Below are positions 1 to 64,000 of a stretch of 64,000 nt of DNA, one piece after another. Below the pieces are notes generated by a model. That model was given only the letters and a program-made list of their open reading frames with translations, made no database searches and had not been told where the DNA came from. The DNA is taken from NCBI GenBank assembly GCA_021646405.1, contig SOER01000003.1, forward strand, positions 1 through 64,000, read 5' to 3'. The translations under genes and the position numbers were made by a program. The first letter of the stretch is position 1. Every line of letters starts with the position of its first letter. Source of the stretch: Candidatus Loosdrechtia aerotolerans. GTDB taxonomy: Bacteria > Planctomycetota > Brocadiia > Brocadiales > Brocadiaceae.

Positions 1-250
1 TTCGACAAGCTCACTACAAGGTTTTGGCACCACCGTTCCGGGTTAGCTGTTATTTTCATTTTTTATTTACAAGTATGTCACCCCTTCGGGGTTTACAATC
101 CTTCTGGGGTCTTTTGCTATAATCATGGCATCCCTTCGGGATGAAAAACAATTGAACATAAAGAATCACTGTTGCATCATAGTAACATCATTAACCTTAT
201 AACAACACCTCCCCGTAAACCCGCTTACATAAAATGAAAATTCCTATACC
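1..250. repeat. Dispersed 250-bp repeat, copy A
   Basis: This stretch is nearly identical to 49989-50238 in the same orientation, with roughly 15 scattered differences over 250 bases. Similarity stops abruptly at about 250. It has no open frame. It holds two short palindromes, CCCCTTCGGGG at 81-91 and CATCCCTTCGGGATG at 129-143, and the module TTGCTATAATCAT at 114-126. It could continue to the left beyond the window. It looks like a non-coding dispersed repeat, not a gene copy. Confidence 0.85.
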
Positions 251-296
251 ATGAACTTACCGCCTTCGGCGGATCTTTACTCAACACACTCCATAG

Positions 297-437
297 AGCA
301 AAGAGGAATTACGTATTAATGGTAATGAGTTTGGTGATGGCGGAGCTTATGATAAAAGGACAAAGACTGGTATAAAGACAACGATCTTAAATCGTATGAT
401 GAAACTTGGAATGCCTGAAAGTTATGCTGTTACATAA
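297..437 (+). pseudogene. Possible C-terminal gene remnant (46 codons)
   Basis: An open stretch between an in-frame TAG at 294-296 and a TAA at 435-437 reads like ordinary protein (mixed charged and hydrophobic residues, ending MPESYAVT). It has no convincing start or ribosome-binding site and directly follows the 250-bp repeat. It may be the tail of a gene truncated by repeat insertion. I do not recognise the family, and chance is not excluded. Confidence 0.2.
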
Positions 438-466
438 ACTATAAAATGCAGGGAACATCCGTCTTT

Positions 467-490
467 TATCGGCTTTGTGCAATAAGGCCG
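467..490. repeat. 24-bp short repeat, copy 1
   Basis: TATCGGCTTTGTGCAATAAG plus GCCG matches 3573-3596 at 23 of 24 bases in the same orientation. Both copies flank the repeat-rich secreted protein gene, one on each side. It may be an insertion-sequence scar. Confidence 0.55.
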
Positions 491-502
491 AATAAGATAT
501 AT

Positions 503-548
503 GAAACGTAGCATACCATATCAAACCACGATACGTATGCTACGTTTC
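503..548. terminator. 13-bp perfect hairpin downstream of the repeat protein
   Basis: GAAACGTAGCATA at 503-515 is the exact reverse complement of 536-548, with a 20-nt loop. It lies about 55 bases past the stop of the minus-strand gene ending at 602. There is no strong U-tract, so it may be an RNA-stabilising hairpin or a factor-dependent terminator. Confidence 0.45.
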
Positions 549-601
549 CTGATCATTCAACAAGTCATAATCTACGTAAAACGCTTTAAAACATCTACGT
601 C

Positions 602-3358
602 TTAATCTGAATCTGAAATACTACTATACTTGAGATCCCTGTTCGTCGCATCATAATAGGTAACATGCCCGCCGCTGATGGAACTAATGGCCGCAGAGGC
701 ATATTGCCCTACATTCCCAGTACTATCAATCGCATCCGTTTCCCACGAACCAGTTGCATTTGTTGCAAACCTGAGATCTCCGTTGGTAGCATCATAGTAA
801 ACAATAAATATAAATGGTATTACTTCCTCATCTGATTCAAGGACTATGGAGGTATACTGACCCACATTGCCTGTACTATCAACTGTTTCGGCAGCCCATG
901 ATCCGGAAAAGCCGGTTGCATACCTGAGGTCTCCATTGGTAACATCGTAGTAACTGATGTAGATATTACCCGACGTATCAACGGCTATGGAGGTATACTG
1001 ACCTACATCATCTGAACTATCAACTATTTCAGTAGCCCATGATCCGGAAAAGCCGGTTGCATACCTGAGGCCTCCATTGGTAACATCGTAGTAGCTGATA
1101 TGGACATTACCCGACGTATCAACGGCTATGGAGGTATACTGACCTACATTGTCTGTGCTTTCAATTATTTCGGTAGCCCATGATCCGGATGCATTTGTTG
1201 CATACCTGAGGTCTCCATTGGTAACATCGTAATAGCTGATGTGGATATTACCCAATGTATCAACGGCTATGGAGGTATACTGACCTACATTGTCTGTGCT
1301 TTCAATTATTTCGGTAGCCCATGATCCGGACGCATTTGTTGCATACCTGAGGTCTCCATTGGTAGCATCGTAGTAGCTGATGTGGATATTACCCGATGAA
1401 TCAATGGCTATGGACGAATACTGACCTACATTGCCTGTGCTTTCAACTATTTCGGTAGTCCATGAACCGGAAAAACCGGTTGCATACATGAGGTCTCCGT
1501 TGGTAACATCATAGTAGCTAACGTACAGATTATCTGATGAATCAATAGCAACGGATGTATGCTGTCCTACATCTTCCGAATTATCTACCGTTTCTGTCGT
1601 CAATGAGCCGCTTACATTCGTCGCATACTTAAGAGCGGTATTGGTAACATCATAGTAACTGATATAGATATTACCTGATGTATCAACGGCTATAGAGGTA
1701 TACAGACCCACATTGTCTGCAGTATCAATCGGTGCAACAACCAGTGAGCCGGTTGCATTCGTTGCAAACTTGAGATTCCCATTGGTAACATCATAGTAAC
1801 TGATATAGATATTACCTGATGTATCAACGGCTATAGAGGTAAATGCACCTACATTACCGGTACTATCAACTGTTTCGGTAACCCATGATCCAGCTGTACC
1901 GGTTGCATACTTAAGGTCTCCATTAGTAACATCATAGTAACTGATATAGACATTATCTGATGTATCAACCACTATAGAAGTATACTGGCCTACATTGTCT
2001 GTTTCATCAACTGATTCAGTAGCCCATGATCCAGTTGCATTTGTTGCATACATGAGATCTCTATTGGTAGCATCATAGTAGCTGATATGGATATTGTCTG
2101 ATGCGTCGATAGCAATCGATGCATAGTTGGCCGTAGAAGATGATGTATCTATCGTTTCGTATTGCCATTCAATACCATCAAAATATGCATGGTAAAGATC
2201 ATCCCCGCCATAAACAATATGAGCGTTACCACTAGAGTCAAGAGCAGTTGCCCTTGAATATATAAGCGCATCAAAGAATTTTGGAGCATCTATTGTCTCG
2301 TTTGATATCACAAGTGATTCAGTAGTAAAGCCCCAGGTAAAAGCCTCTGTCATTACATTTCCGTCCAGGTCTTCTACTCCCACTACAGTAGCGGTATAGT
2401 CAGTCGAATGCTTTAACCCCCGCGATGGTGTAAACGATGCAGTTAAGGTTTCACTATCATAATCTACCGTACCCGTTACTACTTCACCGCTTCCATCTTC
2501 GATCAGGGTAAAGGATGTCGTGTTTACTGTTGATTCATTTACATCTTCACTAAAGAGGGCTGTAAGAACGATATCCGTATCTACACCTGATGCACCGTCG
2601 GATGAGCTAGTAGAAACAATGGAAGGCGGAGTGATATCTATTGTAGTAAATGATTCCTCGTCACCATTAACGGTACCTCCGTTATTCTGTGCTACGATGC
2701 GATAAAAATACGTTGTATCCGATGCTAACCCATTGATCTTTTTTCTTACCAGTTCAAAGCTTCCACCGCTGCCTATATTCTCAGGAGAGGTTTGATTCGT
2801 ATACTCACCACTGGTTGTTCCGTACTCAAACCACGCAGTGGTAGGTGACCACCTCGGATTTACCCTGCCTCTCAGCATTGCTGTTTTTACCATCACATCT
2901 TTTGCGGACAATGTTCCTGCTGTTGCCGGTTGTGCTACAGTCGTAAACGATACCTCATCACCATGAGTGGTACCTACGATATTCTGCGCTACAACACGAT
3001 AATAATACGTTACACCCGGTGTCAGCTCATTAATCTTCTTGCTCACCAGCTCACGCATTTCACCATCATGACCAATAACCTCAGCGGTAGTTTGACTCGT
3101 ATACTCACCACTGGCAGTTCCATACTCAAACCATACTGTTGTGCGTGACCATCTCTGATTTACCATACCTCTCAGTATTGCTGTCCTGGATAGCACATCT
3201 TTTGCTTCTATTGTGTTTGCGAATGGAGCATCTCCTGCTGATACCTCCGGAATAGTAAAGGCAAATATCATAAACAGGAAATACAGAGGTGCTATGAATG
3301 CGTGGATCAACCTTTGTCTTTTATGAGGCAAGGTATGAATAAACGATGTGCCTCTCAT
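602..3358 (-). CDS. Secreted repeat protein: FN3-like and Ig-like domains plus 11-12 beta repeats
   Basis: About 918 aa. The start at 3358-3356 is chosen because AAGGAGGGG lies 7-8 bases upstream; a longer frame to 3400 lacks such a site. An N-terminal hydrophobic segment ending near PEVSAG suggests a signal peptide. Next come two fibronectin/Ig-like modules of about 80 aa (shared motif WFEYGT.SGEYT) and a Big_5-type Ig-like domain beginning DITPPSIVSTSSSDGASGV. The rest is 11 clear repeats of about 42 aa, plus one degenerate one, with consensus NVGQYTSIAVD.SGN.YISYYD.TNG.L.YAT. Such repeats probably form beta-propeller blades. The repeats are very similar at DNA level (about 126-bp period), so copy number may vary. 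No sorting signal or catalytic motif is visible. A surface, binding or adhesive role is inference. Confidence 0.85.
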   Translation of the reverse strand: MRGTSFIHTLPHKRQRLIHAFIAPLYFLFMIFAFTIPEVSAGDAPFANTIEAKDVLSRTAILRGMVNQRWSRTTVWFEYGTASGEYTSQTTAEVIGHDGEMRELVSKKINELTPGVTYYYRVVAQNIVGTTHGDEVSFTTVAQPATAGTLSAKDVMVKTAMLRGRVNPRWSPTTAWFEYGTTSGEYTNQTSPENIGSGGSFELVRKKINGLASDTTYFYRIVAQNNGGTVNGDEESFTTIDITPPSIVSTSSSDGASGVDTDIVLTALFSEDVNESTVNTTSFTLIEDGSGEVVTGTVDYDSETLTASFTPSRGLKHSTDYTATVVGVEDLDGNVMTEAFTWGFTTESLVISNETIDAPKFFDALIYSRATALDSSGNAHIVYGGDDLYHAYFDGIEWQYETIDTSSSTANYASIAIDASDNIHISYYDATNRDLMYATNATGSWATESVDETDNVGQYTSIVVDTSDNVYISYYDVTNGDLKYATGTAGSWVTETVDSTGNVGAFTSIAVDTSGNIYISYYDVTNGNLKFATNATGSLVVAPIDTADNVGLYTSIAVDTSGNIYISYYDVTNTALKYATNVSGSLTTETVDNSEDVGQHTSVAIDSSDNLYVSYYDVTNGDLMYATGFSGSWTTEIVESTGNVGQYSSIAIDSSGNIHISYYDATNGDLRYATNASGSWATEIIESTDNVGQYTSIAVDTLGNIHISYYDVTNGDLRYATNASGSWATEIIESTDNVGQYTSIAVDTSGNVHISYYDVTNGGLRYATGFSGSWATEIVDSSDDVGQYTSIAVDTSGNIYISYYDVTNGDLRYATGFSGSWAAETVDSTGNVGQYTSIVLESDEEVIPFIFIVYYDATNGDLRFATNATGSWETDAIDSTGNVGQYASAAISSISGGHVTYYDATNRDLKYSSISDSD

Positions 3359-3974
3359 AAATTTTCCCCTCCTTTTCGAAATATAAACGTTATAGTTCAC
3401 AAAAATATACCAGTACTGAAAACAAACTATGCCCTATTTTTTATTGGCTCATCCTCCATAAAATATTGAAAAACTATTTCTCGCTACGTTATAAAATTAA
3501 AATTATCTCAATAAAGTCCTGTATACATTTTTCAAAAATGAATTTATGCGGTTTAGGGAAAAAACGGCTTTCTATCGGATTTGTGCAATAAGGCCGTCCA
3601 GAGCGTCTATTTTGGAACAATAAAGAATACGGTTGTAACTGTCCGCGTTTAAATCTTTGCAGGTTTAATTTATCCGATTATGATAAAGTGATGTTTTTAA
3701 AACACGAACTGTCTGGTTTTCATGAATAGATTTCTTAATAGAAATAAAGTTGCAAACATATAGCACATTTTTTTTTTATTGTCAATACAAATATTTATAC
3801 CCATTATGTATTGAGTTGATATTCAATACCCTTATCCCGCAGGAAGGAAAAGGCATAGTAACGTTGAGAAGGTTTTTTAAAGAATGCTGGTTTTATAATT
3901 ATTCCGGTCTGTTAAGTCTTACCCAAAAACGATTTTCAGTTGACAACTTCTTTTTACAACACTATCATTTCAGA
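3359..3974. other. Intergenic region with short repeat copy 2 and a possible gene scrap
   Basis: The divergent promoter region of the repeat protein and the CPBP protease. It contains copy 2 of the 24-bp repeat at 3573-3596. Overlapping its end is a 45-codon open stretch (3592-3729, plus strand) that reads like protein (FWNNKEYGCNCP, then FLKHELSGFHE) but has no start. It is probably a remnant. Otherwise the region is AT-rich with no feature I can defend. Confidence 0.4.
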
Positions 3975-4934
3975 ATGAATGCGTTTAAAGATATAAAACA
4001 ATCTAAAAAAGTATTTCTTCTGTTTTTCCTTATTGTATGCCTCAGTTGTATCATTGCTCCCATTATTAAAGTAGCTCTCGATTCTTTCGTAACAACCAGC
4101 CCTTTCATAGTCAACTTATTAGATTATCATCAAGGAGGTTATGATTTTGGGAAGGTGATGCGCCGTATTATGATGGCTGTAGCAATTATCGTCATTTTTC
4201 TCATGAGAAAATCACTCATGGTCGGCTCCCTGGCTACCCTTGGTTTAAAGCATACCCAGGGACGGTGGGAACAGCTCCGTTTGGGGTTTTTTTTGGGAAC
4301 GGGTATGTTAACCTTATATGTCGCTTTCTTATATGCTATTGGTACCAGAATACTTCGTATAGATGCAGAATCCTTTAGCGATTTCATACTGCAACTCATA
4401 AAATTTCTATTTATTGCAGGTATTGTTGGATGTATTGAAGAACTATTTTTTCGGGGATTTATATTCCAAAGCTTATTAAAGGATATGTCAGCACTTCCTG
4501 CGGTTTGTATCACAAGCATATTTTATTCTTTATTGCATTTCCTCAAGGTAGATCTTGTAGTAAGTCCTGGTATTCAACCTTTTGTAGGTTTCCTGGTAAT
4601 GTATCAATTTTTCAGGAATATCATAGTAGATTTTCATACCCTCCTTCCCTCGATCGTGGGTCTTTTTCTTGTCGGTGTCGTGCTGTCATATAGCTGCCTG
4701 AGAACACGTTCGTTGTACTTTGCTATCGGGCTCCATGCAGGATGGGTATTTCTCATAAAGATAAGCAGTTTACTCTTTGACCGCTTAAAAAAAGATCAGG
4801 AATGGTTATTTGGCGACGGTAATGTAGTTACCGGTATACTTGCATGGATACTTTTAATTGTTACCCTCATAATCATATGGTTTATAACGAATACATCTTC
4901 CAAAAAGGCATTACCGAAACCGGACATTACCTAA
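3975..4934 (+). CDS. CPBP-family intramembrane metalloprotease
   Basis: About 320 aa from ATG 3975; the frame is open further up to 3750 and the start is not decided by a strong ribosome-binding site. Several membrane segments are visible. The CPBP (CAAX protease and bacteriocin-processing, PF02517) motifs are present in order: EELFFRG (EExxxR), FYSLLHF, and GLHAGW near the C-terminus. Family members cleave prenylated or other substrates in the membrane or protect against bacteriocins. The bacterial substrate is usually unknown, and nothing here identifies it. It stands alone, with lpxD about 150 bases downstream. Confidence 0.8.
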   Translation: MNAFKDIKQSKKVFLLFFLIVCLSCIIAPIIKVALDSFVTTSPFIVNLLDYHQGGYDFGKVMRRIMMAVAIIVIFLMRKSLMVGSLATLGLKHTQGRWEQLRLGFFLGTGMLTLYVAFLYAIGTRILRIDAESFSDFILQLIKFLFIAGIVGCIEELFFRGFIFQSLLKDMSALPAVCITSIFYSLLHFLKVDLVVSPGIQPFVGFLVMYQFFRNIIVDFHTLLPSIVGLFLVGVVLSYSCLRTRSLYFAIGLHAGWVFLIKISSLLFDRLKKDQEWLFGDGNVVTGILAWILLIVTLIIIWFITNTSSKKALPKPDIT

Positions 4935-5080
4935 GGATACGTAAATTGCGATTTTGCTGGTTATCTCTTGTATTACCGTGTAAAAACTTCTTTTGATTGC
5001 GGCAACACACTGCCCTGAGATATAATTATCTTTACATTTTAACTCACGAATAAAACGATTTTTCTTACACAGTACTTTCT

Positions 5081-6121
5081 ATGGAAAAAACACTGCAAGA
5101 ACTTGCTGAACATGTTGGCGGCACCGTTGTTGGTGATCCTTCTGTAAGAATACACGGTGTCCGGAGCATAGATGAAGCACGGGAAGGATACATTACCTTC
5201 ATATCCAACGATAAATATACAAAAAAAATCCATCAAACCAGGGCCTCTGCCATTATCGTTTCTCCTGCATTAAAAGATATCAACAAGAATCTCCTGGTAT
5301 GCAACAACCCCTATCTTGCATTTGCAAAGGTCGTAGAACTTATGATGCATAAAAAACCATCGTTTATAAAAGGAATTGACCCTTCTGCAAGGGTTGCCAG
5401 GACTGCTACTCTTGGTCGGGATATTTCCGTTTATGCACATGCACACATTGGAGAAAATACCCGTATTGGAGATCGTGCAGTTCTGTTCCCGGGTGTTTTT
5501 GTGGGGGATAATTGTACTATTGATGATGATACCATTATATATCCAAACACTGTAATATACAACGATACCGTTATTGGTAAACGGGTTACTATTCACAGTA
5601 ATACCGTTATTGGAAGCAGTGGATTTGGATATGCACCTGATGGTCAACGGTATTATAAGATCCCTCAGGTAGGTATTACTATAATAGAAGATGATGTTGA
5701 TATTGGTGCAAACACAACGATTAACCGGGCTGCACTGGGAGAGACCATTATCAGGAAAGGCACCAAGATTGATAGCCAGGTCGTTATCTCACATAACGTC
5801 GAAATCGGTGAGAATTCACTGATTGTATCCCAGGTAGGTGTTGCCGGTTCAACAAAAATTGGAAGCCATGTCACGATTGCAGGCGGGGTTGGTATTGTCG
5901 GCCACATTAAAATAGGTGACAACGTTACTGTTGGTGGACGTTCTGGAGTAGTGAGTGATATCCCCGATAATGAAACGTATTTGGGAGCACCGGCACTCCC
6001 TATCCGGCGTATGCGCCGATGTTACATTATCATTGAAAGATTACCTGAATTAAAGGAACATATAAAAACCCTTGAGAAAAGGATAAAAGAACTGGAAGAC
6101 TCATGGAAAAACTCGGACTAA
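5081..6121 (+). CDS. lpxD: UDP-3-O-acylglucosamine N-acyltransferase LpxD
   Basis: 346 aa, the family's usual length. It adds the N-linked acyl chain to UDP-3-O-acylglucosamine, the third step of lipid A synthesis, in the cytoplasm. The N-terminal uridine-binding domain (about 1-100, with GVRSIDEAREGYITFI) is followed by a left-handed beta-helix of hexapeptide repeats (about 105-320) including the region SSGFGYAPDG near the active site, where the catalytic His is expected. The C-terminus is a short coiled-coil-like helix (LKEHIKTLEKRIKELED). The 3' end overlaps lpxI by 19 bases, so the two are translationally coupled. fabZ, lpxA and lpxB, often next to lpxD, are absent here. Confidence 0.96.
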   Translation: MEKTLQELAEHVGGTVVGDPSVRIHGVRSIDEAREGYITFISNDKYTKKIHQTRASAIIVSPALKDINKNLLVCNNPYLAFAKVVELMMHKKPSFIKGIDPSARVARTATLGRDISVYAHAHIGENTRIGDRAVLFPGVFVGDNCTIDDDTIIYPNTVIYNDTVIGKRVTIHSNTVIGSSGFGYAPDGQRYYKIPQVGITIIEDDVDIGANTTINRAALGETIIRKGTKIDSQVVISHNVEIGENSLIVSQVGVAGSTKIGSHVTIAGGVGIVGHIKIGDNVTVGGRSGVVSDIPDNETYLGAPALPIRRMRRCYIIIERLPELKEHIKTLEKRIKELEDSWKNSD

Positions 6122-6921
6122 TAGCAGGAAACGGCCGGTTCCCCCTATTATTTGCCAAAGGTGCACAGGATAATAATATTTCAATTATTGCCGTAGGAAT
6201 CGAAGGAGAAACATTACCGGAAATTGAACATTATGTAGAAAAGCTCTACTGGATAGGAATCGCCCAGGTTGGCAAACTTATAAAGATATTGAAACATGAA
6301 AACATAACAAAAGCTGTTATGGCAGGTGGAATTACAAAAACGAAAATGTTTTCCTCGTGGAGAAACCTCCGGTTTATGCCAGATTTGAGGACGATCAATC
6401 TCTGGTACAGAAATGTAAAAAAACGAGATGATCATTCCCTGCTGGGAGCCGTTGCCGAAGAATTACTAAAAGATGGGATTGAATTACAGGATTCGACACT
6501 CTATGTACCTCAGTTCGTTGTTCAAAAAGGTGTATTAACGAAGAAACAGCCTACTGATAAGGAATTGGAAGATATCCATTATGGATGGTCTATAGCGAAA
6601 GAAATATCCAGGCTCGGCATCGGGCAGTGTATTGTGGTAAAAGAAAAGGTCGTTTTGGCTGTAGAAGCACTTGAAGGTACCGATGAGGCTATTCGCCGGG
6701 GTGGTAGCCTGGGAAAAGAAGATACTGTTGTCATAAAGGTCAGTAAACAGGATTTTGATCCCCGATTTGATATTCCTACCGTTGGAATGGAAACTATTAA
6801 ATCATTACAAGAATCCTCCGCATCCGTCCTCGCTCTTGAAGCAGAAAGAACACTTATTCTTGATATCGAGGAAACAATCAAAATTGCCGATAAAGCACAT
6901 ATAGCAATTATTGGATTATAA
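6103..6921 (+). CDS. lpxI: UDP-2,3-diacylglucosamine pyrophosphatase LpxI
   Basis: 272 aa. LpxI (DUF1009) hydrolyses UDP-2,3-diacylglucosamine to lipid X and UMP, replacing LpxH in many bacteria. The N-terminus LGLIAGNGRFPLLFAKGA is the family signature. The C-terminal domain carries EGTDEAIRRGG and a KVSKQDFDPRFDIPTVG segment typical of the family. It starts inside the end of lpxD and runs in the same operon. An LPS-type outer membrane is implied. The fold and length look intact. Confidence 0.95.
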   Translation: MEKLGLIAGNGRFPLLFAKGAQDNNISIIAVGIEGETLPEIEHYVEKLYWIGIAQVGKLIKILKHENITKAVMAGGITKTKMFSSWRNLRFMPDLRTINLWYRNVKKRDDHSLLGAVAEELLKDGIELQDSTLYVPQFVVQKGVLTKKQPTDKELEDIHYGWSIAKEISRLGIGQCIVVKEKVVLAVEALEGTDEAIRRGGSLGKEDTVVIKVSKQDFDPRFDIPTVGMETIKSLQESSASVLALEAERTLILDIEETIKIADKAHIAIIGL

Positions 6922-7085
6922 CAATCGAAGAGGACAGAGAGCGGAAATCACTATGCTATCTTAATACCTTACCTGTGAAAGCAATTATTATCACCTTTCC
7001 TTTTGTACCCTTTTCGTTATAATACAATTACCGTGGGATACATTTCCTATCCTTTATGAAATTACTTTAGGAGTAATCCTCTTTT

Positions 7086-7709
7086 ATGCAAAATACGATA
7101 ATTAGCCTTATGGCAGCAACATTTTTTATTGCCTTAACTCATGCAATAATGCCAACCCACTGGATGCCCTTTGCGCTTGTAGGGAGAGAGCAGAAATGGG
7201 GCTTGACAAAAACCGTCTTTGTCACTGCCGGTGCAGGATTAGGTCACTCTCTGATTACCAGTGTAATAGGCTCTGTTATTGCCCTTCTTGGGTTTAGCAT
7301 AACAGAGCACATAGAAACCTATGCAGAACCTCTCTCCGGATCTGTTTTAATTGTTATCGGTATTGTATTTATTATCGTAGGAAGACTAAAACATAAACGG
7401 CATAATCACAACCATTCAGAACTCCCGGATAAAGCTATAATTATTTCCCTGTTTTTAATGTTAAGCTGTTCGCCCTGTGTTGCTTTATTACCAATATTTC
7501 TCGCTGCAAGCACGTTCAGCTGGACAACACTCTTATTACTTGCAATAATTTTATCAGTAACCACTATTTCCGGAATGCTTGGATTAACAATTCTTACCTA
7601 TAAAGGTATAAAGAAAATAAACATTTGCAAAATTGAACCTTATGAAAAAGAAATCGTTGGCGGAATATTAACTACGATAGGAATAGTATTTCTCGTAGTA
7701 CATCATTAA
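7086..7709 (+). CDS. Six-helix membrane protein, TauE/HupE/UreH-like
   Basis: 207 aa with about six membrane helices. AGGAG lies about 12 bases before the ATG. The N-terminal helix carries HAIMPTHW, a His-rich motif like those of nickel/cobalt transporters and UreH/TauE-type proteins. A second helix holds LSCSPCVALLP, with two cysteines reminiscent of CcdA/DsbD-like proteins. A central cytoplasmic loop is His-rich (KHKRHNHNHSE), which suggests metal binding. Metal-ion or sulfur-compound export is inferred only. It is convergent with rdgB, with a 42-base gap. Confidence 0.65.
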   Translation: MQNTIISLMAATFFIALTHAIMPTHWMPFALVGREQKWGLTKTVFVTAGAGLGHSLITSVIGSVIALLGFSITEHIETYAEPLSGSVLIVIGIVFIIVGRLKHKRHNHNHSELPDKAIIISLFLMLSCSPCVALLPIFLAASTFSWTTLLLLAIILSVTTISGMLGLTILTYKGIKKINICKIEPYEKEIVGGILTTIGIVFLVVHH

Positions 7710-7751
7710 CCAGTTCAATTTGCACCGGGCAACCGTGTTTTTTGAAAAAAT

Positions 7752-8384
7752 CTAAATAATCCGAATAAAAGGTATGATACGTTCCTTAAGCTTTTTTAAT
7801 GCTTCGGCACGATGACTGATCGTATTCTTAATCGAGGAATGCAATTCCCCGAATGTTTGATGATACTGGAGAACATAGAAAATCGGATCATACCCAAAGC
7901 CTTTATTTCCTCGTGGTTCTTCAGCAATATACCCTTCACAATAACCTTCTACGACCAGGAGTAATTCATAGGGACTGGCAAGTGCAATAGAGCAAACAAA
8001 CCGTGCTGTACGCTTTTCCTTCGGCACCCCTTTTAATTCTGATAATACCTTTCCGATATTTTCTTCGTCAGTAGCATTTGGCCCGGCATATCTTGAGGAA
8101 AAAATACCAGGGCGCCCATTGAGTGCATCAATCTCAAGTCCCGAATCATCTGCTAGTACCCATGTATTGCAAACCTTTGCTAAAGTGGTTGCTTTTTTTA
8201 TTGCATTTTCTTCAAAGGTACTCCCGTTTTCCTCTACAAATGGGAGGAAAGGAAAATCTTCAACATTTTTGAATAAAACCCCGGGAATATTCTTAAGAAT
8301 ATCCAGTATTTCTCTTTTCTTATGTTCATTCTGTGTAGCAATCAGTATAGTCTTTTTATGAATTTCATTTACATTTGACATCAT
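7752..8384 (-). CDS. rdgB: dITP/XTP pyrophosphatase (RdgB/HAM1 family)
   Basis: 210 aa. It removes non-canonical purine nucleotides (dITP, XTP) by hydrolysis to the monophosphate, keeping them out of DNA and RNA. Motifs seen are [13 protein letters not shown] (the N-terminal ATxNxxK variant), [28 protein letters not shown], and GFGYDPIF followed by SHRAEAL. The start overlaps the stop of rph by an ATGA, so translation is coupled. Last gene of the argD-argF-rph-rdgB run. Confidence 0.95.
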
Positions 8385-9106
8385 ATCCCGCTCTCTTCCA
8401 ATACCCTTTTTTGAATTTCAGAAATTTCACGAATACCTTTTTTTGCAACCATTAACATTTCGGCTAATTGCTCGTCAGTAAAGGAATATTCCTCTCCGGT
8501 ACCCTGGATTTCAACAAACTTACCATCGCCGGTCATAACTACATTCATATCTACCTGGGCGGCGGCATCCTCTGCATAACAGAGATCTAAAAGAACAGTA
8601 TTATTCACAATCCCGACGCTCACTGCCCCAAGACTCTGTAAGACAGGGTTTCCGTGAATCATCTCTTTACTCTTCAACCACCGGATAGCATCTACCACTG
8701 CCACATAGCTCCCGGTAATAGCTGCAGTACGCGTACCCCCATCCGCCTGTATAACATCACAATCAATCCAGATGGTCCGCTCCTTTAAGAGGGCAAGATC
8801 TATAATAGTGCGTAAAGAACGACCAATGAGCCGCTGGATTTCATGGGTTCTCCCTATTATTTTTCCCCTCGTAGATTCCCGATGTGTCCTCATCGGCGTA
8901 GAACCCGGCAGCAATGAATATTCTGCAGTAATCCAGCCCTCACCGGTATTCTTAAGATGCGGAGGTACACTTTCTTCCACGGAAGCCGTACAAATAACTT
9001 TCGTATCCCCTGTCCCAATAAGCACGGAACCAGGTGCGTATTTCGTAAAATGCCTTTCTATCGTTATCGGGCGCAATTCATCAGATTTCCGGCTGTCAGC
9101 TCTCAT
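8381..9106 (-). CDS. rph: Ribonuclease PH
   Basis: 241 aa, full length. A phosphorolytic 3'-to-5' exoribonuclease that trims tRNA 3' ends, using phosphate and releasing nucleoside diphosphates. The N-terminus [12 protein letters not shown], the segment [16 protein letters not shown], and the phosphate-site region with [17 protein letters not shown] are characteristic. It begins 4 bases after the argF stop and overlaps rdgB, so it belongs to the same transcript. The rph-rdgB pairing is common in bacteria. Confidence 0.96.
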
Positions 9107-9110
9107 AGTT

Positions 9111-10034
9111 CTATTTCCGCAACAGGAGTTTTAAAAGTGCTTTTTCTACGTGGAGCCTGTTTTCTGCCTGATCATATACAACAGAATGTGGTCCGTCAAT
9201 AATCTCATCGGTTATCTCTTCTCCTCTATGGGCTGGCAGACAGTGCATAACCTTGACATCAGCCCTTGCTACCCTTAAAAGCTTATTGTTAATCTGATAA
9301 TCATGGAACGTTTGCTTCCGCTTCTCCGTCTCCGATTCCTGCCCCATACTGATCCATGTATCTGTGTAAAGTACATGCGCATCCTTTGCAGCCTCTTTTG
9401 GATCCTCATACCTGTGTATCATCTCTTTCCCACCTGACATTTTTACAACCTCAGAAATAAACTCAGGTGTGAGTTCATATCCCGGTGGAGAAGCAACATG
9501 AAAGTGAATATCAAGTTTTGCACAAATTTGTGCGAGGGAACGTGCAACATTATTTCCATCGCCAATAAAGGTTATTTTTATATCTTTAAAAGTATTGAAT
9601 TTTTCCTTAATAGTATAGAGATCACTCAATGCCTGGCATGGATGGAGATAGTCCGTCAGGGCATTAATAACCGGTACCGTGGCGTATCGCGCGAGCTCTT
9701 TTGCCGTATCCTGGTTATAGGTACGAATAGTAATACCATTTACATATCGCGATAATACCTGAGCACCATCTTTTATCGATTCTCTCTTCCCAAGGTTAAT
9801 ATCACTCTGAGTTAAGTAAATGGCATGACCACCAAGCTGCACCATAGCGACTTCAAATGAAACACGCGTACGCATAGAACTTTTTTCAAAAATCATTCCC
9901 AGGGTTTTTCCGGTAAGACACTTTTCATCGTACCCTTTATTATGCCATTCTTTAAGTTCCTTTGTTACGTGAAATATTTCTTCGATATCTGATACCGAAA
10001 GATCAGCAATTGAGAGTAAGTCTTTACACTTCAT
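9111..10034 (-). CDS. argF: Ornithine carbamoyltransferase
   Basis: 307 aa. It makes citrulline from ornithine and carbamoyl phosphate in arginine synthesis. Carbamoyl-phosphate site [10 protein letters not shown] (the STRTR variant), HPCQALSDL, and the ornithine loop [10 protein letters not shown] are intact. I place the start at ATG 10034; an in-frame GTG at 10043 is only about 4 bases from the AGGA and less likely. It follows argD by about 100 bases. argB lies 5.6 kb upstream on the same strand, so three arginine genes are spread through one minus-strand run. Confidence 0.96.
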
Positions 10035-10136
10035 AAATAGCACTTTCCTATAAATTATACCTTCGGCAACTTTTTTTCTTTAACAACAAGACAATGGCAC
10101 TGCATGAACGCCATTCCATGCCTGATTCGAAAATCC

Positions 10137-11324
10137 CTATGCGGAGGTTTTAGAAAGAACTGTTCTTAAAATGTCTATCCCTTCATCTATATGTTCTTTT
10201 CTAACATTGAGCGGGGGCATAAAGCGGATGACTTTATCATGGGTACAATTGAGAAACAGGCCAGCCTGAATACAATTTTTAATAATTTCAGCGCCATTCA
10301 CATTGAGCTCGATGCCAATCATAAGGCCCTTACCACGAATCTCATTGATTATCTCGTAATCCTTTTGCAATATTGTTAATTGTTCCATGGCATATTTACC
10401 CATCTCTTTTACATTATGAATGAGATTCTCCTTTTCAATTGTTTCAAACACTGCAATTCCAGCTGCACATGCTAACGGATTTCCACCAAAAGTAGAAGCA
10501 TGGCTGCCCGGCACAAGGCTTTTGGCAATCTCTTTTTTCGCCGTCATAGCCCCAATAGCGACACCGCCACCAAGTGCCTTTGCCAGTGTCATGATATCCG
10601 GTTCTATATCATAATGCTGATAGGCAAAATACTTGCCGGTCCTTCCCATTCCACATTGTACTTCATCCAGTATGAGCAGTAACCCGTTTTCATTGCAAAG
10701 TGCCCTTACTCCCCGGAGAAAATCCCCGGTAGCACTATTAATCCCCCCCTCACCCTGAATTGGTTCTAACATTATCGCACAGGTCTTATCATCTACTGAT
10801 GTTTCTAATGCCTCTAAATCATTAAAGGGAACATACGTAAAACCTTCAACGAGTGGTGCAAATCCTTTATGATACTTTGGCTGTGCAGTTGCAGTAACTG
10901 TGGCAAGAGTCCTTCCATGGAATGAGTTTGAAAAAGTAAGTATTTTATATTTGCCGGTATTTGAGTTATAGATGCGCGCAAGCTTAATTGCAGCCTCATT
11001 TGCTTCGGCACCACTGTTACAAAAAAAACACTGTCCGCCAAAGGATTTTTCAGATATATATTTCGCCAGTAACCCTTGTGGTTCCGTATAGTAAATATTA
11101 GGAGCATGTTGCAGTATAGCCGCCTGTCGCTGAACGGCCTCAACAACATGAGGATGGCAGTGTCCCAACAGGCTTACCGCCCATCCGGAAAACAGGTCGA
11201 GATAGCGTTTGCCCTCTGTATCCCATACGTCTACACCGCTGCCTCTGCTCAACACAATAGGGTTCCGAATATAATTGGGAATAACATAGCGATCGTAAAT
11301 TTCTTTCATCTCTTCAATATTCAT
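10137..11324 (-). CDS. argD: Acetylornithine aminotransferase (PLP-dependent)
   Basis: 395 aa from ATG 11324; the open frame extends to 11405, but an AGGAGG about 18 bases upstream of 11324 and family length favour the shorter form. A class III aminotransferase transferring the amino group between glutamate and N-acetylglutamate semialdehyde. Visible are the glycine-rich PLP segment CNSGAEANEAAIKLAR, the Asp of LILDEVQCGMGRTG, and the Schiff-base lysine in LAKALGGG. It may also serve in lysine synthesis, as ArgD often does. Confidence 0.94.
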   Translation of the reverse strand: MNIEEMKEIYDRYVIPNYIRNPIVLSRGSGVDVWDTEGKRYLDLFSGWAVSLLGHCHPHVVEAVQRQAAILQHAPNIYYTEPQGLLAKYISEKSFGGQCFFCNSGAEANEAAIKLARIYNSNTGKYKILTFSNSFHGRTLATVTATAQPKYHKGFAPLVEGFTYVPFNDLEALETSVDDKTCAIMLEPIQGEGGINSATGDFLRGVRALCNENGLLLILDEVQCGMGRTGKYFAYQHYDIEPDIMTLAKALGGGVAIGAMTAKKEIAKSLVPGSHASTFGGNPLACAAGIAVFETIEKENLIHNVKEMGKYAMEQLTILQKDYEIINEIRGKGLMIGIELNVNGAEIIKNCIQAGLFLNCTHDKVIRFMPPLNVRKEHIDEGIDILRTVLSKTSA

Positions 11325-11460
11325 AGTTTCTATTCTTTCGTTCCTCCTGAAAATGGGATTGAAGTGGGAATGGGCTTCAAACCCAGGGAAAACAAAATTA
11401 TACAAAATTTATTATAAGATACAACAATTTATCATAAAAATATGCGTAAACAGGTAGAAA

Positions 11461-12462
11461 CTAAAAAGCGCTAAATACGATACTCCCGAAGGCACCAACC
11501 GGGATTTGTTCACGATAACCTTGTACCGTTTCCCTTAAATCATCAACGAGTTTTTTTAATTCCACATACAGTTCATCACTGGTAATCAATTTCGGTAAGG
11601 TGCCCTCCCCCTCTTCTATCCTCTCAAGAATGTTCTTTATACTCTCCGAGGCAGCACTGATGTTTACAAAAACGTCCTTTTCCGTTAAAGGTTGTAATGC
11701 ATCGTTCAACCCCTGTAAGGCCTCTCTCAACTGAGGTCCGATGTCTCCCAGTCCCGCAAGCGCATCACTAATATTCTGCTCATTCTCAGTGAATATCCTT
11801 TGAGCGACATCCGCTGCCGAGGTTATCTTGTTAATGAGTGTCTCATCAGTAATCAATTTACCCAATGTACCTTGTCCTTTGTTGATTTTTTCTGTAATAT
11901 CAAGTGTCGAATCCAGCAATTTATTCAACTGCGGCCCTGCTTCTTCTAACGATTTCCCAACACTTTTCATGGACGCTATAAGCCCTTCGGTATCTTTCAG
12001 CGGTGCTAGTATATTCTGTATTCCTGAGAGCGCATTATCTACCTTGGCCATCATATCGGCAAAGGTCAGTGTCTCAACCGTCTCTATTACATCACCAGGT
12101 TCGTATACAGGACGGGAAACCGGTGCAAGGGTAATATTAACGCGGTTTTCACCTAATAAATACCCGGCAATAATCGAGGCCTTTGATCCTTCCCGGACTG
12201 GAATATCTTCCTTAACGGAGAGAACAACCTTGATCTTATCACCTTCAACAGTAACACTTTTCACATACCCGACCTTTGTGCCTGCCAGCGTAACATCATC
12301 CTCAGCCTTTAACCCCCCCGCTTCATTAAAATAGGCTATAAGATCGTAGTAATCGCCCCACTCAGCAAGTTTCTCTATGCGAAACGTTAAAGCAGCCAGT
12401 ATCGCCATACCAATAATAACGAATATACCTACTTTAATAGCAGATTTCTGTGTTGGTTCCAT
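11461..12462 (-). CDS. mlaD: MCE-domain lipid-transport protein (MlaD family)
   Basis: 333 aa. An N-terminal membrane anchor (VGIFVIIGMAILAALTF) precedes an MCE domain at about residues 35-115 (GLKAEDDVTLAGTKVGYVKS, then LLGENRVNITL). The rest is a long, mostly helical region with repeated ...GTLGKLITDETL and GTLPKLITSDELY units, as in long MlaD relatives. MCE proteins bind phospholipids in the periplasm and pass them between membranes. It lies 50 bases after mlaF. No mlaC or mlaB is found nearby. Confidence 0.92.
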   Translation of the reverse strand: MEPTQKSAIKVGIFVIIGMAILAALTFRIEKLAEWGDYYDLIAYFNEAGGLKAEDDVTLAGTKVGYVKSVTVEGDKIKVVLSVKEDIPVREGSKASIIAGYLLGENRVNITLAPVSRPVYEPGDVIETVETLTFADMMAKVDNALSGIQNILAPLKDTEGLIASMKSVGKSLEEAGPQLNKLLDSTLDITEKINKGQGTLGKLITDETLINKITSAADVAQRIFTENEQNISDALAGLGDIGPQLREALQGLNDALQPLTEKDVFVNISAASESIKNILERIEEGEGTLPKLITSDELYVELKKLVDDLRETVQGYREQIPVGAFGSIVFSAF

Positions 12463-12512
12463 AGCTACTTACCTCCCGAAATAAAGGGTATTACAAGATT
12501 CGCTCTTCAGAT

Positions 12513-13268
12513 TTATATCCCTGCACCTCCGTGCCTGGTAATAAACTGCTTAACAATTTTATTTTCACTCTGCTTGAAAGACTCCGGATCTCCTTCTTCA
12601 ATAATCCTTCCCTGGTAAAGCATGCAAATATGGTCCCCTATATAGAATGCAGATTCCATGTCATGGGTTACCACAACGGAGGTCATTTTAAATTTCTCTT
12701 TTAACTCCAGAATGAGTTCATCGATATTTCCGGCCATAATCGGATCGAGCCCTGAGGTTGGTTCGTCATACAATACAACCTCCGGATCCATAGCAAGCGC
12801 ACGAGCGATTGCAACCCTTTTTTTCATCCCTCCGCTGAGTTCCTCAGGCATACTGTTATATTTTTGTTCCATCTTGACCAGCTTTAACTTCTCCATGGCG
12901 ATTTCATTGATTTGCTTTTTCGGCAACCGGTGCTGTTCTTTCAATCCCAGACCTACATTTTCAGCAACGGTAAGTGAATGTAACAGGGCAGAAGACTGAA
13001 ATACCATAGCAAACCGGTTTCTCAATTTTTCTGCTTCATGGCTGTTTATTGTTGTAACATCCACACCCCGTATGATTATCCTTCCTGAATCAGGTTGCAA
13101 TAATCCCATAATGTGTTTTAACAAAACGCTCTTTCCCGTCCCGCTTCCCCCAATAATCACCGTAGTTTCGGCTCGCCGTATTTCTATATCAACATCTTTC
13201 AATACGTGCAAGCTGTTAAAGGATTTATTGAGCTTCTGTATATCTATTTCAACTTCATTTACATCCAT
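12513..13268 (-). CDS. mlaF: ABC transporter ATP-binding protein MlaF
   Basis: 251 aa from ATG 13268, which overlaps the mlaE end by 10 bases. Walker A GGSGTGKS, signature LSGGMKKR and Walker B VVLYDEPTSGLDP, followed by the switch His in VTHDM, are complete. It powers the MlaE permease in phospholipid movement between inner and outer membrane. A longer frame reaching 13316 would bury the mlaE end and is less likely. Confidence 0.94.
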   Translation of the reverse strand: MDVNEVEIDIQKLNKSFNSLHVLKDVDIEIRRAETTVIIGGSGTGKSVLLKHIMGLLQPDSGRIIIRGVDVTTINSHEAEKLRNRFAMVFQSSALLHSLTVAENVGLGLKEQHRLPKKQINEIAMEKLKLVKMEQKYNSMPEELSGGMKKRVAIARALAMDPEVVLYDEPTSGLDPIMAGNIDELILELKEKFKMTSVVVTHDMESAFYIGDHICMLYQGRIIEEGDPESFKQSENKIVKQFITRHGGAGI

Positions 13269-14029
13269 AACCGTGTAATGAAATAATTTAATATGTATAT
13301 CGAGACAAATGAGCATACAACAGACCTTGTTGTAGCCTCTCCCACACCTGCAGCCCCACCACTTGTCTTCAAACCATACCGGCAGCCCACGATAGCGATA
13401 GTAACACCAAAGACCGCCGCTTTTACAAGCCCTTTAATAATATCAATAACCTCAAGACTTTCCGCCATACGGTCGAAATATATTGTTACAGGAATCTGAA
13501 AATATGCTGTGGTAACTACCGCACCACCTAAAATGCCTACTACGTCTGCATAAACAACCAGGACAGGTAACATAAATAAACAAGCAAGGAACCGGGGCAT
13601 CGCAAGATACCCGATCGGATTAATCCCCAGGGTCTTAAGGGCATCCACCTCCTCTGATACAGTCATAGTACCAATTTCAGCCGTAATTGCAGCCCCAATC
13701 CTGCCTGCAAGTAAAAGCGCCGTGAGTACCGGTCCTAACTCCCTTGCCATAGCAATGGGAACAATAGCCCCGAGTGATTCTGCCATGCCAAATTTTTCAA
13801 GCGTATAACCTGTTTGAAGGACCATGACCATTCCTACAAAGAGCGAGGTAAAACTGGCAATGGGCAGCGTATTTACTCCCATCCTTACCATAAAGTAAAA
13901 AATCTTGTCCAAATTCCGGAGGGCCTGTTTACACCAGTAAAGGGTATGAATAAAGAGTTGAATCAACTCACCTACCAGTTGAAACAGGTTCAGCGAATTT
14001 CTCCCTATATATTCGAGTGGATTTACCAT
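13259..14029 (-). CDS. mlaE: Phospholipid-transport ABC permease MlaE
   Basis: 256 aa integral membrane protein of the MlaE family (PF02405). The central conserved segment MARELGPVLTALLLAGRIGAA and the EIGTMTVSEEVDAL helix are diagnostic. Its first 7 bases overlap the end of the upstream WP-motif protein and its end overlaps mlaF, so the three are probably translated in a chain. With MlaF and MlaD it forms the inner-membrane part of the machine. Confidence 0.94.
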   Translation of the reverse strand: MVNPLEYIGRNSLNLFQLVGELIQLFIHTLYWCKQALRNLDKIFYFMVRMGVNTLPIASFTSLFVGMVMVLQTGYTLEKFGMAESLGAIVPIAMARELGPVLTALLLAGRIGAAITAEIGTMTVSEEVDALKTLGINPIGYLAMPRFLACLFMLPVLVVYADVVGILGGAVVTTAYFQIPVTIYFDRMAESLEVIDIIKGLVKAAVFGVTIAIVGCRYGLKTSGGAAGVGEATTRSVVCSFVSIYILNYFITRLWM

Positions 14030-15495
14030 GAATGAGAGCCCCTTTTTCCTTCAGCCGCAGGGCCTAGGGGTATTTTCAGGAAATGAAATAATCTTATATG
14101 CCGGCCTACTGTGTTTTTTTTGTATGTGAACATATTACCTACAAAGGAAAAATGGATATCTTCTCCACTTCTGTCTTTATAGAGAGAAAAAAGCGGAGCC
14201 ATTTCCAAATAAAAAAACCTCGGGCTGCTTTTCTTATGAAAAAGCCTCCATAGAAAGCGTATCGTTTTCACATCTGTTGTTGTATCATGACTCTGTTTAT
14301 AAAGAGAAAAAAAGGGCCCCCAGTTTCTCTCCCATGGCTCGTCGTGTAACAGCGGATATAAAGAGGGCACTTCTAAACGGGTAGAATGATTAAACTCTTC
14401 TTCCTGCTTAAAGAACGGCCAGACCTGTCTTAAGCCGGCATGTTTCCCCTCTTTTATCAGATATTCATCGCGCTTCCAATACAGTGGTACAAACCGTACC
14501 GTTTTTATTTTCAGAAAGGGACCTGTTCTATAATTAAACGACCAAAAGAAAGGGAACGCAATCGATAGGGTTTCTGAATCGGGAGTACGATTAATCAGCC
14601 AGAACGGGAGGAAGCTATTTTTATATCTCTTTTCACTCTTTATTTTCGATGCAATCGGAAATGGGTAATCCCATCGTTCGTATTCTTCTGTTTTACTCTT
14701 AATGTGATTAAACAGTGGCCAAAGAATTGATCGTGCACGAGATACTGGAGATTTTTCTGAAACATAAAACGGAATCGCTCCCCACCCCTTATACTTTCCA
14801 ACGTTTTTAATATCTGCATGGATATAGGTATAGAATGGCCACATAATAAACCCCTTTTCATATGCTCCTTTTTTCTCGTGTTTCCCATAAAATGGCCAAA
14901 ACTTGTAACCGTACCCGTCACCTTTCACATATTTTGAATAATTAAAGATTGGCCAAACGACATTCCACGCCTTACGATCATCATCTGCTACCATTGTATA
15001 GATAGGCCATAAGACAAACCGTATCGTATTATGACCGAATCTCTCGGAAAACTTTCCATAAAAAGGAAATAGAGCAAAATCCTCTCCGTTGTAATTTCTG
15101 CTGTAGAAAAACGGAAAAACAACAATATCTTTTTCCGGGACATCACTGGTAGTATCTTTTGTATAGGTGTAGAATGGAAAGATTCTCCTGTACCTTCTAT
15201 CTCTGCTGCGTACAGCATAACTGAGTGGCCAGATGATCTCAGACCTTCTGTATTCCTCTGCCGGGATTTTTTTCACGCTATAGACAGGCCTGAAGGATAC
15301 GATACCTGTATCCTTACGCTTTACCGAACTAAAAAAGGGATAGAATACTTCAATTACCTTTTCGCCATTATCCTTATTATAATAAAAAACAGGCCAGAAA
15401 TTTATTTCAGGACTATAATCATCTGCACCAGTGGATGATACCAGGCACAAGAGTATAACCAAGATGATGAAGGAAGGGATGTATCTTTGTGCCAT
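14023..15495 (-). CDS. Exported protein of about 20 W-P-[FLIV]-[FY] repeats, coupled to mlaE
   Basis: 490 aa, not a family I can name. A clear signal peptide (about residues 1-24, cleavage near SSTGA) is followed, almost to the end, by about 20 short repeats built around WPFY, FPFY, WPIF or WPLF, spaced about 20-25 residues. Examples are FWPVFYY, LFPFYGKF, LWPIYTM, FWPFYGKH and MWPFYTYI. Between them are charged turns rich in K, R, D and E. The alternating aromatic strands and polar turns suggest stacked antiparallel beta hairpins, perhaps a barrel or sheet in the outer membrane. It is the first gene of a group with mlaE-mlaF-mlaD, overlapping mlaE by 7 bases. An outer-membrane or periplasmic partner of the lipid transporter is my inference. 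There are no catalytic motifs. Confidence 0.85.
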   Translation of the reverse strand: MAQRYIPSFIILVILLCLVSSTGADDYSPEINFWPVFYYNKDNGEKVIEVFYPFFSSVKRKDTGIVSFRPVYSVKKIPAEEYRRSEIIWPLSYAVRSRDRRYRRIFPFYTYTKDTTSDVPEKDIVVFPFFYSRNYNGEDFALFPFYGKFSERFGHNTIRFVLWPIYTMVADDDRKAWNVVWPIFNYSKYVKGDGYGYKFWPFYGKHEKKGAYEKGFIMWPFYTYIHADIKNVGKYKGWGAIPFYVSEKSPVSRARSILWPLFNHIKSKTEEYERWDYPFPIASKIKSEKRYKNSFLPFWLINRTPDSETLSIAFPFFWSFNYRTGPFLKIKTVRFVPLYWKRDEYLIKEGKHAGLRQVWPFFKQEEEFNHSTRLEVPSLYPLLHDEPWERNWGPFFSLYKQSHDTTTDVKTIRFLWRLFHKKSSPRFFYLEMAPLFSLYKDRSGEDIHFSFVGNMFTYKKNTVGRHIRLFHFLKIPLGPAAEGKRGSHSW

Positions 15496-15621
15496 CCGGA
15501 ACCTTTCTTGAGAGAGTTTTGGTAAAACAAAAAATCAACTTGGTAATTTTTTGGCATTAAAGGCACGAAAATTTCGAAAACCCTGTTCTGTATGAGATGT
15601 ACTGTGTATTGATAAGAAGGT

Positions 15622-16509
15622 TTATACGATAATCTGTGTACCAACACCTTTATCAGTAAAGATCTCCAGCAGAAGGGCATGGGGAATCACCCCGTTGATA
15701 ATGTGTGCTTTTTTTACTCCTGCTTTAACAGCATCAATGCATGCTAATGCCTTAGGAAGCATTCCGTCGCTGATCACCTTTTCCTCAATAAGCGAATGAA
15801 CCTCACTTTCATGTAGTGTGGAAACTAAAGATGTCTCATCGTTTGGCCTTGTCATGATGCCGTGGGTATTCGAGAGAAAAACAAGTTTCTCTGCCTTGAG
15901 TGCACCTGCAATATATACTGCCACATTATCTGCATTAACGTTGTAGATATTTCCATTAACCCCCCGTGCAATAGGCGGAACAATAGGGATAGTACATGAT
16001 CTGCATAAACGGAAAAATGTATCTTTGTTAATCGATGTTACTTTACCTACAAAACCAATATCCAGCTTTTTCAGGGTTCCGTCATCCATTCTTTTTTCAA
16101 TGTAATATTTTTCCGCCTGTATCGGACAGGAACCATTTTCCCAAATACAAGCGGCTTCGTTACCCAGTTCAGAAATCTTCTTTACTATTGACGCACTGAT
16201 CTGATTAACAAGAACATTCCTGGCTATTTCCAGGGTTTCATGATCGGTGATTCTGTGGCCCTCAATAAATTTCGGGCTCAATCCTCTCCTTGCCATCTCC
16301 CGGGTAATATGTGGACCACCCCCGTGAACCAGGACAGGCATAATACCAACAATCTTCATAAATACGATATCCTGAAGTACGTTTGTCAGTACTTCTTCAT
16401 TGGACATTGCACTTCCACCAAATTTGATCACTACAATTTTACCTTTAAAAGATCGAATATAAGGGATCGCCTCAATGAGGATGCCTGCCTTGCGTATAGC
16501 ATTTTCCAT
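15622..16509 (-). CDS. argB: Acetylglutamate kinase
   Basis: 295 aa. It phosphorylates N-acetylglutamate, the second step of arginine synthesis. The amino-acid kinase features are present: VVIKFGGSAM (ATP site), LVHGGGPHI (substrate glycine loop), and NVNADNVAVYIAGALKAEKL. An N-terminal helix before the kinase core (MENAIRKAGILIEAIPYI) is the type associated with arginine-feedback hexameric forms, so end-product control is plausible. It lies 120 bases after ruvC and 126 before the WP-motif gene. Confidence 0.95.
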   Translation of the reverse strand: MENAIRKAGILIEAIPYIRSFKGKIVVIKFGGSAMSNEEVLTNVLQDIVFMKIVGIMPVLVHGGGPHITREMARRGLSPKFIEGHRITDHETLEIARNVLVNQISASIVKKISELGNEAACIWENGSCPIQAEKYYIEKRMDDGTLKKLDIGFVGKVTSINKDTFFRLCRSCTIPIVPPIARGVNGNIYNVNADNVAVYIAGALKAEKLVFLSNTHGIMTRPNDETSLVSTLHESEVHSLIEEKVISDGMLPKALACIDAVKAGVKKAHIINGVIPHALLLEIFTDKGVGTQIIV

Positions 16510-16632
16510 GATTTCTGATGTCTTTATAATAAGGATTTAATGATATCCGGAAACGGAATCTATAGATAAAAGATTTGAATTATAACAAAAGGAGCTCTTA
16601 CGTCAAGCCTCAATTATGGAATCCCTGTAATC

Positions 16633-17106
16633 TTAAGCTTTCATGCTGTGACTATGACAAATTGCAATAGCAAGTGCATCGGAGGCATCGGTAGATTCCG
16701 GTGTGTTTGACATATTTAAAATAATCTTTACCATCTCCTGTACCTGATCTTTATGAGCACTACCGTTCCCTACAATAGCTTTCTTAATAACTGTTGCAGC
16801 ATATTCAGTAATAGGAATATTGGCTAATGCTGCACATAAAAAAATAACACCTCTTCCTTCACCAATCCTTATCGCAGTCTTTATATTCTTACCATAAAAG
16901 ACCTCTTCAATAGCCATTTGATCTGGTTTGTACCGGAAGATAATTTCCATGATTTTTTCATGGATAACCATAAGGCGCCGTGAGAAATCCTTATCTCTGT
17001 CAGCCCGAATAGAACCATAGTCAATAATGGATATTTTCGTACCCGTCTTTTCTATTAAACCGTAGCCTGTAACACGTGTCCCCGGATCAATTCCAAGAAT
17101 TTTCAT
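16633..17106 (-). CDS. ruvC: Holliday junction resolvase RuvC
   Basis: 157 aa from ATG 17106. A dimeric Mg-dependent endonuclease that cuts Holliday junctions. Acidic active-site residues sit in GIDPGTRVTGYG (Asp), AIEEVFYGKN (Glu) and DASDALAIAICH (Asp pair). A longer frame to 17133 adds nine residues without better support. ruvA and ruvB are not in the window. It heads the minus-strand run and is divergent from pyrD. Confidence 0.94.
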   Translation of the reverse strand: MKILGIDPGTRVTGYGLIEKTGTKISIIDYGSIRADRDKDFSRRLMVIHEKIMEIIFRYKPDQMAIEEVFYGKNIKTAIRIGEGRGVIFLCAALANIPITEYAATVIKKAIVGNGSAHKDQVQEMVKIILNMSNTPESTDASDALAIAICHSHSMKA

Positions 17107-17341
17107 ATGATTTTTAGTTAAGAATACAGACACACCCGGATTTTCAGGATTTTATCTCCATATATTTTTATCTCTCCACAATCCGTAACTATTTGTGCCT
17201 TTGTGTAAAGTTTTAGAGATTTTAACTTTATATTTGCTATAATTATATTCGTTTTCTTGATTGTCAATAGTAAATCTTCTAAAATATATAAATTATTGTT
17301 TGTCCCGTTTATATCTCTCTTACTATAAATATTCAACCATA

Positions 17342-18262
17342 ATGTCAAAATTAAATCTATCTGTTAGGGTAGGTAATATTCAATTGAGAAATCCTACTAT
17401 TTTAGCGTCGGGTATCTTAGGCGTCACAAAAGCACTACTCAAACGGGTTGCAGAGAACGGTGCCGGTGCCGTAACTACAAAATCTATGAGTAAAGAACCG
17501 CGGGAAGGTCACAAGAATCCAACGGTCATAACCTTTGAAGCGGGCATGCTGAACGCTGTAGGCTATTCGAATCCGGGTATTGAAAAAGCCGCAAGAGAGT
17601 TTGCAGATATCCAGGATGTGGGTGTTCCTGCAATTGCAAGTGTTATAGGTACCCACAAGGAAGACTTTGTCCGGGTTGTTGAAGGACTTTCCGGTACCCA
17701 TTTCTCGGCAATAGAAATACCTCTCTCGTGCCCACATACTCCAGGATTTGGTCTCCTTGCAGGACAAGGAACTCCGCAGGCTACTTTTGAAATTACTTCT
17801 GCAGTAAGAAAAGTAACAGAGCTGCCACTCTTCATTAAACTCTCACCCAGTATTCCTGAAATCAGTACTATTGCAAAGGCCGCAGAGGATGCCGGTGCAA
17901 ATGCTATTACCGCTGTTAATTCTATGGGGCCTGGCATGATTATTAATATTGAAGCTCAAAAACCTATCCTGGATTACAAGGTCGGCGGTGTTACGGGCGA
18001 TGCCCTGAGGCCTATTGCGACACGATGTGTTTATGACTTATATGAGGCCATAAACATTCCTATTATCGGTACCGGAGGGGTGTCCACCGGACGGCATGCT
18101 ATAGAAATGATGATGGCAGGGGCCTCGGCCGTTGGAATCGGAACCGGTGTTTATTATCGGGGCATTGATGTCTTCAAAAAAATATGTGAAGAAATATCTC
18201 AGTGGATGCGGGAAAATAGCATTAGTGATATCAATACGATTAAAGGGGCTGCTCATGATTGA
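17342..18262 (+). CDS. pyrD: Dihydroorotate dehydrogenase B, catalytic subunit
   Basis: 306 aa from ATG 17342; an upstream extension to 17261 is AT-rich and unlike the family. A class 1B FMN enzyme oxidising dihydroorotate to orotate in pyrimidine synthesis. The catalytic Cys lies in IPLSCPHT, FMN contacts in ILASGILG near the N-terminus and in GTGGVSTGRHAIEMMMAGA near the C-terminus. The next gene is its electron-transfer partner PyrK, overlapping by 8 bases, which supports the 1B assignment. Confidence 0.95.
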   Translation: MSKLNLSVRVGNIQLRNPTILASGILGVTKALLKRVAENGAGAVTTKSMSKEPREGHKNPTVITFEAGMLNAVGYSNPGIEKAAREFADIQDVGVPAIASVIGTHKEDFVRVVEGLSGTHFSAIEIPLSCPHTPGFGLLAGQGTPQATFEITSAVRKVTELPLFIKLSPSIPEISTIAKAAEDAGANAITAVNSMGPGMIINIEAQKPILDYKVGGVTGDALRPIATRCVYDLYEAINIPIIGTGGVSTGRHAIEMMMAGASAVGIGTGVYYRGIDVFKKICEEISQWMRENSISDINTIKGAAHD

Positions 18263-19064
18263 ACAACCTGCAATGGTAAAAATTTGCGATATCCGGGAAG
18301 AATCCCCCCTTGTAAAAACATTGTTTTTTGAATCTTCAATGAATTTTATTCCGGGACAATTTATCATGGTATGGATACCAATGGTAGATGAAAAGCCCTT
18401 TACAGTATCCTCTATCCAAAAAAATCTTCTGGGTATTTCTGTTCTCAAAAAGGGCACTTTCACCGATTTACTTCATCAAAAAAGAATAGGAGATACGATC
18501 GGTATACGCGGTCCTTATGGGAACGGATTTCATTTACAACCTGAATTACATTCATGTGTTGTGGGTGGCGGCATAGGAATAGCATCCCTGGCAACAGTTA
18601 TTGATACATTACCGAAAATAACCATTATACAAGGAACAAGGACTGCATCAGAAATAATCTACCGAAAACGGTTTACCGATATGAGATTTTGTACTGAAGA
18701 TGGTTCCCTCGGGTTTCGTGGAACAACGGTAGACCTTCTGGAAGATATAGTAAAAAAACAGCAATTCCAAAAGGTTTATACCTGTGGACCGGAAAAAATG
18801 ATGTTCAAGATAGTGGAACTCTGCAAGAAGCATCATATTGCGTGTGAAGTATCCCTGGATAGATATATAAAATGTGGTTTCGGGATATGCGGCCAATGTG
18901 ATTGTAGCGGTCAGCGGACATGCGTTGAGGGTCCTGTCTTTACTATTCCTGAATTAAATACCATGGAAGACTTCGGCAGAGTAGCCCTATTGAAAACGGG
19001 AGAAAGGGTTGATGTGAATAATCATAGACAATTAAGTTACATTTCTATTGACAACGCAAAATAA
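18255..19064 (+). CDS. pyrK: Dihydroorotate dehydrogenase B, electron-transfer subunit
   Basis: 269 aa; start at ATG 18255 with AGGGG 6 bases upstream, inside the pyrD end. The FAD domain (PGQFIMVW, KPFTVSS), the NAD domain (VVGGGIGIASLATV, TCGPEKMM) and the C-terminal [2Fe-2S] cysteines in CGFGICGQCDCSGQRTC are complete. It carries electrons from PyrD to NAD+. The frame can be read further upstream to 18132 but that part lies inside pyrD. Confidence 0.94.
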   Translation: MIEQPAMVKICDIREESPLVKTLFFESSMNFIPGQFIMVWIPMVDEKPFTVSSIQKNLLGISVLKKGTFTDLLHQKRIGDTIGIRGPYGNGFHLQPELHSCVVGGGIGIASLATVIDTLPKITIIQGTRTASEIIYRKRFTDMRFCTEDGSLGFRGTTVDLLEDIVKKQQFQKVYTCGPEKMMFKIVELCKKHHIACEVSLDRYIKCGFGICGQCDCSGQRTCVEGPVFTIPELNTMEDFGRVALLKTGERVDVNNHRQLSYISIDNAK

Positions 19065-19076
19065 ATATAGTATGCT
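19048..19076 (+). promoter_or_regulatory. Sigma-70-type promoter for tRNA-Glu
   Basis: TTGACA at 19048-19053, a 17-base spacer, and TATGCT at 19071-19076. It overlaps the end of pyrK and sits about 20 bases before the tRNA, so the tRNA probably has its own promoter. Confidence 0.7.
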
Positions 19077-19097
19077 GTAACTTTACGATATCCTTAA

Positions 19098-19170
19098 GCC
19101 CCCATCGTCTAGTGGCCCAGGATGTCAGGTTCTCAGCCTGAAGACAGGGGTTCAAATCCCCTTGGGGGTA
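19098..19170 (+). tRNA. tRNA-Glu (anticodon CTC)
   Basis: 73 nt without an encoded CCA. The acceptor GCCCCCA pairs with TGGGGGT, the anticodon stem is TCAGG/CCTGA with loop TTCTCAG (anticodon CTC), and the T-arm GGGGTTCAAATCCCC is perfect. It reads GAG codons. The CCA must be added by an enzyme, unlike the three other tRNAs here. Confidence 0.95.
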
Positions 19171-19336
19171 CATTGTTTACGATGAAGTATAAATTCAGTG
19201 AAGGCCTTTCCTTCCATCAGGCAGAGACATCTGTATACGCCCCATTCTTATGGAATATCCCGTTCAAAAATCCTTCAGTATATTCTTTTATTGTTAATGC
19301 AGAATCTTAGAAATATTTAAAGAAAGGACGAAGTTT

Positions 19337-19714
19337 ATGAATAATGTTTATACTTGTGAGACGTGTGGTTTGGCAACAACAGCGAAAGGCCATCTTTGTA
19401 AACCAATACCTGCGAATAAGGCGGTTGTCTGTAAGTTTTGTGGTGCATTAACAAATGACCCAAGGCATGTATGTGCACCAAAAGTTGTTAGTTTAAAATA
19501 TATATGTGAATCATGCGGCAGGCTCTCCGCTAAACGCGATCTCCTCTGTAATCCAACGCCTCTTCAAAAAGCAAAAAAACCAACTAAAAAGCCTGGAAAA
19601 ATACCAACTACAAAATCAGCTACAAAACCAATTAAAAAGTCAGTTACAAAACCGGCTGTAAAATCAGTTGTAAAAAAGGCAGGACAGTCTAAAAAATCAA
19701 AAATAAAGAAATAG
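19337..19714 (+). CDS. Small zinc-finger protein with a lysine-rich tail
   Basis: 125 aa with AAAGGA 9-10 bases upstream of the ATG. Three similar modules of the form CxxCGx..LC (CETCGLATTAKGHLC, CKFCGALTNDPRHVC, CESCGRLSAKRDLLC) fill residues 7-72, each a likely three-cysteine-plus-His or four-ligand zinc site. Residues 78-125 are almost only K, P, T, S, A and V, like histone H1 or AlgP-type tails. I do not recognise a named family. Nucleic-acid binding or nucleoid compaction is inferred from composition. Confidence 0.75.
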   Translation: MNNVYTCETCGLATTAKGHLCKPIPANKAVVCKFCGALTNDPRHVCAPKVVSLKYICESCGRLSAKRDLLCNPTPLQKAKKPTKKPGKIPTTKSATKPIKKSVTKPAVKSVVKKAGQSKKSKIKK

Positions 19715-19827
19715 CTGTATTTATCATGTGTTAAAATAAGTTATATACCCTGTTTTAAACACAAATTATATTTTTTTCTATTTACATTATACACTTGTTT
19801 CCTATTTTCTATATACTTTCTTTTATA

Positions 19828-19877
19828 ATGTGCCATGTCACAGGAATGTGATATCTGGTGGTTGTGACATGGCACAT
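19828..19877. repeat. 15-bp perfect inverted repeat (hairpin or terminator)
   Basis: ATGTGCCATGTCACA at 19828-19842 is exactly mirrored at 19863-19877 with a 20-nt loop. It lies about 115 bases after the zinc-finger gene and is followed by a C/T-rich run. Terminator, operator or repeat palindrome are all possible. The remainder of 19715-20363 shows no confident gene. Confidence 0.5.
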
Positions 19878-20103
19878 ACCCCTCTTTCTTTCTCAATAAA
19901 CAAACCAGGAAAACTATCACCCTTATAGAAAACCTCTCGCTCCATAAAAAAGAGTCTCAAAAGATATAACCCTTTTCATTACAATCTCTTATTGTAATCT
20001 ACTCTATGCATCCGGCTTAAATATGGGATCTTATGCATTCTATAGCCCGGACGCCCTCCTTGCGTAAGGTTTAAAATATCTCATAGTCCTCAAAATCCTC
20101 ATT

Positions 20104-20226
20104 CTATAAGGCACTGATCTTTATAATTTCTGCTTTTTCCTTCCATAACAATGCCAACAGGCCCCCTATTGAGATAAGTAATTGGGAAAAAATTCTATTT
20201 TTTCCTGTTCCTGTATCTATTGGCAT
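20104..20226 (-). CDS. Possible 40-aa membrane peptide or gene tail
   Basis: The frame reads MPIDTGTGKNR, then a hydrophobic helix (LLISIGGLLALL), then KEKAEIIKISAL. That arrangement of short motif, membrane helix and basic tail resembles a C-terminal sorting or anchoring signal. There is no clear ribosome-binding site and an in-frame TGA lies eight codons before the ATG. It may be the end of a lost surface protein. Confidence 0.2.
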   Translation of the reverse strand: MPIDTGTGKNRIFSQLLISIGGLLALLWKEKAEIIKISAL

Positions 20227-20362
20227 GTTTTTTTCTATCCAATTTTCCCGTCATTAAACATAGAGAGGTTTTGTAAAGTATTTTTTAGTTTTTTGAACGT
20301 TACCTGGATATAAAGATGAGATTCCTTCTGGCAAGTATTTATATGGAGTGTCACTTAATAAG

Positions 20363-20441
<79 letters not shown>

Positions 20442-20693
20442 TTGTAAGCTATATTTTATACAGACAGGTACTTATTATACGTCATAACAACATAAATACA
20501 AGGAAAAATAATATTTCAATTCAATGAGAATAAAAACAGGAGGAATGTACACTCTATCATTTAAATGGTAAAGAAACGGTAAAGCGAGCATTTTTCATAC
20601 CTAAGTAGTTAAATATCATGGAACAATAGTTTATCTGGTTTTGTTTAAATTTTGTAGCTTATTTTTCTTAACCCAATATGCAGGAGGTCTTAG

Positions 20694-20963
20694 ATGGGTA
20701 CGCAGCAAAAAGAAAAACCAAGGCGTAAAACTCAAAAAAGATACAACGAAAAAAGCCTTTCACTAAAAAACATATATACAGATAAGGCAGAAAGAACCTG
20801 TCTGATGTGTGGAAAAAAGTTTATCAGCCGGGGTCCTCACAACAGAAGATGTCAAAAGTGTAATCAAAGGATAGACCAGGCTGCAGAAAATACCTTTTAT
20901 ATGCCGACAGTATACTCGAACGAAGGTAGTGTTCAGGGCGAATTTGTATCTGTAATTGAGTAA
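20694..20963 (+). CDS. Small zinc-ribbon protein
   Basis: 89 aa with a strong AGGAGG 8 bases upstream of the ATG. The N-terminal 30 residues are strongly basic (KEKPRRKTQKRYNEK). A single zinc ribbon follows, CLMCGKKFISRGPHNRRCQKC, and the C-terminus is acidic and neutral. The layout suggests a nucleic-acid-associated regulator, but I do not recognise a named family. It stands alone after an AT-rich leader of about 230 bases. Confidence 0.75.
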   Translation: MGTQQKEKPRRKTQKRYNEKSLSLKNIYTDKAERTCLMCGKKFISRGPHNRRCQKCNQRIDQAAENTFYMPTVYSNEGSVQGEFVSVIE

Positions 20964-21273
20964 CAGTATACTCGATGTGATTGCAGAATGGGGTGTGTAA
21001 ACCATCCATTACATGCCCCATTTTCTGCGTGACAAAATGTGCCAAAAGGAACGCAGATATGTGCCATTTTATTATCCCCCGATGATTCCTGCTTTTCTCA
21101 CCGTTACTGATTCTTTCCCCCGCCCCCCATTCAATACCATAATATATTCCAACTAAAAAAATAAATAGCAAAAATACAGAGCCCTTACAGACCTCTCTTT
21201 CCTAAAAAGCACCTTACCCGCCTGACTCTATTTTTTATCCTTACCCTTAGTTATCAGTTTGCATAAAAAGATG

Positions 21274-21445
21274 GTAACTGCTCAGGATTCAAGGTTAACG
21301 GTTTAAGGATTAGATAAGAGACAAGATTGACCCATCCTGTGCTCTCCATAAACCTCCAAACAGATATTTTTGACAGGCAATGCCCTACCCTACTTGGCTT
21401 TTAACCCTGAACTCTGAACCTTGAACCTTGAACCTGAATAGTTAC
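21274..21445. mobile_element. Inverted-repeat element (MITE-like), copy 1
   Basis: The ends are inverted repeats: GTAACTGCTCAGGATTCAAG on the left and the imperfect complement CCTTGAACCTGAATAGTTAC on the right. The right part contains a run of TGAACC-type heptads (21405-21436). It has no open frame. Similar ends bound 31308-31410, so this looks like a short non-autonomous element. It occupies most of the gap between the zinc-ribbon gene and the ROK kinase. Confidence 0.5.
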
Positions 21446-21571
21446 AATAGGGCATCATTATTCATAAGATAGTGTAATATGTGCTATAAGTTGACTTCAC
21501 ATACCACTTATGTTAAAATTTTTTATTCACGAAAATACATTACAAATTACCAATTACTAAGGATCGATACA

Positions 21572-22528
21572 ATGAATTACGCAATCGGTGTTGACCTGGG
21601 TGGAACAAATTTAAAAGCAGGTATTGTTGATATAGATGGGAAAGTCCATCAGCGGTTATCAGTAAAAACGGATTACCATGCCGATTCACAAACAATTTCT
21701 GATCAAATATTTAGACTGATCGATACTCTTATCAGTATGGCACATTTAGCGAAATCGGATATTTCAGGTATTGGACTCGGTTCACCAGGTCATATCGATA
21801 AAAGGGGCGAAACAATATTATATTCGCCAAATTTGCCGCAATGGCGTAATGTACCGATAAAAAACATGATAACAAAACGGTTTGTTGTTCCCTGTATATT
21901 GGAAAACGATGCCAATGCTGCCGCTTGGGGTGAGAATTGGGCAGGGGCCGGTAAAGGCACCAGTTCAATGGTAATGATGACTATTGGTACAGGAATCGGG
22001 GGCGGTATTATCACTGAAAACAGACTTTGGCGTGGCGCTAACAATGTCGCGGGAGAAATTGGTCATATGATAATACAGGCAAGTGGACGGAAATGCAAAT
22101 GTGGCAATCACGGATGCATAGAGGCATACGCTTCAGCTACAGCTATGGTACTACGTTTTAAGGAGGCATTAGAGAGCGGGACACAATCATCCCTAAAAAA
22201 CTGTGATGAAATTACAGCAAAGATGATTAATGATGCAGCCTTTCAGGGTGATAAGGCATCGTTAGATATTATTAAAGAAACTGGGCAATATATTGGTATT
22301 GCCTTATTAAATATTATGCATATACTTAACCCAGAGACAATTGTATTGGCAGGTGGAATGACAGGTTCCGGTGAGTTGCTCATGGCCCCTATACGTGAAA
22401 TAACAAAGCAGGGAACCTTTGAAGAACCATATAAGGATACAAAAATCGTATTTTCAGAACTTGGAAATGACGCAGGAATTATTGGAGCAGCAGGATGCCT
22501 ACTGAAAGAATTAGAAACTTCTGTATAA
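21572..22528 (+). CDS. ROK-family sugar kinase (glucokinase-like)
   Basis: 318 aa from ATG 21572, with AAGGA 8 bases upstream. N-terminal phosphate loop [15 protein letters not shown], catalytic Asp in [11 protein letters not shown], and the ROK zinc signature [14 protein letters not shown] are intact. Probably phosphorylates glucose or a related hexose with ATP; the exact sugar cannot be read from sequence. The lepA start lies 34 bases inside its end, so the two are coupled. Confidence 0.9.
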
Positions 22529-24291
22529 TCGCACATATTGATCACGGAAAGTCTACTTTGGCTGACCGTCTCCTGGAGAAGACGGATACCATTACATCGA
22601 GAGAGTTCAGAAACCAGATGCTCGACGATATGGATTTGGAGCGTGAGCGCGGAATTACTATCAAGGCCAGCGCAGTAGCCCTGAAGACGGTAAAGGACGG
22701 CAAAGAGTATACCCTGAACCTTATAGATACCCCCGGACATGTAGACTTTAACTATGAGGTATCGAGAAGTCTTGGCGCCTGTGAAGGGGCTCTTCTGCTT
22801 GTAGATGCATCTCAGGGTGTAGAGGCCCAAACCGTCGCCAATACGTATCTCGCCATGGAACATAATTTAACCATTATTCCTGTTATCAGTAAAATCGATC
22901 TGCCCCAATCCCGGCCTCATGACGTACTTACCGAAATGGAAAAGACCCTCGGCACTGCACCGGAAGAAACACTCATGGTTAGTGCAAAAACAGGACAGGG
23001 TATCGCTGAGATTCTTGATGCTGTAATCGAACGTATTCCACCGCCGAAAGGAGACCCAAACGTACCGTTAAAGGCACTCATTTTCGACTCTGTCTATGAT
23101 GAGTACCGCGGAGTTATTATCTACCTGCGTATTTTTGACGGCTCTTTAAAGGTAGGTGATGAAATTTACATGATAAAGACAGGCCGTTCTTTTAAAGTAG
23201 AGGAAGTTGGTGTATTTAAACCCAAGATGGTGGTTAAAGAATGCCTTGCTACAGGAGAAGTAGGTTACTGTATCGCCAATATCAAATCTATTCACAATGT
23301 TAAAGTAGGCGATACAGTTACTCATAAGAAGAACAGAACAGCAGAGGCATTACCGGGATACCGGCAGCCCATACCTATGGTATACTGCGGTATTTATCCG
23401 GCAAATAACGCAGATTTCCACGTACTTCGTGAGGCGTTAGAGCGGCTGAGTTTAAACGACTCATCGTTTACCTTTGAGCCAGAAACATCCCAGGCCCTTG
23501 GTTTCGGATTCCGATGCGGATTCCTTGGGCTCCTTCATATGGAAATTATTCAGGAACGCCTGGAACGGGAGAGTAATATCAATATCGTACAGACCGCTCC
23601 TAACGTAACCTATGAGATAGTAAAAACAAATAATGAGGTAATCAGGGTAGACAATCCGGAGAAAGTTCCGCCACTCCATGAGATTGAGGAATTCCGCGAA
23701 CCAATAGTACGTGCCAGCTTCGTCTTACCTTCTGAATATGTGGGAACTATTATGCAATTTGCAGAAGGACGCCGGGGAAGATACAAGAGCACTGAATATC
23801 TTAGCGAAAGACGCGCAATCCTTACCTATGAACTGCCGTTGTCTGAGATTATTTTTGATTTCTTTGATAAGATGAAATCAGCAACAAGGGGTTACGGAAC
23901 ACTTGATTATGATCTTATCGGATACGAATCCGCAGATCTTGTAAAATTGGACATCCTTGTATCAGGAAAACGTGTAGATGCCCTTTCAACGATTGTACAC
24001 AGAAAAGATACAGAAATAAAAGGGCGAAAATTAGTGAAAAAGCTTAAGAGTGAGATATCACGGCATCTCTTTGAGGTCGTACTTCAGGCAGCTGTCGGAA
24101 GCAAAATTATTGCAAGAGAAACAATTCGCCCGATAGCAAAAAACGTTACCGCAAAATGTTATGGTGGTGATATTACAAGAAAGAGAAAACTCCTGGAAAA
24201 ACAGAAGGAAGGGAAAAAAAGGATGAAATCAATCGGTAACGTGGAAATTCCACAAAAGGCATTCTTATCGGTATTATCCGTTGATGAATAA
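22495..24291 (+). CDS. lepA: Elongation factor 4 (LepA), back-translocating GTPase
   Basis: 598 aa, full length. A ribosome-bound GTPase that acts on stalled or mis-translocated complexes. GTPase motifs: AHIDHGKST (G1), RGITIKA (G2), DTPGHVDF (G3). The G4 motif reads SKID instead of the usual NKID, a single AAT-to-AGT change. The LepA-specific C-terminal domain is present ([14 protein letters not shown]). GGAG lies 10 bases before the ATG within the ROK gene. Confidence 0.96.
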
Positions 24292-24401
24292 AAATTATAT
24301 TTCAGGTACCAGAGAGGAAAATTTTTCAGACGTATCAAGTAGAGTGTTCTCACAATGCGCTCTTTGGTAAAACGTTAATAAGAAACAGAGTGAGGTTTAG
24401 A

Positions 24402-25904
24402 GTGGTCAATAAAAAAGAAAATCAAGCCGTCTCTGCAGCAGAGAAGAAGACAAAGAGACGAAAAAGTAAGTTACGGGAAAACATTGAATCTATAGTAATT
24501 GCCATTGCACTTGCATTTGCCGTCCGGTATTTCGTGATAGAGGCATTTAAAATTCCCACAGGGTCTATGGCACCAACGCTATTAGGCGAACATAAAAATG
24601 TGCAATGCCCAAATTGCGGATGGTTTTTTTATGCCGATCGCAATTCGGAAGGTGCTGTTTGTCCTAATTGCCAGCTTGATATAAATACCTCCGCTTACTG
24701 TAATGTTTGTAATAACAGGATTCGATACTACTGGCCTGCGTGGCTCTGGAAAAAAGGCACCTGCCCTACATGCCAGTCCTCTGTCCCCTGGGAAGACTTA
24801 TCGAATCAGGTAATCCATGGAGGAAACAGAATCCTGGTTAACAAATTCTGGTATAAATTTAAAGACCCCCAACGATGGGATATTGTAGTTTTTGTGTATC
24901 CTTTGTATGATCTTACCTGTAAGGATTGCTATCTGCAGCTGCCCGATACAGAATGGCGTGAAGGACTGCGTTGTCCGCGATGCGGATCAACAAGATTTTC
25001 AAAGAAGAAAAAGAACTACATTAAACGGCTTATTGGCATGCCGGGTGAAAAACTGCAAATTGTGAATGGTGATATCTATATCAACAACAGGATACAGAGA
25101 AAGCCTCCGAAAGTACAGGACACCTTATGGCTTCCTGTCTACAATAGCCGTTATCCGGCAAAGGAAGAAATAATACCGGCATGGATAGCAGACAGCAAGG
25201 CATGGACTATCGATAAAGAATCACTTGTCCTCAATAATATCTCAGATAAAAATTCACCGGTATCAATGGTAACCTTCGGACGAAAGATTACCGATCAAAA
25301 TGGTTACAACAGAAATAGCCATACAGAAATGGGGGATATAAAAATTAGTTTTGATGTAACGCCCTTACCGGGTTCTCAGGACATAAAACTTGTGCTGGAA
25401 AAAAACGATGATGTATTTACTGCCAGTATCCCCACAAATGACTCAGAAGGAAAATGTCGTCTTTTAAAATCAGGCACTGTTGTCCTGGAAAAGGATGTCC
25501 ATATACAAACAGGACAAACGCATACGATAGAGTTTTCGCATGTTGATCGCATCGTATCCCTCTCAATAAATGGCAGGGAAGCGATTACCTTTGACAATGA
25601 TCATGGTAATATCCCGGAATCACGTCTGTTTGATACCAGCAAGGTTCAGTTTGGTGGCAGCAGGGTACATGCAACCTTTGAAAATATTAAAATCCTTCAC
25701 GATATTTATTACACGAACCTTTCCCCCGATACCTGGGGAACAGACCAACCGGTTCAGCTCGGAGAAAAGGATTATTTCATGCTTGGGGATAACAGTAGGA
25801 ATAGTAATGACAGCCGTGTCTGGAAATTTGTTCCTGAGGAGAAGATTGTAGGAAAGGCGTTCTTTATATTCTGGCCATTAAATAATATCAAATTTATACG
25901 GTAA
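24402..25904 (+). CDS. lepB: Signal peptidase I with zinc-ribbon and large C-terminal insertions
   Basis: About 500 aa, twice the usual length. I chose the GTG at 24402 (GAGG 6 bases upstream) over the GTG at 24390. The membrane helix at about residues 30-50 leads to the catalytic serine in PTGSMAPTL. The general-base lysine is in IKRLIGMPGE and the final box is LGDNSRNSNDSRVW. Between Ser and Lys boxes sit paired cysteine motifs (CPNCG/CPNC, CNVC/CPTC, CKDC/CPRCG), that is, about three zinc ribbons. Between the Lys box and GDNSRNSNDSR lies an extra domain of about 200 residues with LamG-like beta strands. All catalytic residues are kept, so it is probably active on exported preproteins. The insertions are unusual. 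Confidence 0.92.
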   Translation: MVNKKENQAVSAAEKKTKRRKSKLRENIESIVIAIALAFAVRYFVIEAFKIPTGSMAPTLLGEHKNVQCPNCGWFFYADRNSEGAVCPNCQLDINTSAYCNVCNNRIRYYWPAWLWKKGTCPTCQSSVPWEDLSNQVIHGGNRILVNKFWYKFKDPQRWDIVVFVYPLYDLTCKDCYLQLPDTEWREGLRCPRCGSTRFSKKKKNYIKRLIGMPGEKLQIVNGDIYINNRIQRKPPKVQDTLWLPVYNSRYPAKEEIIPAWIADSKAWTIDKESLVLNNISDKNSPVSMVTFGRKITDQNGYNRNSHTEMGDIKISFDVTPLPGSQDIKLVLEKNDDVFTASIPTNDSEGKCRLLKSGTVVLEKDVHIQTGQTHTIEFSHVDRIVSLSINGREAITFDNDHGNIPESRLFDTSKVQFGGSRVHATFENIKILHDIYYTNLSPDTWGTDQPVQLGEKDYFMLGDNSRNSNDSRVWKFVPEEKIVGKAFFIFWPLNNIKFIR

Positions 25905-25996
25905 CCCATAAAATACGCTCCCGATGATCGAAAGGGTAAGAACCACCTTTTTCTATCATCTTCTATCTTTATGGTTTGGAATAAAGGATTTTCATT

Positions 25997-26809
25997 ATGA
26001 ATTTATTAAGGGCAGAGGGTCTGACAAAATCATACGGTAAACGCATTGTCGTAAATCAGATAAGTTTTGAAATCAATGACGGAGAAATTGTGGGATTACT
26101 TGGCCAAAATGGAGCGGGTAAAAGCACTTCTTTCAGTATGATCATCGGCATTGTTCGTCCGGATAGCGGTCAGGTAATCTTTCAAAATGAGGATATTACT
26201 GATCTTCCCATATACCTTCGCGCAAGGAAAGGTATGGGGTATCTCTGTCAGGAACCATCCGTATTTCAACGCCTAACGGTGGAAGAGAATATCCTTGCAA
26301 TCCTGGAAACACACAGATGCAGTTCTGATGAAAAATACAAACGCCTTAAAGAATTACTCAACGAGTTTAACCTCGCGTCACTGGCAAAGAATAAGGCATT
26401 TACTCTTTCGGGTGGAGAGAGGAGACGGCTTGAGATTGCACGTGCACTCGCCAATTCTCCAACCATGATTCTTCTTGACGAACCTTTTACGGGTGTCGAT
26501 CCTATTGCGGTAAGTGAAGTGCAGAGTATTCTCTTACGGCTCAAAAACAGGGGAATTGGTTTACTGATAACGGACCATAATGTACGTGAGGCACTGAGCA
26601 TCACAACACGCTCGTACATTATCAATGAGGGCACTGTTATCGCTAGCGGGACTACCCAGGAAATCCTGAATAATCCCCTTGCACGCCAATCTTATTTAGG
26701 AAACGGCTTTCCTACAAATGAGCAGAGACTAACAGAATTTAATACCAGCGGCAGGAAATCGAAAGATGTAAACAGGAAACCTATTGCCCGTAAAGACTCA
26801 ATCTTTTAA
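25997..26809 (+). CDS. lptB: LPS export ABC transporter ATP-binding protein LptB
   Basis: 270 aa. ABC ATPase with Walker A GQNGAGKST, Q-loop region LCQEPSVFQRLTVEENI, signature LSGGERRR and Walker B MILLDEPFTGVDP, followed by ITDHNVRE. The QEPSVF and FTGVDP variants are typical of LptB, which drives lipopolysaccharide extraction from the inner membrane. About 30 extra C-terminal residues are basic. lptF, lptG and lptC are not in the window. Confidence 0.93.
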   Translation: MNLLRAEGLTKSYGKRIVVNQISFEINDGEIVGLLGQNGAGKSTSFSMIIGIVRPDSGQVIFQNEDITDLPIYLRARKGMGYLCQEPSVFQRLTVEENILAILETHRCSSDEKYKRLKELLNEFNLASLAKNKAFTLSGGERRRLEIARALANSPTMILLDEPFTGVDPIAVSEVQSILLRLKNRGIGLLITDHNVREALSITTRSYIINEGTVIASGTTQEILNNPLARQSYLGNGFPTNEQRLTEFNTSGRKSKDVNRKPIARKDSIF

Positions 26810-26882
26810 TCAAGCAAAACTATGCCAAAAGCAATCGTATCGCTATTCCAATAACAACAAACTTTCAGAAGAGCTATATAAA

Positions 26883-27359
26883 ATGGAAAATCTGTGGGCA
26901 CCGTGGCGTATGGGATATATCAAAGGAAGTACAGAAGAGAATGGCTGCTTTTTATGTACAGCAGTACAGAATAACCAGGATGAAAAAAACCTTATTATTT
27001 ACCGGGGTAAAGAGTGTTTTTGTATCCTCAATAAATACCCCTATAATAACGGACATCTTATGATTGTTCCTCATAAACACAAGGGAGATATCTCCGATCT
27101 CACGGATGATGAAATGTTGGAAATCATGCGGATGGCAAAAGATATGAAAGAGATTCTTATAACGATAATGAAACCGGATGGATTTAACCTCGGCATAAAT
27201 TTAGGGAAAGTAGCCGGGGCAGGACTTGTCGGTCATTTTCATCTTCATATCGTACCCCGATGGAATGGTGATACGAATTTTATGCCTGTCATATCGGACG
27301 TAAAAATTATTCCACAGTCCCTTGAAGATCTTTACAGAGAATTCAAAAAATATTTGTGA
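26883..27359 (+). CDS. HIT-family nucleotide hydrolase (AP4A-type)
   Basis: 158 aa from ATG 26883, where the family signature MENLWAPWRM begins. The HIT motif is HFHLHIVPRW, and the CFLCTA pair with downstream histidines may bind zinc. Proteins of this branch hydrolyse or phosphorolyse nucleotide-nucleotide or nucleotide-other phosphoanhydrides such as AP4A. It overlaps, on a different frame, nothing essential, but a longer reading to 26784 would overlap lptB. It is followed directly by dgt. Confidence 0.88.
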   Translation: MENLWAPWRMGYIKGSTEENGCFLCTAVQNNQDEKNLIIYRGKECFCILNKYPYNNGHLMIVPHKHKGDISDLTDDEMLEIMRMAKDMKEILITIMKPDGFNLGINLGKVAGAGLVGHFHLHIVPRWNGDTNFMPVISDVKIIPQSLEDLYREFKKYL

Positions 27360-27367
27360 TCATCCTT

Positions 27368-28522
27368 ATGTTAACGAGGAAAGAAATTGAATTAAAAGAA
27401 GAACGGGAGCTTGCCTCATATGCTATGAAAAGCAAAAATTCTAAAGGCAGGAAATACCCTGAAGAGGAGCATCACTACCGGGGTATTTACCAACGGGACC
27501 GGGATCGTATTATTCATTCTACAGCCTTTAGACGGCTTGAATATAAAACACAAGTCTTTGTAAACCACGAAGGAGATTATTACCGAACGCGATTAACTCA
27601 TACCATTGAAGTCTCACAAATAGCACGAACCATTGCCCGGGCCATGAACCTAAACGAAGATCTTGCAGAGGCTATCTCACTCGCCCATGATTTAGGACAT
27701 ACACCGTTTGGACACTCGGGAGAAGATGCCTTAAGAGCGCTGATGGAAGGACAAGGAGGGTTTGAACATAACCTCCATGGATTGCGCGTTGTTGATACCC
27801 TTGAGCAAAAATACCCTCAGTTTCCCGGATTAAATTTATCATGGGAATTAAAAGAGTCTATTGTAAAACATAAGTCCCCTTATGATAACACCCCTATTGT
27901 AACAGAATATAATACGAGGGAGCAGCCTCTACTCGAGGCTCAAATAGTAGATAAAGCAGATTCCATTGCTTACGATAATCATGATCTGGATGACAGCTTA
28001 AAGGCAGGTATCATCACGGATGAGGATTTACAATCCGTCGAATTGTGGCGGGAAACACAAAAGAAGGTTAGACAAAAGTATACAGGTATTGATCATGATA
28101 TTTTAATTGCTCAGACCATTAAAGACCTGATCAACATGGAAGTCATCGATCTCCTCAATAATACCATGTCCAGAATTACCTGTAACGATATACAGACGGT
28201 TCAGGACGTGAGAAATTATCCGGGTATAATTGTGTCCTTCTCTCCTGAAGTATCTGAGCAAAAGAAAAAGCTGCAGGAATTTCTTTTTAAAAATGTTTAT
28301 CAGCATTACCGAGTAGTCCGAATGGCAGATAAGGCAAAACGTTTTGTAGAAGAACTTTTTATGGCCTTTATCAAAAACCCGAAACAACTTCCCATAGAGT
28401 ACCAAAAATGGGTAGAAAAAGAGGGTCTGTACCAAGGAGTTTGTGATTACGTTGCAGGGATGACCGATCGCTTTGCACAGGACGAATACAAGAAGTTATT
28501 CTACCCATATGAGCGTGTTTAA
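27368..28522 (+). CDS. dgt: dGTPase-like deoxynucleotide triphosphohydrolase
   Basis: About 384 aa from ATG 27368; a GTG at 27356 in the same frame overlaps the HIT stop and cannot be excluded. HD-domain residues lie in RLTHTIEVSQIARTIAR and AISLAHDLGHTPFGHSGE. The entrance motif RRLEYKTQVF and the C-terminal region KRFVEELF fit the dGTPase family (SAMHD1-like). It hydrolyses dNTPs to deoxynucleosides and triphosphate, tuning pools. Confidence 0.92.
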   Translation: MLTRKEIELKEERELASYAMKSKNSKGRKYPEEEHHYRGIYQRDRDRIIHSTAFRRLEYKTQVFVNHEGDYYRTRLTHTIEVSQIARTIARAMNLNEDLAEAISLAHDLGHTPFGHSGEDALRALMEGQGGFEHNLHGLRVVDTLEQKYPQFPGLNLSWELKESIVKHKSPYDNTPIVTEYNTREQPLLEAQIVDKADSIAYDNHDLDDSLKAGIITDEDLQSVELWRETQKKVRQKYTGIDHDILIAQTIKDLINMEVIDLLNNTMSRITCNDIQTVQDVRNYPGIIVSFSPEVSEQKKKLQEFLFKNVYQHYRVVRMADKAKRFVEELFMAFIKNPKQLPIEYQKWVEKEGLYQGVCDYVAGMTDRFAQDEYKKLFYPYERV

Positions 28523-28613
28523 ATAAAAAATATGCGCAAATTACCCGTAGAGCAGATGAAACAAAGCGAATTCACCGTCTCTTACCGAAACTATTTTGTG
28601 ATCATATAGAACG

Positions 28614-29291
28614 ATGAAAGTATCAGCAGTTTTGGTAGGAGCAGGCATAGGATTGCGGATGGGCGGACCTGTCAAAAAGCCGTACTTATACATTCAGGGA
28701 AAACCTATATTCCTTCATACCATTGAACGTTTTTCGTGCATCGATACTGTTACCGAGATCATCCTTGTCATCGGTGAAACTGAAATAAAACCGCTTCGTG
28801 AACAGTGGCAACACACCCTGGAATCCCTTAACGTTAAAAAAATTATCGCCGGAGGGAAAAGGCGCCAGGACAGTGTTTATCATGGACTTTGCCAGATAGA
28901 AGCGGATGCAGAGGTTGTACTCATTCATGATGTCGTTAGACCTCTCGTAAGAAAAGAACATATTGAGGCAGTCATTGCTAAGGCACAAGAATCACATGCA
29001 GCCATACTGGCAGCACCTGTAAAGGCCACCATCAAAGAGACAGGAAATGACTTGCTTATCAAAAGAACAGTACCGCGGAAGGGTTTGTGGATGGCACAAA
29101 CCCCACAAGGATTCGAGAGAAATCTTATTTTAAAAGTATTTGATCAATTTAAAAACAGTGATACTGAATTTACCGATGATGCCGAAATGGTAGAAAAGGC
29201 AGGGTACCCCGTTTGCGTCATACCAGGTACAGATGAAAACATCAAAATCACAACCCCGGAGGATATTCGTCTCGCAGAAGCGTTACTGTAA
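28614..29291 (+). CDS. ispD: 2-C-methyl-D-erythritol 4-phosphate cytidylyltransferase
   Basis: 225 aa. Third step of the MEP isoprenoid pathway, forming CDP-methylerythritol from CTP. N-terminal nucleotide loop SAVLVGAGIGLRMGG (a slightly divergent GxGxRMG), then LIHDVVRPLV, and WMAQTPQGF followed by FTDDAEMVEKAG. All are at family positions. The ribosome-binding site is weak. No ispF is fused or adjacent. Confidence 0.94.
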   Translation: MKVSAVLVGAGIGLRMGGPVKKPYLYIQGKPIFLHTIERFSCIDTVTEIILVIGETEIKPLREQWQHTLESLNVKKIIAGGKRRQDSVYHGLCQIEADAEVVLIHDVVRPLVRKEHIEAVIAKAQESHAAILAAPVKATIKETGNDLLIKRTVPRKGLWMAQTPQGFERNLILKVFDQFKNSDTEFTDDAEMVEKAGYPVCVIPGTDENIKITTPEDIRLAEALL

Positions 29292-29369
29292 CAGAATGAG
29301 CCTCTCACTATAAATTTTGTAAAAATAAATTATTGTTAGTTTAATCTGAAGAGTACCGGATAGATAATT

Positions 29370-30041
29370 ATGAAAAAAGCTATTATTCCCGTCATTATTT
29401 TTTCTTGTATATGTACCTCCTGTGTCCTGTCAAAATATACGCCGTATCAAAATACAAAATTCACCAGCAACCGGGAATTTGCCGGTACTGAAATGATCCG
29501 TCAGGAATTTGAAACGATAAGAAGGGTACTCCGCGTTTTAGAAAAGGCTACGGATTGCCTTGATAATGGTCAACAAATTCCCGCAGAAACGTTTCAAGGG
29601 ATACTAGAGATCATTAGCAACTTTTCCGATAAGCGTCATCATGAAAAGGAGGATAAGATATTATTCCCTATTCTCAAGGATAAGGAAAATGGCGCCAAAA
29701 GAGATTTTTTAGGACAATTACTTATGGAACATGTTACCTCACGCGATAAAATAAGAGACCTGTCGGGATCCCTCATTCATCTCTCTCAGGGCAAAAAGGC
29801 AAAAAAGAAGATTACAAAAATCGCTTATGCGTATATCAAGCATACCCGAAGACATATTCAAACAGAGGAAAAGGTCCTCCTGCCATGGGCAAATACTGTG
29901 TTAACTCACGATGATCAAATACTCCTCAAAAATACATTCGGAGAATTAGAGCGGGATGATATCGAAACCGGCGTACATGAGAAATATATTACCATGCTTG
30001 AAGGGTTTGAGAAACAATTAGAGATTCATCCAGAATCTTAA
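29370..30041 (+). CDS. Hemerythrin-like lipoprotein
   Basis: 223 aa. The N-terminus is a lipoprotein signal: basic start, hydrophobic core, and Cys within ICTSC. The mature part has hemerythrin (HHE) features: HHEKEDKILFPIL, MEHVTSRDKIR, and HTRRHIQTEEKVLLPW, together offering the His, Glu and Asp ligands for a diiron site. An outer- or inner-membrane-anchored oxygen or NO sensor or carrier is plausible for an anaerobe. The last bases overlap the end of proB on the other strand by 4. Confidence 0.82.
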   Translation: MKKAIIPVIIFSCICTSCVLSKYTPYQNTKFTSNREFAGTEMIRQEFETIRRVLRVLEKATDCLDNGQQIPAETFQGILEIISNFSDKRHHEKEDKILFPILKDKENGAKRDFLGQLLMEHVTSRDKIRDLSGSLIHLSQGKKAKKKITKIAYAYIKHTRRHIQTEEKVLLPWANTVLTHDDQILLKNTFGELERDDIETGVHEKYITMLEGFEKQLEIHPES

Positions 30042-31186
30042 TCTAACAGAATTACCATATTATCCCGATGGATAACTTCATCGTATAGTTTATAGCCAAG
30101 CACCTTGCCAATAGCGGAGGTACTATGCCCTTTAATCTTATCGATTTCTCCGGAAGAATAGTTCGTGAGACCTTTTGCAAATATCATCCCACCTCCTTTT
30201 TTACAAATGGAAATAATATCTCCTTTTTGAAAAGTACCCACGACCGTTACGATACCTGTGGCAAGTAAGCTCTTCCCCTTCTCAACTAAAGCGTTCATAG
30301 CCCCGTCATCAACATAAACCTTACCCTTTGGCTTTAAGGTATACCCAATCCACCTCTTACGGCTTGTCAACCGTTTCTTTTTGGGGAGAAACAGGGTACC
30401 GATATTCTCACACCGGACAACCCTTCTCAATACCTTGCCAACTCTTCCATTTGCGATAACCACGGCCTCACCTGCCTTTATCACAGCAGACGCTGCCTCC
30501 AGTTTTGTCTGCATCCCCCCAACGCCCCGTTGTGTCTTTGTATTAAATGCCAGTTGTCTAATCTCATCAGAAACATCCTCTACAACAGGGATAATCACTG
30601 CTTTACTTTTTGCCGTTGGGTACCTGTCATAAAGCCCGTCAACGGAAGAGAGGATAATAAGCAACTCTGCGTTCAGGAGATTCATCACCATTGCGGAAAG
30701 CGCATCATTATCACCAAATGCAATTTCATCCACAGAGATCGTATCGTTCTCATTTACTACAGGAATGGCGTTCAGTTGGAACAATGTATGAATCGTATTG
30801 CAGGTATTCAGATACCTCTGCCGGTCCTCAAAATCCTCACGGGTAAGGAGTATTTGAGCTGCATGGTAGCCGTGTAACTTAAAACATGCATCGTACATAC
30901 TAATCAATTTACTCTGACCAATTGCAGCTACCGCCTGTAATTCCGGTAATGTTGTCGGCCTCTTCCCAATACCTAACTCCCCCATCCCGGAACCGATCGC
31001 TCCGGAACTTACAACGACTACACAGTATCCCATTTTCTTTAATTCGACAACCTGTTCTGCCAGTCCCCTGATCTGTTCCTTGTCCAGGTACCCATTATCA
31101 GTTGTTAGAACACCTGTACCAATCTTGATAACAATCTTTTTTACCTTCGATAGAATCTGACTCCGTATCTCATCCTTTGGTTTCAT
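30038..31186 (-). CDS. proB: Glutamate 5-kinase
   Basis: 382 aa. It makes gamma-glutamyl phosphate, the first step of proline synthesis. The amino-acid kinase core has VIKIGTGVLT, VVSSGAIGSGMGELG, NENDTISVDEIAFGDND and TKLEAASAVIKAG. A C-terminal PUA domain (about 285-375, with KGKSLLATGIVTV and YSSGEIDKIKG) is present. proA is not adjacent. Confidence 0.95.
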   Translation of the reverse strand: MKPKDEIRSQILSKVKKIVIKIGTGVLTTDNGYLDKEQIRGLAEQVVELKKMGYCVVVVSSGAIGSGMGELGIGKRPTTLPELQAVAAIGQSKLISMYDACFKLHGYHAAQILLTREDFEDRQRYLNTCNTIHTLFQLNAIPVVNENDTISVDEIAFGDNDALSAMVMNLLNAELLIILSSVDGLYDRYPTAKSKAVIIPVVEDVSDEIRQLAFNTKTQRGVGGMQTKLEAASAVIKAGEAVVIANGRVGKVLRRVVRCENIGTLFLPKKKRLTSRKRWIGYTLKPKGKVYVDDGAMNALVEKGKSLLATGIVTVVGTFQKGDIISICKKGGGMIFAKGLTNYSSGEIDKIKGHSTSAIGKVLGYKLYDEVIHRDNMVILLD

Positions 31187-31307
31187 GCTGTATCTTAATT
31201 AACAGAACACCAGATATACACAGAAAAATACTTTTGATAATTTGTGTTTATCTGTATCGAAATAAAATCCTTATATGATTTAAATCCTCTTCACTTGTAT
31301 AAAGCTT

Positions 31308-31410
31308 GTAACTGTTCAGGTTTAACGTGGCTCATAGAGAAAGGTAATTGGCATAATCCATCTCCTAGATCTTATCCCGGATATTGTGAACCTGATAACT
31401 GAGTAGTTAC
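31308..31410. mobile_element. Inverted-repeat element (MITE-like), copy 2
   Basis: It begins GTAACTGTTCAGG and ends CCTGATAACTGAGTAGTTAC, so its outer ends are inverted repeats and match those of 21274-21445. The two interiors differ, which suggests a degraded or size-variant copy. It lies in the 389-base gap between proB and the small membrane genes, which has no other feature I can defend. Confidence 0.45.
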
Positions 31411-31575
31411 TAAAGTTGTATTATTATACAACAATAATTATTCAATATTAAATGAAATATCGCAAGTGTTTTAACAACAAACAGGTTCAATTGACATCTT
31501 TCCCGCTCGTTTCTTTTGACCTATTCTTTTTTTGTATTGATAGAATCTTACGGTTTTGGTATTATCACCAAGTAA

Positions 31576-31764
31576 ATGAAAAAGTATGAGAACTTAGCAA
31601 AGACGATTTATGATGTTGGTAAACTTTCATTCGCTACGCTGATTTTAGGCCAATTTGTATCACATAAGTTCAGTTTACTTGTTACAATTTTTGGTATTCT
31701 GCTTACAGGTTCGGCATTCTTTATAGCTTTTAAGATAGAACAGAGAGAGGATAAAGACATATGA
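31576..31764 (+). CDS. Small two-helix membrane protein
   Basis: 62 aa. Two hydrophobic helices (about 16-33 and 35-52) and a charged C-terminus (EQREDKDI). It resembles small membrane proteins of the DUF6722 type as I remember them, but I am unsure. It shares an ATGA with the next tiny gene, supporting real translation. Confidence 0.5.
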   Translation: MKKYENLAKTIYDVGKLSFATLILGQFVSHKFSLLVTIFGILLTGSAFFIAFKIEQREDKDI

Positions 31765-31862
31765 ATGAAATCAATCTCTTAGTAATCTTTGGTGTTGGAA
31801 TTATTGCTTTATGGGTAATGTATTTTTACATCATAAGACACGGAAAACATAAACATAACTGA
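31761..31862 (+). CDS. 33-aa single-helix membrane peptide
   Basis: The ATG at 31761 overlaps the upstream TGA as ATGA. It reads MNEINLL, a hydrophobic helix with VIFGVGIIALWVMYFYII, and the basic tail RHGKHKHN. The start-stop coupling and inside-positive tail suggest a genuine small membrane peptide acting with the upstream protein. No known family recognised. Confidence 0.5.
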   Translation: MNEINLLVIFGVGIIALWVMYFYIIRHGKHKHN

Positions 31863-32048
31863 ACTTGCAAACTATTTCGCAGTCTTGTCTCATTGTTCCC
31901 CTCTTTTTGCTTACCCATCTCCCGCTTTCTCTAAAACCAGATCAATCCCCTGCGGATGAGTTTTGCCAGGGGTACTCCTTTTCCCCTGCTCAGGGCTGTC
32001 AGTTTCTCATTAAGAAAGATCATACAGAACGCTTCATTCATATCTCAT

Positions 32049-32125
32049 GCGCACCCTGAAGGATTGCGGCTACCTCGCCGTTACCTCTGTGGCAACTATT
32101 AGTAGCCTCATCCCTTTAGGTGCGC
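32049..32125 (-). ncRNA. Possible structured RNA: nested three-helix element
   Basis: Read on the minus strand, GCGCACC pairs with GGGTGCGC at the far ends, AAGGGAT with ATCCTT next, then GGCTAC with GTAGCC, then GTTGCC with GGTAAC closing the loop ACAGA. This gives a long stem with internal loops over 77 nt. It matches no riboswitch class I can recall. The plus strand folds equally, so strand is uncertain. Downstream of 31862 and of the cysteine-rich gene's stop at 32152. Confidence 0.35.
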
Positions 32126-32151
32126 ATTTTAGAATATTCTCAGCTTAAGAA

Positions 32152-32433
32152 TTAATTGCAAACCTTTCTGCAACCGGATGAAGTACAAATATAGGTACAT
32201 CCCGGGCTTCCAGTTACGGTGAATACATTCCAGGACTCGGATTTCTGAACAACTTTTGGGCCATTTGTCGTACCCATTTGCATTGGAAAGGGGGTGTGAA
32301 CTTTATCAGCAACTTTATAATTCGTAAATTGAGTGGGGGAAGTTTGACTATTATTCCCATCCCAATCCGCACACCAGGTCTCCATAACTGTCCCATCCTC
32401 TGCTCGTATTGCTATTACCATTACTTTTTCCAT
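32152..32433 (-). CDS. Small protein with a cysteine-rich C-terminus
   Basis: 93 aa with a strong GGAGG 7 bases before the ATG. Residues 1-70 are polar and acidic with KVADKVHTPFPM. The last 16 residues, GCTYICTSSGCRKVCN, hold four of the five cysteines with Thr/Ser between them. That arrangement of a leader-like body and a short Cys/Ser/Thr tail resembles a ribosomally made, modified peptide precursor. No modification enzyme or transporter lies beside it, so a metal-binding or disulfide tail is equally possible. Confidence 0.6.
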   Translation of the reverse strand: MEKVMVIAIRAEDGTVMETWCADWDGNNSQTSPTQFTNYKVADKVHTPFPMQMGTTNGPKVVQKSESWNVFTVTGSPGCTYICTSSGCRKVCN

Positions 32434-32535
32434 ATTCTACCTCCTTCTGACAGAAAAACTTATAAAAATTATTCGACTTCATATCCCGTACAACCACCTC
32501 CTTTCCTATAAGAAATTATGAAAAATTTTAAACGC

Positions 32536-33745
32536 CTAGATCGCCAGCGTGAAACTAAAAAGAACCAATCGTTCCGGAATAATGAGCGGGTCTGAAGGAT
32601 CCGTATCCTGAAACCGGAGCTCTTCATCAAACAGGTTTTTCGCCTCAACGGTGATAAGTCCCCAGCGCTTAGGCAACCGATATCCGACAGCGGCATCAAA
32701 TATCCAAAACTGATCTTCTCCAGATTCAACGGTCTCCACGGTAGGGTCTCCAAAATTCCCTCTCTGATTAACAAAGGTCGATACCAGCCGTACGATAAAC
32801 CCCGATGGGTGGAAAAAACTGATTCCAAACGGTATTCGAATCGAATAATTGATTGAACCCCGCTACCTGGGTGGGCTCGATTGTTTGGTTCGATACCAGT
32901 GTCCTCGTTAAATTCCTGAATACGGCCGCACGAAATGTCGTCCCGGGAAGCACATTCCACGTTAATCCAAAACTTTGAGTTCAACTGATCACGCTCTGTA
33001 ATACGGCCTTCAAGGAAATCAGCGCTTCCCCCAAGGGTCCATGTTACATTTTCCGGATACATAATTTGAGAATACAGGTAGAAGTTAGTATGACGAATAT
33101 CAAATCTCTGAATTGTTCGTGTGGGAAACGAGAGAGATACAATGGTCTCCGTTTCCTCAAGATCTGAGTCAAAATGCCCCGCACCACTTATCATACTGAA
33201 TCGTTCATGACGGAACAGATGCTGGAGTTCACCCATGTAACCATTCTCTCTTTCTTTAAGATCAAACGTAAAGGAAGGATCTGTAAACTCTGTATCAAAA
33301 TCCTCATCCCGATAGATAAAGGAAGCAATAAGATCTGAATTTGGTGTAAAGGCATGATGGAAACCCAGGCGCGCAGAACGTGCTCTTTCTTCCTGACGTA
33401 ATGTATCAAAAATTAAATTGGGATCAAATCTCAGTGGTAAATCTCCCGTCTCTCTATTCAGATATCGGAATTCTGTTTGAATGCTGGTTTTGTGTGACAG
33501 ACTGAAGGGGCGGTTTTGAGTCTGTTTCCGAATGGCATCATAGAAAAAGGGAGTGGGATCAAGCGGACCAAGCTCTTTTACTATGACAATCTGAAAGTGC
33601 TTCATCAACCCTTCCGACAGAAAGCAACAATGATGCCCGATAATTTAAAAATCGTGGATCACGAACGTCTTCTGCTATTCTCCCGATACTAGAAAATGCC
33701 CCGGTCAAATCTCCCCCCCAATAATGCCGGATGGACTCCCGAACC
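32536..33745 (-). pseudogene. Frameshifted remnant of a TPR plus outer-membrane beta-barrel protein
   Basis: The reading moves through at least four frames. From 33745 it reads ESIRHYWGGDLTGAFSSI and DPRFLNYRASLLLS (TPR-like) to about 33600. It then shifts to DPTPFFYDAIRK onward, through barrel-like strands to about 32955. It shifts again to FRAAVFRNLTRTL, and near 32810 to FWIFDAAVGYRLPKRWG and NLFDEELRFQD, ending FTLAI. The end looks like the C-terminal strands of a TonB-dependent or TPR-linked outer-membrane receptor. A large middle section between TPR and barrel is probably missing. Confidence 0.75.
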
Positions 33746-33760
33746 AGTATCTGCCAGTCC

Positions 33761-34027
33761 TCATTTTATTAAATTTTCTACAAGGGAAGCGTGGAAAGAG
33801 CGGGGCCATTTCTCGGGGTTATCTGGTACATTGAGTTTGTCTGCAGAACATTTATCCATATTAATAATAACGACCTCTAGTGGTGATTGACGAGGCCCTC
33901 TTAGCGTGAATAATAAACTAAGATCCATATTTTCCTCAAGCCTGTTTACAAAGGGAATAAAACTGATTATTATTCCAAACAGACCAATAAGTAATCCCAG
34001 AATTACCGTCCTGCGCAGATAGAACAT
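33761..34027 (-). pseudogene. Truncated CHASE2-domain protein (N-terminus only)
   Basis: 88 codons: a membrane helix (TVILGLLIGLFGIIISFIPF) then LRGPRQSPLEVVIINMD, KWPRSFHASLVENLIK and a stop. That is the start of a CHASE2 extracellular sensor domain, which normally runs about 300 residues before three membrane helices and an output domain. Everything after is gone; 15 bases on, the TPR remnant begins. A deletion fused two neighbouring genes' fragments. Confidence 0.7.
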
Positions 34028-34602
34028 CTTTGAAAAACCTTAAAATAAAAAAGCCTTACGCCAAAAATATTTATTAAAAAAACATCTTTGGCAGTAAGGC
34101 TATCTTTTCTGATAAAGTACACCCAGGAGCTTATACTTTAAGACCCTTCCCTTTGCGTCCCTTGATTACTCAAGGTTTACCTTTAACATGATGTTTCGTT
34201 TTTATTCAAGTTATCTATCCATACCATGAAAATAAGAGAAAGATATTCTACAGGTTTTCTAAATACTTTACTGTAACTGCACCTTATAAGACACTATAAA
34301 ATAAGACTAAAACTTGTGTCAAGGAAAATATTGTAATATATATAAATCCTATATTAATCATCCGGTTTTCTGTTCTGCATTACCCTGGCATTTATCCGGT
34401 TTATATGTAAGAACGTTTTTCTCTTCCGGTCATCGCTGATAATTTTTACCTGTACATCAACATGATAATTTCAATACTGTTTGCCATGTACCCATTTATC
34501 TTTTATACTTGACAGAGTAATTACATTAATAGCCAGGAAACTAAAATACATGGTGGAAACAAAAAAGATGTCCCGGGAAATTCAACATCGTAGGACCTTT
34601 CT
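34028..34602. other. Non-coding gap with a terminator-like hairpin
   Basis: After the hairpin at 34052-34101 this region is AT-rich and shows no open frame with a ribosome-binding site or protein-like composition. The promoter of the Mut7-C gene is expected near its end. Confidence 0.5.
34052..34101. terminator. Bidirectional terminator-like hairpin
   Basis: AGCCTTACGCCAAA at 34052-34065 pairs with TTTGGCAGTAAGGCT at 34087-34101 with one bulge. An A-run precedes it and a T-rich run (TCTTTT) follows, which fits intrinsic termination in either direction. Confidence 0.5.
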
Positions 34603-35364
34603 ATGTCTGAACATTCAAAACAACCGGTTGCAAATGAGGCATATTTTCGCTTTTATGCAGAACTGAATGATTTCCTTCCTCACGATAAGGTAAGAAGAAC
34701 ATTCCCATACCGGTTTAAGGGAAATCCTTCGATAAAAGACCCCATTGAAGCTATTGGTGTACCTCATACAGAAGTCGATCTCATCATAGTAAATACCGTA
34801 TCTGTTGGATTTGGTTATCGGTTACAGAATGGTGATTATGTATCGGTTTATCCTGTATTTGAAAATATTGATATCTCTCCTGTTATCAAACTCAGAAAAG
34901 AACCACTCCGGAAAACCGCATTCATTCTGGATGTCCACCTGGGGAAACTCGCCAAGATTTTGCGCATGCTCGGGTTTGATGCTGAATATAGAAATGATTA
35001 CCATGATCATGAGATTATTCAAAAATCCCTGAAAGAAAATCGCATTATTTTGACACGAGACAGACGATTATTGCACGCAAAAGTGGTTACGCACGGATAT
35101 TGTATCCGTTCTGAAAATCCAGCAGAGCAACTGAGAGAAGTGCTTAACCGATTTGATCTTCCCCTGCAGATACAACCATTTAAGCGTTGTACGATGTGTA
35201 ACTGTGAGTTAGAGAAAATTGAAAAATCTAAAATAGTACATCGCCTGGAACCTAAGACGATACTGTATTATAATGAATTTTCTATCTGTCCGGGTTGTGA
35301 TAGGATCTACTGGAAAGGGTCCCACTACGAGAAATTAAAAGAACAATTAGAGTTGTTCTGCTGA
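34603..35364 (+). CDS. Ubiquitin-like/Mut7-C RNase-domain protein
   Basis: 253 aa. The N-terminal ~95 residues match a beta-grasp ubiquitin-like domain (FYAELNDFLP, ending GDYVSVYPVFE). The Mut7-C domain (PIN-fold RNase) follows with ILDVHLGKLAKILRMLGFD, YRNDYHDHEI and RIILTRDRRLLHA, whose acidic residues form the expected catalytic site. A C-terminal zinc ribbon, CTMCNCEL and CPGCDRIYWKGSHY, completes the family layout. It is a probable ribonuclease; substrate unknown. Confidence 0.9.
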   Translation: MSEHSKQPVANEAYFRFYAELNDFLPHDKVRRTFPYRFKGNPSIKDPIEAIGVPHTEVDLIIVNTVSVGFGYRLQNGDYVSVYPVFENIDISPVIKLRKEPLRKTAFILDVHLGKLAKILRMLGFDAEYRNDYHDHEIIQKSLKENRIILTRDRRLLHAKVVTHGYCIRSENPAEQLREVLNRFDLPLQIQPFKRCTMCNCELEKIEKSKIVHRLEPKTILYYNEFSICPGCDRIYWKGSHYEKLKEQLELFC

Positions 35365-35449
35365 TAATTTTACCAGAATGTACAGTAAACTGACAGATCC
35401 ACAGAGGCTTACGGCTTGAGGCCGCTCAAGTAAAGTAGGTTGAGTACCT

Positions 35450-35536
35450 ATGAGCAAGATTCCAACAAAATTACAAACTTCAGCCGGAAGTGTTGTTTTT
35501 CGCAAGGTCAATGACAAGATTCAAAGGGACTTATAA
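35450..35536 (+). pseudogene. N-terminal scrap of a Nudix hydrolase
   Basis: 28 codons, MSKIPTKLQTSAGSVVFRK then VNDKIQRDL and a stop. SAGSVVFRKV is the first beta strand of Nudix enzymes, which usually run 130 residues or more to the GX5EX7REUXEEXGU box, absent here. The stop falls where a DUF421 fragment begins in another frame. Confidence 0.5.
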
Positions 35537-36003
35537 GGGTAATAATTGTTGGTATTGCTGCTTATGTAGTACTCATCTTCACAGTGCAAATCTCCGGTAA
35601 ACGCACACTCTCTAAAATGAAGGCTTTTGATCTTATTATAACCGTTGCGCTTGGTTCATCTCCGGGAACTACAATTTTATCAAATAATATTATGCTTGCA
35701 GAAGGACTGTTGGCACTTGCATTGCTCATATTTCTATAATTTACGATCACCTGGCTTTCTATTCGTTCAAAAATAATATATCACTTTGTAAAAGCAGAAC
35801 CAAGGCTGTTATATCACAGAGGAACATTTTTATGGGGTGCGATGAAAGCTGAACGAGTGAAACAGGAAGAGATACTTCAGGCGATACGAGGCCAAAATAT
35901 CGGTTCACTGGAGCAAGTCGAAGCGGTAGTAATTGAGACGGACGGAAGCTTTAGCGTGTTAAAAAACAAAACCATGAGTCACTATCAGCACTATCAAATG
36001 TAA
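35515..36003 (+). pseudogene. DUF421 (YetF-like) membrane protein, broken
   Basis: The frame has no start codon after an upstream in-frame TGA, then reads AAYVVLIFTVQISGKRTLSK, FDLIITVALGSSPGTTILSN and ALALLIFL. It stops at TAA 35737-35739 and resumes in the same frame with FTITWLSIRSK, EPRLLYHRGTFLWGAMKAER and EAVVIETDGSFSVLK to 36003. The order matches YetF-family proteins (membrane helices, then a cytosolic domain). Lack of a start plus an internal stop argue for a pseudogene, unless the stop is a sequencing error. Confidence 0.75.
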
Positions 36004-36053
36004 GCGGTAGACCAGATAAAGAGAGTTAATACAGATTTAACTCAAGAGGATTA

Positions 36054-37214
36054 ATGGCAGAAACCCATATATCGAGACCGGCAAAAGAAATCTCTGTACA
36101 ACAAACGCACACCCGTATTGAATCAATTGATTTTCTTCGCGGCATCGTTATGGTCTTAATGGCACTTGATCACATCCGTGATTATTTTTACGATGTCCCC
36201 TTTGATCCTACAGATCTTACCCAGGCGAACACGGCATTGTTTCTCACCCGATGGATAACCCACATTTGTGCACCGGTATTCTTCTTCCTCGCAGGCACGG
36301 GGGCATTTTTAAGCTCTTCCCGAAAAATGACAAAACCGGAACTTTCACATTTCCTTTTAATGCGAGGTCTGTGGCTTATCCTGATTGAATTAACAATCAT
36401 TCGTTTTGCATGGACATTTAATCTTAATTACCGGTACATATTCGGTCAGGTCATCTGGACGCTTGGTTGGTCAATGATTGTATTAGCCTGCCTGGTTTCA
36501 CTACCCACCCAGGTAATTACATTCTTTGGAATTATCCTGATTGCCGGCCATAATCTTTTCGATGATGTTAATCTTGATAACCTTGGTACCTTTAGCTGGC
36601 TGTGGAGGATTCTTCACGACCCTGGCACAATCAAGCTATCAACACATACTACCTTTATTGTACTTTATCCCCTCATTCCCTGGGTTGGTGTAATGGCAGT
36701 AGGGTATGGATTTGGTACGCTATTTCTTTTGGAACGGAACAAGCGGATACAATATTTTCTTCGTACCGGTATCATACTGTGTATTTGTTTTGTAATCATG
36801 CGTGCTATAAATCTCTATGGTGACCCACGCCCCTGGTCAATCCAGGCCAATTGGTTATTTACCTTCTTCTCATTCATTAATTGTGAAAAGTATCCGCCAT
36901 CCCTTCTCTTTTTGCTTATGACTCTTGGTCCAGCAATAATTATCCTTGCAGTACTCGAAAAAAGGTTACCAAGACATCTCAATGCTGTATTCACCATTTT
37001 TGGCAGGGTTCCCCTGTTCTATTATATATGCCATTTTATGCTTGTTCATATGTTAGCAGTTGGTTTTACTTATTTATGGCATAATCAGAAATACTATAAT
37101 TTAACAACGGTATACCTGGTATGGATTCTTGTAATTGTACTCCTCTTCCCTTCCTGTTTCTGGTTTGTCGGTATAAAGAAGCGCAAGCGCAGTGCATGGT
37201 TAAGATATTTCTAG
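36054..37214 (+). CDS. DUF1624-family membrane acyltransferase-like protein
   Basis: 386 aa with about ten membrane helices. AGAGGA lies 6 bases before the ATG. The N-terminal signature RIESIDFLRGIVMVLMALDH is that of DUF1624/heparan-glucosaminide acetyltransferase-like proteins, with the conserved Asp/His pair DH. Such proteins may move acyl groups across the membrane onto sugars. The substrate is unknown. It stands between decayed genes and may be in the same accessory block. Confidence 0.82.
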   Translation: MAETHISRPAKEISVQQTHTRIESIDFLRGIVMVLMALDHIRDYFYDVPFDPTDLTQANTALFLTRWITHICAPVFFFLAGTGAFLSSSRKMTKPELSHFLLMRGLWLILIELTIIRFAWTFNLNYRYIFGQVIWTLGWSMIVLACLVSLPTQVITFFGIILIAGHNLFDDVNLDNLGTFSWLWRILHDPGTIKLSTHTTFIVLYPLIPWVGVMAVGYGFGTLFLLERNKRIQYFLRTGIILCICFVIMRAINLYGDPRPWSIQANWLFTFFSFINCEKYPPSLLFLLMTLGPAIIILAVLEKRLPRHLNAVFTIFGRVPLFYYICHFMLVHMLAVGFTYLWHNQKYYNLTTVYLVWILVIVLLFPSCFWFVGIKKRKRSAWLRYF

Positions 37215-37347
37215 TAATATCAAACAAATACGCTCTCTATTCAATATTTTCCGTTGACTAAAATTAGCTAACGTATTATGATACATGAAATATGCAGTAT
37301 CGGAGACTTCCACGAGTGAGTCGGACTAAAGGGTTCAATAACACTGA

Positions 37348-37572
37348 TTACATCACCCTATTGTTTATCGCAGATTGGGTAACCAACGTAAGGCGCTTAG
37401 CGATAACATCTTTCTCGCCCTCATGGACACTCCAATAACAAAGTTCAAAAGTCACACACGAACGGCACAAGTATTTACGGTAAGGAAGATCTCCAATCAC
37501 TAAAGATACAGCATTGAATATAAGATATCGTTGTCCGAACAAAAAGAAACATAGGTTAATAAAGTTCTGCAT
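37348..37572 (-). CDS. Uncertain 74-aa open frame
   Basis: The frame reads protein-like: a hydrophobic start (FINLCFFLFG), then DLPYRKYLCRSCVTFELCYW and EGEKDVIAKRLTLV. Two or three cysteines could bind metal. There is no good ribosome-binding site and I do not recognise it. It may be a fragment. The rest of 37215-37773 is AT-rich without another candidate. Confidence 0.3.
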   Translation of the reverse strand: MQNFINLCFFLFGQRYLIFNAVSLVIGDLPYRKYLCRSCVTFELCYWSVHEGEKDVIAKRLTLVTQSAINNRVM

Positions 37573-37773
37573 TACTTACTCTACACACCAGTTGCTATAC
37601 CCTTTACCCTACAGAGAAAGATAGAATTCTTAATTAATGACATACGAGAGAAATGGAGGTGAGGAGAGAAAAACCTACATTAGGTACGAGGAGAATAAAA
37701 ATATCCTTAAAATTTTAGTACGAGGCAATAAAATTTCAAGCAGGAAACATTTATAGCTGTAAAGGAGAAAAAA

Positions 37774-38094
37774 GTGAATATATATGTAGGCAATATAGCG
37801 CGCGAAACAACAGAAGAAGACCTGAGAGAAACATTTAAAACATTTGGACAGGTCACCGGTGTTACTATTATCAAGGATAAATTTACCGGTGAATCCCGGG
37901 GATTCGGATTTGTGGAAATGCCCTCTAAAGCTGAAGCCCAATCCGCTATTACTGATCTAAATGGCAAGGAGCTAAAAGGACGAACACTTACAGTCAACGA
38001 GGCACGTCCTCGTGTTGAAGGCCGTGGAGGCCGGGAAAGGAGAGACACTGGCCGGAAAAGAGGAGGTGGCGGAGGCGGCCGTCGTCCCTGGTAG
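37774..38094 (+). CDS. RRM-type RNA-binding protein with a glycine-rich tail
   Basis: 106 aa from a GTG at 37774, fixed by AAAGGAG 6-7 bases upstream. One RNA-recognition motif: RNP-2 NIYVGNI at the N-terminus and RNP-1 RGFGFVEM. The last ~25 residues are arginine/glycine-rich. These short RRM proteins, known from cyanobacteria and planctomycetes, are often cold- or stress-regulated RNA chaperones. The leader just upstream has two copies of GTACGAGG(A/C), each followed by AATAAAA (about 37684 and 37721), which could be regulatory. Confidence 0.93.
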   Translation: MNIYVGNIARETTEEDLRETFKTFGQVTGVTIIKDKFTGESRGFGFVEMPSKAEAQSAITDLNGKELKGRTLTVNEARPRVEGRGGRERRDTGRKRGGGGGGRRPW

Positions 38095-38208
38095 GCAGAA
38101 TAGGTGAAAAGGACCGTGCTGAAAAAAGGTACGCTGTCTTCCTATAGCGTTAGCCGAAATGGCTTTATTTTTGCAGAATTACCAGAAGATTTTGAAAGTA
38201 CCGTAAAA

Positions 38209-38240
38209 GATAGGGGTAGGTTTTAAAACCTACCCCTATC
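38209..38240. repeat. 32-nt perfect palindrome at gene end
   Basis: GATAGGGGTAGG, a self-complementary TTTTAAAA centre, and CCTACCCCTATC form an uninterrupted palindrome between the convergent RNA-binding protein and GGDEF genes. It fits a bidirectional transcript-end hairpin or a dispersed palindromic repeat. A second imperfect G/C hairpin (CCCGG...CCGGG type) lies at about 38275-38312. Confidence 0.6.
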
Positions 38241-38322
38241 AGGTTGTGTAACAAAAGCATTTATTTCTAGAAAATCCCGGAATGCCGGGATATTTTGAGA
38301 TACATTCCCGGGTATAAGATTT

Positions 38323-39534
38323 TTAAAGTGTTGCGATTCTGTTTCTCCCTTCCTCCTTAGCATTATAAAGTGCTCTATTTGCATATCTCACCAATGTCTC
38401 TTTATCTATGGCTTGTTCAGGGAATGACGCAACACCGATACTTACCGTAATCTTAATTATCTGTCCCGTTACGATAGTATCGAAATTTGTAGATTCAATA
38501 ATTCGACGAAGATCATCTGCCTTTACAAGCGCCTTCGTTTTGAACACCGTCGGCATTATTATGGCTAATTTATCCCTGTTGTATCGAGCTATAATACCGG
38601 AGTCCCGCAGGTAATCACTGAGAATTCTCGCTATTTGCTGTAAAAGACGATCTCCCGCACTGTTACCGTATGTATCGTTTATCCTTTTGAAGTAATCCAG
38701 ACCCATAATAAGGAGGCTAATATATTCATTACGCCTTTTTGCCAAAGATAACTGTTTACTCAATATCTCATTGAAGTATCTGTTATTGTACACTCCTGTA
38801 ACTTCGTCTATTATATTTGTATGTGTAGCAATGTCTAAAAGTTCCAATCTATGGAGCGCTAATGCCGCAAGTCCTATATAATTCGATATTAACCTGCGCA
38901 CCTTTTCATCTTGCCAATGAGTTATATCGTTTTTGATTAGCAGGATTGCACCGAAAGTCTTTCCACCTGCTATTAAAGGAAGGCATAGGTATCCCCCCTT
39001 CTCAATCCTATAATGGATACATTCACAAGGAATTTCTTTATTAATATCGTTTACCATATGCACCTGGCCAGTCTTTATTACCGTACAAAGTGCAGAATCA
39101 AACACGGCTTCTTTTTTAAAGATTTTATCTGCAAATACTGGAGGTTCTGCCAGAGGAACATACATCGTATTTCTTTCTCTATCAAGCATAATTACCGCCA
39201 TTATATCAGGCTCAAAGTGTCCTCGCAAAGCAACAGCAAGATATCTGAACAATGCCTCATCATGTATCGCTTCGTTCATTATGGCAGAAAACGATATAAG
39301 GTCTTCCAGCTCTCTGATATGGATATTCTTTCCCTCCTTTATCTGAAGACATTCAGCAATTTCGGCTTGCAATTCCTTATTCTTTTTCATCAACGCATCT
39401 ATGAGATTCTCTCCCGGGTACTTTTCCTGTATTTCTTTAAACATCGCTAACTCTTCTTGTAATTTCCGGCAGATTTCCTTTAGCTCCCGATTTTGCATCT
39501 TGAGTTCCAGATTAATTATGTTTATATGTAACAT
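38323..39534 (-). CDS. GAF-GGDEF protein with a destroyed GGDEF motif
   Basis: 404 aa from ATG 39534, with GAAGG 8 bases upstream; the longer frame to 39648 has less support. An N-terminal coiled coil (about 1-80) leads to a GAF-like sensor domain (about 90-235) and a diguanylate-cyclase-type domain. The latter keeps DYFKRINDTYG and ends SIGVASFP, but the active-site loop GGDEF is replaced by NRDKL (RYNRDKLAIIMP). It is therefore unlikely to make c-di-GMP and may act as a GTP- or c-di-GMP-responsive or scaffold domain. Confidence 0.87.
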   Translation of the reverse strand: MLHINIINLELKMQNRELKEICRKLQEELAMFKEIQEKYPGENLIDALMKKNKELQAEIAECLQIKEGKNIHIRELEDLISFSAIMNEAIHDEALFRYLAVALRGHFEPDIMAVIMLDRERNTMYVPLAEPPVFADKIFKKEAVFDSALCTVIKTGQVHMVNDINKEIPCECIHYRIEKGGYLCLPLIAGGKTFGAILLIKNDITHWQDEKVRRLISNYIGLAALALHRLELLDIATHTNIIDEVTGVYNNRYFNEILSKQLSLAKRRNEYISLLIMGLDYFKRINDTYGNSAGDRLLQQIARILSDYLRDSGIIARYNRDKLAIIMPTVFKTKALVKADDLRRIIESTNFDTIVTGQIIKITVSIGVASFPEQAIDKETLVRYANRALYNAKEEGRNRIATL

Positions 39535-39713
39535 TTGGTTAACCTTCGAATATTCTTTTTTAGAGAGTAATCTTTGACGATATCGACAGAAAGGAAATTT
39601 AGGATACCAAAAGAATTGCAGGAAGGAAGGTAGGTATATGCACAACACATATATGTTGAAGAGGGATTATACTGTGAAGATATCTCGTATTAGTCCATTA
39701 GTTTATTCGTCTA

Positions 39714-41150
39714 TTACACACCAACTTTCCCCTTTAAAAGCTCATTAACTATCTTGGGGTTTGCCTTGCCTTTTGTTTCTTTCATTACCTGACCCATTAA
39801 GAATGAGAGGGCATTCTTTTTCCCTTTTTTATAATCTTCGATGGCTTCTGGATTGGTTGCAATAACCTTCTCTATTATAGATTCAATTAAACTTTCATCG
39901 CTAATCTGTGCTAGTTTTTTCTCTTCAATAATGGCGTGGGGATTTTTTCCGGACTGGATCATCTCAGAGAAAACTTCTTTTGCTATTGTGCTGCTGATCG
40001 TACCTTTTTCAATAATCTCAATTAATGATGCTAATTGCTTCGGCTTAATCGGTAGGTTATGAATATCTAATTTTCTATCCTTTACCTCTCTCAATAAATC
40101 ATTGATAATCCAATTGGAAATAGCTTTAGGACGATTCAAGATTTTTACACATTCTTCAAAGAAATCAGCAAATACCTTTTCCTCTGTGAGGATACCGGAA
40201 TCATAATCAGAGAGTTTAAAAACCTCTACAAACCTCAATTTTCTATCCAATGGAAGCTCTGGAATAGTACCCTTTATCTCGTGAAGCCATTTTTCATCAA
40301 TTAAGACGGGCAGCAAATCCGGCTCGGGGAAATACCGATAATCTTGCGCCTCTTCTTTTGAACGCATGCGTTCACTTCTCTCGGTCACCGCATCCCATAA
40401 TCTCGTCTCCCTGGCAACCGTTTCCCCTCTGTCTAACAGTTTACTCTGTCTTCCAACTTCATATTCAATAGCCTTGATAACGGCCTTCATTGAATTAAGG
40501 TTTTTTATCTCTACTCTATTCCCTAGCTTGTCAGAACCTTTCTCCCTGAGCGATATGCTTGCTTCGAATCTTAAAGAACCTTCCTGCATCTTGCAATCAG
40601 AAACGTCCATATAGAGCAGAATCTTCCTTAAGGTTTGCATATAGCTGTCTACTTCATCCACACCTCGCATATCCGGATATGATACAATCTCAAGCAAAGG
40701 GACACCGGCTCTGTTAAAATCAACAAGGCTGTAATTGGTACCAATCTCTTCAGGGTGGATGAGTTTACCTGCTTCTTCTTCCAAATGGACATTATGAATA
40801 CGGATCTTTTTTGTAGATCCATTTACTTCAATAGTCATATATCCATTTACTCCCAGGTTATAATAGTTTTGGGATATCTGGTAATTCTTGGGTAGATCAG
40901 GATAGTAATAGCTTTTTCTGTCGAAGTTTGTAAACTTGTTGATTTCACAATGAAGTGCAAGGGCTGATTTCAGTGAGTACTCAAAGGCCTTTTTATTCAT
41001 TACAGGCAAAACGCCTGGCATACCAAGACATACAGGACACACTTGCGTGTTTGGTTCAACACCAAATTTTGTACTGCACCCACAAAATAGCTTTGTTAAC
41101 GTGGATAACTCTGCGTGAGTTTCCAGACCAATAACAACTTCATATTCCAT
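39714..41150 (-). CDS. gatB: Asp/Glu-tRNA amidotransferase subunit B
   Basis: 478 aa. Subunit of the GatCAB complex that amidates Glu-tRNA(Gln) and Asp-tRNA(Asn). The N-terminal VIGLETHAEL, CPVCLGMPG and YYYPDLPKNYQISQ are diagnostic and the C-terminal YqeY-like helical tail is complete. It follows gatA with a 23-base gap. Confidence 0.96.
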   Translation of the reverse strand: MEYEVVIGLETHAELSTLTKLFCGCSTKFGVEPNTQVCPVCLGMPGVLPVMNKKAFEYSLKSALALHCEINKFTNFDRKSYYYPDLPKNYQISQNYYNLGVNGYMTIEVNGSTKKIRIHNVHLEEEAGKLIHPEEIGTNYSLVDFNRAGVPLLEIVSYPDMRGVDEVDSYMQTLRKILLYMDVSDCKMQEGSLRFEASISLREKGSDKLGNRVEIKNLNSMKAVIKAIEYEVGRQSKLLDRGETVARETRLWDAVTERSERMRSKEEAQDYRYFPEPDLLPVLIDEKWLHEIKGTIPELPLDRKLRFVEVFKLSDYDSGILTEEKVFADFFEECVKILNRPKAISNWIINDLLREVKDRKLDIHNLPIKPKQLASLIEIIEKGTISSTIAKEVFSEMIQSGKNPHAIIEEKKLAQISDESLIESIIEKVIATNPEAIEDYKKGKKNALSFLMGQVMKETKGKANPKIVNELLKGKVGV

Positions 41151-41173
41151 ACAGTCTAACCTTCTCTATTTAT

Positions 41174-42658
41174 TTACCCTCTGCACCATCGCGGATCCTT
41201 CAATGGAGGGGTTTTCAAGTGAAAATTTGTTTCAGCTTCAAAGGTATGTGCGATTTGCAATAATCTTTTTTCTTCAAAATACCTTCCGAGAATTTGCATC
41301 CCGATGGGTAATCCTTCCCTTGAAAACCCGCAGGGGATGGATATTCCCGGAATACCTGCAAGGTTTGCCGGAATGGTATAAACATCGGTAAGATACATCT
41401 CCAGAGGGTTGTTTGTACGCTCTCCAATTTTAAATGCAGGTACAGGAGATGTCGGGCATATGATACAGTCAACCTTTTCAAAGGCCGCATCAAAATCATT
41501 TTTTATTAAGGTTCGTACTTTTGATGCTTTTAAATAATAGGCATCATAGTATCCGGCACTTAATGCATAGTTTCCTAACATAACCCGGCGTTTTACTTCA
41601 TTGCCGAAACCCTCTGAGCGCGTACGGCAATACATACTTACAATTCCACCCTCACTTCCAGCTCTTAAACCGTATCGAACACCATCATAACGCGCTAAAT
41701 TTGAACTTGCCTCTGCAGTAGCAACAAGATAATAGGTAGCTACCGCATATTCGGTATGTGGTAAAGATATATCGATAATCTCTGCACCGAGTTTTTCATA
41801 TATCCCTAACGCATCTTTTATTGCTTTTTGGATATCTGTATTTAAACCATCGGCAAAGTATTCTTTGGGAATACCTATTTTTAAGCCATTAATACCAGAA
41901 TCAATCCCATGAAGATAATCGGGTACGGGTACAGGTGCAGAAGTTGAATCGCATGCATCATGACCTGAAATTACTTGTAACAGTACAGCGGCATCTTTAA
42001 TATCTTTCGTCAATGTACCAATTTGGTCTAATGAAGAGCCAAAGGCAATGAGGCCGTACCGGGATACCCTGCCATATGTTGGTTTTACACCAACGACGCC
42101 GCACATGGCTGCAGGCTGCCTTATAGAACCTCCAGTTTCGGAACCAAGTGCCATAAAGGCAAGATTTGAAGCTACTGCCGCCGCTGATCCCCCGCTTGAT
42201 CCCCCGGGCACTCGTTCCAGATCCCAGGGATTGCGGGTTTCTTTATAGCTGGAGTTTTCTGTTGAGGACCCCATTGCAAATTCATCTAAGTTTGTTTTTC
42301 CTATAATAATGGCATCTTCTTCTTTCAGTCTGTTAATGACAAAAGCGTCATAAGGAGGTATGAAATTTTTTAGTATTTGAGAGGCACATGTGGTAAGTAA
42401 ATTTTTTGTACAAATATTATCCTTAATAGCGATTGGAATACCCGCTAATAACCCGACACGCTCATTATTCTTTACCTTCTTATCAATCTCTTCAGCCTTT
42501 CTCAGAGACTCTTCTTCTGTCGTTGTGATATATGCCTGAACGTTTGGCTCTGTTTCTTTTATCCATTCAAAAAGGTGTTTAATAACGTCTACCGCCTGTA
42601 TTTCTTTGGATAAAATTTTTTCTTTTATCTGTAATGAGGTTAGCTCTAAATGTTTCAA
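41174..42658 (-). CDS. gatA: Asp/Glu-tRNA amidotransferase subunit A
   Basis: 494 aa amidase. The Ser-cisSer-Lys triad is visible: Lys in [11 protein letters not shown], serines in [13 protein letters not shown] and the following [11 protein letters not shown]. It releases ammonia from glutamine for the transamidation. The order gatC-gatA-gatB on the minus strand is a standard operon. Confidence 0.96.
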
Positions 42659-42685
42659 ATATGTATTTTCCGTAACCCTAAGATC

Positions 42686-42970
42686 CTATTCAATTACCTT
42701 CGGCACTTTAAAAAAAGCATCAATCTTGGCGGGGGCATTAGCGAGGATTTCTTCCTTCGAAGTTGACGGGCATAGTTTATCTTCTCTAAACACATTAGAC
42801 TTGTTGAGTGGATATGCCATGGGTTTAACATCTTCTGTATTCAATTTTCTGAGTTTTTCTATATATGATAAAATATCAGTCAACTGATTCATAAACATCT
42901 CTTCTTCGTCTCTCGTAAGCTCAAGTCGCGAAAGACTGGCAACATATTCAATAAGTTTTTTATCGATCAT
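42686..42970 (-). CDS. gatC: Asp/Glu-tRNA amidotransferase subunit C
   Basis: 94 aa, full length. The small subunit wraps around GatA and GatB. Typical start VASLSRLELTRDEEEMF and C-terminal PAKIDAFFKVPKVIE. It begins the gatCAB operon, 28 bases before gatA. Confidence 0.94.
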   Translation of the reverse strand: MIDKKLIEYVASLSRLELTRDEEEMFMNQLTDILSYIEKLRKLNTEDVKPMAYPLNKSNVFREDKLCPSTSKEEILANAPAKIDAFFKVPKVIE

Positions 42971-43012
42971 CGTATATATCCGTTATCCTAAGATAATCTC
43001 ATTTCTTTTTGC

Positions 43013-43243
43013 TTATAACGCCTTTATGATCTTCTCAGCGCCAATACATCCCGTACAAACCTTAACCTTTCTGACAGTACCATTAATATTTGCTCTTACT
43101 CTTTGAATATTTGCCTTAAATTTACGCTTTGTCTTTCCGGTGATCTTTTTTCCTACGCCACCTTTCCACTTAGCCAAACCTCTTCGCTCTATTTTATTTC
43201 CTACCTGGGTCTTTTTTCCACATATTTCACACACGCGTGACAT
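43013..43243 (-). CDS. rpmB: Ribosomal protein L28 (zinc-binding form)
   Basis: 76 aa. N-terminal CEICGKKTQVGN and the C-terminal CTGCIGAEKI give two CxxC pairs for zinc. The central GGVGKKITGKTKRKFKANIQ is the conserved L28 core. It sits between gatC and a Fur-family gene on the same strand. The Zn+ form is interesting beside a Fur/Zur-type regulator. Confidence 0.95.
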   Translation of the reverse strand: MSRVCEICGKKTQVGNKIERRGLAKWKGGVGKKITGKTKRKFKANIQRVRANINGTVRKVKVCTGCIGAEKIIKAL

Positions 43244-43281
43244 AACTTACACTCCCATCTGTTTATTCTGTTATAAACAAC

Positions 43282-43758
43282 CTATTTTTGCCCAACCCAT
43301 TCTGTTTCGATACAGTCTTCACATAAACCTTGAATTTGCAAACGATGAGATTCAGGTTTAAACTTATTAACTCTGCAAACCTCGTCCTGCAGCTTTTCTA
43401 TTCTCTGTTCTACAAATTCAATTATTTTTCCGCATTTGTTACATACCAAATGATCATGGTGTTCATGACCATAAACATGCTCATAATGTGCATGTCTTTC
43501 CCCAGAAATGACTTCTCTCAATAATCCGCTTTCCACAAGGAGTGCCAACGTTCGATAAATTGTAGCCTTTGATATTTTCATATCGTTATTCCTGAGGTCA
43601 ACGAGCAATTCATCTGCTTCAAAATGTTTATGAGTTGCAAACACCTGATACAGTATAGCCTGTCTCTCTGGAGTAAATTTTAATTTTCTCGATACTAAGT
43701 ATTCTTTAAATTTTTCCGTTTCTGAGACCATTTCTGAAACCATAAGAAATAGTACCAT
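43282..43758 (-). CDS. Fur-family metal or peroxide regulator
   Basis: 158 aa from the longest ATG; in-frame ATGs at 43743 and 43731 are possible. Winged-helix N-terminus with LKFTPERQAILYQVF and KATIYRTLALLVESGLL. The metal-binding part is HYEHVYGHEHHDHLVCNKCGK and a C-terminal CEDC. The CxxC pairs form the structural zinc site. Whether it senses iron, zinc or peroxide cannot be told from sequence. Confidence 0.93.
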   Translation of the reverse strand: MVLFLMVSEMVSETEKFKEYLVSRKLKFTPERQAILYQVFATHKHFEADELLVDLRNNDMKISKATIYRTLALLVESGLLREVISGERHAHYEHVYGHEHHDHLVCNKCGKIIEFVEQRIEKLQDEVCRVNKFKPESHRLQIQGLCEDCIETEWVGQK

Positions 43759-43829
43759 CTAAAGTATATAGCTGAAAAATATAAACTACACCTTGCTTGT
43801 TAATTATAGAAAAAATTGAAAAAAAACAA

Positions 43830-43870
43830 CAAAAAAGCCCGTACCGCTGATGGCGGGCTGGGCTTTTTTG
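43830..43870 (-). terminator. Intrinsic terminator of the rRNA operon
   Basis: On the minus strand, AAAAAAGCCC...GGGCTTTTTT forms a stem about 15 bases after the 5S end. The U-tract makes it a strong Rho-independent terminator. Confidence 0.8.
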
Positions 43871-43881
43871 TGGATAAAGAA

Positions 43882-43992
43882 TCCGGCGGTGACCTACTCT
43901 CCCGGCTTTTGGCCAGTACCATTGGCATAGGGAGTCTTAACTGCCGTGTTCGGAATGGGAACGGGTGTTTCCCTCCCACTATGGCCACCGGA
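43882..43992 (-). rRNA. rrf: 5S ribosomal RNA
   Basis: About 111 nt. The 5' TCCGGTGGCCATAGTGG pairs with the 3' end ACCGCCGGA, and the internal CCCGTTCCCATTCCGAACAC is the conserved loop. Ends are approximate. Confidence 0.92.
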
Positions 43993-44076
43993 AAGTTTTA
44001 TATTTTATATTATAAATAAATACTTGAGGGCAACAACAGGTACCGGATTGCAGGGATACGGGCAAGGGGAAATAAT

Positions 44077-47077
<3,001 letters not shown>

Positions 47078-47130
47078 TCTTACTCGTATCCTACGCAAAG
47101 AGGATCCTATTGCTACCCACTTAAGTATTC

Positions 47131-47144
47131 ATTTTTCAAAGAAC
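47131..47144 (-). promoter_or_regulatory. boxA-like antitermination site before 23S
   Basis: GTTCTTTGAAAAAT on the minus strand, between tRNA-Ala and 23S, matches the boxA consensus TGCTCTTTGAAAA closely. Confidence 0.5.
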
Positions 47145-47188
47145 TTCTCTACTCTCATTTCTCTCATTACCACCTCATTCACCTGAAA

Positions 47189-47264
47189 TGGTGGAGATGA
47201 GCGGAATCGAACCGCCAACCTCTGCCTTGCAAGGGCAGCGCTCTCCCAATTGAGCTACATCCCC
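47189..47264 (-). tRNA. tRNA-Ala (anticodon TGC), CCA encoded
   Basis: Acceptor GGGGATG/CATCTCC with discriminator A and encoded CCA. The anticodon loop is CTTGCAA. It lies in the spacer next to tRNA-Ile, as in most bacterial rRNA operons. Confidence 0.96.
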
Positions 47265-47308
47265 TGCTTCCAGACAGCTTCACTCTATCATTCTCTATTC
47301 ACCGGAAG

Positions 47309-47386
47309 TGGTGGGCCTAAGTGGATTCGAACCACTGACCTTTCCCTTATCAGGGGAATGCTCTAAACCAACTGAGCTATAGGCCC
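47309..47386 (-). tRNA. tRNA-Ile (anticodon GAT), CCA encoded
   Basis: Acceptor GGGCCTA/TAGGCCC with A and CCA. The anticodon loop is CTGATAA. First tRNA after 16S in transcription order. Confidence 0.96.
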
Positions 47387-47647
47387 AAATATCGAACAAA
47401 ACCTATTTCTGGTCTTCCGTAATCCCAAGAATCCTGCAAGGCCCTCTTGCTCAGCCCTCACAGTACTCAAGATATACACGAAACCCAGCCATATCCTTTT
47501 ATCCCTTTTCTTCCTTTGGGCCCTTACACTGTCCTTATAGAGAAAATTCGACGGAGCATCTACATCGATTCTATTGTATTCTCTCGTATCATTATAAAGA
47601 TGAAGAAGTCAGGTGTGCAAGGAGTGAATCGTTTCCTTCTTGTTTTA

Positions 47648-49246
<1,599 letters not shown>

Positions 49247-49373
49247 TCACTATTATAAAGTCCGCCTGCCGCTTATCACGACCGGCTCTCTTAGCTTCTT
49301 CTACTCCTTGAGCTTCTCACTCACTGAGCTGACTTGGTTCTCTTCACTTAGCTCGCACACCTTTACTTCTCAT

Positions 49374-49386
49374 CTCTCAAAGAACA
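49374..49386 (-). promoter_or_regulatory. boxA-like antitermination site in the 16S leader
   Basis: TGTTCTTTGAGAG on the minus strand, about 100 bases downstream of the promoter and 130 before 16S, resembles boxA. Confidence 0.45.
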
Positions 49387-49484
49387 TGTTGCCTTCTCCC
49401 TTCCCGCAAACCAATTCTCACTTATACTCTCCTACCTCATCTTCATAAGAATGGCTCTTCTCGGCAGGTATCGGGAAAAGTCTT

Positions 49485-49512
49485 ATTATACTCTAAATTA
49501 CCAACAAATCAA
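49485..49512 (-). promoter_or_regulatory. Promoter of the rRNA operon
   Basis: On the minus strand, TTGATT (49512-49507), a 16-base spacer, and a perfect TATAAT (49490-49485). The leader to 16S is about 230 bases. The upstream DNA is very AT-rich, like an UP element. Confidence 0.7.
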
Positions 49513-49906
49513 GATCATTTATTCTATAATTATGTTCTTAATTTTTTATTGTAAACTGAACAAAGATTTTATATTTTAACTTATCCTCGATTAAAAGCAA
49601 GATAAATTATACTTTATTCTCAAATGAGGTGCCTGATAATTATACTTGCAAAAAAGCCAAATACAAGTACAAAAAGAAATATTATATTATTACTTTATAA
49701 ACCTTTCAAAAATAAAAGCTTATCAAAATCTTTTATGTTGTCTTACTAAAAATCACCCGTTTTATATCAAGTTAGGCCTTCGGCGACTTTTGTCTGTTGT
49801 AAAGATGCAGGGCAAGGCTTTAGCCTTGCTTTCCCGCCAGAATACCTGTACGGGGAGGCAACCCTAATGGGTCGCCCTGCTTTGAAATTCCTTAGCATGT
49901 ACTTAA

Positions 49907-49968
49907 CCCCGAAGGGGTGAAATGATTATAGCAAGAGAATAAATCACAGACTAATAACCCCGAAGGGG
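49907..49968. repeat. Pair of CCCCGAAGGGG palindromes
   Basis: CCCCGAAGGGG occurs at 49907-49917 and 49958-49968, just before copy B of the 250-bp repeat, which has the same palindrome family at 50069-50079 and 50118-50130. The first is followed by TGATTATAGCAA, the reverse complement of the TTGCTATAATCA module. Otherwise 49513-50429 has no gene I can support. Confidence 0.6.
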
Positions 49969-49988
49969 TGACATTATGAAGCTGTTAG

Positions 49989-50238
49989 TTCGACAATCTC
50001 ACTACAAGGTTTTGGTGCATCCATTCCGGGTTAGCTGTTATTTTCATTTTTTATTTATAAGTATGTCACCCCTTCGGGGTTTACAATTCTTCTGAGGTCT
50101 TTTGCTATAATCATGACATCCCTTCGGGATTAAAAACAATTCAACATAAAGAATCACTGTTGCATCATAGTAACATCATTAACCTGATAACAACACCTCC
50201 CCGTAAACCCGCTTACATAAAATGAAAATTCCTATACA
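49989..50238. repeat. Dispersed 250-bp repeat, copy B
   Basis: Near-identical to 1-250 and in the same orientation. It lies upstream of plsC and downstream (in window order) of the rRNA promoter. It is non-coding. Two long direct repeats 50 kb apart could recombine. Confidence 0.85.
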
Positions 50239-50429
50239 ATTAAACTATTTATCAAGTAAGAATACCCGTTTTTTAAAATATTCTGAAGTAACAGTTACAA
50301 ACATATTTGTTTTTAAATATCATTAATTTTGTTATTATTAAGGTTACGATGCCAAAAGCTCAGTTCTTTTATTATGACTGCATTGAATAATATTCAAACT
50401 CTACAAAAGGAGAATTTGTATCCAATATT

Positions 50430-51167
50430 ATGTTTTATAAATTCTATCAAATAGTATTTACCCTGTATTCATGGACCATATTTATTTTGCTTTGGGTATT
50501 TTCAACATTAGCTGCCTTAATTTTAAGTGTTGATTCACGGGATACTGAAAATATATTCAACACTATAGAACGATTTTTCAGCCGTATCGCATTTAAGCTT
50601 ATAGGCCTAAAAGTAGAGATCCGAGGTATAGAGAATATTCCGAAAGGTGAACATTTGGTATTTATATCAAACCATCAGAGCATGATGGATATCAAACTCT
50701 CTCTTGCCTATATACCAATAAACTTTAGCTTTATTTCAAAAGACACTGTTTTCTATATCCCAATATTAGGCACCTATATGAGGGCCTCGGGCCATATACC
50801 CATCAAGAGAAGTGATGATAGAAAGGCTTATGCTACGCTTTTAGCCGCAGTGAAAAAGCTTACGGAAAAGAAATCGCTGGTTGTGTTTCCTGAAGGAACG
50901 AGAAGTGAAGATGGGAAATTAGGTCCATTCAAACGGGGTATTTCACTCATTATTCTTAAGTCAGGAAAAAGGGTAGTACCAATGGCTATTTCCGGTAGCA
51001 ATCAGTTCATGCCGAAACGTGGATGGTTGTCTAACCCAGAAAAAAGAATTGTTCGAATATCATTTGGAAATCCGCTATCGTTTGATACTTCTCGGAGTGA
51101 TCGTGAATATACCACACAAATAATCGATACCCTCCAGAACCAAGTATCTGTATTATTACAACAATAG
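50430..51167 (+). CDS. plsC: 1-acylglycerol-3-phosphate O-acyltransferase
   Basis: 245 aa. Makes phosphatidic acid from lysophosphatidic acid at the inner membrane. One N-terminal membrane helix (about 12-32), then the catalytic box NHQSMMDIK (NHxxxxD) and the substrate box FPEGTRS. The ATG follows a rather distant AAAGGAG (about 17 bases); no better start is in frame. It precedes a radical SAM gene by 49 bases. Confidence 0.93.
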   Translation: MFYKFYQIVFTLYSWTIFILLWVFSTLAALILSVDSRDTENIFNTIERFFSRIAFKLIGLKVEIRGIENIPKGEHLVFISNHQSMMDIKLSLAYIPINFSFISKDTVFYIPILGTYMRASGHIPIKRSDDRKAYATLLAAVKKLTEKKSLVVFPEGTRSEDGKLGPFKRGISLIILKSGKRVVPMAISGSNQFMPKRGWLSNPEKRIVRISFGNPLSFDTSRSDREYTTQIIDTLQNQVSVLLQQ

Positions 51168-51216
51168 TCGTTCAAATAGGATTTTTACTTTTCTCATTTA
51201 TGGAAGATACTTAAAA

Positions 51217-52698
51217 ATGAAAATTTTATTATGCTCTATGCCGGATACTGTGCCCCAATTCTCTGCCAGGACATGGAGGGCCCCTAACTTGGCAATCTCT
51301 TCCCTTGCCGGAAACGTTCAGCCACACCATGAAGTGGCCTTGGCCGATCTGATACTGAAAAGGGAGAATCTATTACCTTCTATAAAAGAAATCATTGAAA
51401 AATACCAACCGGACGTCGTAGGACTCAGTGCTATGACTTTTCAATTCAATACAGCACGAAGGATTGCTGCCTTTATAAAGGGTTTACAAAAAGATATTAA
51501 AATTGCTATTGGTGGTTATCATGCAACCCTTATGTATGAAGAAATTACCTCCTCCGCTGAAAGTGAGCCCTTTGATTATATTATTCGCGGAGAGGGTGAG
51601 AGTACTTTTCGTGACATGCTGGATGCGATAGAAGGAAACCTACGGTGGGAACACATTCCTGGCCTGTCATATCGACACAAAGATCGTTTTCTCCATAATA
51701 GCCCACGAGGTTTAGAAAATCTGGACGCTTTACAGCTTCCCCGCCGCGATGTACGTATTTGGAATGGTTATTTGTTTTCCGGTAAGAATCTTGATATGAT
51801 CGAAACGTCCCGGGGCTGTACAATGACCTGTAATTTCTGCAGCATGAACCGAATGTACGGGCGTACCTTTAGAACTTACAACTTCGATAGAATTATGCTC
51901 GATCTTGCTCATGCAAAAAAGAACGGTGCCCGATATATTGCCTTTGCAGACGATAATATCACTTTACAGGTAAAGAGATTTGAATCTTTATGTAATGCAA
52001 TTGTAACTGCAGGCCACAACGACCTCCGTTATATCGTACAAGCAAGCACAACAGGTATTGCGTCCTCTCCTGCATTAGCACAGAAAATGGCTCGCGCAGG
52101 AATTCAGATTGTATTCCTGGGAATTGAAAATGTATCAGAACGAAATTTGAAGATCATGAACAAAGGAAATATTTTAGAAAAAACAAAGAGGGCCATTGAA
52201 TATCTCCATAATAATAATATCCTTATTGTAGGAGGTATGATTATTGGTCATCCAGAAGATACAGAAGAGGACATTGCACAAAATTTTGAATTCTTTGATA
52301 AACATAATATTGATTTTTATGGTGAACAGATCATTACCCCTTACCCGAAGACAGGTATGCGGGATATGTTGATGAAAGAGGGTTTGATTACCAACATCGA
52401 TGATCATACGAAATACAACGGTTTCTGGGCAAATGTCAGGACAAAGAATCTTTCATCTGAAGACTTACAATTTTTACGCTGGAAATATAAGCGTAAATAC
52501 TCTACCTTTTTTAAGACAACACCTGCATTTAAGGCCAACTTTCCATTAATTACTTTATTACGAATATGTATTCTGAGACCTTATTACCGTATGAAAAATC
52601 TCTTTTACTCTTTCATAAAAACGGAACGTGCTTTGTTTAAAATGGAGATGAAGAAATTCATAGCGGCAAATAATTTTTTTGATCGTAAAACGAAATAA
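51217..52698 (+). CDS. B12-binding-domain radical SAM enzyme
   Basis: 493 aa. The N-terminal ~150 residues look like a cobalamin-binding Rossmann domain (VVGLSAMTFQFN, IAIGGYHATLMYEE, RGEGESTF). The [4Fe-4S] cluster motif is RGCTMTCNFCS (CxxxCxxC), with a TIM-barrel core (FADDNITLQ, GIENVSERNLKIMNKG) and a basic C-terminal extension. Members of this class methylate or rearrange unreactive carbons in lipids, hopanoids, peptides and cofactors. Its neighbour plsC hints at lipid modification, but this is inference. Confidence 0.9.
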   Translation: MKILLCSMPDTVPQFSARTWRAPNLAISSLAGNVQPHHEVALADLILKRENLLPSIKEIIEKYQPDVVGLSAMTFQFNTARRIAAFIKGLQKDIKIAIGGYHATLMYEEITSSAESEPFDYIIRGEGESTFRDMLDAIEGNLRWEHIPGLSYRHKDRFLHNSPRGLENLDALQLPRRDVRIWNGYLFSGKNLDMIETSRGCTMTCNFCSMNRMYGRTFRTYNFDRIMLDLAHAKKNGARYIAFADDNITLQVKRFESLCNAIVTAGHNDLRYIVQASTTGIASSPALAQKMARAGIQIVFLGIENVSERNLKIMNKGNILEKTKRAIEYLHNNNILIVGGMIIGHPEDTEEDIAQNFEFFDKHNIDFYGEQIITPYPKTGMRDMLMKEGLITNIDDHTKYNGFWANVRTKNLSSEDLQFLRWKYKRKYSTFFKTTPAFKANFPLITLLRICILRPYYRMKNLFYSFIKTERALFKMEMKKFIAANNFFDRKTK

Positions 52699-52794
52699 CA
52701 CCCACCTAATAGTGTCTCCACAATTTCACTTTTGGTATTTGTAACTGTGAGTTTTTCAAAACATTATTAACTGAAAAATATATTTCTGATATCA

Positions 52795-52820
52795 TAGAGG
52801 CAATTCATGAATTGCCTCTA
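52795..52820. repeat. 26-nt perfect palindrome at gene end
   Basis: TAGAGGCAATTCA followed by its exact complement TGAATTGCCTCTA. It lies about 100 bases after the radical SAM gene. From memory, similar palindromes occur dispersed in other genomes. A transcript-end hairpin is likely. Nothing else supportable lies in 52699-53042. Confidence 0.6.
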
Positions 52821-53042
52821 CAATGCATAGTAACCCTGGTATTCCCGGAATTTTTTTAAAAAATTAAATCGTTACCACTTTTGATTTTTCACCCTCTTTC
52901 GTGTCTTTTGTATCTGAAAAAAACTTAAAATAGCTTGCAATCCTCTTCATTTTTGTTTTAATAAAAACCTTTGAAGGAAAAAGCAATTTCCTATCATCTA
53001 CAGGCGAAATGCCGAATTCATTTTTCTAAGGGAGGTTTATTG

Positions 53043-53867
53043 ATGAACATAAGGCAAGAACAGTTGAATTCGAATATCACTGTTGAATTTCCAGAAATAA
53101 CGGAAGGATGCATTTCTCAGGGCAACGATGAATATTGCCTGGTGAGATCCCGAGATTCGGAAATGGAAGTTCGCTTTCATGAATACCAGACTATTTATAC
53201 CGTAGAGGGACTGTACGAACACCTGTTCTACCAAAAGCTGAAATGCTGCTCTCCGCAGATGATTTGCTCGCAGCTTCGACGAGAGTTAAAGAAGTCGCAG
53301 ATCCCTCCGGATAAGCTGAGAGTTCTTGACTTTGGTGCGGGAAATGGAATGGTCGCCGAAGAGCTTCAACGAATGGGAGTTCAAAATGTTGTTGGTCTGG
53401 ACATTATAGAGGAGGCCGGGCTGGCAGCACGAAGGGATCGTCCCCACGTATATGATAACTACTACGTAGCAGATGTTATTGATCTCCCCAAATCCCTTTA
53501 TACAAAGCTCAAAGACTATCGCTTTAATTGTCTGGTCACGGTTGCAGCGCTGGGTTTTGATGATGTTCCACCCCTGGCCTTTGCCGAGGCATACAATCTT
53601 ATTTCCTCTCCGGGGTGGGTTGCCTTTAACATAAAGGAACATTTCCTTGAAGATGGAGATCAATCAGGCTTTTCTCACCTCGTGCACCAGATGATTGATC
53701 ACGGCATTATGGATCTTCGCATATCCTCCCGCTACCGGCACCGTTATTGCCTGGATGGTACCCCACTTTACTACGTGGCCATAGTAGGCCGAAAGCAGAA
53801 TAATATTCCAGATAAATGGTTACATCGGATGCGCACGATAAACAGGTTCCACATGGGAGCAACATAA
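53043..53867 (+). CDS. Class I SAM-dependent methyltransferase
   Basis: 274 aa from ATG 53043, set by AGGGAGG about 7 bases upstream. Motif I is VLDFGAGNGMVAEEL, then acidic VVGLDII, motif IV-like region CLVTVAALGFDDVPP. The N-terminal 75 residues are not typical of the core. It starts a run with the next small gene and a betaine-type ABC transporter. Substrate unknown. Confidence 0.85.
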   Translation: MNIRQEQLNSNITVEFPEITEGCISQGNDEYCLVRSRDSEMEVRFHEYQTIYTVEGLYEHLFYQKLKCCSPQMICSQLRRELKKSQIPPDKLRVLDFGAGNGMVAEELQRMGVQNVVGLDIIEEAGLAARRDRPHVYDNYYVADVIDLPKSLYTKLKDYRFNCLVTVAALGFDDVPPLAFAEAYNLISSPGWVAFNIKEHFLEDGDQSGFSHLVHQMIDHGIMDLRISSRYRHRYCLDGTPLYYVAIVGRKQNNIPDKWLHRMRTINRFHMGAT

Positions 53868-54137
53868 ATGGAACCAGATATCCTTCAATACTTTTCGCGG
53901 AACGATCGTACCGTTATCCTCCATGATCTGCTCACCCCCCGCTTTGTCCATTATCACAAGCCTGAAGAGCTCCGGAGTTGGTGTACAACATCAGGATTAA
54001 CAAATATCAGGCAGGTCCCTTATGAGGCAAACGGTCAAACATGCGAGAGGACAAAAGACATTTTAGCAAAATACAGGCGTGTATGCCGTCCCGGTTTTGG
54101 CCTTCTTGCCCGGTACCCCGCGGGTATTGCTTCGTGA
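53868..54137 (+). CDS. Small protein resembling a methyltransferase C-terminus
   Basis: 89 aa. The ATG directly follows the previous TAA and the stop overlaps the next start as GTGA. The stretch TPRFVHYHKPEELRSW and SGLTNI looks like the final strand-helix region of class I methyltransferases, so it may be a detached C-terminal domain or a remnant of a second methyltransferase. The tight coupling suggests it is translated. Confidence 0.55.
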   Translation: MEPDILQYFSRNDRTVILHDLLTPRFVHYHKPEELRSWCTTSGLTNIRQVPYEANGQTCERTKDILAKYRRVCRPGFGLLARYPAGIAS

Positions 54138-54895
54138 TTGAAATCAAGAATGTATCAAAATCTTTTGATCAGGGGAAAAGTTTTGCTGTACAGAATGTTT
54201 CCCTGCATGTACAACAGGGTGAGGCATTGATCCTCCTTGGATCATCCGGCTGCGGCAAAACAACTACCCTGAAAATGATTAACCGGATTATCGAACCAAC
54301 GTCGGGAAGCATTTATGTAGACGGAACCAATGTTCTTGAACAAGACCCGGTTTCACTTCGCCGGTGTATCGGCTATGTTTTCCAGGGAATAGGGCTTTTT
54401 TCACACCTCACGGTGGAGGAGAACGTGGAAATCGTTCCCCGGCTTCTTGGCTGGCCAAGGGATAAACGACGCGAGCGAGCCCGTTTTTTGCTTGAACTGA
54501 TGGAGATTTCTCCAATCGCTTACGGCCGGCGTTTACCACAAGCACTATCCGGAGGTCAAAAACAACGGATCGGGGTTGCCCGTGCTTTGGCTGCCGATCC
54601 TGACTACCTTCTTATGGATGAACCTTTTGGTGCACTGGATGCCTTAACACGGGATGCACTCCAGCAAGAGTTGCTTGCCATCAAACAAAAACTTAATAAA
54701 ACGATCATTTTCGTTACACACGACATTTTTGAAGCCCTGACCCTTGCCGACCGTATCGCTGTTCTGCACAAGGGTCGGCTGGAACAGGTTGGGACAAAGG
54801 AAGAGGTTCTGGAAAACCCCGCCAGTCCTTTTGTACGGGATCTTTTTGCTAAACCGACCGAACAACTGGCAGCATTCAGAAGGGCATCGCCATGA
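54134..54895 (+). CDS. opuCA: Glycine betaine/choline-type ABC transporter ATPase (OpuCA-like)
   Basis: 253 aa from GTG 54134, which overlaps the previous TGA. Walker A GSSGCGKTTT, signature LSGGQKQR, Walker B YLLMDEPFGALD. The IGYVFQGIGLF stretch and layout match OpuCA/OsmV-type ATPases that import betaine, carnitine or choline, without C-terminal CBS domains. A longer reading to 54041 would overlap the upstream gene. By eye, this operon looks somewhat richer in G+C than its neighbours. Confidence 0.88.
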   Translation: MIEIKNVSKSFDQGKSFAVQNVSLHVQQGEALILLGSSGCGKTTTLKMINRIIEPTSGSIYVDGTNVLEQDPVSLRRCIGYVFQGIGLFSHLTVEENVEIVPRLLGWPRDKRRERARFLLELMEISPIAYGRRLPQALSGGQKQRIGVARALAADPDYLLMDEPFGALDALTRDALQQELLAIKQKLNKTIIFVTHDIFEALTLADRIAVLHKGRLEQVGTKEEVLENPASPFVRDLFAKPTEQLAAFRRASP

Positions 54896-56487
54896 CAGGA
54901 AGCTGGATTCCCTTTGTATACAACCGGTTACCGGAATTATGGCTCCGCATTGGTGAGCACATTCTCTTGACGGGTATTTCCACTTCCCTGGCAATTCTTA
55001 TCGGAATTCCCTTAGGTATTCTGGCAAATCAGGTTCGTGGTCTGAGAGGAATTCTGCTCAGTACGGTTGGCGTGCTTCAAACGATTCCCAGCCTCGCCAT
55101 GCTGGCCATCCTTCTCGCCCTGCTACAAAAAATTGGCGTGGTTCCAGCTATCACCGCCCTTACCCTTTACGCGTTATTGCCCATCGTACGCAACACGTAT
55201 ACCGGGTTGGAAGCAATTCCACCGGAGATGGCGGAAGCAGCTCTCGGCATCGGCATGACCCCGGGGCAGCAGCTTTGGCTTGTCAAATTGCCACTAGCAC
55301 TGCCGATGATAATCGCCGGCATCCGTACAGCAGTGGTGGTAAACGTGGGTATTGCTACGTTATCGGCCTTTATTGGAGCGGGAGGCCTTGGTCAATTTAT
55401 CAACCGGGGGCTGGCCCTTTCCAACACGCGATTGATACTGCTTGGCGCTGTACCAGCAGGAATATTAGCATTGTTCGTAGATTTCAGCATCGCTACGGCA
55501 GGTTGGGGGTTACACCCAGCCCGTAAAACGGAATACGGCCTCCGGAAAACGATCCTCCGGATCACAGCATTATCCTTACCTTTTACTCTCTTCATCCTGG
55601 GCGTAATCGCCTATTCCACCGGTCTTACCAAAACTTCTGTAACTGTTGCGGGAGAGTCATCTGTCCCACAGGCAATTGTTCGCATCGGGACAAAAAACTT
55701 TACGGAGCAATTTATCCTGGGGGAAATGATGGCCCAGCTCATTGAGGCACGCACAGGGCTCTCTGTCGAGCGTAAATTTAATCTGGGTGGCACGATGATC
55801 TGTCATGGCTCCCTGATTAGCGGAGGAATCGATATCTATCCTGAATACACGGGAACCGGCCTCACTGCCATCCTCCAGAAAAAAATGGTATCCGACCCCG
55901 ATAGCGTGCTCCCTATTGTTCGGGAAGCTTATCAGGAGCGCTTTCAGGTGAAGTGGCTTTTTCCTTTCGGGTTCAACAACACGTATGCCATTACCGTCCG
56001 CAAAATGGATGCAAACCAGCATAACTGGCATACGATTTCTGATCTCGCTTCAGCGGCATCCGGGCTCAGAGCAGGTTTTACCGGCGAATTTGCAGAGCGA
56101 CCCGATGGGTATCCAGGCATCATCCGGGAATATGGCTTCCAATTCGGAAGCATTCAGGATCTTGATCCTGCGATTCTGTACGAAGCGATTGCCAGGAATC
56201 AAGTGGATGTAATTTGCGCCTTTGCAACAGATGGCCGAATCACGGCTTACCAGTTGCAACCGCTCAAGGACAACCGCAACGTCTTCCCTCCCTACCATTG
56301 TGCTCCGGTGATTCGGGAAAAGACGCTCAAAAAATATCCTGAAATTTCAGATGCGCTGCAACCCCTCGCCGGAATCCTTGATAATGAAACCATGCAGCGC
56401 CTCAATTATGAGGTGGATGAAAGAAAGCGGATGCCTAAAAAGGTGGCAGAGGAATTTCTCCGTAAACACGTGCTTTTAGATCATTAA
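54892..56487 (+). CDS. opuCB: Fused betaine-type ABC permease and substrate-binding protein
   Basis: 531 aa. The N-terminal half (about 1-215) is a permease of the BPD_transp_1 type with about six helices and the EAA-like loop EMAEAALGIGMTPGQQLW. The C-terminal half (about 265-530) is an OpuAC-type binding domain (IGTKNFTEQFILGEMMAQL, DIYPEYTGTGL, NQVDVICAFATDGRI). Fusion of permease and binding protein is known in OpuC/OsmX-type systems. The ATG overlaps the ATPase stop (ATGA). The substrate is probably a quaternary amine. Confidence 0.9.
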   Translation: MTGSWIPFVYNRLPELWLRIGEHILLTGISTSLAILIGIPLGILANQVRGLRGILLSTVGVLQTIPSLAMLAILLALLQKIGVVPAITALTLYALLPIVRNTYTGLEAIPPEMAEAALGIGMTPGQQLWLVKLPLALPMIIAGIRTAVVVNVGIATLSAFIGAGGLGQFINRGLALSNTRLILLGAVPAGILALFVDFSIATAGWGLHPARKTEYGLRKTILRITALSLPFTLFILGVIAYSTGLTKTSVTVAGESSVPQAIVRIGTKNFTEQFILGEMMAQLIEARTGLSVERKFNLGGTMICHGSLISGGIDIYPEYTGTGLTAILQKKMVSDPDSVLPIVREAYQERFQVKWLFPFGFNNTYAITVRKMDANQHNWHTISDLASAASGLRAGFTGEFAERPDGYPGIIREYGFQFGSIQDLDPAILYEAIARNQVDVICAFATDGRITAYQLQPLKDNRNVFPPYHCAPVIREKTLKKYPEISDALQPLAGILDNETMQRLNYEVDERKRMPKKVAEEFLRKHVLLDH

Positions 56488-56597
56488 AGTCCTGAAAGTC
56501 CTGGAAGCCGCATAGGTTTCCCAGTGTACTGTACGCTTTACATTAATGGAAATCTCAAAATCCATATTTCCAATTTACCGAATGGAAGGAAGAAAAT

Positions 56598-57584
56598 ATG
56601 CCTGAAAATTCAGCATACCAAATACGAAAATTCCAGCTACCTCCAAACATTAGCGGAACAACCGTCCGTTTGATGGTATTAGGCGTCGCTCTCTTCTTAT
56701 TTATATTTTCATCCGCATTTACTGTAGATCCCGAAGAAGTAGGGGTTATCCTGAGATTTGGCAAATACACGCGGACTGTAAACCCTGGTCTGCATTTTAA
56801 ATTACCATTTGGAATCGAAACCGTTGATAAGGTACCGGTAGAACGCCAATTAAAGCAGGAATTTGGTTTTCGTACAGTAACAACAACCGGCATTGAAACG
56901 CAATACCTAAAAAGGCCATACCAGGAAGAATCTCTGATGTTAACAGGTGATTTGAACGCCGCCGATGTCGAGTGGATTGTTCAATACCGGGTTAAAGATC
57001 CTTATAAATATCTGTACCGGGTGCGAAGTCCTGACAAAACGTTCCGCGATATCACAGAAGCAGTTATGCGGGAAATCATAGGTGATCGCTCCGTTGTTGA
57101 AGTACTCACCTTTGGTCGTCAGGAAATTGCTGATGCAGTAACCGTTAAGTTACAAGATATCTGTGATCAATATGAAACAGGGATTCGGGTGGAACAGGTA
57201 GCTCTGCAAGACGTGAATCCACCAGACCCGGTAAAGCCAGCTTTCAATGAGGTAAATGAAGCCCAACAAGAACGGGAAAAATTAATTAACCAGGCACGTT
57301 CTGAATATAACAGAGTCATTCCCAAGGCAAAGGGGGAAGCAGCGCAAAAGATTGAAGAAGCTGAAGGATATGCCCTAGAACGGATAAATGAAGCTCAGGG
57401 GGATGCAGCAAAATTTCATGCAATCTTTACTGCATATATGAAAGCAGAAGAGGTAACACGCCAGCGAATATACCTGGAAACAATGAGCAAGATTCTGCCT
57501 AAAGTAGGAAGAAAATTAATCACCGATCAGGAAATAAGTGGAATATTACCGCTATTTCAGTTAAACGGGGAGGAAACAAAATAA
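56598..57584 (+). CDS. hflK: FtsH regulator HflK
   Basis: 328 aa, SPFH/prohibitin family. One N-terminal membrane helix (about 25-43), then TVDPEEVGVILRFGKYTRTVNPGLH, and a long helical region (EVNEAQQEREKLINQA). It regulates the FtsH protease in a ring complex with HflC. AAGGAAG lies 6 bases before the ATG. The TAATG junction couples it to hflC. Confidence 0.94.
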   Translation: MPENSAYQIRKFQLPPNISGTTVRLMVLGVALFLFIFSSAFTVDPEEVGVILRFGKYTRTVNPGLHFKLPFGIETVDKVPVERQLKQEFGFRTVTTTGIETQYLKRPYQEESLMLTGDLNAADVEWIVQYRVKDPYKYLYRVRSPDKTFRDITEAVMREIIGDRSVVEVLTFGRQEIADAVTVKLQDICDQYETGIRVEQVALQDVNPPDPVKPAFNEVNEAQQEREKLINQARSEYNRVIPKAKGEAAQKIEEAEGYALERINEAQGDAAKFHAIFTAYMKAEEVTRQRIYLETMSKILPKVGRKLITDQEISGILPLFQLNGEETK

Positions 57585-58546
57585 TGGCCATTGTAAAATA
57601 TGTCTTCATACTTATTATTGTTTTCTTTGGATTGTTTATGCTGAATAAGATTTTCCCGGTTGCCTTTGTTGTCGATGAAACAGAACAGGTGGTCGTTACA
57701 CAATTTGGAAAACCAGTTGGCAAGCCCATCACAGAACCGGGGATCTACTTGAAGATACCTTTTATTCAGAAGGTACATTTTTTTGACAAGCGATTTCTGG
57801 AATGGGATGGTGATAAAAACCAGGTACCTACAAAAGACAAACGATTCATCTGGGTAGATACATACGCGCGCTGGCGTATCTCAGACCCCCTGTTATTTTT
57901 TCAACGCGTATATGATGAAAGAGGCGCCCAATCAAGACTCGATGACATTCTTGACGGTGAGACCCGAAATGCAATTGCCAGTCACAATCTTGTGGAAATT
58001 ATTCGCACTACAGATCGCAATTTACAGTTTGGTGAAGATTACCTGGAAATAACAGAAGACGTCAGAATGGCAGAAATTAAATACGGCCGTGAAAAAATAA
58101 CCATGGATATTGTCAGGGTAGCCGCGGAACGTACCAAGGAACTTGGGATTGAGCTTCTGGACCTGCGGCTAAAACGCTTAATTTACGTGAAAGAGGTCCA
58201 GGATAAAATTTTTGACCGGATGATCACAGAACGGAAAAGGATCGCTGATAAATACCGGTCTGAAGGCAAGGGGGAAGCGGCAAAGATCATCGGAAGCAAA
58301 GAACGCGAATTGAAAAGAATTCAGTCTGAGGCCTACAGGACTGCTCAGGAAATTATAGGCAAGGCAGACGCTGAGGCGACAGAAATTTTTGCTGCAGCTT
58401 ATAATCAAAGCCCTGAATCCAGAGAATACTACAAGTTTTTAAAAACACTGGAAACCTATGAAAAAACACTGAAAGAAAATGATTGGTTAATCTTATCTAC
58501 AGAAAGTGACGTATTTCAATATTTACAGAAACAGACTTCAAAATGA
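57584..58546 (+). CDS. hflC: FtsH regulator HflC
   Basis: 320 aa SPFH protein partner of HflK. N-terminal helix (about 5-25), FVVDETEQVVVTQFGKPVGK and a coiled-coil C-terminal third (KGEAAKIIGSKERELKRIQ). It begins within the hflK stop codon. Confidence 0.94.
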   Translation: MAIVKYVFILIIVFFGLFMLNKIFPVAFVVDETEQVVVTQFGKPVGKPITEPGIYLKIPFIQKVHFFDKRFLEWDGDKNQVPTKDKRFIWVDTYARWRISDPLLFFQRVYDERGAQSRLDDILDGETRNAIASHNLVEIIRTTDRNLQFGEDYLEITEDVRMAEIKYGREKITMDIVRVAAERTKELGIELLDLRLKRLIYVKEVQDKIFDRMITERKRIADKYRSEGKGEAAKIIGSKERELKRIQSEAYRTAQEIIGKADAEATEIFAAAYNQSPESREYYKFLKTLETYEKTLKENDWLILSTESDVFQYLQKQTSK

Positions 58547-58636
58547 TCACATAAATCCTCTTTATTTATTCCGTAAATAATAGAGGTAGTCATCTGTAAT
58601 ATCACTAATTATGTGCCAACAATATTAGCATACAAA

Positions 58637-58659
58637 GGGCGAACCACAAGTGTTCGCCC
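58637..58659. repeat. Palindrome between hflC and fdhA
   Basis: GGGCGAAC and GTTCGCCC flank CACAAGT, in the gap between two convergent genes. It is a good bidirectional end hairpin. The family GGGCGAAC...GTTCGCCC is common in other genomes as I recall. Confidence 0.55.
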
Positions 58660-58781
58660 CTTCATATACTCATAAATGATATTGATTTTTCTGGAGTTAC
58701 ACATCGGTTGACTATTTAATAGAATCTCCGTTAATCTTAATACATAAATTATAAGATATGAGGACTCCTGATGCTTCCCGA

Positions 58782-61484
58782 CTATGTACCTATTTTCTCA
58801 AGTTTCGCGCTACAAACCTTGTATTCGGCTGTTTGGGTGACATCATCATAAGCGTCCTTCGTTAGTTTATTCGCTGCAGACTCGGCAAAGTGCATCGGTA
58901 TCCAGATTACACCTTTTTTCACCTTTTCCGATACCTCGGCACGGGCTGTAATCTGACCCCGGCGTGTAATAACGCTAATCATCTCACCATCAAATATGCC
59001 CAATTCTGTGGCATCTGCCTGGTTTACCTCAACAAAACAATCATTCGTTTTATGGATAATCCCTTCCGACCGACGAGTCATGGTACCTGCATTATAGTGA
59101 TACAGGGTTCGTCCGGTTGTGAGGAGCAATGGATATTCCTTATCAGGGCTTTCAGCAGGTGGACGATAGGGTAATACAAAAAACTTGCCGAGACCCCTTG
59201 GAAATTTACCTTCATGTAAAAATTTCGTACCAGGGTGTTTTGTATCCGGACATGGCCATTGAATACCGTTATGCTCTATCCTCTCATAATTAATGCCTGC
59301 AAGCATTGGTGTAAGACTGGCAATTTCGTCAAAGATTTCCTTTGGCGAAGGGTAATCCATCTTATATCCCATACGCGTAGATAATTCAGCGGTAATTTGC
59401 CAGTCCGGCCTTGTATTTCCTACGGGGTTGATGGCCTTCCGCACACGCTGAACACGGCGTTCTGTATTGGTAAAAGTACCGTCCTTTTCAGCAAAACTGG
59501 TGGCTGGCAGGATAACATCTGCATACCGAGCCGTCTCTGACATAAAGATATCCTGTACGACAAGAAATTCAAGGTTTTTTATCCCTTTTATCGTGTAATC
59601 CTGATTGGGTTCACTAATAACCGGGTCTTCCCCGATTACGTAGAATGCCTTAAATTGATTCTTGTACATACGCTCGAACATGGTTGATGCAGTGTCACCC
59701 GGAGTTTTTGGCAATGTAACACCCCATGTCTTTTCAAACTTCTCCACAACAGCCGGATCTGAAGGATCCTGATATCCGGGTAGCTTGTTTGGCAGGCACA
59801 TATCTGTCGCACCCTGTACATTATTCTGTCCACGAATAGGATTAACGCCGGTGCTGGATTTTCCAATATGTCCTGTTAATAAAGCAAGATTTGCAATAGT
59901 TCGTACATTGTCTGTACCACAGGTATGTTCGGTAATACCAAGTGTATAATAAATAGCAGACTTCTCGGATGTCGCGTAAAGCCTTGCAGCCTGACGGATA
60001 TCTTCTGCCGGAATGCCAGTAAATTCAGCAGCCCGTTCAGGGGTAATATCTTTCACAAATTCCTTTAACTCTTCAAAGCCTTCGGTACGGGTCTTTATGA
60101 ATTCTTTATTTTCAAGGCCTTCAGCAATAATAACATGGGCCATTGCATTCAATAACCAGTTATCAGAACCTGGTATTACCGGGAGGTATAACCTGGCATG
60201 CTGGGCGAACCAAATCCTGCGCGGATCGGCTACGATAAAAGTACATCCATTCTTCAATGCCTTCTTCATCTCCAATCCTATAATCGGATGTGCATCTGTC
60301 GGATTGCCGCCAATCAGAAAGATGAGTTTACAATCCTTGATTTCACTAATAGAATTGGTCATTGAACCGCTACCAAATGACATCGCCAGACCGGCGACGG
60401 TAGGTGCGTGTCAAGTCCGGGCACACTGGTCTACATTGTTTGTACCAATCGTAGCCCTCGCAAATTTCATTGCAAGGTAATTTTCTTCATTCGTACATCG
60501 CGAAGAACTCATTACCCCGATATGATCTGGTCCGTATTTGGCTTTTATTTCACCTAATTTTGTGGCTACAAGGTTCAGCGCTTCATCCCATGTTGCCTCT
60601 TCAAATTTTCCATTTTTCTTTATAAGTGGTTGCTTTAATCGTTCAGGATGATGGATAAAGTCAAACCCGAATCTTCCTTTCACACAGAGGTTACCGTCGT
60701 TGGGAATAGACCCTGGCTTCGAAGTTACTTTAACAACCTGATTCTCTTTCACATTTAAATACATCGTACATCCTACACCACAATAGGCACAGGTGGTCTT
60801 GACCTGTCTAAAGTCCCATCCTCTCCCCTTTCCTACCGCCTGTTTCTCCACGAGTGAACCAACAGGACAGGTAGATACACACTGACCACACAACACACAT
60901 GTTGTATCACGCCGGGGCATTCCGAACGGAGTACCTGTTTCTGTTTTAAACCCCCGGTTCTTAAAATCAATAGCATAGTCCTGTTGAACTTCAGCACAAA
61001 TGCGAACACAGCGACCACAGAGGATACATTTACTCGTATCCTGCTGAATGACAGGATTGCTATCCTCCACAATTCCGCCATCTGGCTCTTCAAAAAACTG
61101 GCTTTCCCTTATACCGTGTTCATATGCAAGATTTTGTAAGCTACATGAACCGCATTTCTCACACGTCATGCAATCCTTAGGATGATCTGAGAGGATTAAT
61201 TCCAAAATCATTTTTCTCGTTTTTAATACCTTCTCAGAATCTGTTCGAATAACCATCCCATCAGTGGCTTCTGTATTACAGGAAGTGATAAGTGCCGTTG
61301 ATTTGCCCCGCTCTATCTCTACCATACATACGCGACATGCTGCAAAGGGCTCCAGCCGTGGGTCATGACAAAGGGTAGGAATACGCACACCAACAGCATT
61401 AGCCGCTTGTAAAACTGTTTTACCTTTATCCACCTCTATAGTCTTACCATCAATAGTTACTTTTATCTTTGAAATCATTACCAT
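58782..61484 (-). CDS. fdhA: Selenocysteine formate dehydrogenase alpha subunit
   Basis: About 900 aa if the in-frame TGA at 60413-60411 is read as selenocysteine (residue 358). Both sides are in the same frame: ...NVDQCART-U-HAPTVAGLAMSFGSG. The start at 61484 has AAGGAG about 11 bases upstream. From the N-terminus: a [2Fe-2S] domain (CHDPRLEPFAACRVCMVE), a His-Cys cluster, two 4Fe-4S sets (CILCGRCVRIC, CVLCGQCVSTCP), the Mo/W domain cluster (CAYCGVGC), and then the bis-MGD core with Sec as metal ligand. The C-terminal molybdopterin dinucleotide-binding domain is present. It oxidises formate or reduces CO2. No beta subunit or fdhD is adjacent. Selenocysteine insertion genes must lie elsewhere. 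Confidence 0.93.
60370..60413 (-). promoter_or_regulatory. SECIS element and selenocysteine TGA in fdhA
   Basis: On the minus strand the TGA (60413-60411) is followed after 18 bases by the loop GGTCT at 60392-60388, closed by the perfect 5-bp stem TCGCC/GGCGA, with an outer stem CTACC/GGTAG. The 18-base spacing and GGTCT loop equal those of E. coli fdhF as I remember it. Confidence 0.9.
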
Positions 61485-61614
61485 AAATATCTTTTCTCCT
61501 TACTGTAATTAGGATACAGATGTCCGCAATGTCTGTAGATTTTATCTTTTTATTCCTTACTTTCTCATATTCTAAAAATGTACATTCTGCTGAATTCAAG
61601 CACTCCACAGTTAT

Positions 61615-62418
61615 TTAACATATCATAATTCCCGCGTACCCTACAACTCGTTCATAATCGCCAGTAACAACACCACTCGTTTCGTAGCGCACCAATTCAG
61701 CACCCTTTGCTCCCCGTTCCTTGGAACATGTCAACATCGCAATTGTAGGATAAATACCACACATCGTAATACGCATGCTATAGGCTTTATTATATAAGCT
61801 ATTTTCATTCAGGGCCAGGATCTCATTAATCGCAATTTTATCTTTTCTGTTAACAGATATCTGTGATTCATAATGTGTCATATCGGTAGACGCTATAACG
61901 AGCGCATTGGGACAGGATCTTAATAATACTGATGACAGGCACTTACCAATGTTCTTAATATCTCTCATACCTCCCGGTGATATAACCATAATTACGACAC
62001 TGACATGAGGATTGAAGTATTGAACAAAAGGTATCTGCGTTTCTGCGGCATGTTCATATATATGGGCTTCTGAATCTTTCTCAATAAGATCACAGGCCAG
62101 TACTATTTCATCTACTATCTCTTCATTTACCTGAACATCTCCCAGCGGTGTATTCCACGATCCACTTGGCCAGATAGAATACGGAGCACCGTTACCTGTA
62201 TGGTTTGGCGCTAGTATAACAACCGTATCAGGGATTATAATTCTCGAATACAGGTTCCCTGCAACCCGGCCAGAATACAGATACCCTGCATGAGGAGAGA
62301 CAATGCCTAATACAACCTGCTTTGGGCAATCCTTGACGGTGAATCCCTCAATATCGCTCTTTAATTGGTCTGCATCGCTACTATAAAAACTACCTGCCAC
62401 AGCAGGTTTCCTTATCAT
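61615..62418 (-). CDS. amrB: MEMO1/AmmeMemoRadiSam B family protein
   Basis: 267 aa. The family start is RKPAVAGSFYSSDADQL, with SPHAGYLYSG, HAAETQIPFVQY and ASTDMTHYE carrying the metal-site histidines and acids of the extradiol-dioxygenase-like fold. In the AmmeMemoRadiSam trio it works with a radical SAM enzyme and an AMMECR1 protein; neither is adjacent here. Function is not settled. Confidence 0.92.
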   Translation of the reverse strand: MIRKPAVAGSFYSSDADQLKSDIEGFTVKDCPKQVVLGIVSPHAGYLYSGRVAGNLYSRIIIPDTVVILAPNHTGNGAPYSIWPSGSWNTPLGDVQVNEEIVDEIVLACDLIEKDSEAHIYEHAAETQIPFVQYFNPHVSVVIMVISPGGMRDIKNIGKCLSSVLLRSCPNALVIASTDMTHYESQISVNRKDKIAINEILALNENSLYNKAYSMRITMCGIYPTIAMLTCSKERGAKGAELVRYETSGVVTGDYERVVGYAGIMIC

Positions 62419-62721
62419 TGGTATATGGTTATGATGGTATTTTATGATGGCATCACCCCAAAATTCTACCGTTCTTCAAGTCCTTGTGCAGGGAAAACGA
62501 TATTAAGTATTTATTTCTTAAGGACAGAGAATTAATAGGAGTATACTGTTTATCATAGAAAACAAATAGCTATAATCAATAGTGTAACATCACTTCTTTT
62601 AACAGTCAAACCTCTTTTATAAAATGATTTTTCAATTGAAGATACATGTATTATGGTTTAAAATTTACCTTTTACATAATCTTAATGATCTCAATTTGCA
62701 ATTAATTAAGGAGTCTGGATT
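62419..62721. other. AT-rich divergent promoter gap
   Basis: 303 bases between the divergent amrB and PP-loop genes. It should hold both promoters. No repeat, hairpin or open frame stands out. Confidence 0.5.
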
Positions 62722-63750
62722 TTGGCAAAGGCATTAGCATTATTATCAGGGGGCTTAGACAGTACCTTAGCTATTCGTGTTATCCAAGAACAAGAAATTG
62801 AGGTTATTGCTCTCAATTTTGTAACGGTGTTCTGCCGTTGTACATCCCATGGTAATTGTAAATTAGAAGCAGTAAAGGTTTCTGAAAAACTCAAGGTACC
62901 AATCAAAGTTATCAACACTACGGAACGGTTCTTAGAGCTTGTCAAAAAGCCCAAGTTCGGATATGGGAAAAATATGAATCCTTGTATCGATTGCCGAATT
63001 AATATCTTCCGCACTGCCGGGGAATATATGAAGGAAATCGGGGCAGATTTTATTATCACAGGTGAGGTACTGGGGCAGAGACCTATGTCACAACGAAAAG
63101 AGGCCATGAAAATAATCGATAGAGAGGCAAACCTTACCGGTTTTGTCCTGAGGCCTCTGTGTGCTAAACATTTGGAGCCCACGATTCCTGAAAAATTAGG
63201 AATTGTGGACAGGGAGAAATTACTTCAGATCCGGGGACGCTCCCGGAAGGATCAGATACAACTTGCAGATGTGTTTCAGATTAAAGATTATCCCTGCTCA
63301 GCGGGTGGATGCCTGCTTACCGATCCTGAGTTTGGACATCGTATGAGGGATCTGGTCCAAACCAGTGACGCTTCGGTTAATGATGTTAATTTACTCAAGG
63401 TAGGAAGACATTTTAGGCTTGATCAGAAAACAAAGGTTATTGTTGGAAGGAATGAAGAGGACAATATACGAGTCGCCACCCTGTCAAAAGAAGATGATCT
63501 TCTGCTCAACTTAGTTGATATGCCAGGTCCTCTTACCCTCATGCGTGGAGAGATTACAGAGGCAAAGATTGAAATTGCAGCACGTCTTACTGCCAGATAC
63601 GGAAAATCTCAATATTTGCCTTTTGTAAAAGTTTCCGTAAAACAAGCAAGGAAAGATGCACCTGTGAGGATCTTAGAGGTTGCCCCAATGAGCCAGGAAG
63701 AAGCAGATAAACGTATAATAAAAAAGATACCTGTTTATAGTGAACATTAA
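62722..63750 (+). CDS. ThiI-like PP-loop ATPase with NFACT-R-like C-terminus
   Basis: 342 aa starting at TTG 62722, chosen because AAGGAG is 8 bases upstream. N-terminal PP-loop ALLSGGLDSTLA (adenylating ATPase), NPCIDCRINIF and CSAGGCLLTDPEFGHRM supply cysteines. The C-terminal part, LKVGRHFRL and VIVGRNEEDN, resembles the NFACT-R (DUF814) domain. Likely a tRNA-modifying sulfur-transfer enzyme related to ThiI, but the exact product is unknown. Confidence 0.85.
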   Translation: MAKALALLSGGLDSTLAIRVIQEQEIEVIALNFVTVFCRCTSHGNCKLEAVKVSEKLKVPIKVINTTERFLELVKKPKFGYGKNMNPCIDCRINIFRTAGEYMKEIGADFIITGEVLGQRPMSQRKEAMKIIDREANLTGFVLRPLCAKHLEPTIPEKLGIVDREKLLQIRGRSRKDQIQLADVFQIKDYPCSAGGCLLTDPEFGHRMRDLVQTSDASVNDVNLLKVGRHFRLDQKTKVIVGRNEEDNIRVATLSKEDDLLLNLVDMPGPLTLMRGEITEAKIEIAARLTARYGKSQYLPFVKVSVKQARKDAPVRILEVAPMSQEEADKRIIKKIPVYSEH

Positions 63751-63753
63751 ATT

Positions 63754-64000
63754 ATGAAACGAATATTGAAAGAACTATTCTATAATTTTAAAACAACAAC
63801 AAAGAATACTTTTTCGGCATCAAAAAAATCTTTTGTCAAAACCGATAAACAAATGTTCGTTGCTCTCGGGGCTGTGTTTGTCATTTTGATAATAACACTT
63901 GTCTGTTACTGGTTTTTTAAAGAAAAACCTTACTATACTACTTTACTTGCCGAAAAGGATGAATTAATAAAGACGCTAAAATTTACCCGTGACAAGCAAA
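63754..64000 (+). CDS. Partial membrane protein (N-terminus)
   Basis: 82 codons open to the window end, starting 3 bases after the PP-loop gene stop. A basic, Lys-rich N-terminus is followed by one membrane helix (about 36-55) and the start of a charged region. No family recognised from this part. Confidence 0.7.
   Translation, partial: MKRILKELFYNFKTTTKNTFSASKKSFVKTDKQMFVALGAVFVILIITLVCYWFFKEKPYYTTLLAEKDELIKTLKFTRDKQ

Follow-up and report, generated by a model that had tools for sequence, protein, structure and literature searches.

An exported WP-repeat protein encoded with mlaEFD in three bacterial phyla: a candidate fourth component of an MCE lipid transporter

Introduction

How lipid passes between the two membranes of bacteria that lack MlaA and MlaC is a question on which a gene adjoining mlaE in Candidatus Loosdrechtia aerotolerans (Planctomycetota, Brocadiales) bears. 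According to a 2023 survey, MlaEFD may be used alone by most diderms, and the MlaD of PVC bacteria is reported to have no outer-membrane beta-barrel such as that of Veillonella MlaD (PMC10665443). An earlier survey of MCE gene neighbourhoods treated the Proteobacteria and relied on Pfam domains to name the neighbours (PMC5561183); proteins that no Pfam model covers would thus escape it. The gene described here encodes such a protein, called the WP protein. It was first pointed out in an earlier note on the window, i.e., the whole stretch of 64,000 nt analysed (contig SOER01000003.1, positions 1 to 64,000). The question is whether the WP protein is a part of the Mla transporter and, if so, where in the envelope it would act.

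The WP-mlaEFD operon

The features of the locus are listed below with their basis.

14023..15495, minus strand: WP protein coding sequence, 490 aa, exported (open reading frame and translation; ATG start)
15424..15495, minus strand: WP signal peptide, residues 1-24, end approximate (predicted helix 5-20, low-confidence linker 23-27)
14059..15396, minus strand: WP-repeat region, residues 34-479, predicted beta-meander of about 45 short strands (motifs, AlphaFold2, proline conservation)
14023..14029, minus strand: overlap of WP stop and mlaE start, 7 bases, ATGGTAA (sequence)
13259..14029, minus strand: mlaE, MCE-system permease, 256 aa (PF02405, E 1.2e-77; TIGR00056, E 1.3e-73, above its cut-off)
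12513..13316, minus strand: mlaF, ABC ATPase, alternative start possible at 13268 (PF00005, ABC_tran, E 3.7e-35; junction sequence)
11461..12462, minus strand: mlaD, long-form MCE protein, 333 aa, conserved hydrophobic C-terminus (PF02470, E 6.9e-16)

The four genes are consecutive in the order WP-mlaE-mlaF-mlaD, all on the minus strand, and the matches to PF02405, PF00005 and PF02470 in consecutive same-strand genes identify an MlaEFD-type MCE transporter. The earlier note's exported 490-aa protein, with its N-terminal signal helix, the gene order and the 7-base overlap are thereby confirmed from the sequence and the Pfam matches. An AAAGG ribosome-binding sequence is found 6 nt upstream of the WP ATG. 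In a scan for promoters and terminators, promoters did not rise above the shuffle level. The translational coupling that had been proposed holds as an overlap in the window, but relatives show a gap of roughly 30-40 bases between WP and mlaE instead of the 7-base overlap, and tight coupling is therefore rejected as a conserved feature.

The operon lies inside what we take to be an arginine cluster on one strand (window positions 7752-16509), with an argB-like gene upstream and argD- and argF-like genes downstream, named by reading the translations. An argB neighbour is also present in the Brocadiales relatives of the locus. The MlaD encoded beside WP carries a conserved hydrophobic C-terminal motif of the RE..PI..F...LF.AF type (window 11461-12462; L035-L079, L230-L246), and the MlaD C-termini of the other mla operons of Brocadiales genomes differ from it.

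No open reading frame for MlaC or MlaB is found within the operon, as had been stated, but the genome does have MlaC and MlaA at another locus. It contains two further mlaE genes, one as part of a canonical mlaE-F-D-C-A operon whose MlaD is short, 152 aa (L239:3331-6993, G000:C39) and one in a third mlaEFD set (L238:5454-7910, G000:C26). Thus the WP operon is an additional MCE system in this genome, and since mlaE-F-D-C-A is kept, WP is not a simple replacement there.

Among planctomycete genomes with WP, MlaA is absent in 121 of 138, and MlaC is absent in 11 of the 13 WP-bearing genomes tested. It should be noted that MlaA is found in 17/138 WP-positive and 41/254 WP-negative genomes (Fisher p = 0.37), i.e., there is no anticorrelation, and mutual exclusion is not claimed because genomes without WP lack MlaA about as often. 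Several planctomycetes (G106, G161, G164, G205, G349, G371, G381, G389 and others) carry the MlaA domain within a 640-980 aa open frame, well above the normal MlaA length, which could be a fusion or merely a long open frame.

A family in three phyla

The window WP protein has no Pfam match at E <= 1 and none in NCBIfam or PDB sequences, and the 128 members of two alignments, A2 and A3, match no Pfam family at E <= 0.01. At these same thresholds there is no match to PqiC/MpcA (DUF330), and neither the window protein nor the A2 and A3 members match MlaA (PF04333) or MlaC (PF05494). No family sequence match to AsmA-like or Lpt bridge proteins appeared either, and the predicted fold has no global counterpart in the PDB. 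Plasmid records showed no WP match. NCBIfam model NF047486 (LA_1737_Cterm) weakly matches 7/64 A3 members (best E 3.4e-5) and 1/64 A2 members; this model is named for a Leptospira locus and has 158 positions, and at E 0.01 it gave no match in five WP-bearing genomes or in controls. The link to Leptospira is regarded as a lead. No function for NF047486 is described in the literature searched, nor was a description of the WP family found there (bioRxiv and most subscription journals lay outside its reach).

WP proteins were detected in 5/62 Brocadiales genomes with a single-sequence search, in 138/392 planctomycete genomes with a five-sequence profile, and, with a 64-sequence profile, in 97/195 genomes of Verrucomicrobiota and 70/198 of Thermodesulfobacteriota. 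A2 consists of 63 planctomycete sequences and one from Caldimicrobium, a genome whose phylum we take to be the Thermodesulfobacteriota, and A3 of sequences from that phylum and from the Verrucomicrobiota, as we call the phylum of a Kiritimatiellales genome. The two alignments are collinear from end to end (hhalign E 4e-100, 455 columns). The window protein matches the profile over nearly its full length, has the conserved repeat prolines and carries an export signal. Judged by these profile matches, the WP proteins are one large and widespread family in three phyla, unnamed and, in the literature searched, undescribed.

Repeats and predicted fold

About 20 repeats had been counted in the window protein. 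That number holds only for loose forms of the motif: X-P-[FLIV]-[FYW], with a permissive first residue, has 17 matches against 1.0 expected (2000 shuffles, maximum 5), and hydrophobic-P-hydrophobic has 21 against 5.5 expected in shuffles. The strict form [WF]P[FLIV][FYW] gives only 11 matches (0.3 expected in shuffles). The repeat prolines are mostly 84-100% conserved, up to residue 360.

A2 and A3 have no sequence in common, so they provide two different inputs for AlphaFold2. The A2 model (pLDDT 92.9, pTM 0.80) is built of about 45 strands, mainly 5-8 residues long, with a single short helical pair; the A3 model (pLDDT 91.8, pTM 0.81) displays the same strand pattern. In the models the WPFY segment is the turn between strands, hydrophobic from -2 to +2 with the exception of the proline, and the opposite end of each WP hairpin is polar. 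The models thus back the hairpin-like repeats that had been read from the sequence. A Foldseek search against the PDB returned no global counterpart (TM-score <=0.27, mostly <0.2, among the rows listed), and the partial matches are to propellers, OspA single-layer sheets, teneurin and ApoB100. The predicted WP fold is possibly new.

Two other structural readings were considered. The predicted structure is a strand meander and not the compact soluble enzyme fold that the earlier note had held to be contrary to a partner role, and an enzyme is rejected. A classical outer-membrane beta-barrel porin is likewise rejected, given predicted strands of mostly 5-8 residues, hydrophobic turns and the absence of an alternating pattern. 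The C-terminal aromatic residue expected of such porins is present in the window copy as Trp, but its four aligned relatives have Gln, Glu or Pro at that end.

Linkage of WP to mlaEFD

Profiles made from the window's own MlaE, MlaF and MlaD were used to score the DNA around approximately 180 homologues for these three proteins. WP is in an mla operon at 167/187 loci (89%), in three phyla and two gene orders, in a sample that took the best-scoring matches first and then middle and lower ranks, and is thus not random. All five Brocadiales loci are linked. In other Planctomycetota mlaE is directly downstream of WP in 90/100 loci; the remainder include one frame shared by WP and mlaE, one truncated mlaE where its contig ends, and a locus at a contig edge that could not be judged, so that 92 of 99 evaluable loci are linked and four of the seven exceptions are from family f33. 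Verrucomicrobiota show linkage in 36/40 loci, with WP upstream of mlaE in all 36. In Thermodesulfobacteriota 34/43 loci are linked; here WP is mostly downstream of mlaD (30 loci) and upstream of mlaE in four, and the lower-ranked matches are richer in stand-alone copies.

Stand-alone WP genes are found in family f33 and in Caldimicrobium and relatives, with mlaE elsewhere in the genome where this was checked. All 11 genomes checked that have a non-adjacent WP keep an mlaE, and in two of them (Kiritimatiellales, Lentisphaerae) a second, standard WP copy adjoins that mlaE. Homologues scattered without mlaE, which would have spoken against a partnership, are therefore not the pattern. The adjacency of WP and mlaE in planctomycetes, which the earlier note proposed to check, is seen at most loci and extends to other phyla, but is not strictly universal. 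The occurrence of two gene orders in distant phyla indicates a functional link between WP and MlaEFD; the proposed partnership is strongly supported by these loci, and WP is very probably a dedicated partner of the transporter.

Two unusual gene forms were noted. WP-repeat proteins of more than 900 aa with a lipobox-like signal are encoded away from mlaE at L038:9971-12847 and L039:7824-10580, in genomes that also have the standard WP-mlaE pair. In one planctomycete, WP and MlaE are in a single 810-aa open frame (L127:5810-8239), either a fusion or a lost stop codon with an internal MlaE start; an internal start is likely, and the frame is therefore not counted as evidence of fusion.

In Brocadiales, WP is found solely with one mlaE subclass. 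The closest mlaEFD relatives are those of family f3, with mlaE identities of 59-61% (L085-L093, L230-L237), and no f3 genome has a WP match; at the f3 locus that was fully read (L089), argB abuts mlaE. The f3 MlaD has a C-terminus related to that of the WP-linked MlaD. In an MlaE tree f3 groups with the WP-bearing Brocadiales, and one WP-bearing planctomycete branches just outside. This grouping makes loss of WP in f3 the simpler reading, and since the f3 operon persists without WP, the protein is not always required.

Export signal

A lipobox is present in at least 80/100 planctomycete members as found by a simple pattern, and several members negative by script show one by eye. It is present in 22/43 members from Thermodesulfobacteriota and 5/42 verrucomicrobial members. 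In the window WP protein, as in the relatives from Brocadiales, the signal peptide is an ordinary one with no lipobox. Thus membrane anchoring is not general, as the window protein, Brocadiales and most verrucomicrobial copies are without a lipobox. By the +2 sorting rule of E. coli, lipidated proteins without Asp at +2 go to the outer membrane. Asp is found at +2 in 0/107 lipoboxes, and lipidated WP members would go to the outer membrane if the rule holds in these phyla.

Comparison with known systems

The closest analogue in plan is Brucella MpcEFDA. There, too, a single operon encodes a permease, an ATPase, a long MCE needle and an exported lipoprotein, in the order E-F-D-lipoprotein, and the PqiC-like MpcA is stably complexed with the transporter (PMC12436622). 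Its gene order is that of the commonest WP arrangement in Thermodesulfobacteriota, but differs from that in Planctomycetota and Verrucomicrobiota, where WP is upstream of mlaE, and MpcA is described as a PqiC homologue whereas WP members match no Pfam model. PqiC of E. coli PqiABC, an octameric outer-membrane lipoprotein ring, is likewise an exported lipoprotein partner of an MCE needle (PMC10897342). It is however much smaller (soluble construct 17-187, compared with 490 aa for WP), and WP has no Pfam or PDB sequence match. Being a lipoprotein encoded with an MCE protein, the trait shared by PqiC and MpcA, applies to most planctomycete and half of the Thermodesulfobacteriota WP proteins, but not to the window protein, which has no lipobox.

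The outer-membrane lipoprotein MlaA (VacJ) and the shuttle MlaC are, like WP, exported partners of MlaEFD, but WP has neither PF04333 nor PF05494, and the true MlaA and MlaC are encoded at the other locus, with a short MlaD. Veillonella parvula resembles the WP operon in its MlaEFD core, its elongated MlaD and the absence of MlaA and MlaC from the operon (PMC10665443); there the outer-membrane end is a barrel on MlaD itself, whereas here a separate exported protein is encoded.

Proposed role and alternatives

The association recurs in three phyla and two gene orders, thus WP is probably a fourth part of the pump, on its outer-membrane side. Taken as a whole, the explanation that we favour, and consider somewhat probable, is a trans-envelope MCE lipid transporter in which WP serves as the dedicated fourth component. 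The MlaE permease, the MlaF ATPase and the long-form MlaD, with its MCE domain and helical needle, would form the inner-membrane pump. WP would be exported, and most of its planctomycete relatives would carry a lipid anchor, in all likelihood on the periplasmic side of the outer membrane. At that site WP may receive or cap the distal end of the MlaD needle, passing lipid between needle and outer membrane by way of the long beta-meander edged with hydrophobic WPFY turns. Its job would be that of PqiC, MpcA or MlaA, to which it is unrelated. The export signal, the repeats, the conserved linkage, the planctomycete lipobox and the reproducible predicted fold are established here; contact with MlaD, location at the outer membrane, lipid handling and the direction of transport are what we infer. 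That WP acts at the outer-membrane end, as do PqiC and MpcA, is rather more probable than not. The suggestion that WP replaces the periplasmic bridge or outer-membrane part fits the planctomycete lipoprotein signal, although not as a simple replacement in the window's genome.

The long meander also invites the reading that WP itself is a lipid-conducting bridge across part of the periplasm in AsmA-like or Lpt style, beside or instead of the MlaD needle. In the models some 45 strands follow one another in an unbroken meander whose turns along one edge are fully hydrophobic; a beta sheet has a spacing of about 4.8 angstrom per strand, and a straight sheet of this size would measure about 20 nm. 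The single-layer OspA sheets and lipid-binding ApoB100 among the partial Foldseek matches are in line with this. However MlaD is already long-form in WP operons, the low TM-scores (all <=0.27) speak against it, and the hydrophobic turns could just as well lie inside a compact core. A bridge of this kind is considered unlikely.

Operon linkage alone leaves the site of action in the envelope undefined, and WP could instead be a regulator, assembly factor or stabiliser of MlaEFD on the periplasmic side of the inner membrane, touching neither lipid nor the outer membrane. Copies without a lipobox, that of the window included, could be soluble in the periplasm, and the f3 operon is able to persist without WP. 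But full-length conservation of a 490-aa beta-repeat protein across three phyla would be unusual for a regulator, and the lack of any lipobox with Asp at +2 argues, by the E. coli rule, against retention at the inner membrane; this reading is less probable still. Least probable, and in our view improbable indeed, is a historical linkage, in which WP is a general structural protein of the envelope that has a promoter but no function in common with mlaEFD. The stand-alone copies and long paralogues away from mlaE agree with it, as does the place of the Brocadiales operon among arginine genes, with which no functional tie is expected; against it stands the finding of WP on either side of mlaEFD, across three phyla and at 167/187 loci.

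A stronger form, put forward only tentatively and as rather doubtful, is that a widespread family with a new fold serves MlaEFD as a lipid-conducting bridge or as a port in the outer membrane in Planctomycetota, Verrucomicrobiota and Thermodesulfobacteriota; the Mla system of these phyla, supposed to be minimal with three parts, would then be a machine of four. Since the MlaD of PVC bacteria is reportedly without an outer-membrane barrel, WP would fill a stated gap, and the family is a concrete and testable candidate for the missing Mla part in three phyla.
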